Below are positions 1-37,350 of a stretch of DNA of 37,350 bases, one piece after another (within the stretch, counting starts at the first letter, position 1; the number at the start of each line of letters is the position of its first letter). The notes below the pieces were generated by a model. That model did not search any database. It was not told where the DNA came from and worked only from the letters and a program-made list of their open reading frames with translations. The stretch comes from a virus, in the IMG/VR virus record IMGVR_UViG_3300010885_030936, positions 1 through 37,350 of that record; one strand, 5' to 3'. The position numbers were made by a program, and so were the translations under genes.

Positions 1-122
1 CCGCATCTTGAACGTGCGCCACACGGTTGAGCCAGCCCTTGCCGAACACACCAAAAGTCGGCAGGGATTGGTAAAACGCTTCCTTGCCCAGGCTAAACGC
101 CTCCAGCAATTCCACAGGATCG
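1..122. repeat. Left copy of 122-bp direct terminal repeat
   Basis: The first 122 bases are identical to the last 122 bases of the window (37229..37350). The repeat lies inside the endolysin reading frame, which runs through the join without interruption. This shows that the contig ends are the same locus read twice, so the molecule is circular in assembly or circularly permuted. Whether real virions carry redundant ends cannot be told from this. Confidence 0.97.
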
Positions 123-493
123 GCAGCGGTCGCAGCAGCGATCGTGGCCCTGCCGATACTGCCATCAGCCTTTACCTCTAGCGCCGTCTGTAGGAGCTTT
201 GCGGCGCGACTGACGCCCATGTTCACGGCAGAGTCGAACACAACGTAATCCACACCAAGCGGCAAATCCGAACACTTGCAAGCATCCCAGTATCGCTGTT
301 TATACAACGGCGTCACCAGCTCGGGCGTCAATGCTCGCATCTCGGCCTCGTCCACATCGCGGTTAACCCACTCTCTCCAAACATTTCGCGTCACGCCGAG
401 GTTAGTCATTCCACCGGGATCGCGTGGATGGTTAACAAAGCCGCCTTCTGCCTTGAGAACCAGGGCAAGCGCGGATTTGAAATTACTTAACAT
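1..493 (-). CDS. GH108-family endolysin (N-terminal 164 of 170 codons; continues across the circular join)
   Basis: This is a peptidoglycan hydrolase that would degrade the host wall for lysis. Translation from the ATG at 491..493 shows the N-terminal glycoside hydrolase 108 signature, with E16 in an A-E-G-G-F motif followed by N-H-P-R-D-P-G-G-x-T-N-x-G-V-T. Further on, FDSAVNMGVSRAAKLLQ fits the C-terminal peptidoglycan-binding part usual in this family (PG_binding_3 type). The frame runs off the left edge. In the right-hand repeat copy it continues for six more codons to TAA at 37209..37211, giving 170 aa, normal for GH108 lysozymes. There is no signal peptide, so a holin is needed for release. 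The start overlaps the end of the upstream small membrane-protein gene by 11 bp, a lysis-cassette arrangement. Confidence 0.93.
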   Translation of the reverse strand, partial: MLSNFKSALALVLKAEGGFVNHPRDPGGMTNLGVTRNVWREWVNRDVDEAEMRALTPELVTPLYKQRYWDACKCSDLPLGVDYVVFDSAVNMGVSRAAKLLQTALEVKADGSIGRATIAAATAADPVELLEAFSLGKEAFYQSLPTFGVFGKGWLNRVAHVQDA

Positions 494-650
494 TTTCCGG
501 CTTTACCACACCGCCGACACCGAGCGCAGCAGCAATGCCCTGCGCCAACAGTTGATACTGCGGAGGAATCAACGGCATAACAACCATAGCGATAACACCA
601 AGACCTGCCATTGTAGACGCTTCGCCAAACCTTGCTTTTAACCAACCCAT
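483..650 (-). CDS. Small two-helix membrane protein, putative holin
   Basis: This 55-residue protein starts MGWLKARFGEAS. It has two hydrophobic stretches at about residues 13-29 and 34-49, separated by a short P-L-I-P-P-Q turn, and ends in a charged tail. An AAGGAGAG ribosome-binding site stands just upstream of the ATG at 648..650. The gene overlaps the endolysin start by 11 bp. Size, two membrane segments and direct coupling to the endolysin make it a holin candidate, but no family signature is recognised. A second protein of the same architecture is encoded at 10991..11173, so which one is the holin and which, if either, an antiholin is open. Confidence 0.7.
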   Translation of the reverse strand: MGWLKARFGEASTMAGLGVIAMVVMPLIPPQYQLLAQGIAAALGVGGVVKPENVK

Positions 651-664
651 GACGCTCTCCTTAA

Positions 665-1009
665 TTAAGTTTTGCCTAATGGCGGTGGAAAATTAACGGT
701 AGATGCTTTCATTTCTTCCTCTACCTTTGCAACAGAATCAAACATCCATTTCTGTATTTTTTCTTTGTTTGGGTAATCAATGTTGAAATACTTTCTAATA
801 CCTTTAGGTTTGTTTTCAACATCCATGTTTTCGCATATAGATTTTATAAAATCATCTATACCCATGCGTATCATTGCCCTGTATTCGTTGTATTCAATGG
901 TAATTTCTGGATTGTGCCATTTCCTCGAAACAACAATACATGAGTGTTTTGGCATTAACTCTTTCAACTTCTTTACTTGTAAAAGATATACATCAGAATT
1001 GTCATCCAT
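665..1009 (-). CDS. Hypothetical protein, AT-rich cargo gene
   Basis: This 114-residue protein starts MDDNSDVYLLQVKK. It is rich in charged residues (Lys, Glu, Asp) and looks soluble and mainly helical; no family is recognised. The gene follows the upstream repeat protein with no gap: that gene's TAA is at 1010..1012 and this ATG at 1007..1009. Its DNA is visibly more AT-rich than the capsid and ejection genes to its right, and codon choice favours A/T-ending codons. Such a composition step at the fibre/lysis end of a phage genome suggests a recently acquired accessory gene (moron). Confidence 0.72.
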   Translation of the reverse strand: MDDNSDVYLLQVKKLKELMPKHSCIVVSRKWHNPEITIEYNEYRAMIRMGIDDFIKSICENMDVENKPKGIRKYFNIDYPNKEKIQKWMFDSVAKVEEEMKASTVNFPPPLGKT

Positions 1010-1240
1010 TTATTTCCATACCCCCGATATTTTGATGTATGGCGTTGCTTGCTTCCATACGCCAGAAACTTTAACAAACGGAATTGCAGCCTTCCAGACA
1101 CCAGATACTTTAATATAAAACTTTTTATTTTGATATTGAATTAAATCTGAATCAAATAAACCGCCTACTACCGTATCAGGATCAAACAGGCCGCCGATTT
1201 CTACATCAGGGTCAAACCAACCTGAACCAGTAGCCGCCAT
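1010..1240 (-). CDS. Small repeat protein of the fibre cluster
   Basis: This 76-residue protein is built of two repeat families. The N-terminal part has FDPD/FDSD units ending in G-G-L with a 10-residue period. The C-terminal part has three copies of K-[VI]-S-G-V-W-K with a 13-residue period, separated by A-x-P-[YF] segments. V-K-V-x-G-V-W-K repeats are common in phage tail-fibre and minor structural proteins, so an appendage or fibre-associated role is inferred. The DNA is AT-rich like the next gene. It lies directly between the 293-residue fibre-like gene and the AT-rich hypothetical gene, with which it is contiguous. Confidence 0.75.
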   Translation of the reverse strand: MAATGSGWFDPDVEIGGLFDPDTVVGGLFDSDLIQYQNKKFYIKVSGVWKAAIPFVKVSGVWKQATPYIKISGVWK

Positions 1241-1243
1241 GAT

Positions 1244-2125
1244 TTATATATTGTAAATCTCTGCTTGCACCATGTTAACCGTATATGATGCAGACGCGCC
1301 ACCGTTTAGAGATACACCAATGTATTTACCCGCCCACGCAGTTATATCTGATGTGTTAGTTCCGTTTGCACCTTTTAACAAACTGGAAAAACCCGTTGTT
1401 GGCTGGCTAATGCTGGATAAATGTGCAACCAATGCCGCAGATGCGCCTGTGCTACGCGTCATAAAGTCATACGTCAACAATGTCGTGTCTGTTGCGGCAG
1501 TTTGAGCCGACAAGTTCAATGCAAAATAACTAGAGTCAGAAGTTGTTGCCGTTGCGCCTACTCTTAATGTGGCGGTTAACCCCGCCGTTCCAGCCGCAGT
1601 TTTTGTTACGCTAATCCGGCATCGGTAACCTGTTCCACTCTTAAAGTTTTGCGGCGGTATAAGTATGCTTGATCCAACCAAATAAGTATCTGTTGAAAAA
1701 CCAGCGGCAGGATTACCCGTGTTTGAGTTGAACAACCAGCCAGTTTGCGCCGATGATTTAATGACACCCGTGTTGGCATAGGAAGTAAACACTCCCGTCC
1801 TGTCCATTACTACCGATTCTCCGGCGTTTAAAGTTCCGATCCAAAGCGGCTCGATTGTTGTTCCATCAGTGTGTTGAATAGTGATCGTCTGCGATACCGA
1901 TGAATCTGTATTTCTAACGCTCAGAAAATTAGTCGTGCGCTGAGTGCTAGCAGCAGGAGCCGCAACAACGTCCGTTGTCGTTGCGCTCGTAATAGTAGCT
2001 GTATTTGTTCTCCCAGGGGTGAACACGTTAGACGCATCATCAACCCAAGACGCATGAACATTTACCGTTCCGGTTGCTGAAGTGATAACTTGAATTTTAT
2101 CGTTGGTGCTTGATTGGATTAACAT
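1244..2125 (-). CDS. Putative tail fibre / appendage structural protein
   Basis: This 293-residue protein is rich in Thr, Ser, Ala and Asn with few charged residues, which is typical of beta-structured phage appendage proteins. The first part contains a compact segment (about 60-115) with alternating hydrophobic strands and Gly-rich turns. The C-terminal half resembles a jelly-roll or carbohydrate-binding-like beta sandwich (strand-rich, ending MVQAEIYNI). No catalytic motif is visible. It sits in a run of short fibre-like genes (1010..3039), so a role in the adsorption apparatus is inferred from context and composition rather than from a named family. Confidence 0.75.
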   Translation of the reverse strand: MLIQSSTNDKIQVITSATGTVNVHASWVDDASNVFTPGRTNTATITSATTTDVVAAPAASTQRTTNFLSVRNTDSSVSQTITIQHTDGTTIEPLWIGTLNAGESVVMDRTGVFTSYANTGVIKSSAQTGWLFNSNTGNPAAGFSTDTYLVGSSILIPPQNFKSGTGYRCRISVTKTAAGTAGLTATLRVGATATTSDSSYFALNLSAQTAATDTTLLTYDFMTRSTGASAALVAHLSSISQPTTGFSSLLKGANGTNTSDITAWAGKYIGVSLNGGASASYTVNMVQAEIYNI

Positions 2126-2134
2126 TGAATAATC

Positions 2135-2362
2135 CTATGTGTATTGCAAATAGATATCACCATCAGAACCGCCACTAGGTGCCGTAGTTCCGCTGGTAAT
2201 AGCTTTCTGTTTTGCGTTAAACGTAGTCCAATCGGTGCTGGTCAAATATCCGTTCGCAGACGATGTGGACGCAACCATTGATATAATCGGCCCAGAACCG
2301 CCGCTGCTTGATACCGGCGCAGTAGCGGTAACGCTAATTACATTGGGATTTATTACTGCCAT
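2135..2362 (-). CDS. Short tail-fibre-type protein
   Basis: This 75-residue protein contains NGYLTSTDWTTFNAKQ, a segment repeated in many phage tail fibres (the G-Y-L-T-S-x-D-W-x-T-F-N-x-K pattern). Its C-terminus carries G-G-S-D-G-D-I-Y-L, a pattern also seen at fibre ends. It is far shorter than a full fibre, so it is either a small stand-alone appendage protein or a fibre broken into several genes. The start overlaps the end of the upstream 228-residue gene by 10 bp, which implies translational coupling. Confidence 0.75.
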   Translation of the reverse strand: MAVINPNVISVTATAPVSSSGGSGPIISMVASTSSANGYLTSTDWTTFNAKQKAITSGTTAPSGGSDGDIYLQYT

Positions 2363-3039
2363 TCTTGTATACCCAAATTAGATGACGCAACAGATGCAAT
2401 GGCATTTATTGCCGACGTAGTAAACATATATTCATCCATAGAAAATACGCCACCTGGATATAAAGTTATTCCACTGTTTAATACGGCAGCAGAACCAAAT
2501 CCTAAACTAATATTGTTATTGCTTGTGTTTGTTAATATCAAACCTTTACGGCTTGAATTTGCAGCTAATATTTGCGCTGACGTTACTCCAACACTGGCCG
2601 CTGTAGGGCTGTTTGCCGTCAAAGATGTTTTGGTATTGACAGTGCTATCGTTCGATACCGTCACGCGGGGAATACCAGCGCCACTGGCTCCTGTTCCAGT
2701 AACTACCGCAGAACCACCAAACTGAGAAATGTTATCTACCCAAGGCGTAGTTCCCTGCGTAACAGAGCCACCACCGCCGCCACCGCCGCCAGTGACGTTA
2801 AGATTTCCAGAAGCGTCAGCAGTAGCGTAGATATACGAAAGCGTAGACGGTTGCCATATTTGAATAGCAGTATGCTCATAATACGGATGCCACGAATAAT
2901 CAGAACCAAATATAAATTGATTAAGCGTATCCGTTTCCGTAAATATTGATCCAGGCTGAATGGCAGTCGTAGGTTTAGAGTCTGTTGAAGCCCCCGTAAA
3001 CTTGTATAAATTGCCACTAGGCGCGGAAAAAACGCTCAT
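2353..3039 (-). CDS. Putative fibre-associated structural protein with poly-Gly hinge
   Basis: This 228-residue protein has an N-terminal domain (about 1-85) rich in aromatic residues, an uninterrupted eight-glycine hinge near residue 90, and a beta-rich C-terminal domain. The C-terminal domain includes a segment (about 165-215) of the form R-K-G-L-I-L-T-N-T-S followed by N-I-S-L-G-F-G and Y-P-G-G. That arrangement recurs in phage head/tail-associated beta-sandwich proteins. It is probably a virion appendage component. The gene starts one base inside the end of the upstream coiled-coil gene and overlaps the next gene by 10 bp. Confidence 0.75.
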   Translation of the reverse strand: MSVFSAPSGNLYKFTGASTDSKPTTAIQPGSIFTETDTLNQFIFGSDYSWHPYYEHTAIQIWQPSTLSYIYATADASGNLNVTGGGGGGGGSVTQGTTPWVDNISQFGGSAVVTGTGASGAGIPRVTVSNDSTVNTKTSLTANSPTAASVGVTSAQILAANSSRKGLILTNTSNNNISLGFGSAAVLNSGITLYPGGVFSMDEYMFTTSAINAIASVASSNLGIQEWQ

Positions 3040-3260
3040 TACTTGTCAGCCTTGTGATCTAGCTTACAGAAAATCTTGTCGAGCATGTCTTTAATCTCGT
3101 CAATGTCGCGTCGATAATCCTCTTTTGCCAGATACTTCTCGGGCATTTTACGCATATCCTCGTCCAAGCGATCAAGCGTCTGCATAATGCGGTTAAGAAC
3201 AAACGCCCCAAGAAACCCGCCCAAAGCAAGCCCCGCATTGATGAGTGTTTGAGCGTCCAT
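3039..3260 (-). CDS. Small membrane-anchored coiled-coil protein
   Basis: The frame is open up to 3275, but the ATG at 3258..3260 is preferred: it lies 6 nt after a GAGGT Shine-Dalgarno sequence and gives a 73-residue protein starting MDAQTLINAG. Residues about 7-25 form one hydrophobic membrane helix. The rest is highly charged and heptad-like, predicting a coiled coil. The architecture (N-terminal anchor plus coiled coil) resembles inner-membrane spanins, but it is short for an Rz protein and no Rz1-type lipoprotein is embedded. Holin, spanin or virion membrane-protein roles are all possible. Confidence 0.75.
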   Translation of the reverse strand: MDAQTLINAGLALGGFLGAFVLNRIMQTLDRLDEDMRKMPEKYLAKEDYRRDIDEIKDMLDKIFCKLDHKADK

Positions 3261-3262
3261 TC

Positions 3263-3595
3263 TTACCTCGACCAACCGTTCTTGCCAATAATTTTTTGGC
3301 TATTCATCTTTGGGCTGCCCGAAATAGCGTTTAACTTACCGCCGACAGCTTTGGCGGGGCCGCCGCACAATCCATTCATCGGATTTTCTATGTTGAAAAC
3401 ATGAACCCCAACAAACGGACGCAGTTGGCCAGGCTGCCAATTTTTATAAGTCTGCACGTTATTGGTGTCATCCGGAACCGCTGGTCGCGTAGGCCGCGCA
3501 ACCGTATCTCGAAGGGCTTGCTTTTCGTCATTCATGCGCTTCGTTGTTCCGGTAATGCGCGGCGGCTGCTTTTCTTTTACGCTTGGGCTTGCCAT
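3263..3595 (-). CDS. Conserved-looking hypothetical protein
   Basis: The frame is open up to 3625, but the ATG at 3593..3595 (MASPSVKEKQ) is chosen because AGGAG lies 7 nt upstream and it avoids a long overlap with the previous gene, whose TGA is at 3597..3599. The product is about 110 residues, basic and Pro/Asn-rich, with low predicted order in the first half and a Gly-rich central part around N-G-L-C-G-G. No family or motif with a known function is recognised. It lies between the ejection-protein block and the fibre block, so a virion-associated role is possible. Confidence 0.75.
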   Translation of the reverse strand: MASPSVKEKQPPRITGTTKRMNDEKQALRDTVARPTRPAVPDDTNNVQTYKNWQPGQLRPFVGVHVFNIENPMNGLCGGPAKAVGGKLNAISGSPKMNSQKIIGKNGWSR

Positions 3596-3596
3596 G

Positions 3597-3842
3597 TCAT
3601 TCTCCTGTGGTTGCGTTCTTCGCATCTTCGTTATGCTTGGAGTCCGCTTTTATCGAGGGCAGAAACACAAGCAGGGTAAAAATTGTCGCCGCCCCAATCC
3701 TCTCAGGCGTTGGCATATACATGGCCCAAACAAACAGGCCAAACGTCATAAACAGCGCCAGCATCAACACCAGCCGCGCCGACAACACCTTCGTTCCTGC
3801 GGCGATAAACAGCATAATCGCCCTTACTTGCTTCTCGTCCAT
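3597..3842 (-). CDS. Small integral membrane protein
   Basis: This 81-residue protein has two hydrophobic segments, at about residues 21-42 (LSARLVLMLALFMTFGLFVW) and 48-62, and a charged C-terminal tail rich in Lys, Glu and Asn. It could be a holin or another small phage membrane protein. It is one of four small membrane proteins in the late region (with those at 483, 3039 and 10991), and no sequence signature singles it out. It ends two bases before the next gene begins. Confidence 0.75.
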   Translation of the reverse strand: MDEKQVRAIMLFIAAGTKVLSARLVLMLALFMTFGLFVWAMYMPTPERIGAATIFTLLVFLPSIKADSKHNEDAKNATTGE

Positions 3843-3847
3843 TTGGT

Positions 3848-4069
3848 TTAGCCCCCATTGTTGCCCTGCTCGTCGTCATTGAAAAAACCACTTCCGTAAC
3901 CGTCGTCTTGCATTTTCTGCTTTATTGCCTCTAATTTCAAAGCGCGATCAATTACTTTCATTTTATCGGTAATCGTTGCCTCCGCACTTGCCATCACCTC
4001 TTTCAGGAGTTTGGCAATCGACTTTTCCAGCGAGGGGTCAATGCCTCCTTTTTTGATTGGCTTGGTCAT
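3848..4069 (-). CDS. Small helical hypothetical protein
   Basis: This 73-residue protein starts MTKPIKKGGIDPS. It is predicted mostly alpha-helical between about residues 12 and 55 and ends in an acidic, Gly/Asn-rich tail. Its ATG overlaps the stop of the large upstream gene (ATGA-type overlap at 4066..4069), so translation is probably coupled to the 1006-residue ejection protein. No function is recognised; a minor virion or assembly role is inferred only from position. Confidence 0.75.
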   Translation of the reverse strand: MTKPIKKGGIDPSLEKSIAKLLKEVMASAEATITDKMKVIDRALKLEAIKQKMQDDGYGSGFFNDDEQGNNGG

Positions 4070-7000
4070 CTCGGCCCCATCAATCCGGTCGGCTGATTAA
4101 GAAGCCTATCAACGTATCCGGAGGCGTTCAACTGTTGTAGTTGATCTTTGGCCGGTTGCGTCACGGGCTGAATGGCCGATTCTGCTGTAGAAATGGCCGC
4201 AGATTGACGCATCGCCTGACCCAATAAAGCCTTAAATCGAGTTACGCTGGAAGGCGTGGCCGGCGCTATTGCGGCATCGTACATTTCTGGATTGGCAATA
4301 ATCTCGTCTGCCAAGACTTTAATGGCATTTGCATTTCTTTGATAAGCGCCCCGCCCCGCATATAAGCCGGCAGCCTCCAGACCACCAAGACCGCCAGTAA
4401 GCCAAGAGCCCCCATGCACGTACGATCCCATCGTGGCCGCGCCGCCCAATGTGGACAGCGCGACATAAAGCGCCGCGCCCCTCTTATTCTCGGACGAAAC
4501 AATCTCGTTAATTTTTGCCTTCATGACCTCTGGAGTTCCAACTTTCATATTCTTTACCAGAGAATCAAGATCAACGATGATTTTCCGAATTTCTGCCATT
4601 TCTGCTGGCGTATGGCTTCCCGCATCAATCAATTTATCCGAAATCAAATTATCGAAAGTTTCGAGCATTTTCTCCGGCGGCTGTTCGCGCAACACTGACC
4701 TAACAACCTTTTTAAACGCCTCCTCGCCGCCCGGCTGCGCTTTAACAGCCTGATAAACCGCCCGCATTTCCTCGCGGTTTCTTTGCGGGGTAGTCAAGAG
4801 CTGCTTAAATCTTGGCACAGCCTCCAGCGTTCCAGTTAATTCTGTTGTCGATTTTTCTACGGCCTGCTTGGTGGCGCTCGGCAAATCCCTCAATTGTCCG
4901 GCCTTTGTTCCGGCCCTCGTTTTTGCGGCGGCAGATATTTGATCGGCCCGCTTAAGGTCGGACAGGTATGACGCGATTTTTTGTTGCGCCGCCGGGGACA
5001 ATTCCCCCGCCCAATCTCTATAGTAGTCGTCCAGCCACTTTTCGGCAGATGTGGCGTTCTTTCCCCTCAAGCTGTCCGAGACATAAGACAACCCGAGCTG
5101 ATCCAATTTACCTTGATCGCCGCCCATCAAACGCTTTGTCGCCCTTACGCTATCTCGGCCCGAAAATATTTTCGCATCAAGCGTGTGCGCCGCCGACGGG
5201 CCTTCCTGCATTGCGGCGGCGAGCTTGGTTCTAAAATCCTCCGTCGCCGTTGCTTGGTGATGATAATCCGCTTTGGCGGCGTCAAAACTCTTGGGCATGT
5301 GGCGACTTTCTGCTGCGCTGACAAAATTGCTGATCTCTCTGGCAAGCGTCGCTTTTTGAGCATCCCCTGGGCGAATGTTTGGCGCGTTTGCGATATCGTT
5401 CAATTCCCTACGCAAAAGATCGTATTCATACATTGTCTGACGATTTTCTTTAGTCGTCGGCCCAACCCTTCCAGCCTGACCAGACATGCCGCCCTGCGCG
5501 GCCAAAAACTCGGCTTTTGTTCTTGCAAAAGCATTGTCCATTTCCGAGCTTGAATAGTGCATGCGAGATGGATCAAGAGTTGCCCCCGCTTTGGACACAT
5601 CGAATAAATGATCGAATTCCTCGCGAATTGCGGTATTGAGATCGTCGGTAGTCTTTCCCGCCCAATGCTCATAACCGCCGCCGCCCTGCGTCAATCCCTC
5701 AAGCATTTTGTCAAGACGGCCCTCACTTATGCCGGTCTGAATTTCTTTATCCGTTACGCCGTATTTTTCTTTGATTGTCGAAATCAAGCCGCGCTTTCGG
5801 GCCGCCATTATTTGGGCGTCGGTAGGGCCGGAAGGTTTTGCGAGTTTCGTATCCACGCTTGCCACAACATTGCCGGACGCATCCATCTCGACTTGACGCC
5901 CCAACATCCGATCCCGCCAATTTTTCAAAGTTTGATACAGCGGATTTTTTGGATCAACTTTGCTTGTGCCCGTCGTCGGATCAACCTCAATCAAATCATT
6001 TATCATTTTTACGCCGGCCTGCGCTGGCGGCGTGTTGCTGATAAAGTTTCCTGAATTTTCCATCTGATTGGATTCAACTGACATATCACTCCAGCCCTGA
6101 CGCCCTTGAGCTGACAGTGCGCTTTCCTGAGAAAGTGTCTGAGGAGTAACTTCCTTGCGAACAAAATCTCCGCGCTGAGATGGGGTTTGATCCGGCCCAA
6201 GTTTTGCTTTCCGAGAACCCTCTACAATTCTCGGAATTGTGGTTGCCGGAATCTGTCCGTATTTGGTTTGCTGACGCTCCAGCCTGCCTGCTTCGGTTTT
6301 TGCCGCAGCTTCAATTTCAGCTTTTCTGGTGGCGGCAGTTTGCTCAAGAGATTTCGCAAGAACATCCGAATCTTGCTTGACGGTCTTGCTCTCGCCAAAC
6401 ATTGCAAGCAGCTTATCCCGCGTTTTCTCCCACTCCGGCTGAGAAATAAACTTACCTTCGGGGCCAAACAATTCGCTCACAACGCGTTTGGCGTTAGTCG
6501 TCGCAAAGCTCGGCAGCTTGTCAAAAAGAGCTTTTGCAGCAACAGGCGTAACCATTGCCGACGCAACAATGTTGGAAGCCGCCTCTTTCGATACATCAAA
6601 GGCATCTTGAACGCCGCGCTCAAGGGATGATTGCAAAGCGCCAATTGCCGCCCCGCCGGCAGCCAAAGCCTTCGGGCCAGCCGATTCCATGCTTTTCGAT
6701 ATCGCGGACAATGCGCCACCGAAATCGCGCATATAGGGAACGGATTTTCCACCAAGCATGACGGCTCGGCCCGCGCCGCCAAGAACCGGCACAGCCGCCA
6801 AATTCATTGCAGCACCTTCGATTGCGCCGCCCGCCAACTCGGCGGCTCTTTGCGCCGGAGTCATTTTCTCCCGCAACGATTTTTTTTGATCCATTCCGGC
6901 TTGCCACGCAGGACTTTTCGGAACCTCAACCGAGCCCGCAACAACATCCCCCGCCGATGGGGGTGGCGCGGAAACGGTCGGGGCTTGGCTGGTCGCTCCG

Positions 7001-7086
7001 GTTTTTGCGATAACCTCTTCGTCAGACAGGGGCGCACTTGCCTCGCCGGACGTTTTAGCTATCACCTGTTCGTCTGTGAGGGGCAT
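4066..7086 (-). CDS. Putative internal virion / DNA-ejection protein (largest)
   Basis: At 1006 residues this is the largest protein in the genome. It is Ala-, Lys- and Glu-rich and predicted overwhelmingly alpha-helical. The N-terminus has two copies of P-L-[TS]-D-E-[QE]-V-I-A-K-T, at residues 2-12 and 19-29. Hydrophobic Gly/Ala-rich stretches occur at about 85-118 and 880-925, which could insert into membrane during genome entry. Third in a row of large helical proteins downstream of the tail genes, it occupies the place of T7 gp16-like ejection proteins. I see no transglycosylase motif (no clear catalytic E-S pair), so the equivalence is by position and composition. The start codon overlaps the previous stop (TAATG). 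Confidence 0.72.
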   Translation of the reverse strand: MPLTDEQVIAKTSGEASAPLSDEEVIAKTGATSQAPTVSAPPPSAGDVVAGSVEVPKSPAWQAGMDQKKSLREKMTPAQRAAELAGGAIEGAAMNLAAVPVLGGAGRAVMLGGKSVPYMRDFGGALSAISKSMESAGPKALAAGGAAIGALQSSLERGVQDAFDVSKEAASNIVASAMVTPVAAKALFDKLPSFATTNAKRVVSELFGPEGKFISQPEWEKTRDKLLAMFGESKTVKQDSDVLAKSLEQTAATRKAEIEAAAKTEAGRLERQQTKYGQIPATTIPRIVEGSRKAKLGPDQTPSQRGDFVRKEVTPQTLSQESALSAQGRQGWSDMSVESNQMENSGNFISNTPPAQAGVKMINDLIEVDPTTGTSKVDPKNPLYQTLKNWRDRMLGRQVEMDASGNVVASVDTKLAKPSGPTDAQIMAARKRGLISTIKEKYGVTDKEIQTGISEGRLDKMLEGLTQGGGGYEHWAGKTTDDLNTAIREEFDHLFDVSKAGATLDPSRMHYSSSEMDNAFARTKAEFLAAQGGMSGQAGRVGPTTKENRQTMYEYDLLRRELNDIANAPNIRPGDAQKATLAREISNFVSAAESRHMPKSFDAAKADYHHQATATEDFRTKLAAAMQEGPSAAHTLDAKIFSGRDSVRATKRLMGGDQGKLDQLGLSYVSDSLRGKNATSAEKWLDDYYRDWAGELSPAAQQKIASYLSDLKRADQISAAAKTRAGTKAGQLRDLPSATKQAVEKSTTELTGTLEAVPRFKQLLTTPQRNREEMRAVYQAVKAQPGGEEAFKKVVRSVLREQPPEKMLETFDNLISDKLIDAGSHTPAEMAEIRKIIVDLDSLVKNMKVGTPEVMKAKINEIVSSENKRGAALYVALSTLGGAATMGSYVHGGSWLTGGLGGLEAAGLYAGRGAYQRNANAIKVLADEIIANPEMYDAAIAPATPSSVTRFKALLGQAMRQSAAISTAESAIQPVTQPAKDQLQQLNASGYVDRLLNQPTGLMGPR

Positions 7087-8717
7087 TATTCAACCCATCC
7101 AGTTCCATCCCAAGTATGACCCCGCCACTTGGTTTGCCCTGCCACCCGGCTTTCTTTTGGTGGCGCGGGATCATTGCTTGCGGCGGCAGCAGCGGCGACG
7201 GGCTTTGGGGCTGAGGTCGCCGCTCGGCGGGCAATCCTCTCCAAAATCTCATTTTGCTGATCTGTGACGCCCTTCAACTGACCCTCGGTATCGGACTCCA
7301 AAACGCCAATCATTGCCTGCCTTGCGTCTTTGTTGTAGCCGGCCTTTATCAGGTTTATTGCCTCGTTTCGAGCGCCTTCTGCGATCTGTCCGGCAGACTG
7401 GCCTTGACTTGCCATAATCCGCGCATAGTCCATAGCGACGGTCATTGCGGCGGTAATATATGCGGCGGCGGCAGGATCACTCGTAAGGGTTTTGACCTTT
7501 ATCAAAGCGTCGTTATAGGTCGTGTATTTTGAGAAATCCAGCTTTTGCATTTTATCCCCAAGCTCGGCAATTTTCGCGCCGCCAAGTTTCGGGGCTTCAC
7601 CTTCTGCAATTGATTCCCACGTTTGAATGTTGTTATGAAATGAATTTAGGGTTGCATGAAGCGCATCGGATTTTTGCGTTGCTTTGGTTAAGGATGATTG
7701 ATCCGACTTTAATCCAGCCCGGCCAGTGCTTATGCTTTGCGCCGTAACTCCGGACGCCGCCATCCGATCAAACACTTCGCCGTTCATGTATCGACCTCCA
7801 GCGGGGGCGGTTCCGTTGGCGACCATTTGCGCCCACAAATTTTTTCCTTCTTCGGTCTTTGGTTCTCTTGTCGCCGCTCCGGGTCGAGCAGCTATCGCCG
7901 CCTGCCTTGTTTGGGCCGCCAAGTCTGCCGTATACCTACGGTCAGCAGACGCTTGCGCCGCCGCTTGAGCCCTCGCCTTAATGCTTTCAAGTTTTAGCTC
8001 GGCGTCAGTCGTGGCCTTTATTGACTTCATGCCTAAATCAAGCATGTTCCTGTAGTCAACTTTCTGCCCCGCAACCTGCGCCACCTGGCGATCAAATTGC
8101 ACGTTAAGCAGACGCAGTTCCTCGGCTTTTTGCGTGATGCTTAATTCTTCGGATTTGACGATGCGATTGAATTCGTTTTCGTATTGCTTGTTTTTGGCAA
8201 GAACCGTTTTCAAGTTTTGATCGTATTCCTTGAACGATCTTTGAAAGCGAGTTTCGTCGCCCTCACGAACACCTTGAATCATTCCCGCCATCGCGTTCAA
8301 CGATGCGGTCAAAGGTTGCCTTGACGCCAATCCGGAAAGTGCGGCCAAAGCCAGTAAACCGCCCATTGTTTGCTGAATGTCGGTTGGCGTAAATTTGATT
8401 TGATCGGGTATTTTCTCCGTTTCCGGCCCCGTCTTTAGTTTTTGTTGCAATTCTTTTTGCGAGGCGTGGATGCCCTCGGTCAGCAGCTTGGATTGAGCTG
8501 TTCGTTCCAATTCTTTAGCCCTGATCTGAGCATCAACCGCTTCATTCTTTTTTTGCAACAACGCCGGGGCGTTTTGACCCGACTTCCCAAGATCGAGCGG
8601 GGAGGGAAGCGCCCCGATGCCGAGCGCGGACTGAGCGCCCTGTCCAAGTCGAATCGGAGTTGGGCTTTCCAAATCCGAGTAATAGGGCTGCGGTTGCGCT
8701 TGAATGAAATCGGGCAT
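7086..8717 (-). CDS. Putative internal virion / DNA-ejection protein
   Basis: This 543-residue protein is rich in Gln, Ala, Lys and Glu. It is predicted helical with coiled-coil potential at about 55-105 and 150-260, and has a short hydrophobic stretch near 115-145. The C-terminal tail ends with a Trp-rich T-K-W-R-G-H-T-W-D-G-T-G-W motif, a peptide pattern seen at the ends of many phage structural proteins. It lies between two other helical proteins in the ejectosome position of podovirus genomes. A lytic activity is not evident. The role is inferred from composition and gene order. Confidence 0.7.
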   Translation of the reverse strand: MPDFIQAQPQPYYSDLESPTPIRLGQGAQSALGIGALPSPLDLGKSGQNAPALLQKKNEAVDAQIRAKELERTAQSKLLTEGIHASQKELQQKLKTGPETEKIPDQIKFTPTDIQQTMGGLLALAALSGLASRQPLTASLNAMAGMIQGVREGDETRFQRSFKEYDQNLKTVLAKNKQYENEFNRIVKSEELSITQKAEELRLLNVQFDRQVAQVAGQKVDYRNMLDLGMKSIKATTDAELKLESIKARAQAAAQASADRRYTADLAAQTRQAAIAARPGAATREPKTEEGKNLWAQMVANGTAPAGGRYMNGEVFDRMAASGVTAQSISTGRAGLKSDQSSLTKATQKSDALHATLNSFHNNIQTWESIAEGEAPKLGGAKIAELGDKMQKLDFSKYTTYNDALIKVKTLTSDPAAAAYITAAMTVAMDYARIMASQGQSAGQIAEGARNEAINLIKAGYNKDARQAMIGVLESDTEGQLKGVTDQQNEILERIARRAATSAPKPVAAAAAASNDPAPPKESRVAGQTKWRGHTWDGTGWVE

Positions 8718-8726
8718 TTCCTACTC

Positions 8727-9824
8727 CTAAGTTCCCGCCGGACGGCCGGACTGCTGTGCCCCCATCGCGGAAAACACGCCTTTCGCCGCATTTTGCAAGC
8801 CCGCATCTTGCGCGATCTGTTGCGTTGCGAGTCCTGCATACGGGCCGGTAATCGCGCCGGTAACCGACAATGCCTCGGTCAGGTAATTCTTCAGAGCTTG
8901 ATCCATCATTGCGGCGGCCTTCTGATCCACGGCAGCTTCGGCCTGCGCCATCTGCGGAGAATTGGCTTGGCCCATTTGGGCGTATTGCTGGCGAATCTGC
9001 GCTTTGCTGGCCGCCGTATAGTCTTGAATTGCCTGCTGATCGGCGGCGGACAGTTGGCCGCTGTTGTATTGCGTCAAAAGACCCTGCTGAGTTGACGACA
9101 AGGGGGCTACAGCGCCTTTAATCTGCTTTTGCATGTCACCCATAGCATTGCGGGCAGCGATTTGACTGTAGGCGTTTAGGCCAAGCCCTGCGCCGGTTAG
9201 GGCGGTGCTCGGGCTCATGTTGGCAATTGCGCCCATTCCTTTGGAAAGCCAATCGGGCGTTTGCATGCTTTGTTCGGCAACAGGGGCGGCCGCCTGCGTT
9301 CCGGCGGGATAAAAAGGCGATGTTTCCGGTAGCGCTGCGGGAGCGCCAACTTCGCCCGCGCCCGCGCCCAAATCGGCCGCACCGCCTACGCTTGGAACCG
9401 CCGCAGAGGGGGCGGCAGTGGCGCCAGAAAGACCGCCGCCCGCAATATCGGATCCCGCAGTTCCGGTGCTGGCAAGATTGGCAACCAGCGGATCGGTCGC
9501 GGCGGCAGCGCCGCCAGCGCTCGCCGCGACTTCCGGCGCAATCGACGCAGAAATCTCGGGCGCGGCTGCCGCAGCGCCTATCGCGCCCGGAACGGCTGGA
9601 GTTCCAGCGCCGCCAGCAATCGCACCTTCCGCGGCCGCAGTTCCGGCCTCAAGTGCCGCCGCGCCGCCAGCGCCCGCCGCAGCCGGAGCCAGAGTTGTGG
9701 CAGCGGCGGCTGGCGCGGCAGCAAACGGGGTTACGGCCTCTGCCGCAGCGGGGGCCGCCAATGCTTCCCCTGCGCCTTTTGCGCCTTCCGTGGCAGCCAC
9801 TTCGCCTACGCCAAAATCAGCCAT
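8727..9824 (-). CDS. Ala-rich putative internal virion protein
   Basis: The first half of this 365-residue protein (about 1-200) is a low-complexity stretch dominated by Ala, Gly, Pro and Thr. The second half is a normal helical domain rich in Gln (for example Q-Q-G-L-L-T-Q-Y-N-S-G-Q-L, then Y-T-A-A-S-K-A-Q-I-R-Q-Q-Y-A-Q-M-G). This second half resembles the small ejection-protein position downstream of T7-like or P22-like tail genes. The GC-rich Ala codons make long meaningless open frames on the opposite strand. It is first of the three-gene ejection block and lies just after the GNAT-fold gene. Confidence 0.7.
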   Translation of the reverse strand: MADFGVGEVAATEGAKGAGEALAAPAAAEAVTPFAAAPAAAATTLAPAAAGAGGAAALEAGTAAAEGAIAGGAGTPAVPGAIGAAAAAPEISASIAPEVAASAGGAAAATDPLVANLASTGTAGSDIAGGGLSGATAAPSAAVPSVGGAADLGAGAGEVGAPAALPETSPFYPAGTQAAAPVAEQSMQTPDWLSKGMGAIANMSPSTALTGAGLGLNAYSQIAARNAMGDMQKQIKGAVAPLSSTQQGLLTQYNSGQLSAADQQAIQDYTAASKAQIRQQYAQMGQANSPQMAQAEAAVDQKAAAMMDQALKNYLTEALSVTGAITGPYAGLATQQIAQDAGLQNAAKGVFSAMGAQQSGRPAGT

Positions 9825-9837
9825 GTCCGACTCCTTT

Positions 9838-10296
9838 TTACGTGTTTTTCATGGTGTTATAACCAACCACCGAATAACCACAATGTTGATACAATTTCGT
9901 TGTTTTTTCAATGTCAATTCCGCTGGCCTGCCCAACCATCAATTTGACCGCGCCGGAGGCAACGCCCCAGGCCTCAAACTCTCGCAGAAGGGCAATTGCC
10001 GCCGCCGACCCGCGCTTGCTCTTTTTCACCCACCAGCCAATATCTTTAGCAATAAGCTGATCGCAAAACAGCGACCGAAAAACCATGCCGAGAAAGCCAC
10101 CATACACCTCGTCGCCCAAAACGGCTATTTTGAAGAAATACTGCCCTCCCTGCGAAAACGGCCCTTCGATCTGATCCATGACTTTCTCGCCGTCAAACGG
10201 CATGTCGCCATAGGCTGAATCTCGCACCATTTCCCGCGCAATCTCAATAGACTGCGCCCGATACTTCCGATCGTACGGTATCACTTGAATCTTCAT
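9838..10296 (-). CDS. GNAT-fold acetyltransferase-like protein
   Basis: This 152-residue protein has the layout of GCN5-related N-acetyltransferases: an N-terminal strand/helix, a central V-Y-G-G-F-L-G-M strand pair and W-W-V-K-K-S-K-R-G-S-A-A in the acetyl-CoA-binding loop region. It ends with the characteristic K-L-Y-Q-H-C-G-Y-S-V-V-G-Y motif. GNAT-like proteins are often encoded next to ejection proteins in podoviruses (T7 gp13 is the classical neighbour), where they may act in virion assembly rather than metabolism. Substrate and catalytic activity cannot be predicted. The gene sits directly upstream of the three internal virion genes. Confidence 0.8.
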   Translation of the reverse strand: MKIQVIPYDRKYRAQSIEIAREMVRDSAYGDMPFDGEKVMDQIEGPFSQGGQYFFKIAVLGDEVYGGFLGMVFRSLFCDQLIAKDIGWWVKKSKRGSAAAIALLREFEAWGVASGAVKLMVGQASGIDIEKTTKLYQHCGYSVVGYNTMKNT

Positions 10297-10308
10297 AGGT
10301 TAGCCCCC

Positions 10309-10653
10309 TCATAAATTCAAAGCATAGTCGAGCGATTGATGCTGTTGCGCGTGTTGCTGAAGCCAAGTATAAAACTCATCTTCTGAGTGAACCTCAACGT
10401 CTGAAAGGTCTGGTATTTCGCCAAGACCCGCATTTGCCGCAAGGCTTTTGTGCATTAAATAGTGCGTTTCCAGCCAATCGCTAATGCCTTCCTTTGTCGC
10501 GCCAATGTCGAGTAATGGGTAAGCGGCAATCTCAATGCCAAGTCTGGAAAAGGCCAAATTGTAGTTTTCGTGCGATAAATTGTTCAGCAACAAAAAGTCC
10601 TGCCACGCGGCGGTGTTCTGATAAGTAAAATCAGAAAACGGGCCTAAATCCAT
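10309..10653 (-). CDS. Hypothetical protein of the tail/head-completion block
   Basis: The frame is open up to 10722, but the ATG at 10651..10653 (MDLGPFSDFT) is favoured because it begins right after the upstream stop (TAG at 10656..10658), while the longer version would overlap that gene heavily. The 114-residue product is acidic, with W/F/H-rich helices (for example H-Y-L-M-H-K and F-Y-T-W-L-Q-Q-H-A-Q-Q-H-Q). No family is recognised. Its position between a small beta protein and the GNAT gene suggests a virion or assembly role. Confidence 0.72.
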   Translation of the reverse strand: MDLGPFSDFTYQNTAAWQDFLLLNNLSHENYNLAFSRLGIEIAAYPLLDIGATKEGISDWLETHYLMHKSLAANAGLGEIPDLSDVEVHSEDEFYTWLQQHAQQHQSLDYALNL

Positions 10654-10655
10654 CG

Positions 10656-10991
10656 CTACAGTCCGTCGCCCGGAGTTACGTAAATTACCGCCGTTCCAGA
10701 GCTGGTGATGCCGGTCAACCATGCGTTCGGGGTAAACGTCAAAATCTCGTCCGTTCCTGGCAATATTGGAACCGTCGCTTGAGGCGTGGAAACGACAACC
10801 GCGTTAGCTGTGGCGGCGGCGGCAGTCGAGCCAATTGCCAAGAATACGGTTACAGTTCCCGCGTTGATGATGCGGTATTGATTGCCGCCCAATCCGTATG
10901 ACACGGCCTGCACCGGCGTTGGCACCGAGCCGGATACGTTGGCGGTGAAAGTGATGGTATTTCCAAGTTGGCAAAATGCGTTTGTGCCCAT
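10656..10991 (-). CDS. Small beta-rich structural protein
   Basis: This 111-residue protein starts MGTNAFCQLGNT. Alternating hydrophobic and Thr/Ser residues, with very few charged residues, predict a small beta-sandwich such as a head decoration or appendage protein. The C-terminal I-Y-V-T-P-G-D-G pattern is typical for small phage structural domains. No enzyme motif is visible. The start codon abuts the end of the upstream holin-like gene. Confidence 0.72.
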   Translation of the reverse strand: MGTNAFCQLGNTITFTANVSGSVPTPVQAVSYGLGGNQYRIINAGTVTVFLAIGSTAAAATANAVVVSTPQATVPILPGTDEILTFTPNAWLTGITSSGTAVIYVTPGDGL

Positions 10992-11173
10992 TATTTCTCC
11001 GAAATTGGTTGAGTAGTGAGCAGACGCAAAATAACGATGCCCACCGAGATTGCAATCCCGACAAACATTTGCTGCGCCGGCGTCATCGGCAGCAGGTTGA
11101 TATAGCCTTGCGCGATGGACAGCACTGCAATGATGATCGCATACCAGACGGTTTTAGACTTGAGCAGGTTCAT
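10991..11173 (-). CDS. Two-transmembrane small protein, putative holin
   Basis: This 60-residue protein starts MNLLKSKTVWYA. It has two hydrophobic helices, at about 9-29 and 37-54, a short L-P-M-T-P-A-Q-Q turn and a polar tail. This size and topology are typical of class II holins. The gene overlaps the preceding gene by 20 bp. It lies far from the endolysin in the linear map, and a second protein of equal architecture (483..650) adjoins the endolysin. Either could be the functional holin, and the pair might form holin and antiholin. Confidence 0.72.
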   Translation of the reverse strand: MNLLKSKTVWYAIIIAVLSIAQGYINLLPMTPAQQMFVGIAISVGIVILRLLTTQPISEK

Positions 11174-11417
11174 CTTCTACTTTCGGCAGCGAGGCTTGAT
11201 AGGCTTCGATCACATCCGCTGTCCACGCAGTATTGCAGATCGCCACAACCTTCTCAGGCACACCCGTCAAGTCTTGCGCTGGCGTCAGGCTGTTGCGGTG
11301 GTAGGTCTTGGTCAGTTCGATGCCATCTTCCATGATGCGCGTAGCTTCACGGTAAAGGATGATGCCGTTTTCATTAACGGTAATCTGATCGACTACGGTT
11401 TCTTTGGTAATGCTCAT
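11154..11417 (-). CDS. Conserved phage protein of the fibre/lysis region
   Basis: This 87-residue protein contains the segment QITVNENGIILYREATR followed by T-Y-H-R-N-S-L-T-P. From general familiarity this pattern is found in small proteins next to tail-fibre genes of many tailed phages; their role is unknown. It is acidic and apparently soluble, with a short beta-hairpin followed by a helix. It lies directly downstream of the second fibre gene and overlaps the holin-like gene by 20 bp, suggesting coupled expression. Confidence 0.8.
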   Translation of the reverse strand: MSITKETVVDQITVNENGIILYREATRIMEDGIELTKTYHRNSLTPAQDLTGVPEKVVAICNTAWTADVIEAYQASLPKVEDEPAQV

Positions 11418-11428
11418 TTGTTTCCCCT

Positions 11429-12307
11429 TTAAACGGCATACGTTCCGGAAAATGTTAAAAATTTTCCACTCATTGTTGCATTGGTTACGTTTAGGCCGGG
11501 TATCAACAAAAATACGTTTGTTGTGTTTCCAGATAAATAAGTAAAACTAGCAACAGAAGCGTCGCTATAAATGACGGATAAATAAATTGAATCCGCTGCC
11601 GAAAAAGGAAAACTTGTAAACTGAGCCGCTGCACCACTGGCAGTTACAGGATAAGTAATATTGCCCTGGATAACAACCACTCGGCCTATTTTTGTATATC
11701 TGCAATTTGCCGTAGTAAAAGACAGGCTTGCCCCACTAGCATCTGTTGGCGTCCACGTCCCTTCCTCGTAATCATCCAACGTATTCGCGTCTGTCGATGC
11801 AGACTGCGTTGCCGGGAATGATATCCCAGCACCAGACGCGGAAGGTGTTGTGCCTCCGACACCCATTGTGGTTGCGGCTTGTACCGTTGTAAATGATCCC
11901 GTTGTCGGCGTGGTTGCGCCTACGGTGCCGTTGAAACCGCCCGAGAATTTAGTGGCCGAAAGTGTGGTTCCATCCCATGTCAGAGCGGCAGAATCAACCA
12001 ACAAACCGCCGGTGCTGGCATACGTTACGCGACCTGAGGTGAGACTGGATGCGGTTACGGCGGTAAAGTTTCCGGTATCCCCGCCATCTATTTTTTGCCA
12101 AATCGAGCCGTTAAAAACAATCCAATCGCCAACGCCCCACAAAGATTCGCTGTTGATGGTCGTGCTACCCGCGACGCTGACGACGTAATAATCCCCTTTC
12201 GTTCCAACGCTCGAAACGATGGTTGGACTATTTGCATTGGCATCCCACGTTCCCTTGTAATTCAGAGCGCCGATTGCGTTTGTGATTGAGCTTACGGTTT
12301 TTAGCAT
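11429..12307 (-). CDS. Tail fibre-like protein
   Basis: This 292-residue protein begins with a module of about 70 residues (N-Y-K-G-T-W-D-A-N ... G-D-W-I-V-F-N-G-S-I-W-Q-K-I-D) that is widespread in phage fibres. A Thr/Ser/Gly-rich shaft follows (about 75-170). The C-terminal domain starts at Y-E-E-G-T-W-T-P-T-D and continues with R-Y-T-K-I-G-R-V-V-V-I-Q-G, another widespread fibre-tip module. It lacks a visible enzymatic site, so a receptor-binding or accessory adsorption role next to the tailspike is likely. Confidence 0.85.
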   Translation of the reverse strand: MLKTVSSITNAIGALNYKGTWDANANSPTIVSSVGTKGDYYVVSVAGSTTINSESLWGVGDWIVFNGSIWQKIDGGDTGNFTAVTASSLTSGRVTYASTGGLLVDSAALTWDGTTLSATKFSGGFNGTVGATTPTTGSFTTVQAATTMGVGGTTPSASGAGISFPATQSASTDANTLDDYEEGTWTPTDASGASLSFTTANCRYTKIGRVVVIQGNITYPVTASGAAAQFTSFPFSAADSIYLSVIYSDASVASFTYLSGNTTNVFLLIPGLNVTNATMSGKFLTFSGTYAV

Positions 12308-12334
12308 GACTTATGTCCCGTCTTTGAACGATTA

Positions 12335-14146
12335 TCACAGATTTCCTTCCGATACCCATGTCCCAGGTGTGCCCGCAACAGTACACGCCCATGCTTTGGG
12401 CTGCCCAACAACGGGCGTCGAGTTAACGCAGCGATCACCTACCGCCCATGTGCCAGTAGTCGGTGCGGCAGTGCCAGCAACAATTAAGATTGTTCCGTAA
12501 TAGCCGACAAGATCTGAGCCCAATCCTTTAGCCAAAGAGATTGCACTAAACGGTCTGTTTGTCGGGCTGTTTTGACCAAGATACCCACCTGCGCCACCAG
12601 CGCCAGCAGACCATGACCACCATTTAATTTTGCCTGACGCGCTGGTAAGGTAATTTGTGCCAAAAAATTTAGTGTTTGCGAGATAAATAAATATTGCGTC
12701 TGTTGGTATGTTGGTAACGATTTGGTCGTATACCAAAAGATTTTCAATTGTTGAAGATTGAAAGCTGGCAGCTTGTCCTTGATTGGCAATATAAGTAGTT
12801 CCTGCGCTGATAATGAGACTGGTGTTTTTTATGTATGCGCCACCAGAAATAAGACACGCTTGTTGTTTAGTTGCCACAATCGTGCAATTCTCTAACAATA
12901 CATTTGGAACCGTATCAAACTGCACAACAAAACCACTGTCATAAGTTGCGCCCGTTGGACTTAACGAGTTTTGATCAGTAAATTTGCAGTTAAAAAACTT
13001 GGTTGCGTCGTCTGGATTGGTGGCACTTGAATATGCGTTTACCGAACTGCCAACCATCAAACAGTCATAAAACGCTATTCTTGGCTTACGCGGCCAAATA
13101 GCCCAGCTTGTTGTTCCGATAAATTTACAGCGAATAAAAGTTACGCCAGAAGTGTCGCCGGAATCGGCAACCATCCCAACGCCGCCATTGTTTACCATTT
13201 CGCAATCAATAAAACTGACTTGTCGAATAATTGAGCTTTCGGCTTCTAAATCAACACCAGCGCTTGGAGAAGATGAAAACGCGCCTTTACCCGTGTTATT
13301 GAATTTACAGCCAATTGCAGTAAGCCCGTTTGCGCCAACAACCGAAAGACCTTGACGAGAATTGTAGTCGCACACCACGTTGGTTAGCGTAGTTGGCTTT
13401 ATGGGCGAAGTTTCGGTCAATCCGGTGTATCCGATAGCCACACCGTCCAATCCTTGATGGTGCGCGTAGACGTTGGATATGTTCAAAATATCGCAGCCAT
13501 AAGACAAAATGCCATACGCAACGCATTGATATCCTGCGTCACCCCACTGACCGCCAACAACCAGATTGCTGCTGTTGCCATCAAGTTCTACTGAACCGCA
13601 AATTGTTACGTTTGCATTGTTGTTGAGGTATATCAAACAACCTGGATTAGCTTGGTAATCCGCATTGGTGAACGGCAACGAACCTGGTGTATACGAGGCA
13701 CCCGTCACTGGGTTGAACGACCCGATACGCAGCCCTGCGGCCAGCTTCATCACCGCGCCTTGAAACTCAATAACAACAGGTTTTGTGCAGCCATTGATAT
13801 ACAAGACGTTGGTGCCTTGATACGAATAGCCTTTGCCGGTTGCTCCAGCAAAAAGTTGACTGCCAACTAGGTACGTTCCGGCAGGCACAATTAACTTGCC
13901 GCCAGATTGCGTGTTAATGTATGCCGCCGCCGCAACAAAAGCCGCGGTATCATTTGTGACGCCATCACCAATAGCGCCAAAGTCTTTTACGCTTACGCTT
14001 TCTTGCAGTTTTAACTGCACCGTGGTGGTCACGGCTCCGGTTCCCGGTTGAAGAAATGATCCCTGCGCCGAAGCCTTAAAATTACTGTCTAAATATGCAG
14101 TAGGAATGGGCCCACTTAACGATCCAAAAGTATAAGGAAACGCCAT
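12335..14146 (-). CDS. Tailspike with pectate-lyase-type parallel beta-helix
   Basis: The N-terminal about 50 residues of this 603-residue protein form a particle-binding segment. It is followed by V-S-V-K-D-F-G-A-I-G-D-G-V-T-N-D-T-A-A-F, the hallmark entry to a pectate-lyase-like right-handed beta-helix (Pectate_lyase_3 type). The body shows many short N/C/G-rich rungs of about 22-25 residues. The C-terminal region (about 540-603) looks like a separate small domain with W-A-V-G-D-R-C. Such spikes commonly bind and cleave host surface polysaccharide, though the glycan and catalytic acids cannot be read here. It is the best candidate for the main host-range determinant. Confidence 0.88.
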   Translation of the reverse strand: MAFPYTFGSLSGPIPTAYLDSNFKASAQGSFLQPGTGAVTTTVQLKLQESVSVKDFGAIGDGVTNDTAAFVAAAAYINTQSGGKLIVPAGTYLVGSQLFAGATGKGYSYQGTNVLYINGCTKPVVIEFQGAVMKLAAGLRIGSFNPVTGASYTPGSLPFTNADYQANPGCLIYLNNNANVTICGSVELDGNSSNLVVGGQWGDAGYQCVAYGILSYGCDILNISNVYAHHQGLDGVAIGYTGLTETSPIKPTTLTNVVCDYNSRQGLSVVGANGLTAIGCKFNNTGKGAFSSSPSAGVDLEAESSIIRQVSFIDCEMVNNGGVGMVADSGDTSGVTFIRCKFIGTTSWAIWPRKPRIAFYDCLMVGSSVNAYSSATNPDDATKFFNCKFTDQNSLSPTGATYDSGFVVQFDTVPNVLLENCTIVATKQQACLISGGAYIKNTSLIISAGTTYIANQGQAASFQSSTIENLLVYDQIVTNIPTDAIFIYLANTKFFGTNYLTSASGKIKWWSWSAGAGGAGGYLGQNSPTNRPFSAISLAKGLGSDLVGYYGTILIVAGTAAPTTGTWAVGDRCVNSTPVVGQPKAWACTVAGTPGTWVSEGNL

Positions 14147-14147
14147 A

Positions 14148-15881
14148 TCACCACCTCGCTCTTAATTCATATTGTAATTGCGCCGCATTTAGTTCTACTG
14201 CTGGCGCAGACGTTGTAATTGTCATGCCGGCGTATTTGCCGTAATTTGAAACATCGCCCCTGAACCATACATATCCAGTGACGACCCATGGGACAATTTG
14301 ATTTGAATTGTTCACCCACGAAACCACAATGTTTGAGTTATTTACCCATGTCTGCGTATTGTTTCCGCTTAAATTCACGCCGGTAGAACTGGATTCGCTG
14401 TCTATGGTAATTTGCATTGACGCAGGCGCTACCGGAATAACGCACTCCACGCCGGCCTTTAACACTTGCGTATCAGATACCGTGTTTTCGCCAAAATCCC
14501 AAAACTTGGTTTGTACAATTTGATCAATTGACGTTGACGTGTCGGAGAAGCATTTGTACAGCTTGGTGCCGCTGGTCGCAAATATCGTTTGCGTTCCAGA
14601 CACGCTCGCGGAGGCGGCAAAGGTGAGGCCCGACCCTTGTGATGCAAAAAACCACTTCTTACCAAAGAAGATTGCAAAAAGCGGTCGAGCGCCGGCCACC
14701 GGATCGTTGTAGGTGAAGAAATAAGCAAGACAAAGGATGTTGTTGATGACAACCACCCCGCCGCAGACTTTCGTGACGCTGGAAATCAGCGGGTAAACGC
14801 CGTCCAGCTTGTCGCTGCCCTTCTGCGCGGTAGACCCGGTAACCGCCATGAATCCCGAGGGATTCGCCATCCACAGAGTTCTGTAATACGAAATGATGCT
14901 ATCCGGCGCGTTTGTTCCCGCCGTAGTAACAAGGTTGATGTTGGAGAACAGGGTCGTTGCTGGCGAGGAGCTGACGCGCACATCGGATACCACGCTCAAC
15001 GAATCGGTGCCGGTGTAATACAGGTAACCGTTTGTGGCAATCATGCTAGTGATATTGGAGTGCAACGTAGAATCATTAACCGTGAATGAGCCGCCAAAAT
15101 CGGTTGTTGTGAAGTCGGTATAGGTGCCTGGGGCAGAAAACGTCACAGTTCGCCCGTTAGCGATCCAGATGCGACCCGCGTAGGATGCAACGGCAGTGCC
15201 AAAAGAGGGCGCGGCAGAGGCCGCCGTCATTGATTCTGAGGCCACGTTTTGCGAGTTGCTGACCGTATAGGTTCCAACGCCGCCGGTGCCGGACAAGAAA
15301 GCCGTGATAATGGTGTTGGCCGACACCCCAACGCCGGTGATGACCTGGCCAATTGCCAGAACGCCCGCCGTTACCGTAACATTGAGGATCGTTCCCGCGC
15401 CGCCCGAGCCGTTGTCAATCTTGGCCGTGATGCCAAAGCTGCCGCTGATTTTGACCAGCGTAGTGCCGTCCCAAGAAAATATGCCATTCGCGGGATCGGC
15501 AATTACGATCAGCGTGTTGTTCCATTGGTCAAACGAAACGCCGCTGGCCGAGAACGTGCCGGCAGCACCTATTGTTGTCGAGGCGTATCCGGCGGTCAAG
15601 TTGATTTGATAGGCCGCGCCGTTAGAGCAGAACATCATCATGTAATCGACGTTGTTCAGGTTGGCGGCTTTCATCCACACGCAAGTTGCCGCCAGCGTGA
15701 TGCCGGTATCGGTGCTGTACGGAACGGATTTGAGGTTGCCGTGACCAATGGGCTGGATATTTTCAAGCCACGAAAACTCGGTATCCTCGATAGCCTGACG
15801 CGCAGCCTGAGTGTTTACGCCGCTAAAATCCCGCAGCGTATGATCTCTTTTTTTACCCTCGGCTGTTTTTTGCTGTGCCAA
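14148..15881 (-). CDS. Putative tail nozzle / tubular tail protein
   Basis: This 577-residue protein opens with a basic segment and then [24 protein letters not shown], an opening typical of podovirus nozzle or hub proteins that assemble below the adaptor ring. The rest is beta-rich with repeated strand-turn units, consistent with a propeller-like fold (for example S-W-D-G-T-T-L-V-K). Its position between the adaptor (15892..16521) and the tailspike matches T7 gp12-like or P22 gp10-like proteins. The exact family is not certain from sequence reading alone. Confidence 0.75.
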
Positions 15882-15891
15882 TTGAGCGCCT

Positions 15892-16521
15892 TTAGTTGTA
15901 GGCGCTCGGCAGCCTGCGCGTCATGGAGGAACGGATTGCGGTGAGCGCTTTTGACTTATATTCGTCGTGGAAAAGCTGCGCCTCTTGATACGACTGCTCT
16001 TTGTATTTTGCCATATAGGCGGCGTAATACGTAACCGGCTCAGTATAGGGAAACAAGATGGTATCCACATCCGTCGCATTGACCAGAGGCGCAGGACTGA
16101 CGACGGTATCCCACTCGGTAACGTATACCATGTCAGGCACCGGCCCAACGTAAACGGTGGACTGACCGTAGACCGTGAATACCACCGGACGCCCCTGATA
16201 CGACTGCCACACGCGCATTTTGGCGTTAAATTCTGTGAACGGCATATAGTTCATCGGAACGCGCATGTTTCCCCACAGCAGCGTCAGATTTAATACGTCA
16301 ATTGTGGTCGAGCCGAGAGGAAGAACCGACGAGAAAACGTACGATTCCTGCCCCTGTATCAGAGAATAGCTTTGCAGCGCTCTACTGCACCCCGTATCAG
16401 AGGTGACGCGATTCCTGCCCGCGTTGATGTAATCCGTTAATTCCGAATCAGACCAAAAATTCGCATTGGCGTCATGCAGCAGACGGCGCGTGGAAGTGAT
16501 GTAATTTGAGAGAGTCGTCAT
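15892..16521 (-). CDS. Head-tail adaptor protein
   Basis: The N-terminal helical part of this 209-residue protein ([23 protein letters not shown]) is the signature of portal-proximal adaptor proteins of podoviruses (T7 gp11 / P22 gp4-like, DUF6682-type). A central beta region (about 60-150) and a C-terminal helix with [12 protein letters not shown] complete the usual layout. It would form the dodecameric ring that connects the portal to the nozzle encoded by the next gene. Confidence 0.8.
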
Positions 16522-16531
16522 TCATGCCACT

Positions 16532-16936
16532 TCACGCGCCGGCCAATTGTGAAAGTACTGAACGCTTTTTGCCTGCCCCCTTAGAGGGGAGGGGAACCGA
16601 CGATTCCACCGAGCCGTCAGTCACGGCTTCCTCGTCGGCCCCCAATTGCAAGGGGGCTAAACCTTGCTCCTGCGGCTGGATTTCGTCGGGATCAATTTCA
16701 CCCGCATCCGAGAACGTAAAAAGGGCGAGGCGCTCCATACCCATTTCGTATTCTTGGTTGCTACGCATCCAGCCCAATCGTGAAAGGTAGGGAATCTTAT
16801 CCGCATCCCCAAACCCAAAAATATGTCGAGCAACTTCCTCGTCTACGGCAACAGACTGCCCCTTTGGAAAGAGGTAGTCTGTTCCGTTATAACGATCCTG
16901 CAAATCCGCGTCGCTTCTGTTCTTAACCTTGAGCAT
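16532..16936 (-). CDS. Hypothetical head-associated protein
   Basis: In this 134-residue protein, residues about 1-75 form a compact domain (K-N-R-S-D-A-D-L-Q-D-R-Y-N-G-T-D-Y ... A-R-H-I-F-G-F). An acidic, Pro/Gln-rich disordered region follows, and the C-terminus is short and basic. Small proteins of this kind are common between capsid and adaptor genes in phages with this gene order. No catalytic motif is seen; a head-completion or accessory role is inferred from position. Confidence 0.75.
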   Translation of the reverse strand: MLKVKNRSDADLQDRYNGTDYLFPKGQSVAVDEEVARHIFGFGDADKIPYLSRLGWMRSNQEYEMGMERLALFTFSDAGEIDPDEIQPQEQGLAPLQLGADEEAVTDGSVESSVPLPSKGAGKKRSVLSQLAGA

Positions 16937-16962
16937 AGGGTAGCCCTCCCTTGCCTTGCTGA

Positions 16963-18093
16963 TTACAGAGGAATGACGTAGCTGATATCGCTTGCCACGC
17001 CGCCGGATGCGCCTGAGGCAAACGTCGTTGCCGCAGGAACCGTTCCGGTTGACGCCAGGGTGAAGGTTGCCAAGTTTGAAACGTCCAATTGACTCAAGCC
17101 GCCGTCCAGAATGGTTTGCGACGCATAGGTAGCCGAAGTGTTGTAGCCACCCAAGCCGTTCCGCATTGAGAACAGGTTGGTCGTATAGGACGGGTTTTTC
17201 ATCGAGCCGAACAGCGTCGCTGCGGTCGGCTGCGCCACGTATGTCAACTGCGAGCCGTTAGCGCCGCCCGAGGCCGCCGTAACGGTGGTCGCGGTGATGA
17301 CCGAGAGGCAAGTAACCGCGGTGACCGCCATGCTGGTCAGGCCAGCACAGGTGATCGTCGGCACAGTCGCGTAGCCGCCGCCGTAGTTTGACATGGTGAC
17401 CGCAACCGCTTGACCGTAACCGCCGGTCGTTGAAGTAACGAGAGCCGGAGTCAAAACCGCGCCAACACCCGGGTCGCCAAAAACCGGCGTCACAGTGATG
17501 GTCGGGGCCGATGTGTAGCCAGCGCCTTGATCGACGACCGTAACGCTGGAAACTGCGCCGGCGGTCAAAACTGCGTACGCGGTCGGTAGTAGGCCGCCGG
17601 CCGGAGGCGGCGAAAAGCTGATGATCGGAGGGATGACATAGCCGGAACCGCCAGCAGTAACGGTAATGGTTTGCTGGATCGCACCGCCCACGATGACGTT
17701 CATTTGAGCCGTTTGCGTCGGGGCGTTAGCCGGAGCCGCAACGGTCGCAGTCGCGCCAGTGGTGGACGAGGAGCCCGCCAGCCAGATGCCGTTTTTCGCC
17801 GCGTTAGAGGTGCCGCCGGTCGTAACCACGCCGCCGACAACAGTTCCGCTCAGGTTCATGATGCGGTAGTTGTAACCGTCCGAGGTAAACGGAACGATTG
17901 ATCCGGCGGTGATGGCGTTGAAATTGCGCCAAGTGGTCGAAATCGGATCGTACCATTGCAGCGCGGAATATTTGCCGAGCTGAACGAGGTACTGGCCGCC
18001 CGGCAGAACGGCGTATTGACCGCTTTGCAGCGTCACAGCCGACGACGGGTTTGCGAGAGTTTTGAGGCCGGAGCCAATTACATTAAATCCCAT
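16963..18093 (-). CDS. Repeat-containing head structural protein
   Basis: The N-terminal domain of this 376-residue protein (about 1-110) is followed by at least three repeats of a G-x-G-Y-x-x-x-P-x-I-x-[FVC] motif: G-S-G-Y-V-I-P-P-I, G-A-G-Y-T-S-A-P-T-I and G-G-G-Y-A-T-V-P-T-I. The repeats are about 40-45 residues apart and predict a beta-solenoid or serial beta-hairpin region. The C-terminal part (about 290-376) is separate and Thr/Ser/Ala-rich. The gene directly follows the major capsid gene and has a similar composition, so a decoration or second head protein is the likely role. No named family is assigned. Confidence 0.75.
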   Translation of the reverse strand: MGFNVIGSGLKTLANPSSAVTLQSGQYAVLPGGQYLVQLGKYSALQWYDPISTTWRNFNAITAGSIVPFTSDGYNYRIMNLSGTVVGGVVTTGGTSNAAKNGIWLAGSSSTTGATATVAAPANAPTQTAQMNVIVGGAIQQTITVTAGGSGYVIPPIISFSPPPAGGLLPTAYAVLTAGAVSSVTVVDQGAGYTSAPTITVTPVFGDPGVGAVLTPALVTSTTGGYGQAVAVTMSNYGGGYATVPTITCAGLTSMAVTAVTCLSVITATTVTAASGGANGSQLTYVAQPTAATLFGSMKNPSYTTNLFSMRNGLGGYNTSATYASQTILDGGLSQLDVSNLATFTLASTGTVPAATTFASGASGGVASDISYVIPL

Positions 18094-18105
18094 GTCATTC
18101 TCCTT

Positions 18106-19113
18106 TTACAGCGTCAAGCTGTTGTAACCACCAATGCGGGTCATCGCTTTCGGCTTGGTGACGACCAATTCAGCGATGTTCACAAGTGCGCCGACGTAGC
18201 CAAGCTGCCAGTTTGACAGGGTTGACTCAAAACCGGTAAAGGCAAAAGACGCTTGCTCATGGAAATAGAGCGATGCGTAATTGCTGTTCACCAGATACAT
18301 CGTGCCCTCGGGGCAATACGGATCGGCAAAGATCGGAACGCCGGCAACCATCAGGGCGCGGAAGCCGCTGCGCGGGCCATCCGGGTCGCTGTCGAACGCC
18401 TTGTCCGGCGTAATCATGAAGGTTTCTTGTCCGACAAAGTCTTGTGCCAGCAAAGTCCAGGTGCCGAAGCCGCACACGCCAAAGGTCGGAACCTCTGCGC
18501 CGTTTTTCACGGTTCCGCTGATGTATTGCAGCACGTTTTGACGGGTCGGGTTGACTGAGCCGGCGGCATAAACCTTCGATTTCCAATACGGTGACGAGGT
18601 GCGATTGATGTTGCCGTAGGTCGTCAGGTTGGTGCCGTCGTCAATCGCGCCCGGAAGGCCGATAAACGCTTGCTGATTGGTCGTGTTGTTGTAGAGCGCG
18701 GTCGCCATCACGTCGCAAGTGACGTTCGTCGCGTCGTTCATGCGAGCCTCGATCAGCGGGATGATTGCGTAGTCAAGCTGCACCGCGCCTTCCATACCGA
18801 GGAACGGGATCGGGGTAATAAACAGCTTCAGGTTAAATTCCGCGAGGAAGGCACCTTGCTGCGAGGAGGGCTGCGCGAACCCGCCCGAATAGTCTGACCA
18901 CTGGCCGGACACGAATGAAGCGCCCTGCACAGGAACCGACACAGACGATACACCGCCCGATGCGGTTTGTGAGTTCGCAATCAGCGCGGCCAAAAGCGGC
19001 GTCGAGTTGTATAACTGCACAACCAGTTTCGGAATGAAAGCGCGGCGGGTAACTGCCGTCAGCTCGTTTGCGATGCTCCCCGAAGGGATGATGCCTGTGC
19101 CAAGTACTGACAT
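18106..19113 (-). CDS. Major capsid protein
   Basis: This 335-residue protein is assigned as the major coat protein. It follows the probable scaffold directly and is preceded by a strong AGGAGA Shine-Dalgarno site. The sequence has an N-terminal helical arm (T-A-V-T-R-R-A-F-I-P-K-L), an extended loop region and a central helix with D-Y-A-I-I-P-L-I-E-A-R-M. The alternating beta/alpha C-terminal part (for example F-M-I-T-P-D-K-A-F and L-V-N-S-N-Y-A-S-L-Y-F-H) suits the HK97 fold. No protease gene is seen nearby, so maturation by cleavage is not predicted. The family assignment rests on position, size and pattern. Confidence 0.85.
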   Translation of the reverse strand: MSVLGTGIIPSGSIANELTAVTRRAFIPKLVVQLYNSTPLLAALIANSQTASGGVSSVSVPVQGASFVSGQWSDYSGGFAQPSSQQGAFLAEFNLKLFITPIPFLGMEGAVQLDYAIIPLIEARMNDATNVTCDVMATALYNNTTNQQAFIGLPGAIDDGTNLTTYGNINRTSSPYWKSKVYAAGSVNPTRQNVLQYISGTVKNGAEVPTFGVCGFGTWTLLAQDFVGQETFMITPDKAFDSDPDGPRSGFRALMVAGVPIFADPYCPEGTMYLVNSNYASLYFHEQASFAFTGFESTLSNWQLGYVGALVNIAELVVTKPKAMTRIGGYNSLTL

Positions 19114-19125
19114 GGTGTTCTCCTG

Positions 19126-19656
19126 TTACGCGGCCCTACCGCGATTCTTGATAAGGTCTGCAATGGCATTGGTAGCCTCATTGCGTGACCATTGGTTGAT
19201 GTTCAAGCCCATCGTTTTAAGATCGGGTCTTGGTAGTGCGGGTTGCGAAAAACTGCTTGGTGTCGGTGGCGCTGAATTGCGCTGCGAAATGAAAAACTCG
19301 GCAGCGGTATCGTGGTTATTGATACCTTTTTCAACCATAAGTTTTTCCACTTCTGCAACATCAGAAGCACTCAGCCCCTTGTTCTTGACAAGATTCTCGC
19401 GGCGCTCTCTGACCATATCGCGCATCGATCGCTCTTGCCCTTCACGTTCAAGTCTTTCGATCTTGTCCACATAAGGTTTGACCGAGCTGGAAATTCGGTT
19501 TGGAATATCCAGTTCGGGTATTGAAAGATTTGGGTCGGCAACCTTCATCGCTTGCAGCATCATGCCGCGAGTTTTCGGGTTGTCGGTCAAACCTTTTGCC
19601 AGCGCGGCCAAATCGGCTATCGCTTCTGGCGTCATTCCTTCTAGTGATACGGCCAT
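19126..19656 (-). CDS. Putative scaffolding protein
   Basis: This 176-residue protein is acidic to neutral and mainly helical, with strong coiled-coil potential at about 55-100 (V-D-K-I-E-R-L-E-R-E-G-Q-E-R-S). A Pro/Ser-rich linker follows (about 128-145), and the C-terminal helical segment is positively charged (K-N-R-G-R-A-A). This is the classic build of head scaffolding proteins, which bind coat protein through a basic C-terminal helix. It ends 12 bp before the major capsid gene. A protease domain is not visible. Confidence 0.8.
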   Translation of the reverse strand: MAVSLEGMTPEAIADLAALAKGLTDNPKTRGMMLQAMKVADPNLSIPELDIPNRISSSVKPYVDKIERLEREGQERSMRDMVRERRENLVKNKGLSASDVAEVEKLMVEKGINNHDTAAEFFISQRNSAPPTPSSFSQPALPRPDLKTMGLNINQWSRNEATNAIADLIKNRGRAA

Positions 19657-19708
19657 GATGTTTTCCCCTGACGGTTAAGAGTAAGCAATCACACTGTTGA
19701 TCGAAAAA

Positions 19709-19915
19709 TTATTTACGAACGCCCGAAGTCGTGCCGCCGGGCTTTTGCAGCGTCATTTCGTTCTTGTACGGGCCATTCGGCTCTTTGAGCTGATCCAGAC
19801 CGCCCATTTGGTTCAGGCGCGGCGGGTTGACGATGCGGCCATGCTGGCGCTTCTTGTCGAGCGGGTCGCGGATTGAAAAAGATTTGGGGGCAAAAACGCC
19901 GGTATAGTCGGACAT
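19709..19915 (-). CDS. Small basic hypothetical protein
   Basis: This 68-residue protein starts MSDYTGVFAPKS. It is basic, Pro/Gly/Lys/Gln-rich and probably unstructured. It lies between a Pro/Gly-rich protein and the scaffold in the head-assembly block. No family is recognised. It is preceded by an AGGAG-type ribosome-binding site, which supports its being translated. Confidence 0.72.
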   Translation of the reverse strand: MSDYTGVFAPKSFSIRDPLDKKRQHGRIVNPPRLNQMGGLDQLKEPNGPYKNEMTLQKPGGTTSGVRK

Positions 19916-19927
19916 GGTTTTCTCCTG

Positions 19928-20386
19928 TTAAGCCATTGGGGGCATCGGGGGCATTGGTGCCGCGCCTCCGGGCGGTGCGCCGCCGGGTGCTCCGCTTGGG
20001 GGCATGGGCTTCATCCCACCCTGACCTTGCGGAAGGCTCGACAGCAAATTCATCAACTCTGCGGGCATCAATTCGTTGCTTCGGGCGCGGTTTGCGCCGC
20101 CAAATTTCTTACCGAGGGTGCCGAGCGTCTTGAGAATCTCGCCGCCTTCCTCGGATTCGCTGCCAAAATCGGGCAACGCCTGTTCGAGCAAATCCATTGC
20201 CTGCTGAACCTTGAGCATCGCCTGTTGTTTTTCTCCGGCGTTTTCTTGCGGGCCAGACATAGGGGCGCTCACCGGAGCCATCCCGCCACCGCCGGCAGGA
20301 CTCGCATCCGGCCCGCCCGGAGGGAGAGGGGTCGGCGGGCCGGATTTGCCCATAAGGGCCGCAAGTTTAGGGTCAATAGCTGGCAT
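19928..20386 (-). CDS. Hypothetical head-assembly protein with Pro/Gly-rich tails
   Basis: The frame extends to 20428, but the ATG at 20384..20386 (MPAIDPKLAALMG) is chosen because AGGA stands 7 nt upstream and the upstream gene ends at 20395. The product is about 152 residues with three parts: a Pro/Gly-rich start, a central helical domain (about 45-110, Q-Q-A-M-L-K-V-Q-Q-A-M-D-L-L-E-Q) and a C-terminal P-P-G-G-A-P-rich tail with repeated M-P-P. This composition recalls phage assembly chaperones or minor head proteins, but no family is assigned. Confidence 0.72.
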   Translation of the reverse strand: MPAIDPKLAALMGKSGPPTPLPPGGPDASPAGGGGMAPVSAPMSGPQENAGEKQQAMLKVQQAMDLLEQALPDFGSESEEGGEILKTLGTLGKKFGGANRARSNELMPAELMNLLSSLPQGQGGMKPMPPSGAPGGAPPGGAAPMPPMPPMA

Positions 20387-20394
20387 GTTTTTTC

Positions 20395-20994
20395 CTAGAA
20401 TACCGACGTGAGCGGCACTTCCACCCACTCAATCGAGGCGTAAAGAGATGCGCCGGAAGGAACCGTATTGGCCCCCAAAGACAATGAAATCGATTGGCCT
20501 GGACGGATGATCGGCGGCTTGCTGCCGCGAGTCGTGAAGGTCAATTCAAAAAACGAAACCGAGACTGACGGAGTTGCCGCCGCCGGAATGGTGATGTGTG
20601 CGCCATCAATAATTTGACCGGTTCCGAGCGTAGAAGGAGCTGCGGTATAGCCAACAACCGTCGCTGCCGTGGCCGCGTCAGCCGTATCGGACTGCGTGAC
20701 AACCCCAAATCCAGACAAAAATGACGCTTGCGTGGTCGAGAAAGTTGTTGGAGTGCCGCCCACATTGGCTGTGATGCGCCGAATAAGATAGGCGTCCGAG
20801 GTCGAGCTGGCGGTTGCGTCGTACGACACATAGCACCGCGTCACCCGCAGCGCCACGGTTGCCGTTGACGCCAAGCTGATATTTAAAACATCGCTGGCGG
20901 CAGTGTAGGGCACAACATCAAACAGGACGGCCTTGTAGGTCGGCAGGCTTGAGCCTATCGACACCTGCAAAGCATTTCCCATGTCTTGTGCCAT
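20395..20994 (-). CDS. Structural protein, beta-rich
   Basis: This 199-residue protein starts MAQDMGNALQVS. It has alternating strands and Thr/Ser/Ala-rich turns with few charges, and the C-terminus ends in a strand followed by W-V-E-V-P-L-T-S-V-F. It is probably a small jelly-roll virion protein (decoration or spike type). It lies in a pair with the next gene, which has a similar composition. No enzyme motif is visible. Confidence 0.72.
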   Translation of the reverse strand: MAQDMGNALQVSIGSSLPTYKAVLFDVVPYTAASDVLNISLASTATVALRVTRCYVSYDATASSTSDAYLIRRITANVGGTPTTFSTTQASFLSGFGVVTQSDTADAATAATVVGYTAAPSTLGTGQIIDGAHITIPAAATPSVSVSFFELTFTTRGSKPPIIRPGQSISLSLGANTVPSGASLYASIEWVEVPLTSVF

Positions 20995-21001
20995 ATCAGT
21001 C

Positions 21002-21634
21002 TTAGCTCAAGTAAACAATTGGGGCTTTGGCTGCCGTAAATGTAGTCGGCGGCGTAATCGTGGCCGGAATCGTTCCGAAAGTTGCCGCCGTGATCGCGGA
21101 AGCGCAAATCTGATACGGGGCCGGAACGGTCTGCAAAGCGCCTGCGGTTGTGCCGCTACCCTGAACCGCAATGAAATACTGTTGCGGGCCGTAGAGCTGA
21201 ACCTGCGTTGCTGACAGGCCGGCGGTTGACGCGGTCAGGCCGCTTGCCGGATAGACCAGCGCCAGCGGTTGGGTCTGCCAAGTGTTCGCGGTGGCGAGCA
21301 ACTGACCGGCCAGAGCGGTTGAGGCAATCAAGCGACCGTATGAGTCGTAAATCGCGGCAAGCCAATTGTCCGTCGTGGCGGTGCCGCCCGACAGGATGCT
21401 GATGTTTTTCACGATCCGGTTGTAGGGAACCAAAATATCGGTTGTCCACAACTGGACGATATCGGTCGTATTGGTGCCAATGCTAGCAAGCGCGACGGAA
21501 CCGATGGGGATATTTGAGCAGATAAGCTGCCCGCCAGCCACGTTAAGCTGACCGTTGACGCCAATGCCGGCGACGAAGTTATCTTCGGTTTGGTTGCCGA
21601 CTTTTTGACGCTGTTGCAAGTATCCGAGTGCCAT
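21002..21634 (-). CDS. Structural protein, beta-rich
   Basis: This 210-residue protein is rich in Ala, Thr, Gly and Ile. Its segment L-W-T-T-D-I-L-V-P-Y-N-R-I-V-K-N-I-S-I-L is followed by W-L-A-A-I-Y-D-S-Y-G-R-L, a strand pattern common in small phage head proteins. It is probably a virion protein, paired with the neighbouring 199-residue gene. The promoter-distal flank carries the cluster of mini-genes that separates it from the portal. Confidence 0.74.
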   Translation of the reverse strand: MALGYLQQRQKVGNQTEDNFVAGIGVNGQLNVAGGQLICSNIPIGSVALASIGTNTTDIVQLWTTDILVPYNRIVKNISILSGGTATTDNWLAAIYDSYGRLIASTALAGQLLATANTWQTQPLALVYPASGLTASTAGLSATQVQLYGPQQYFIAVQGSGTTAGALQTVPAPYQICASAITAATFGTIPATITPPTTFTAAKAPIVYLS

Positions 21635-21744
21635 TAGATTCTCCGTCAGTAATTGCTTACTTTACTGATAAACAGCTTGTATTAAAAACGTGTTTTTCAG
21701 CAAAGTCAAATAATGTTCGATGCTGACGGGCATCGAGGGCGGTA

Positions 21745-21789
21745 TTACCGCTTGCTTTTACGCTTTGCGCGCATGTGTTTGCGGGCCAT
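21745..21789 (-). CDS. Mini-gene for 14-residue Arg/Lys-rich peptide (second copy)
   Basis: The frame ATG (21787..21789) to TAA (21745..21747) encodes MARKHMRAKRKSKR. Eight of its 14 residues are Arg or Lys. It has an excellent AGGAGA ribosome-binding site, and the start context AGGAGAAGATTATGGCCCGC nearly duplicates that of the first copy at 21853..21897. Aligned without gaps, the two peptides share 9 of 14 residues plus two R/K exchanges, so they are paralogues. A peptide this basic would bind nucleic acid or an acidic protein surface. Being between portal and head genes, a packaging-related or coat-associated role is the first hypothesis. It is too short for usual gene finders. Confidence 0.65.
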   Translation of the reverse strand: MARKHMRAKRKSKR

Positions 21790-21852
21790 AATCTTCTCCT
21801 GGGCTTGGATTGAGAATGGGCGCTGACGCACCCAACCATCGGACGAATCCGA

Positions 21853-21897
21853 TTACTTCTTGGAAGCGCGTTTAGCGCGGCGCGAACGGCGGGCCAT
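21853..21897 (-). CDS. Mini-gene for 14-residue Arg/Lys-rich peptide (first copy)
   Basis: The frame ATG (21895..21897) to TAA (21853..21855) encodes MARRSRRAKRASKK, with nine basic residues of 14. A TAAGGAG Shine-Dalgarno sequence sits 6 nt before the ATG, stronger than for many larger genes here. It is the paralogue of the mini-gene at 21745..21789, with the same length, the same start context and shared M-A-R and R-A-K-R motifs. The pattern of ribosome-binding site, short frame and repeated copy argues for translation. Function is unknown; basic peptides such as microvirus protein J show that tiny packaged DNA-binding proteins exist in phages, but no homology is claimed. Confidence 0.65.
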   Translation of the reverse strand: MARRSRRAKRASKK

Positions 21898-21907
21898 AAT
21901 CATCTCC

Positions 21908-21946
21908 TTAGTCGAAGCGGCCACGTTTTAAAGGGAACACAGCCAT
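21908..21946 (-). CDS. Possible leader mini-ORF (12 codons)
   Basis: The frame ATG (21944..21946) to TAA (21908..21910) encodes MAVFPLKRGRFD. The TAA is part of the TAAGGAG ribosome-binding site of the next mini-gene, so translation would be tightly coupled. There is no well-placed Shine-Dalgarno sequence of its own (an AGGG is only 1 nt from the ATG), which makes translation doubtful. It could be an attenuator-like leader or chance. Confidence 0.25.
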   Translation of the reverse strand: MAVFPLKRGRFD

Positions 21947-21989
21947 ACCCTGTGCGAATTTTTACACCAATCTTTTGCCAATTTCAAAT

Positions 21990-23621
21990 TTATTTTGCAG
22001 CATTGCCCGCCGCCTCCGATTGAGCCTCAGCCTGCTTCGCCTTTTGCTCCGCAGCCTCCATCAGCTTTAGTTTCCGCAGCAATAGGTCTTTCATCGGCGG
22101 GTCAATCATTTCAATGAACGATTCGCGGTCGATTGCGTGAGCCTCCAGCAGCTCGGCAGCCAACTGTTTGTGATCTTCCGAGAACAGCGGGGAATTGCTG
22201 TGCGAATCCACTTTCACGACGTAATCTGACGTGAATTGCGAGGGAATAAACGGATTACCCTTTGCGTCTTTCAAGTCGTTGGTGTCGTGTTTTTGCATGA
22301 CCTTGAGATAAAGCGTAGCGATTTTTTCCAAAGCATCTTCAACCACCAGCGCCCGCTTCTTGATTCGAGCCGATCCAAGCCGCGCCAGCTCAGAGGTCTG
22401 CCGGCCAGAGCGAACTCCGGACTCGCCTTTGCCCATCATAATGTTTTGCAGGCCGCTGCGCTCCGAGAACATCGCGTCAATTTCGTGGATGACGGCAAAA
22501 AGATCGGGGGGAATGTCCGGCTTATGGCGATCCACTTTGCCTTGCATGGAATCCGTGACGAGCAAACCGCCTGGACGATTCAATGCAAAATTCTTTTCGT
22601 CAACCAAGCCCATCCAGCCGGTCAACGATGTTGGGGGATCAACATTCAGATCGAGCAATTCCTTGACCTGCAAAACGCGCTGATTGCGCCACTTTTGCAA
22701 GCCCACCAAGCCGCTGACTTCTGACATGCCCCAAAAGTACGAGTACATCGGATTCGGGCAAATCTGAACAAACGGCACCTCGCCCTTGATAAAGAAATTC
22801 ATTCGGTCGTAAATCGTGACCGAGTTTGAGGCTCTTGTTACGACGCGGTAATCGCCGCCATCAGTATCCCACACCCAAAGTTCCTGCATCTCAACCAAGT
22901 CCTCCGCGACTCTCGGCATGTAGTCAACATTCGCGTTGAGAGGAACTTGCGCGTTACCTTGCATCGTCGGCGTAGATGCGGACAATATGATGCGATCAAC
23001 ACCGGTCGGATCGGACTCTTTGTTGGTGCGCGGAAATGCGTCAAGGTTGGCAAGAATTTGCTCGCGCTGCGGATGCTTTGCCAAATCCACTTCCAGCTGC
23101 GACTTGGTTGTGTAGTAGGAATGGCACATTGCCTCTTGGCGATCCAAGTAAGGAATATCCTCCCGCAATACGCCGAACGAGCCCGGGTCAATAATGAACG
23201 GATCAATTCCCTGCAAACCTTTTTCGTTGGCGCGAACGATAATTTTAAAGATCATCGTGTTGTAGACCAGCGACCAGATCAAGCCTTGCCCAAAAGTCTG
23301 GTCACCGTTTGACATGAGCCACTGGTCGTTGACGGCGCGGTTGATTGCATTGAGGCGCAGGTATTCGTGGCCTGGAATGTGCGGCCCTAAATGCGTCGTG
23401 AATTTTGTTGTCTCGGACGCAAACAGAAACGCAGTCAGCATGTCGATGTGCGGAAAGATTTTGTTGTATGGCGTTTCCGGCTCGTCCGGCCCGCGACCGA
23501 ACAGGAAGAAATGCCGATTGCTGCCGTAGTCAATCCGGCGGTCGTCCTGGGATTTTGTGCACTTGTCGATCAGCTCTTGGTAGAACATATCGCGCTGCTG
23601 CATGTCTTTTGGGATTTTCAT
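21990..23621 (-). CDS. Portal protein
   Basis: This 543-residue protein would form the dodecameric DNA gateway at the head vertex. It starts MKIPKDMQQRDM and has a mixed alpha/beta N-terminal domain (P-Y-N-K-I-F-P-H-I-D-M-L-T-A-F-L-F), long stem-like helices and a C-terminal region (about 400-540) with V-R-S-G-R-Q-T-S-E-L-A-R-L. The tail is Gln/Ala/Glu-rich (Q-K-A-K-Q-A-E-A-Q-S-E-A-A). The size, the place directly downstream of the terminase block and the pattern fit podovirus-type portal proteins. It is preceded by the zinc-ribbon-like gene with a 3-bp gap. Confidence 0.85.
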   Translation of the reverse strand: MKIPKDMQQRDMFYQELIDKCTKSQDDRRIDYGSNRHFFLFGRGPDEPETPYNKIFPHIDMLTAFLFASETTKFTTHLGPHIPGHEYLRLNAINRAVNDQWLMSNGDQTFGQGLIWSLVYNTMIFKIIVRANEKGLQGIDPFIIDPGSFGVLREDIPYLDRQEAMCHSYYTTKSQLEVDLAKHPQREQILANLDAFPRTNKESDPTGVDRIILSASTPTMQGNAQVPLNANVDYMPRVAEDLVEMQELWVWDTDGGDYRVVTRASNSVTIYDRMNFFIKGEVPFVQICPNPMYSYFWGMSEVSGLVGLQKWRNQRVLQVKELLDLNVDPPTSLTGWMGLVDEKNFALNRPGGLLVTDSMQGKVDRHKPDIPPDLFAVIHEIDAMFSERSGLQNIMMGKGESGVRSGRQTSELARLGSARIKKRALVVEDALEKIATLYLKVMQKHDTNDLKDAKGNPFIPSQFTSDYVVKVDSHSNSPLFSEDHKQLAAELLEAHAIDRESFIEMIDPPMKDLLLRKLKLMEAAEQKAKQAEAQSEAAGNAAK

Positions 23622-23624
23622 TGC

Positions 23625-24071
23625 TTACGCCTTAATCTCGCCGTCATGGCGACCCACCACCATTGGCTTTGGTTGTTGAAGCGCCGGTCGAATGGACTGC
23701 AATGCGTTGTCCGGGATTGCCTTTGATGACGCGAGCGCTTGATTGATGCCCGAAGTGCCCTGCGGAACCTGACCCCACGCATTTCGCGTATCGCCCAACT
23801 TTCCCATCAATTGATTTTGCGCCGCCACGGCCTTTGAATTTGGACGAACAACCGCCGAAGTGCCGTTTTGATTGTTCATGTCGGTCAATTTGAAGTCAGA
23901 AGCGAGGTTTCCGAGGGTTTTGTCGATGTTTTTGGTGCGAAAAGAGGTCAGTCCGGCAGGCTGAATGTAGGTGATTTCGACCATAGATTTGCCGCAACCA
24001 TGCGGGCAATTACCCGTCATGCTCTCAAAAACACCATGCGCCATGCAATTGTAGTCGTGAAGAACGGCCAT
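23625..24071 (-). CDS. Hypothetical protein with N-terminal Cys/His cluster
   Basis: The first 26 residues of this 148-residue protein carry C9, H12, C22, H24 and C26, an arrangement suited to binding one zinc ion. The rest is Asn/Gln/Ser/Ala-rich and looks partly disordered, with a helical part near 95-125. It has a strong AGGAGG ribosome-binding site. It lies between the terminase region and the portal, which suggests a role in packaging or head assembly, but no family is recognised. Confidence 0.75.
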   Translation of the reverse strand: MAVLHDYNCMAHGVFESMTGNCPHGCGKSMVEITYIQPAGLTSFRTKNIDKTLGNLASDFKLTDMNNQNGTSAVVRPNSKAVAAQNQLMGKLGDTRNAWGQVPQGTSGINQALASSKAIPDNALQSIRPALQQPKPMVVGRHDGEIKA

Positions 24072-24094
24072 TTACGCCTCCTGAGTGTGTGTAT

Positions 24095-24544
24095 TTAACG
24101 CTTAAAGGACAATTTCGGCAATACGATGGTCGGTTTGCTGGAAAACAGCTTGTCGAATGAAGGCATGGTTTCCTTGACCGGCGCTTCGCCTTGCACAATC
24201 TTGGGATGCGTTCCGGCTCGCCCAAAAATAACGCGGTGCACCGGAAGCGCCGGCCGGATCGGCTTATCAATCCAAATTTTGCTGCCGCGCCCAACCATCT
24301 TGCCGTTGTGCCGCAGCTCTCCGGTTTCGATTTGCAGGCAGATTTTTGCAAGGCGCTTCAACTGTAGCGGCCCGAATCTGCGGCCTGCGTCCTGCGGCCT
24401 CGCTTGAACGAACAACGTCAGATCGTGCGACCGCACTTTCATCAGCTTTGCGATTTGTATTTTTGGAAAAATCTTGAGCGCCGCAATCGTTCTGGTGCGA
24501 ATTTCCTCGACCGGCATGGTGAGGTGATTGGGCTGATCGCTCAA
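24095..24544 (-). CDS. Hypothetical basic protein, probable TTG start
   Basis: This 149-residue protein uses TTG (24542..24544) as its likely start. GGAG is 8 nt upstream, and the codon overlaps the TGA of the preceding gene (TTGA). The alternative ATG at codon 10 has no ribosome-binding site. The product is basic with a helical N-terminal half (I-A-K-L-M-K-V-R-S-H-D-L-T-L-F and R-F-G-P-L-Q-L-K-R-L-A-K) that could bind nucleic acid, and a Pro/Lys-rich C-terminus. No family is assigned. Its place between the terminase and portal is consistent with a packaging or head-assembly accessory. Confidence 0.68.
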   Translation of the reverse strand: MSDQPNHLTMPVEEIRTRTIAALKIFPKIQIAKLMKVRSHDLTLFVQARPQDAGRRFGPLQLKRLAKICLQIETGELRHNGKMVGRGSKIWIDKPIRPALPVHRVIFGRAGTHPKIVQGEAPVKETMPSFDKLFSSKPTIVLPKLSFKR

Positions 24545-24726
24545 CGCGACTTCTCCATCATGATCTGCCGGTATGCCTGGTCGTAGGCTTTGCGGTAACT
24601 GCGGCCTGTCTTGGCCTCTTGCTGCCAGCCCTCCAAAACCTTCCGCTGATAGATCGGATCGCGCTCATACATTCGATAGAATTTGAGCAGCTCGCCAACA
24701 ACGAAGTCTGTGTTGTCGTGCGCCAT
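24541..24726 (-). CDS. Small helical hypothetical protein
   Basis: This 61-residue protein starts MAHDNTDFVVGELL. It is rich in Tyr, Lys, Arg and Glu (Y-R-M-Y-E-R-D-P-I-Y-Q-R-K) and predicted as two helices. Its start is 2 nt after the terminase stop, and its stop overlaps the start of the next gene, so it belongs to the packaging operon. No function is recognised. Confidence 0.73.
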   Translation of the reverse strand: MAHDNTDFVVGELLKFYRMYERDPIYQRKVLEGWQQEAKTGRSYRKAYDQAYRQIMMEKSR

Positions 24727-24728
24727 CG

Positions 24729-26498
24729 TTACGCCGCAATCCCAAGACTCTTGAGGAATCCGGCCACACTGTTCGCGTCCTTGTTCTCGCCCTGCGCGTC
24801 ACGCGCATGCCCCTGCTGGCGCGTCATGCCCTGCTGAACCATTCGCATACGGACAAAGTCTGCCCACGCCACATGGGCCAATGCGGCAGCCACAACCCTA
24901 TCGTCCTTGCCTCTACCCGGCGCGCCGAGCATCCCGTCATCCCGAATGACGTTCTTCATTTCGTCAATCATCTCGCGTGACTTAACCAACGAAATTCCGC
25001 GCTCAAAGCAATCTTTGATTAAGTTGAACATGCGCTCTTTGGTGTCGCCGGTCGTTTTCCAATGATAGGCCGACGGCGCACCCATACTGTCCAATCGCTT
25101 GTACAGGTAATTCTGAATGTTCGCGATTACCGAATACAGTCGAGCCCCGCCCTCTCCGGGCTGATTGACGGCGGTGCGTTTCAAGTTTTGGATTTCTTGC
25201 CAAACGGCTTGACCCGGGCCGTTAATTTCCAAGTTAAGCATGACAGACCCGCCGCCATTCAAGTAGCTGGCCGCCAGATAGATCATCACCCAAGCAAACT
25301 GGAACGTGGAGCAGTCTGGCGTACAAAACTCGGCCACTTGCTCCATGCCGTCGGCGTAACATCGCCATACCGACACGCAGAACCTATCGGCCCAATCGGA
25401 GGAGCCGTAGGCTGGATCGGCACCGATGACGTAGTGGCCTTGTGACTTGGGGAATTCCCATATTTTGAGGTTTCCATTCTTTTCGCCGCACTCCAAAATG
25501 TCCGTATCCTCGAAAGCCTCTCGCAAGACAAAACGGTAATTGTGGAAATCGAACTTCGACGCTCGCTTGTATTCGTCGTTAATCCGCGCCGCGTTGAAGA
25601 ACTGGCTGCCCGACAAGACGAAAGCATAGTCCTCGGTCGGCGGGTAATTCTGCATGTGTAGGGTTTCGTCCCGCGACTTCTCGGCCATCGCCCAACGCCA
25701 CCAGGCGATCTGCTCGTCATCCACGTCGAAGTCGTAGAGCTGCTTGACCTCGCGCACCCATTTCTTTTCTTCGGGTTGCAGCCGGCCATCCCAATACACT
25801 TGGTACTCGATGCTGCCTTTTTTCTTGCGGTAGAACTGATTGCGCCACCAGCCGATAAAGATCGCTTTCTTGACGCGGCTGGCTTTAGCATCCTCCCACA
25901 TATCGAAGAAGGCGTTATACCCCTGCGCCGTGGTTTCCCACACAAAGAGCCGGTTTGGATTTTGCTCGGCAAGCGACGCCTCTAGTGAAGCGAGTCCTTC
26001 CTCATCTCCGTATTCAGAGCACTCTGTAGCATGCAGGAATGTGAGAGCCTTGCCTTTGCCCAACTTGGTGTTTTTTCGTGTACCTGCAACTTGATACGCA
26101 AATCTCGACCTATTTTTGAGGGTAAGCTGACTCCGGTTATGTGTGACAAGTGGTCGCTTAAATTCATTTGGCAGCCCGTCCATATACATCGCAAGGGTTG
26201 ATCGGAACATATCCCGGGTTTCTTCGTCGTGCGTCACCATCGAACCGGACATGCCGCTGTGTTTAAACATCCAATACAGATCGAGCGCCAAAGAGATTGT
26301 TGTAATCCCCAACTGCCGGCCCTTCAAGACAACAAAAGTATGGATGCCTTCCTCCAGACCCTTCGCCACCTCTTCGATAAAATACTTCTGCGTTCCCATC
26401 AACGTCTTGGGGTTTAACGTCGTCAGGCCCAACTCTTTGGTATCGACCTGCAACGCCGAACAGAACTTCCAAAAGTTTTGCAGATTGAAGTCGCTCAC
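24729..26498 (-). CDS. terL: Terminase large subunit (packaging ATPase/nuclease)
   Basis: This motor packages DNA into the prohead. The frame is open to 26567, but the start is taken as GTG at 26496..26498, because GAGG lies 7 nt upstream and the preceding gene ends just before (26503). The product is 589 residues. Near residues 56-66 V-V-L-K-G-R-Q-L-G-I-T is the Walker A-like motif of phage terminases, and L-T-F-L-H-A-T-E-C-S-E-Y-G-D supplies the Walker B/catalytic Glu region. V-I-G-A-D-P-A-Y-G begins the RNase H-like nuclease domain; a downstream K-D-D-R-V-V-A-A-A-L-A-H segment supplies the last acidic residues. The length is normal for the family. Confidence 0.93.
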   Translation of the reverse strand: MSDFNLQNFWKFCSALQVDTKELGLTTLNPKTLMGTQKYFIEEVAKGLEEGIHTFVVLKGRQLGITTISLALDLYWMFKHSGMSGSMVTHDEETRDMFRSTLAMYMDGLPNEFKRPLVTHNRSQLTLKNRSRFAYQVAGTRKNTKLGKGKALTFLHATECSEYGDEEGLASLEASLAEQNPNRLFVWETTAQGYNAFFDMWEDAKASRVKKAIFIGWWRNQFYRKKKGSIEYQVYWDGRLQPEEKKWVREVKQLYDFDVDDEQIAWWRWAMAEKSRDETLHMQNYPPTEDYAFVLSGSQFFNAARINDEYKRASKFDFHNYRFVLREAFEDTDILECGEKNGNLKIWEFPKSQGHYVIGADPAYGSSDWADRFCVSVWRCYADGMEQVAEFCTPDCSTFQFAWVMIYLAASYLNGGGSVMLNLEINGPGQAVWQEIQNLKRTAVNQPGEGGARLYSVIANIQNYLYKRLDSMGAPSAYHWKTTGDTKERMFNLIKDCFERGISLVKSREMIDEMKNVIRDDGMLGAPGRGKDDRVVAAALAHVAWADFVRMRMVQQGMTRQQGHARDAQGENKDANSVAGFLKSLGIAA

Positions 26499-26502
26499 AC
26501 CG

Positions 26503-26700
26503 TTACCTCGACTGACATTTGGATACGACCCATAGCTCGGCCAATTCCGGCAGCAGTCGGCCGGCAATATCGTCGCGGTGCCAATCCCGACGCTCTTTCA
26601 ACATTTGCAAGAACTTCAATTTGGATTCGTCCGTCGTCAGCCCTGAATAATAGGCGCGGTAAGAATCAATCTCGCTGTGACCTGGCTTCGGCATCGGCAT
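26503..26700 (-). CDS. Small hypothetical protein upstream of terL
   Basis: The ATG at 26698..26700 (MPMPKPGHSEID) is preferred over a GTG at 26730 because AAGGAAGG sits 7 nt upstream. The 65-residue product is helical and charged (D-E-S-K-L-K-F-L-Q-M-L-K-E-R-R-D-W-H-R-D-D-I). It ends 4 bp before the terminase start. Size and position are compatible with a small terminase subunit or an accessory of packaging, but no DNA-binding fold is evident. The winged-helix protein two genes upstream is the competing candidate. Confidence 0.68.
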   Translation of the reverse strand: MPMPKPGHSEIDSYRAYYSGLTTDESKLKFLQMLKERRDWHRDDIAGRLLPELAELWVVSKCQSR

Positions 26701-26842
26701 GTGACGGCCTTCCTTTTTTAGCGTTAGCACTCAAAGCATTGCCCCGAATATAGTGCGCCCAATAGTGGTGGAAGCAATATCCTTTAGCGTGGTGTTTTCG
26801 AGAGCAGCCTTGCAGCGAGCACTCTCGATTCAGCAGCGGCAT
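26666..26842 (-). CDS. Small zinc-finger protein
   Basis: This 58-codon gene is too short for usual cut-offs. Its ATG (26840..26842) shares a base with the TGA of the upstream winged-helix gene (TGATG). The protein holds C8-x4-C13-x9-C23-x2-H26 (E-C-S-L-Q-G-C-S-R-K-H-H-A-K-G-Y-C-F-H-H), the zinc motif found at the N-terminus of many phage HNH endonucleases and small DNA-binding proteins. No nuclease domain follows: the C-terminal half is only polar (A-K-K-G-R-P-S-H). It is a stand-alone zinc finger, perhaps a truncated HNH relative or a small packaging factor. It overlaps the next gene by 35 bp. Confidence 0.75.
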   Translation of the reverse strand: MPLLNRECSLQGCSRKHHAKGYCFHHYWAHYIRGNALSANAKKGRPSHADAEARSQRD

Positions 26843-27123
26843 CACGGACGACGCACCTTAACCCGGCTTGGATCGGCTTCCGAATCAAACGCCTCGGTCA
26901 GCAATAAATGGGTGCCTTTTTTTAACTGTCGAACAAAGCCCTGCGCTTCCAGCAGCTTCATTGCTCGGTTCAACGAAATGCGGTGCACACCCAAATCGTC
27001 GGCAGCAATACCCATCCAGCCTCGCATCAATGCCCCGCGCATCGCACCCATGTCGATCATCCACCACATTATCCGGTAGTGCAGCGGCTTTAAGCTGGTG
27101 TCGCACCAAATCTTGCTTTCCAT
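26842..27123 (-). CDS. Winged helix-turn-helix protein (small terminase or regulator candidate)
   Basis: This 93-residue protein has a helix-turn-helix unit at about 42-65 (A-A-D-D-L-G-V-H-R-I-S-L-N-R-A-M-K-L-L). A wing follows (G-F-V-R-Q-L-K-K-G-T-H-L-L-L), and the tail is basic. It is the first gene of the leftward operon. Two roles fit: the DNA-recognition subunit of the terminase, which is normally encoded just before terL, or a transcription regulator of the late genes next to the control region. The sequence does not decide between them. The ATG at 27121..27123 lacks a strong Shine-Dalgarno sequence. Confidence 0.75.
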   Translation of the reverse strand: MESKIWCDTSLKPLHYRIMWWMIDMGAMRGALMRGWMGIAADDLGVHRISLNRAMKLLEAQGFVRQLKKGTHLLLTEAFDSEADPSRVKVRRP

Positions 27124-27173
27124 ACGCGCATTTAATCTTAGAATTCAGGAAAACGCAACATACACGGTACGTT

Positions 27174-27201
27174 ATTAGTTATGACCGCGCTTCAAAGTCA
27201 A
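27174..27201 (-). promoter_or_regulatory. Candidate promoter for the leftward late operon
   Basis: On the minus strand, TTGACT (27196..27201) resembles a -35 box. After 16 nt comes ACTAAT (27174..27179), matching 4 of 6 of the -10 consensus. The first late gene begins at 27123, about 50 nt downstream. The match is weak at the -10 box, so this is a proposal. Confidence 0.3.
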
Positions 27202-27490
27202 AGGCTTTATATATAAATTCCCATTCAAAACCGAGCCCTACGATTTGAGTCGGGTGAAAACTGAATTTTTTTTTGGGGGGAGTGCTGGTGGGGTCACGCG
27301 CACAAGCACATCCAATGTCCAGATACTAGGGTCAGCCTGTGGCACCGCCTGACAAGGCAAGCCCAAGAGGAAGCCAGACCAGACCAAACGCAAACGCATC
27401 CAGCGAGCCCGGCAAGGCAGAGACTCTACGGTAAGCAACCGTCAGTCCGAACCCAAACCCATCCGATACTTTCCGAAACAAACCCCGACG

Positions 27491-27515
27491 GTTTAACGCT
27501 GCGACACTGTTAAAC
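27491..27515. repeat. Inverted repeat GTTTAAC-N11-GTTAAAC
   Basis: There are two perfect 7-bp arms (27491..27497 and 27509..27515) separated by 11 bp, about one helical turn, in the non-coding region. This spacing is typical of binding sites for a dimeric regulator. The protein that would bind is not identified. Confidence 0.6.
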
Positions 27516-27747
27516 CCGTTTAGCGCATCGCAGACAAGGCCGGTGGGACTGTCTTTAGAAGAAGATCAACCCCGAAACCGAAAGCGGCAAGGCGGGTGGC
27601 TGGTGGCCTAGCCCACACCTCGAACCCCCCATCAATTTGACATAACGTAACCACCACCGCCGCATACTAACGAACACCGCTGTAAGTTTGGCGTAAGGTT
27701 AGCCTACGACGCTTGCCGCCGCCGCGACCTATTGCCCCCGCTTTTAA

Positions 27748-27761
27748 GACATATCTATGTC
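27748..27761. repeat. Palindrome GACATA-TC-TATGTC
   Basis: This is a perfect 6-bp inverted repeat with a 2-bp centre in the non-coding region. It is short enough to be a dimeric operator-like site; chance occurrence is possible. No second copy was noticed. Confidence 0.45.
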
Positions 27762-27840
27762 AGCTTTTGACCTCAGCCGCCGAGCAAACTGATCTCCGAC
27801 CGAGCGCAGCCACCGCCAGTGGCGACCCCACAAAAGGAAA

Positions 27841-27866
27841 CGCCCACGAGGGCTAGCTCATGGGCG
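27841..27866. repeat. Long hairpin in the non-coding region
   Basis: Two 10-bp arms, CGCCCACGAG and CTCATGGGCG, pair with one mismatch around the loop GGCTAG. This is the strongest hairpin in the intergenic stretch and would fold equally on either strand. It has no adjacent T-run, so it is not a standard terminator. It may be part of a structured RNA, a replication-origin hairpin (for example a host primase entry site) or a protein-binding site. Confidence 0.6.
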
Positions 27867-27984
27867 CAGGTGAAGCGGGACGGTAAAAAGTGATTAGAGG
27901 GGATCGACCAAATACCGCCCTTGCCCGCGAATTTAGCACCTGACCAAAAAAAACGCAATAGAACCACATCCGGCAGCAAAGCGG

Positions 27985-28001
27985 AAAAAACCCTTTCGGG
28001 T
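27985..28001 (-). terminator. Candidate leftward intrinsic terminator
   Basis: On the minus strand ACCC-GAAA-GGGT (28001..27990) forms a 4-bp stem with a GAAA tetraloop, followed by a run of T residues. The stem is short but the loop is a stable GNRA type. It would stop a leftward transcript started in the putative origin region, before the late promoter, although no gene lies there. Confidence 0.38.
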
Positions 28002-28215
28002 GGGCTATCTAGTATTGATCCCTGCGCGCCCTATCGTATTTCGGCACGTGTCCTCCAGCTTTACGCCGGCACCGCTTCGAACGGTAGACATCGGATTTTG
28101 CCCGCCTTGGTCTAGCCCAACCGCGGCGAAGGTCGATGAACCCCTCTGATCGAATCCTACCCCCGAACGCCAACGCAACGCAAGCGCCACGCGAAACAAC
28201 CAGGATGGCCCAAAG

Positions 28216-28224
28216 TTATCCACA
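28216..28224 (+). other. DnaA box (perfect TTATCCACA)
   Basis: The nonamer TTATCCACA is the exact consensus for the bacterial initiator DnaA. It lies in the non-coding region, about 120 bp from an AT-rich stretch (28330..28382) with looser relatives: TTATACATA (28340), TTATACACG (28363) and CTATGCACA (28374). In a genome without recognisable replication proteins, this suggests an origin fired by the host initiator. Confidence 0.55.
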
Positions 28225-28329
28225 GAAAAAAACCCCGCCGGAATACCTCAGCACCACCCAATTCTAGACCCCGCCAAATCGCCTCTAATGCAACCGCAGG
28301 CCTATGAGTTAGTGGCCGCTTACTATTCA

Positions 28330-28382
28330 ATAAAAAAAGTTATACATAAACAATTCACAGGTTTATACACGATCTATGCACA
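28330..28382 (+). other. AT-rich segment with degenerate DnaA-box-like motifs
   Basis: An A-run is followed by TTATACATA (28340..28348), TTATACACG (28363..28371) and CTATGCACA (28374..28382), the last two each one step from the DnaA consensus TTWTNCACA. The local composition is much more AT-rich than the flanking DNA, as in a duplex-unwinding element. Together with the perfect box at 28216 it forms the putative origin core. Confidence 0.42.
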
Positions 28383-28467
28383 GCTTTTGTTGCAACCGCA
28401 CAATCGCTCAAGAACCGCGCCGAATCACAATGAAACACCGATACATTAAAAAATAATCGAAAAACAC

Positions 28468-28496
28468 TTGACAACCACACCGCACATTCAGAAAAT
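28468..28496 (+). promoter_or_regulatory. Early promoter, sigma70 type
   Basis: A perfect TTGACA (28468..28473) is followed, after 17 bp, by GAAAAT (28491..28496), a 4-of-6 match to the -10 box. It stands about 50 bp before the first early gene and points rightward. The consensus -35 and ideal spacing make it the most likely driver of the early operon, using host RNA polymerase. Confidence 0.6.
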
Positions 28497-28543
28497 GCCA
28501 AACAGCAACACAACACAACCAACACTTTAAAGGAGTGCACCGC

Positions 28544-28717
28544 ATGAAAAAGGCTTTTTTTATCGCACTGACAATCGCCGGGATGATCGCCTCGATTATT
28601 TTTCTCGCCTGCGAACTCATCGCCACGACAAACACCGAGCGCTTGATTTTCTTGCTCGCTGAGATCGCCGCCACCATTGGCTACTTTTGGACCGCAACCC
28701 ACGCAGGAGACTTTTAA
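28544..28717 (+). CDS. Small two-helix membrane protein, first gene of the early operon
   Basis: This 57-residue protein starts at ATG 28544, chosen because AAAGGAG precedes it by 8 nt; a GTG three codons earlier overlaps that site. It has two hydrophobic helices, about 3-25 (K-K-A-F-F-I-A-L-T-I-A-G-M-I) and 36-50, and a short polar C-terminus. It has no holin-like charge pattern and is expressed early. It stops directly before the ATPase start (28718), so it may belong to that module as a membrane anchor or sensor, though it could equally be an independent early host-takeover protein. Confidence 0.72.
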   Translation: MKKAFFIALTIAGMIASIIFLACELIATTNTERLIFLLAEIAATIGYFWTATHAGDF

Positions 28718-29773
28718 ATGAACCCGAAACCCATCGACGTTACACCGCGACAGATGGCCGCAGACGTTGCCCTTGCCTTGCGCGACAACGTGCCCCGCTA
28801 CTACTGGGGCGCGCCCGGTATCGGAAAAACGCAAATCTTGCGCCAAGTAATCGAACGGGAAAACCGCAAATACTGCGACTTCCGCGCGATGATTCTCGAC
28901 TTGCCCGACCTTCAAGGCTATGCGATCCCGCAACTTATGCGCCCCGGCGAACCGTGCCCCATGACCGGCGCGCCCGGACTCCCGCCGCCCGACTCGCCCG
29001 ACGCTTGGGGTATCGTTTTTGAAGAATTGAACGGCGCCGCGCGCATGATGCAGGGCGCGCTTTATGGAACGATCTTAGAGCGTAACGGACTGCCGAAGGA
29101 CAATCGCGTATTCGCCACCGGCAACCCCGCCAGCGCGCGAGGCGTGAATAACGAAATGCCCGCCCCGCTGAAATCACGCTTCCGGCACTTTAATTTGATA
29201 CTTTGCCCGGATGAAACGCTGGCATACGCGCAGAGTGCCGGCTGGCACCCCTTTGTCACGGCATACCACACCATGACCGGCGGAAAGGAATGGAGCAGCT
29301 TTGACCCGAAAAGCCCCGAGGAAACGTACGCTTGCCCCCGTTCATGGGAAGATGTCAGTAAGACCCTTCATGCTGGCGCTATTCCGTCCGACCTGTTGAC
29401 CCCGACCATGTGCGGTAGCTTGGGGTACGGTATCGGTCAAAAATTCGCTGCTTTCTGCCGCTTGTGGAATGAACTGGCGCCGACGATCAACGAAATGCGG
29501 ACGGCGCCCGACGCTTGCCCTGTTCCCGACGACGCAGCAGCGCAATGGTTTTTGGCCGCGACAATCGCCGCGAATAAGGCCGAGGCAACCGCCAACCCCG
29601 CCGGATTTTCGGCTTGGGCAATACCTTTTCTTTGCCGCTTGCCGGATGAATTATGCGTTTTTGCAATGAACGCAGCAACCCGCCACACGCCGCAAATTGG
29701 ACGCACACCGGCATTTATCAAATCATTTGCCACAAACGCGCGCTATGCAGCTTTGGCGCAATTCTGCAAATAA
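28718..29773 (+). CDS. MoxR-type AAA+ ATPase
   Basis: This 351-residue AAA+ protein is of the MoxR/AAA_5 group. Walker A is G-A-P-G-I-G-K-T (31-38). The Walker B region is G-I-V-F-E-E-L (98-104), with Glu where most family members have Asp. Sensor 1 is F-A-T-G-N-P (132-137), and the L-K-S-R-F motif near 151-155 offers the arginine finger. MoxR ATPases usually remodel or activate a VWA-domain partner, and one with a metallopeptidase domain is encoded two genes downstream (30802..32217). AGGAGA lies 9 nt before the start. This is the motor of the module, expressed first from the early promoter. Confidence 0.88.
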   Translation: MNPKPIDVTPRQMAADVALALRDNVPRYYWGAPGIGKTQILRQVIERENRKYCDFRAMILDLPDLQGYAIPQLMRPGEPCPMTGAPGLPPPDSPDAWGIVFEELNGAARMMQGALYGTILERNGLPKDNRVFATGNPASARGVNNEMPAPLKSRFRHFNLILCPDETLAYAQSAGWHPFVTAYHTMTGGKEWSSFDPKSPEETYACPRSWEDVSKTLHAGAIPSDLLTPTMCGSLGYGIGQKFAAFCRLWNELAPTINEMRTAPDACPVPDDAAAQWFLAATIAANKAEATANPAGFSAWAIPFLCRLPDELCVFAMNAATRHTPQIGRTPAFIKSFATNARYAALAQFCK

Positions 29774-29800
29774 TTCCCCCAACGATCAGGAGCGAAAAAC

Positions 29801-30787
29801 ATGAACACCAACACGACCGGAAACGCCGCCAGCCGCATGATGATTGCCCGCGTATCAATCGGCACATGGAGCGCGCGCAAACTTGACCGCGTAGCAACGA
29901 ACAAGACGACGACGGACGCGGGCGCAGTATCCGACGCCGCGCGCGTCAATAAGTACCTGTTAGCCGGGCAGGACGAGCTACTTGTGGCAATCAAGAAACA
30001 CGAAACCCGCACCCGCGACGAATTGAAACTTTTTACGCTTCCGTGGAATGATAACGGCGACCGCATTTTGACCATTGACCACTGGCAGAAGGTCAATCGC
30101 ATCATGCAGGACGCCGCGCTTAACTTCGCGCCGCTTGTGGATTCGTTCATGGATTTTTATGCGACGGTCTACGAGCGCGCCCGCTTTAGCTTGGGCAGTC
30201 TTTACGACGAAAAAGACTTTCCGCCGCCGCATAAAGTACGCGCGAAATTCTATTTCGATTTTTCGATTGACCCGCTGCCGACGGCGCAGGATTTTCGCGT
30301 ATCAATGACCGACGACGACGCGGACATGATACGGAAAGACATTGAAACGCGCGCAAACGACCGCTTCGCGCTTGCGATGCGCGACCTGTACAACCGCCTG
30401 ATTGATCCAATACGCCACATTGCCGAAACCCTGCCACGGTACGAAGCCGGCGAAGTTAAAAAATTCAACGACAGCATTATCGGCAACGTGCGCGAAATTC
30501 TCGCAATCCTGCCCGGCCTGAATATCACCAACGACGCGACATTAAACGCAATCGCCGCGCGCGCTCAGGCCGAACTCGCCGGCATACACCCGCAGACATT
30601 GCGCGACGACCCGACGGCCCGCAACCGCGCGACCGCCAGCGCGCAAGCGATATGCGCGACAATGGCGCAACACTTAGGACTTGCCCCCGCCGCGCCCGTT
30701 GCAACGCCGGCAGCGCCCGCCACGCCAACGCCAGCCGCACCCGCACAGGTTTTTGACCTGTTTACCGCGCCCGTTCGCGCCGCCTAA
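29801..30787 (+). CDS. DUF3150-like protein, partner of the MoxR/VWA module
   Basis: This 328-residue protein starts MNTNTTGNAASRM with AGGAG upstream. Residues about 20-260 are mostly helical (S-A-R-K-L-D-R-V-A-T-N-K, W-Q-K-V-N-R-I-M-Q-D, F-A-L-A-M-R-D-L-Y-N-R-L). The C-terminus is an Ala/Pro linker (T-P-A-A-P-A-T-P-T-P-A-A) ending in a short F-D-L-F-T-A-P motif that could dock to a partner. The overall pattern and place between MoxR and VWA genes recall DUF3150 proteins, known from such triads in phages and plasmids. The family call is moderate, and no catalytic site is seen. Confidence 0.75.
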   Translation: MNTNTTGNAASRMMIARVSIGTWSARKLDRVATNKTTTDAGAVSDAARVNKYLLAGQDELLVAIKKHETRTRDELKLFTLPWNDNGDRILTIDHWQKVNRIMQDAALNFAPLVDSFMDFYATVYERARFSLGSLYDEKDFPPPHKVRAKFYFDFSIDPLPTAQDFRVSMTDDDADMIRKDIETRANDRFALAMRDLYNRLIDPIRHIAETLPRYEAGEVKKFNDSIIGNVREILAILPGLNITNDATLNAIAARAQAELAGIHPQTLRDDPTARNRATASAQAICATMAQHLGLAPAAPVATPAAPATPTPAAPAQVFDLFTAPVRAA

Positions 30788-30801
30788 CCGGAGCCGCCGA
30801 C

Positions 30802-32217
30802 ATGACGACCAACACCAACATTTTGCAAGACCCGGCTTTCCGCGTATCAGCCGCGCGCTTGCGCTTGATGCAGGATAAAAATTGCGGACTGTTCGCGGAG
30901 ATAGGTTACGCGTTGACGCACACCGCAACCGACGCGCTCCCGACGATGGCGACGAACGGCGCCGCCGTGATGTACAACCCCGCCTATGTCGCCAGCGTAT
31001 CCGATGAAGAACTCGAAACCACGCTCCTGCACGAATACATCCACGTTTCCAACCTGCACCCGTTGCGCTTTGATCCGAAACGGCACAACCAACGACTTGC
31101 TAATGAAGCAATGGACTACGCTGATAATTTGCAGGTAGCCGCTTGCGGTCGAAAAATCCCCGACACTTGGTTATTCGATAAAAAGTATGACGGCATGGCA
31201 TGGGAGGCGATCTACACGATTTTGAAATCCGCACAGACGCCGCCGCCCCCGCCGCCGCAGCCCGAACCGGACGAACCGCGGCAAGGCGACGACCGGCCCG
31301 ACGAAGCAAATCAGGACGGCAGCGCAGACGCGCCGCAGGAAGGCGCAGACGACCCCCAGGACGACGAAGGCGGGCAGGATGATACCGACGCACCAGCCGC
31401 AGACGGCGAAGGCGAAGGCGAAGGCGAAGGCGAAGGCGAAGGCGAGGGCGAAGGCGAAGGCGAAGGCGAGGGCGAGGGCGACGGAAAGCCCGCACCGGGC
31501 AAAGCCGGCGACCGTAGCGGTGACGTTCAGCCCTTCCCTGGCAAAGACGGCCGGCCCGCCGACGACGCCGCGCGCGCCGCCGCCGAAAACGCGCTATCCG
31601 ATCAGATTATGCGGATTGCACAGGCGCAACAGATGGCCGGGCACGGCAGCGCAGGACTCGCCCGCTATCTTGAGAACGCGGTGACGCCGCGCGACCCGGA
31701 TTTATACGAAGCGCTAGCGCAACTGTTAGAACGCGCGCCGAACGATAGGACATGGCGCAAACCTTCGCGCCGCCTGTTCCACGCCGGCATTTATCCCGGC
31801 AACGAAGGCGAAGAATGTCCGCCACTGGTAATTGCAATCGACACATCCGGCAGCATCAACGATGCAATACTCGCCGCCTTTAACGAAAAAGTTAAGCGGG
31901 CAATCGCGGACTTCCGCCCGCGCGCAGTCACGATTATTTACTGCGACGACGACATAAACGGCGAACCGGAAACCTTCGCGCCCGACGATGTACCGACCCT
32001 CACCCCGCACGGCGGCGGCGGTACGGATTTTCGCCCGCCGTTTAATTGGGTACGTGATCACATGGACGAGCCGCCCGCCGCACTGGTTTATCTCACTGAC
32101 CTGGACGGCCCCGCACCCGCCGCCGACGCGCCCGAGTTTCCGACGATATGGGCCGCGATACCGAGCAGCTACGCCCGCCCTCCTGCGTTTGGTCAGATTG
32201 TGCCGCTGATCCTATGA
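30802..32217 (+). CDS. Metallopeptidase-VWA protein (DUF2201 type)
   Basis: This 471-residue protein has two domains joined by a low-complexity linker. The N-terminal domain holds L-L-H-E-Y-I-H (HExxH at 77-81) with N-E-A-M-D-Y-A-D downstream (101-108), the zinc-metallopeptidase layout of the DUF2201 N-terminal family. The linker is acidic and contains a pure Gly-Glu run. The C-terminal VWA domain carries D-T-S-G-S (347-351), the MIDAS metal site, and G-G-G-T-D-F for the conserved threonine. In MoxR-VWA pairs the ATPase loads or remodels the VWA protein. Here the VWA also has a possible protease, so it could be an ATP-regulated peptidase acting on host or phage proteins. Confidence 0.88.
   Translation: MTTNTNILQDPAFRVSAARLRLMQDKNCGLFAEIGYALTHTATDALPTMATNGAAVMYNPAYVASVSDEELETTLLHEYIHVSNLHPLRFDPKRHNQRLANEAMDYADNLQVAACGRKIPDTWLFDKKYDGMAWEAIYTILKSAQTPPPPPPQPEPDEPRQGDDRPDEANQDGSADAPQEGADDPQDDEGGQDDTDAPAADGEGEGEGEGEGEGEGEGEGEGEGEGDGKPAPGKAGDRSGDVQPFPGKDGRPADDAARAAAENALSDQIMRIAQAQQMAGHGSAGLARYLENAVTPRDPDLYEALAQLLERAPNDRTWRKPSRRLFHAGIYPGNEGEECPPLVIAIDTSGSINDAILAAFNEKVKRAIADFRPRAVTIIYCDDDINGEPETFAPDDVPTLTPHGGGGTDFRPPFNWVRDHMDEPPAALVYLTDLDGPAPAADAPEFPTIWAAIPSSYARPPAFGQIVPLIL
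31405..31476 (+). repeat. Twelve tandem GGCGAR hexamers (Gly-Glu repeat)
   Basis: This is an uninterrupted array of GGCGAA/GGCGAG units inside the linker of the metallopeptidase-VWA gene, coding for (Gly-Glu)12 and followed by a GGCGAC (Gly-Asp) unit. Replication slippage would add or remove two residues without breaking the frame, so linker length could vary between relatives. Confidence 0.93.
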
Positions 32218-32495
32218 CCGCCCACCTGATTCGCGCAGGTAAAAAAACCGTAGCGCGTTACATGCTGGAACGCTGCGAAAAACTTTACCCCGACGGCGAC
32301 ACCACTAATCAGCATGATTACGATCAGGCTCGCGCACTATTCGCCTCTAGCTTGGCGCAGTGGCTGCCGACCGGCCCCCGCGGCGGTGCCCGCTTGCACA
32401 TCACCGAACGCGGACGGCAGGCGCTCGCAGAAAATTGGCCGGCGATGGACGGCCCGCCCACGCTTGCCGACCTGGTCAAGGAGGCTCTCAGATGA
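32214..32495 (+). CDS. Hypothetical early protein
   Basis: ATG 32214 is used because it overlaps the TGA of the VWA gene (ATGA); the longer frame begins inside that gene. The 93-residue product starts MTAHLIRAGKKTV. It has a charged helical middle part (Y-D-Q-A-R-A-L-F-A-S-S-L-A-Q-W) and a region near 60-75 that could form a wing (G-A-R-L-H-I-T-E-R-G-R-Q-A-L). The last segment resembles winged-helix proteins, but the match is not decisive. Translation is coupled to the module upstream. Confidence 0.73.
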   Translation: MTAHLIRAGKKTVARYMLERCEKLYPDGDTTNQHDYDQARALFASSLAQWLPTGPRGGARLHITERGRQALAENWPAMDGPPTLADLVKEALR

Positions 32496-32683
32496 CACCA
32501 AGAGAGCGCCGGGCCCAGTGCTACACGTGCGCCCACGCGTATACGATTTTTAGCCCAATCGCTCCCAACCTACATCTAGCAGCCTGCGAAATCGCGGGAA
32601 ACGTGATCCTCGGCCTATGCAAGCCGCAGCCCGCGACGCTTGAGCAGATGATTGACCGCGCCGCCCTGCCGCCGCTGAAGTGA
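32492..32683 (+). CDS. Small Cys-rich protein, possible zinc binding
   Basis: This 63-residue protein starts at ATG 32492, which overlaps the preceding TGA. C10-x2-C13 and later C32 and C43 could bind one zinc ion. The rest is unremarkable (A-H-A-Y-T-I-F-S-P-I-A-P-N-L). It is one of several Cys-rich small proteins in this operon. No function is recognised. Confidence 0.72.
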   Translation: MTPRERRAQCYTCAHAYTIFSPIAPNLHLAACEIAGNVILGLCKPQPATLEQMIDRAALPPLK

Positions 32684-32801
32684 GTAACCACTAACCAGAA
32701 AATCGACGTTTTTTTAAGAAAACGCGCCGCAAAACGTAATTCGTCGCGCCCGTAAACCCGCAACACAGCTTTTTCAATTTACTTAAAAAAGGAGTCTATA
32801 T

Positions 32802-33104
32802 ATGAATCTCGCAGAAGCAATTTTGAGCATACCGCCACAGCCGCGCCGCAAGCCGGCCCCCGATCACACGCGCCACCAGCTCGACAAGCTCGACGCCTAT
32901 TTTCGCGCTGGCGGTAGCCTCACCGTTACCGAAGCAATTGCCGCGTTTGGATGCTATGCACTGTCCCAACGGGTCGGCCAGTTAAGGCGCGAACAGGGAA
33001 AGCCGGTGGTATCGACCTGGGAAAACACGCCCTCCGGCGCTCGCGTTAAGCGGTATCGCTACGCGATTCAATTGCAGCTTTTGTCAGTCGAAGAAATTGG
33101 TTGA
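32802..33104 (+). CDS. Winged helix-turn-helix protein
   Basis: This 100-residue protein follows an AAAAAAGGAG ribosome-binding site. The segment D-A-Y-F-R-A-G-G-S-L-T-V-T-E-A-I-A-A-F and then Y-A-L-S-Q-R-V-G-Q-L-R-R matches the small HTH domain seen in many phage proteins (HTH_58-like). It is followed by a V-K-R-Y-R-Y wing. It may regulate early genes or act with the recombination enzymes. A 118-bp gap with a weak inverted repeat precedes it. Confidence 0.78.
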   Translation: MNLAEAILSIPPQPRRKPAPDHTRHQLDKLDAYFRAGGSLTVTEAIAAFGCYALSQRVGQLRREQGKPVVSTWENTPSGARVKRYRYAIQLQLLSVEEIG

Positions 33105-33129
33105 ATGTTGCATAAAGCCCTTATATACT
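33101..33129 (+). promoter_or_regulatory. Internal early promoter
   Basis: TTGAAT (33101..33106) and TATACT (33124..33129) are separated by exactly 17 bp. The -35 overlaps the stop codon of the HTH gene. The -10 matches 5 of 6 bases. It would allow the recombination genes to be transcribed independently of the MoxR module. Confidence 0.5.
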
Positions 33130-33164
33130 ACCTTTCAACAAAAATCACACAGGAAAATAAACAC

Positions 33165-33449
33165 ATGGAAACCCATTTTAAATTCTGCGTCAATTGCAGG
33201 CATTTTCGCAATACTCCCGCAGGCGGTAACTGCTGGAATGAAAAAAACCTCGTGGCTATGCCGCCTAACATATCGCTGGTGACCGGCCTGCCCATTGATG
33301 CTCCTCGTATCCAGAAATTCGTAATTGGAAACCTTGAAGTCATGCGTACCGGCGGCGGTTACTGCGGCGAAAGCGGCCTGTGGTATGAAGTGAAAAGCCT
33401 CCCCGAAATGATCGAAGAACACATCACAACCGAAGGAGTTACGGAATGA
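33165..33449 (+). CDS. Small Cys-containing protein
   Basis: The frame opens at 33105, but ATG 33165 (METHFKFCVNCR) is preferred: AGGA is about 10 nt upstream and the promoter at 33101..33129 lies inside the longer version. The 94-residue product has C8-x2-C11, C23 and C67 (H-F-K-F-C-V-N-C-R-H-F), a possible zinc site. It overlaps the YqaJ gene start by 4 bp (ATGA), so it is coupled to the recombination genes. Function is unknown. Confidence 0.74.
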   Translation: METHFKFCVNCRHFRNTPAGGNCWNEKNLVAMPPNISLVTGLPIDAPRIQKFVIGNLEVMRTGGGYCGESGLWYEVKSLPEMIEEHITTEGVTE

Positions 33450-34363
33450 GCCTTACCCAAGCAGAACTTGAAGAACGCAAGCAGGGCATTTTCGCCACCG
33501 ACGCCGCGCCGGTGTTGGGCCTGTCGAAATATTCCAGCCCCGTCCGAGTCTGGATGGAGAAATGCGGCGATCCGATGCCGGAAGAACGCAGCGAAGCGGC
33601 GCAGGAAGCGCTCCGCATGGGAAACATCATGCAGCCCGTCGTGGCTCGTCTATATGAGGATAAATATGAAACGCGGCTTAAGGACTTGGAGGGGGTCACG
33701 ATATGGTCGAAGGAACACCCATTCATGGGCAGCCATTTTGATTACGTTACTCCTGACAATAAAACACTTGTGGAAATAAAGAATTTTCACCCTATGCGTT
33801 TGAAAGAATTTGGGGAAGATGGCAGCCCGGACGTGCCGATGGATTGCCTCGTTCAGTGCGTCCATGAGGCAATCGTTTTTGGCGTAACGCGAGTCGATCT
33901 GGCGGTATTGTTCGGCGGGCAATCGTTCCGCGTTTATCCCATTACCATTGATCCGGATATTGCCTCGATGGTCGTGCAGCGCGAGGAGCAATTCTGGAAA
34001 CAGGTGATCGAGCGCGTGGCTCCGCCGCCGATTGACCCCGAGGAAACCCGACGCCTGTGGCCGAGCGATACGGGCCGCGTGATGGTCGCCCCGGCAAACG
34101 TGATGAAGGACGCCAAAGACCTCGTTACCCTACGCTCTCAAATCAAAGCCGCCGAGGAGCTGGAAAAGAAGTTGATAACCAATATCCAAACAGCCATGAA
34201 GGACGCAACGATGCTGACCGCGCCAAACGGCGAGGCAATCGCGACATGGAAGCGCAGCTCAGACGGGCGCAGGGTCGATTCTGACGCGCTCAAGAAGGCC
34301 GGCCTATATGAGGAATACTCGAAGCCGGTCGAGGGCTCCAGGCGCTTCCTGTTGAAGCTGTGA
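33446..34363 (+). CDS. YqaJ-type viral exonuclease
   Basis: This 305-residue protein belongs to the YqaJ viral recombinase family, the 5'-3' dsDNA exonuclease that feeds single strands to RecT (35007..35975). D99 in S-H-F-D-Y-V and E110-x-K112 in L-V-E-I-K-N-F form the metal site. The N-terminal G-L-S-K-Y-S-S-P and D-A-A-P-V-L-G motifs are also typical. The usual Glu in the G-x3-E-P helix is replaced by Gln (Q63-P64). The C-terminal third (about 225-305) is helical and may contact the annealase. Confidence 0.9.
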   Translation: MSLTQAELEERKQGIFATDAAPVLGLSKYSSPVRVWMEKCGDPMPEERSEAAQEALRMGNIMQPVVARLYEDKYETRLKDLEGVTIWSKEHPFMGSHFDYVTPDNKTLVEIKNFHPMRLKEFGEDGSPDVPMDCLVQCVHEAIVFGVTRVDLAVLFGGQSFRVYPITIDPDIASMVVQREEQFWKQVIERVAPPPIDPEETRRLWPSDTGRVMVAPANVMKDAKDLVTLRSQIKAAEELEKKLITNIQTAMKDATMLTAPNGEAIATWKRSSDGRRVDSDALKKAGLYEEYSKPVEGSRRFLLKL

Positions 34364-34367
34364 TGCC

Positions 34368-34568
34368 ATGCCAAACCTGACGTGGACAGATACGAAAGTC
34401 AGCCTCCCCGACGACGATCAAACTGTACTGATCGTGATGGACGACGGGGAGGTATGGACGGGTTACATCGACAGCGACCAGTGGCGCTACGTGTCCGGCG
34501 ATTTGATTGGCTCGCGTGTCACGCATTGGACGCATTTACCAGAACCACCGGAAGGAGTTACACAATGA
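34368..34568 (+). CDS. DUF551-like small protein
   Basis: This 66-residue protein has W-T-D-T-K-V-S-L-P-D-D-D at the start and T-H-W-T-H-L-P-E-P-P near the end, the two hallmarks of DUF551 proteins that occur in phages and prophages. Function is unknown. It lies 4 bp after the exonuclease gene and is coupled by an ATGA overlap to the next gene. Confidence 0.8.
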   Translation: MPNLTWTDTKVSLPDDDQTVLIVMDDGEVWTGYIDSDQWRYVSGDLIGSRVTHWTHLPEPPEGVTQ

Positions 34569-34729
34569 GATTTATTGAGAAATTGAAGTGCAAGATTTGG
34601 GGGCATCTACGCGGAAAATTCAAAACCGCGCTACTCAACGACAAGGGCCAGAACGCAGGCAACGTTTACGCCTGCCCCCGCTGCGGCGACTGCTGGACGC
34701 GCAAAAGCTACCGGAGGCTCAAAAAATGA
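34565..34729 (+). CDS. Small zinc-ribbon protein (DUF1660-like)
   Basis: ATG 34565 overlaps the previous stop. The 54-residue basic protein has C9, H14, then C37-x2-C40-x2-C43 (Y-A-C-P-R-C-G-D-C-W). The L-K-C-K-I-W-G-H start and C-P-R-C-G core recall DUF1660 prophage proteins; the family call is moderate. It probably binds zinc. The next gene starts within its stop codon. Confidence 0.74.
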   Translation: MRFIEKLKCKIWGHLRGKFKTALLNDKGQNAGNVYACPRCGDCWTRKSYRRLKK

Positions 34730-34971
34730 GCTACCCAGAAAATGAAGTGATGGAAGTGGATGTTGTCTTGCCGCCGCGCAGTAGCAAGCCGAGGTCGTAT
34801 CCAGCGCTTTACACAATGGATGTTGGCCAGTCCTTTACCAAGCCCGCCGAGGAATACCGTCGCTTGCACAACGCCGCGCAGATGTGCAGGAAGGCGACCG
34901 GCCGACTTTTCGCAATCCGGAAATTGCAGCATAAACAGGCTGGATATATTCGTATCTGGCGCACCGCTTAA
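34726..34971 (+). CDS. Hypothetical protein, probable nucleic-acid binding
   Basis: This 81-residue protein starts at ATG 34726 (ATGA overlap), with CGGAGG upstream. It has M-D-V-G-Q-S-F and a basic C-terminal half (E-Y-R-R-L-H-N-A-A-Q-M-C-R-K-A-T-G-R-L-F-A-I) ending in I-R-I-W-R. That beta-helix-beta pattern is common in small phage early proteins near recombination genes. The role is unknown, with DNA binding inferred from charge. Confidence 0.72.
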   Translation: MSYPENEVMEVDVVLPPRSSKPRSYPALYTMDVGQSFTKPAEEYRRLHNAAQMCRKATGRLFAIRKLQHKQAGYIRIWRTA

Positions 34972-35006
34972 CCCATAACCAATAATCACAAAACGGAGAT
35001 ATCAAA

Positions 35007-35975
35007 ATGGCTACCCAAGACACCCTGCGTAACGAGCTGCAACGCAAAGAAGAAAATACCAGCTTCCCCGGCATGCTTAAAGCGTTTTTGCCCGAGATTC
35101 AGCGGGCGCTGCCAAAGCACTTGAACGGCGACCGGATGGCCCGCATTGCGCTGACCGCGTTCCGGCGCACCCCGAAGTTGGCAAACTGCGATCCGCGCTC
35201 CGTATTCGCCGCAGTCATCCAGGCCGCACAGCTTGGCCTTGAACCCGATACGATGGGCCGCGCCTATTTAATCCCGTACGGCAACGAGTGTCAGTTCGTT
35301 CCGGGCTGGAAGGGCTTGGTCGATCTGGTCAACCGCAGCGGTCAAGGCACTTGCTGGACGGGCGCAGTCTACGAGGGCGACGAGTTTGATTACGCGCTTG
35401 GCGACAGTCCTTTCATCAAGCACAAGCCGGGTGAAGCAGGGGAAGTCCTGACGCACGTATACGCGGTCGGGCGCACCAAAGGCGCGGAATGGCCGATTAT
35501 AGAGGTCTGGCCGGTGGCGAAATGCCTGAAGCACCGCGACCGCTACAACAAGGTCGGCAAACGCCATTATTCGTATGAAAACGAAGAAATGTATTGCCGA
35601 AAGGTTGCCCTGCTGCAAGTCGTGAAATACATGCCCGCATCGGCAGAATTGGTTGCCGCAATTGCGCTGAACGATGCCGCCGAGATTGGCAATCAGGGCT
35701 TAACCGTCAAGGACGCAATCGACGGCACGTGGGCGCCGGCAGCGGAGGCCGCAGAAAAGGTTGCCGAATCAACCGAAAAAGTGGTTGAGCAGGAAATTAG
35801 CAACACGCAGCCAATTGCATACACCTACGCCCAAGTTGCCGACAAGATTGAAAAGGCGCAGAACTCGGAGGCGCTGTTTGAGGCCGCCGACCTTATCGGG
35901 TCGGTAGCAAACGCCAAGCATCAAGCCGAATTGAACGCCCTATACAAAAAGCGTGAATTGGAATTGGTGAAATGA
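35007..35975 (+). CDS. recT: RecT-family single-strand annealing protein
   Basis: This 322-residue protein shows the RecT pattern: F-L-P-E-I-Q-R-A-L-P near the start, then L-A-N-C-D-P-R-S-V-F-A-A-V-I-Q-A-A-Q-L-G-L-E-P-D. It continues with A-Y-L-I-P-Y-G-N-E-C-Q-F-V-P-G-W-K-G and E-E-M-Y-C-R-K-V-A-L-L-Q-V-V-K-Y. It anneals complementary single strands made by the YqaJ-type exonuclease. The C-terminal 80 residues are acidic and coiled-coil-like, as is typical. Its stop overlaps the resolvase start (ATGA). Confidence 0.93.
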   Translation: MATQDTLRNELQRKEENTSFPGMLKAFLPEIQRALPKHLNGDRMARIALTAFRRTPKLANCDPRSVFAAVIQAAQLGLEPDTMGRAYLIPYGNECQFVPGWKGLVDLVNRSGQGTCWTGAVYEGDEFDYALGDSPFIKHKPGEAGEVLTHVYAVGRTKGAEWPIIEVWPVAKCLKHRDRYNKVGKRHYSYENEEMYCRKVALLQVVKYMPASAELVAAIALNDAAEIGNQGLTVKDAIDGTWAPAAEAAEKVAESTEKVVEQEISNTQPIAYTYAQVADKIEKAQNSEALFEAADLIGSVANAKHQAELNALYKKRELELVK

Positions 35976-36427
35976 AAATTCTCGCCATTGATCCCGGCAC
36001 CACGCAATCCGGTTATGTCGTGTTCGATGGCGAGAAAGTCATCGAGTGCGGCATTGAGGAAAACGAAATGCTCAGGAAAAAAATGCTCAATTTACCTGTC
36101 GAACGAATTGCCATAGAAATGATTGCATCATACGGGATGGCGGTTGGTCGGGAGGTTTTTGAGACTTGCGTGTGGATAGGTCGGTTCGCCGGATATTGGG
36201 AAACCGCGCTATCGAATAATCCTGTGGAATTCGTATATAGGAAGGACGTAAAAATACACCTGTGCGGAAATCCTCGGGCAAAAGACGCCAATATCCGGCA
36301 GGCACTACTTGATAAGTTCGGGGCTGTCGGCACGAAAAAGAATCCAGGCCCTTTGCTCGGCATCAAATCACATATTTGGTCGGCGCTGGCGGTTGCGGTC
36401 ACGGCCATCGAAAGGAAATCGACATGA
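35972..36427 (+). CDS. RuvC-like Holliday junction resolvase
   Basis: This 151-residue protein has the RNase H-fold resolvase layout: D7 in A-I-D-P-G-T-T-Q-S-G, E49 in I-A-I-E-M-I and D105 in A-K-D-A-N-I-R-Q-A-L. The terminal region is S-H-I-W-S-A-L-A-V-A. The usual last acidic residue of the D-A-L-A-x-A motif is Ser (S137), although H134 is kept. Such enzymes resolve branched DNA before packaging. It completes the recombination set with YqaJ and RecT. Confidence 0.85.
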   Translation: MKILAIDPGTTQSGYVVFDGEKVIECGIEENEMLRKKMLNLPVERIAIEMIASYGMAVGREVFETCVWIGRFAGYWETALSNNPVEFVYRKDVKIHLCGNPRAKDANIRQALLDKFGAVGTKKNPGPLLGIKSHIWSALAVAVTAIERKST

Positions 36428-36600
36428 ACGAAAAACTTGAAGCGGCAATTTCATACCTGCGGTCTAGAAACATCTATGTCGTTGACGCAAACAATAAGTT
36501 TGTGCCGACGCCGGTAGCGCATACGAACGTGGCCGCCACAATGCGCCGCTACGAAATCCAGGTGCTTAAAATCAACAATATTGAGCAATTGCAAAAATGA
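36424..36600 (+). CDS. Small hypothetical protein
   Basis: ATG 36424 (ATGA overlap with the resolvase) gives 58 residues: a helix (E-K-L-E-A-A-I-S-Y-L-R) followed by a strand-rich part with Y-V-V-D and a basic C-terminal helix. It resembles short excisionase-like or recombination-accessory proteins in size only. No family is assigned. Confidence 0.7.
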   Translation: MNEKLEAAISYLRSRNIYVVDANNKFVPTPVAHTNVAATMRRYEIQVLKINNIEQLQK

Positions 36601-36755
36601 CAATCGCCCCGCTGTGCCAAGTTTGTCGCATTGAATCCGGCGTTAAGTTGGTTCCAATCACGAATGGCAAACGCAGGATTTGGAAGTGCGCCGCCTGCCT
36701 TGCCAAAAAGAACACTTCATTTATGTCGGTGCCAAATAGGAGGATTTATGGATGA
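36597..36755 (+). CDS. Small zinc-ribbon protein
   Basis: This 52-residue gene has an ATG (36597) that overlaps the previous stop. Two CxxC pairs, C7-x2-C10 and C31-x2-C34, flank a K-L-V-P-I-T-N-G-K-R-R-I-W-K hairpin, a clear treble- or ribbon-type zinc site. The protein is basic. The next gene begins inside its end (36748). Confidence 0.78.
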   Translation: MTIAPLCQVCRIESGVKLVPITNGKRRIWKCAACLAKKNTSFMSVPNRRIYG

Positions 36756-36855
36756 ATGGGATGAGGGGTATTCAGAAGGATTTGCCGACTGCGGCAGGAT
36801 CGGCTTGGTGGTTGTCGTGCTGGTCATCATCTGCACAGTGTTGGTGATGCGATGA
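36748..36855 (+). CDS. Small single-span membrane protein
   Basis: ATG 36748 follows an AGGAGG sequence at ideal spacing. The 35-residue product has an acidic start (M-D-E-W-D-E-G-Y) and one hydrophobic helix (I-G-L-V-V-V-V-L-V-I-I-C-T-V-L-V) at the C-terminus. It probably inserts in the inner membrane. The longer in-frame version lacks a ribosome-binding site. Confidence 0.72.
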   Translation: MDEWDEGYSEGFADCGRIGLVVVVLVIICTVLVMR

Positions 36856-37139
36856 GCGACACACCAAGAACGGATGCAGAGCAGGATGGCAGCGAAACGA
36901 TTGATGAAGCGTTTAACTTTGCCCGTAAACTTGAGCGCGAACTTGTTGAAGCAAGAGAGCAATTGCGGTTATGCAATGTTGACCAGTTTACAACCGCCGC
37001 TGAACTTGCCGAGGCACAGGAGGAATTAAACAGCAGGCGCAAGTTTTGTTACGACGTGGAGCAAGCCCTTGATGGGCTTAAGGGTGACTACGTTGAGATA
37101 ATTTCGGCGCTGGCAGCCGCAATCAGAAAGGGGGAATGA
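36852..37139 (+). CDS. Coiled-coil hypothetical protein
   Basis: This 95-residue acidic protein (MSDTPRTDAEQDG...) has a strong coiled-coil segment at about 22-60 (A-R-K-L-E-R-E-L-V-E-A-R-E-Q-L). Proteins with this start are common in phage early regions but their role is unknown. It is translationally coupled to the membrane protein upstream (ATGA). Confidence 0.77.
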   Translation: MSDTPRTDAEQDGSETIDEAFNFARKLERELVEAREQLRLCNVDQFTTAAELAEAQEELNSRRKFCYDVEQALDGLKGDYVEIISALAAAIRKGE

Positions 37140-37198
37140 TGAATGACAAACTGAGAGCCGCCGCGCAAGCGGCGTTCGAATGGTTAAGAATTTCTTAA
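37136..37198 (+). CDS. Very short terminal ORF, possibly a truncated gene
   Basis: ATG 37136 overlaps the TGA of the preceding gene and the frame stops at TAA 37196, giving 20 residues (MMNDKLRAAAQAAFEWLRIS). A GGGGGA sequence lies before the start. The opening resembles longer phage proteins with a charged amphipathic helix, so this may be the stub of one. The end lies within the first of the overlapping hairpins at the operon junction. Confidence 0.4.
   Translation: MMNDKLRAAAQAAFEWLRIS
37159..37174 (+). terminator. GC-rich hairpin with GCAA tetraloop before the operon end
   Basis: CGCCGC-GCAA-GCGGCG is a perfect 6-bp stem closed by a GNRA tetraloop at 37159..37174. It lies inside the last short ORF, 9 nt before the two AT-rich hairpins. 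It would slow rightward transcription but has no T-run of its own. Confidence 0.45.
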
Positions 37199-37213
37199 CA
37201 GTTGGCTGTTAAG
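37183..37213. terminator. Overlapping alternative hairpins at the convergent early/late junction
   Basis: GTTAAGAA-T-TTCTTAAC (37183..37199) and CTTAACAG-TTGG-CTGTTAAG (37194..37213) are both perfect 8-bp inverted repeats. They share 37194..37199, so only one can form at a time. The rightward operon ends and the leftward endolysin gene stops (TAA 37209..37211) here. A bidirectional termination or readthrough-control element is inferred, since no T-run follows. Confidence 0.55.
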
Positions 37214-37350
37214 TCATCATCCCCTCTGCCGCATCTTGAACGTGCGCCACACGGTTGAGCCAGCCCTTGCCGAACACACCAAAAGTCGGCAGGGATTGGT
37301 AAAACGCTTCCTTGCCCAGGCTAAACGCCTCCAGCAATTCCACAGGATCG
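37209..37350 (-). CDS. Endolysin, C-terminal end and repeated part
   Basis: This is the same gene as the endolysin at the left edge, read past the circular join. The frame continues from the repeat into six unique codons and stops at TAA 37209..37211, giving the C-terminus V-Q-D-A-A-E-G-M-M-T. The stop lies inside the second of the two overlapping hairpins. Confidence 0.92.
   Translation of the reverse strand, partial: DPVELLEAFSLGKEAFYQSLPTFGVFGKGWLNRVAHVQDAAEGMMT
37229..37350. repeat. Right copy of 122-bp direct terminal repeat
   Basis: The bases are identical to 1..122. The base before it (37228, G) begins unique sequence, so the repeat boundary is exact. It lies within the endolysin gene. 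Confidence 0.97.

Follow-up and report, generated by a model that had tools for sequence, protein, structure and literature searches.

Conserved mini-genes for polycationic peptides and an associated RNA pseudoknot behind the portal gene of an uncultured phage family

Results

Two mini-genes behind the portal gene

The window analysed here is the whole stretch of 37,350 nucleotides, positions 1 to 37,350 of IMG/VR record IMGVR_UViG_3300010885_030936. On the evidence of its SU10-type portal and adaptor, the virus is probably a podovirus; it also encodes RecT and a recombinase of the YqaJ type. From the portal gene onwards, the following features were found in the order of transcription:

21990..23621, minus strand: portal protein of the SU10_portal type (Pfam PF23899, E=1.9e-10; PHROG portal), the conserved upstream neighbour of the mini-genes
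21919..21951, minus strand: H-type RNA pseudoknot before mini-gene B (covariation in 50 relatives; covariance model)
21904..21909, minus strand: Shine-Dalgarno sequence AAGGAG of mini-gene B (from sequence)
21853..21897, minus strand: mini-gene B, 14 codons plus stop, MARRSRRAKRASKK; class B is conserved in relatives
21838..21853, minus strand: hairpin with a UUCG loop directly 3' of mini-gene B (from folding)
21818..21833, minus strand: second hairpin, GGGUGC...GCGCCC, between B and A (from sequence)
21796..21800, minus strand: Shine-Dalgarno sequence AGGAG of mini-gene A (from sequence)
21745..21789, minus strand: mini-gene A, 14 codons plus stop, MARKHMRAKRKSKR; class A is conserved in relatives
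21717..21736, minus strand: hairpin 3' of mini-gene A (from folding)
21681..21709, minus strand: sigma-70-like promoter TTGACT-17-TTTAAT, located after mini-gene A and before the structural gene that follows (consensus match only)

The original prediction for this locus was of two frames of 15 codons, stop included, with strong ribosome-binding sites and related basic products, and this description holds: the frames run on the minus strand from 21897 to 21853 and from 21789 to 21745, the Shine-Dalgarno sequences AAGGAG (B) and AGGAG (A) stand at a spacing of 6-7 nt, and the peptides MARRSRRAKRASKK and MARKHMRAKRKSKR are identical at 9 of 14 positions in an ungapped comparison. The Shine-Dalgarno energies are -9.1 kcal/mol for B and -7.4 kcal/mol for A, compared with -7.4 kcal/mol for the major capsid gene. 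The start context AGGAGA-GATTATGGCCCGC, which had been put forward as common to both frames, is present in this genome and its near relatives, but is not general beyond them. When the 37 kb of the window were scanned for ORFs of 8-26 aa that are led by a Shine-Dalgarno sequence and contain at least 35% K/R, A and B were the only ATG-started candidates. The RNA 3' of the mini-ORFs folds better than shuffled sequence (mean z -1.46, as opposed to -0.13 in the control), and the promoter-like site at 21681..21709, a consensus match only, is kept in four relatives (L001, L004, L006 and L018).

Occurrence in relatives

Relatives were fetched by their portal, which yielded 54 loci at first, 80 when 15 aligned portals were used, and nine from bacterial and archaeal assemblies; removal of near-copies left 69 non-redundant post-portal regions whose portals are mostly about 50% identical. 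A search of these regions for short frames behind the portal, as had been proposed, recovered a conserved frame, Shine-Dalgarno sequence, ATG and stop. With mini-ORFs defined as Shine-Dalgarno-led frames that span 8-22 codons, contain 45% or more Lys+Arg and lie no more than 450 nt from the portal stop, one or more occur in 61 of the 69 regions and two or more in 40, giving 103 in total. A chance origin is ruled out by dinucleotide shuffles of the whole set, in which 20 rounds produced 2 such ORFs in all (an expectation of about 0.1 against 103). Among 1884 other 450-nt windows used as a control there were three, and one of these, in L061, is a genuine member that was moved downstream by an inserted gene. 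Four loci (L012, L061, L063 and L138) were scored as having none, yet a mini-ORF is present in them when the search covers a wider stretch or applies a laxer composition limit.

A class B DNA pattern that is independent of the portal led back to the same place: among the matches listed, near-copies included, all 107 of the 107 loci whose upstream sequence is long enough have this portal 150-406 nt upstream, and ten further loci end at a contig edge. Overall, 79 distinct mini-gene peptides were found. A tblastn search with three portals against 50,697 phage records returned no cultured relative, and only two metagenomic genomes matched. In phage SU10, which has the same portal type, the next annotated gene begins 10 nt behind the portal and leaves no room there for mini-ORFs.

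Two metagenomic relatives have GenBank entries. That conventional gene finders would miss such genes is borne out by one of these, MW202825, which has no CDS for them on their strand. We found no published description of these genes or of the RNA described below in a partial coverage of the literature, surveys of small phage genes being incompletely covered. As a separate observation, MW202825.1 carries a CDS at 25683-25943 (UOF82412.1; L056 7779-8039, minus strand) antisense to the mini-genes and the pseudoknot, which is probably a spurious gene call.

Selection and composition

Among equal-length orthologs from the portal-fetched loci, pN/pS was 0.40 for class B peptides of 13 aa, 0.27 for those of 12 aa and 0.45 for class A peptides of 13 aa. 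Synonymous sites are nearly saturated in most of the sets. Weaker values of 0.75-0.79 came from the sets of 14 residues, in which subfamilies are mixed. Third codon positions are the most variable, in a set that was partly fetched by the class B pattern and is thus biased for B. The substitution pattern, on which the original prediction had hinged, therefore shows an excess of synonymous over non-synonymous change (pN/pS 0.27-0.45), and the peptides are under selection. Together with the conserved Shine-Dalgarno sequence, ATG and stop and with length variation that stays in frame, this lends strong support to separately translated basic peptides, such that the mini-genes are very likely translated.

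The peptides have a mean net charge of +7.7, consist of Lys and Arg to about 60%, contain 3 acidic residues in 1380 and have almost no hydrophobic residues. Their charge is kept while the length varies from 9 to 22 aa. Lys and Arg codons are mixed (CGT 439, CGC 407, AAA 510, AAG 411).

Two classes of peptides

The mini-genes fall into two classes. The typical class B peptide is MARKARKGRKxRK, with Lys at its end, and the typical class A peptide is MYKxxKRGRKTRR, with Arg at its end; in non-redundant loci the length varies by whole codons between 9 and 22, mostly 12-14. In the clade of the window, the order is B then A, or B alone, whereas in the larger clade it is A then B, or B alone. Each class occurs in both major clades, and A peptides of the window's clade resemble those of the other clade (MRKSHRAKRKSRR in L006, MRKSHKKSRKSRR in L142). 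The original prediction had A and B arise by tandem duplication. As a recent event, this is not supported, and it was rejected as a general account: A and B form two separate, ancient classes whose order is reversed between the main clades, and at 13 residues their peptides are too short to be traced to a common ancestor.

In the portal tree, class B appears on both sides of the midpoint root. Class B peptides are missing from eight of the 68 rows, of which four carry A without B (L050, L069, L084 and L085) and four carry neither (L030, L032, L143 and L146). The peptides are thus not universally essential. The eight rows require a single change, with moderate support for their unity (76/75).

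Two further ORFs were seen in this region. A divergent relative (L297, 1971-2057) has an A-like ORF of 28 codons, MPGPLPTPQRGGGGGVVRKRRKARRSKR, in which a Gly-rich stretch precedes the basic part. In L007, L011, L014, L020, L023 and L030, the portal stop is overlapped or abutted by an ORF of about 50 codons that shows a conserved DQPR...SYGR pattern; the A-B clade and the group without mini-genes have this ORF, and the window's clade lacks it.

A pseudoknot upstream of class B

Directly upstream of class B lies an RNA element that is absent from the original prediction. In the window it occupies 21951-21919 on the minus strand: stem 1 pairs AGGG (21951-21948) with CCCT (21935-21932), loop 1 is UAU (21947-21945), and stem 2 pairs GGCUGUGUU (21944-21936) with AACGUGGCC (21927-21919). 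The consensus of the element is GGG-UNU-GGCUGNNU-CCC-(A-rich)-ANNGUGGCC, in which a first stem of 3-5 bp and a second of 8-9 bp are interlaced as an H-type pseudoknot. From its end to the class B ATG there are 17-24 nt in nearly all cases and 15-26 nt at the widest.

Because a generic pseudoknot finder proved too permissive, with shuffles reaching a score of 22 in 36%, we relied on covariation counts and slid controls. In a MAFFT alignment of 50 elements, 10 of 13 pairs show changes on both sides; the sequences had been cut to the motif by eye, a choice that gives the stated register some advantage. Doubly changed cells number 74, as compared to 19.9 +/- 5.2 in shuffles and 5-24 when the partner is slid by 1-3 columns, and 89.9% of the cells are paired, against 77.6% after shuffling. 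Evidence that goes beyond this advantage comes from stems that are fully replaced, by GGUUUCUC/GAGAAACC in L072 and by UCCUGCUC/GAGUAGGG in L124. A covariance model finds the window copy at 21914-21952 (43.3 bits, E=1.1e-9), though the model alignment includes this copy. A second match in the window, at 24871-24899 inside the terminase gene (15.4 bits), was judged to be noise.

The element accompanies B rather than the portal. In L061, an ORF of 242 codons separates the portal from the pseudoknot and B. Also, a pattern for the pseudoknot only found, among the matches listed, a basic mini-ORF within 60 nt in 101 of 103 loci that the mini-gene pattern had not fetched (lower bounds, near-copies included). 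Among the 101 there are at least 45 different peptides, whereas the remaining two loci resemble chance matches. At the pseudoknot locus of L297 a divergent portal is present, its stop overlapping the element. No convincing pseudoknot was found in L026. In L062, a promoter-like site (consensus match only) lies directly upstream of the pseudoknot, which would place the element near the 5' end of the mRNA.

Within the element, stem 2 has a tandem U-G/G-U at its centre that is kept in 40-42 of the 50 copies, and the U-N-U of loop 1 is conserved. This conservation suggests that a ligand recognises these positions. The element was rejected as a member of a known RNA family: Rfam gave no match in the window at the gathering threshold and none at E<=1 in 21630-22000, and in six relatives only two chance-level matches, both outside the element.

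Discussion

The explanation that we favour, though with no better than even confidence, is that A and B encode polycationic, nucleic-acid-binding peptides of the head module and that the pseudoknot is a translational operator of B, possibly an autogenous one. The mini-genes of this uncultured family of podoviruses with SU10-type portals would thus specify separate peptides of 9-22 residues whose most likely function in head morphogenesis is the binding of nucleic acid, be it packaged DNA, for which they would act as counter-ions or condensers, or RNA, and the conserved pseudoknot would control the synthesis of peptide B. Nucleic-acid binding is likely in view of the composition of the peptides, and from the position of the genes we infer a role in head filling or assembly. 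The original suggestion of binding to packaged DNA, the portal or RNA is thus far plausible. In the most economical mechanism, the pseudoknot would be bound by the free, arginine-rich B peptide or by a partner, and initiation at the neighbouring Shine-Dalgarno sequence would be adjusted in this way.

The individual parts of this arrangement have precedents in basic packaging peptides and pseudoknot operators, and the combination matches no testable family. The J proteins of Microviridae and the small DNA-binding packaging proteins of gokushoviruses are short and very basic, are encoded among structural genes and are thought to neutralise the charge of DNA; proteins of the J type have about 25-40 residues and belong to ssDNA phages. 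The mini-gene products are likewise short, strongly basic and encoded in the capsid region, but they have 9-22 residues (mostly about 10-14), lengths of 9-14 being too short to judge homology or fold, and come in two classes, from a family of tailed phages, with an RNA pseudoknot. In the N proteins of lambda and P22, the arginine-rich motif is one domain of a larger antitermination protein and binds the boxB hairpin. These motifs are similar in size and likewise rich in Arg/Lys, and such peptides can bind structured RNA specifically; the ORFs described here, however, stop right after the basic stretch and have no antitermination domain.

For the RNA, the closest parallel is T4 gp32, which, like ribosomal protein S15, acts on a pseudoknot of its own mRNA (PMC3014915). 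The autoregulatory pseudoknot of gene 32 is found in T4, T2 and RB69 (PMC3014915, PMC535899), and in T4 the operator comprises a pseudoknot 67 nt upstream of the start and an unstructured A+U-rich tract with UUAAA repeats (PMC3014915). Here, too, the 5' leader contains an H-type pseudoknot supported by covariation, and the phage product is presumed to bind nucleic acid. The pseudoknot differs in that its sequence is another one, its end lies 17-24 nt from the start rather than 67 nt, no A+U-rich cooperative or UUAAA repeat tract lies between it and the ribosome-binding site, and the product has about 13 aa. Autogenous control of B through the pseudoknot may be envisaged by analogy with gp32 and S15.

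A narrower version, in which peptide B (about 13 residues) binds both the packaged DNA and the pseudoknot of its own leader, we consider doubtful. In such an autogenous circuit, unfilled heads would draw peptide B off, so that its translation stays on. If true, peptide B would rank with the smallest known gene products that regulate themselves, and this would be the second viral case of autocontrol by a pseudoknot besides the gene 32 of T4-type phages.

Somewhat less probable still is that the peptides are virion counter-ions only, packaged in bulk with the DNA like protamine or J, and that the pseudoknot is only an enhancer of translation or a stabiliser of the mRNA, without autogenous control. 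The position in the head module, the strong Shine-Dalgarno sequences and the maintenance of charge over 9-22 aa would all fit such a role, as would the closeness of the pseudoknot to the Shine-Dalgarno sequence, the hairpins behind the ORFs and the location near the mRNA 5' end that the promoter-like site of L062 implies. Against this, the tandem U-G/G-U and the U-N-U of loop 1 exceed the needs of stability, and SU10, with the same portal type, has no space behind its portal for mini-ORFs.

A riboswitch, or an operator for a host factor, that turns on peptide B late in infection would likewise account for a compact H-type pseudoknot with covarying stems and conserved unpaired positions 17-24 nt before the start. 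We regard this as rather improbable, given that Rfam has no match and that, among the matches listed, the element occurs only with this phage gene and never with a metabolic gene, bar the two chance-like matches.

It is also improbable, to a slightly greater degree, that the act of translation matters rather than its product; the mini-genes would then serve as leader peptides or as polybasic minigenes for stalling, with an effect on downstream capsid genes or on the stability of the mRNA. The bar minigenes of lambda and leader peptides are translated ORFs of a few codons that act via translation itself, and the ORFs here resemble them in being very short and followed by hairpins, with one weak terminator-like site behind A; in L062, moreover, the B cistron sits between the promoter-like site and the structural genes. 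In contrast to these systems, amino acids are conserved across a deep family at near-saturated synonymous sites. An attenuator leader would repeat one regulatory amino acid in fixed codons, with mutually exclusive hairpins and a terminator after it. A role as nascent chain or attenuator is not favoured either, since Arg and Lys codons are mixed and since the window's clade has a promoter-like site between the mini-genes and the next gene, ahead of the capsid genes. Lastly, host-directed peptides, whether inhibitors of host enzymes or ribosomes or membrane-active, seem very improbable: small phage proteins often target the host and the composition is strongly cationic, but there are hardly any hydrophobic residues for membrane insertion, the position is fixed in the head module and not among early genes, and two paired classes are retained together.

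In these viruses, a deep phage family keeps genes of 9-14 codons, near the lower size limit of translation and invisible to standard annotation, which are selected at the level of amino acids and have a dedicated structured RNA. The latter is a new RNA motif with strong covariation, and the locus offers a testable system for a short polycationic peptide in head assembly or RNA control. The space behind the portal genes of other phages suggests itself as a place to search.

Elsewhere in the window, at 30802-32217 and together with 28718-29773 (both plus strand), a putative metallopeptidase plus VWA-like protein (DUF2201_N/DUF2201) that has a long Glu-Gly repeat is found near an ATPase-like ORF, which resembles a phage-borne pair of the MoxR/VWA type. 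Near the end of the structural region, at 1010-1240 (minus strand), a short protein carries repeated K(V/I)SGVWK motifs.
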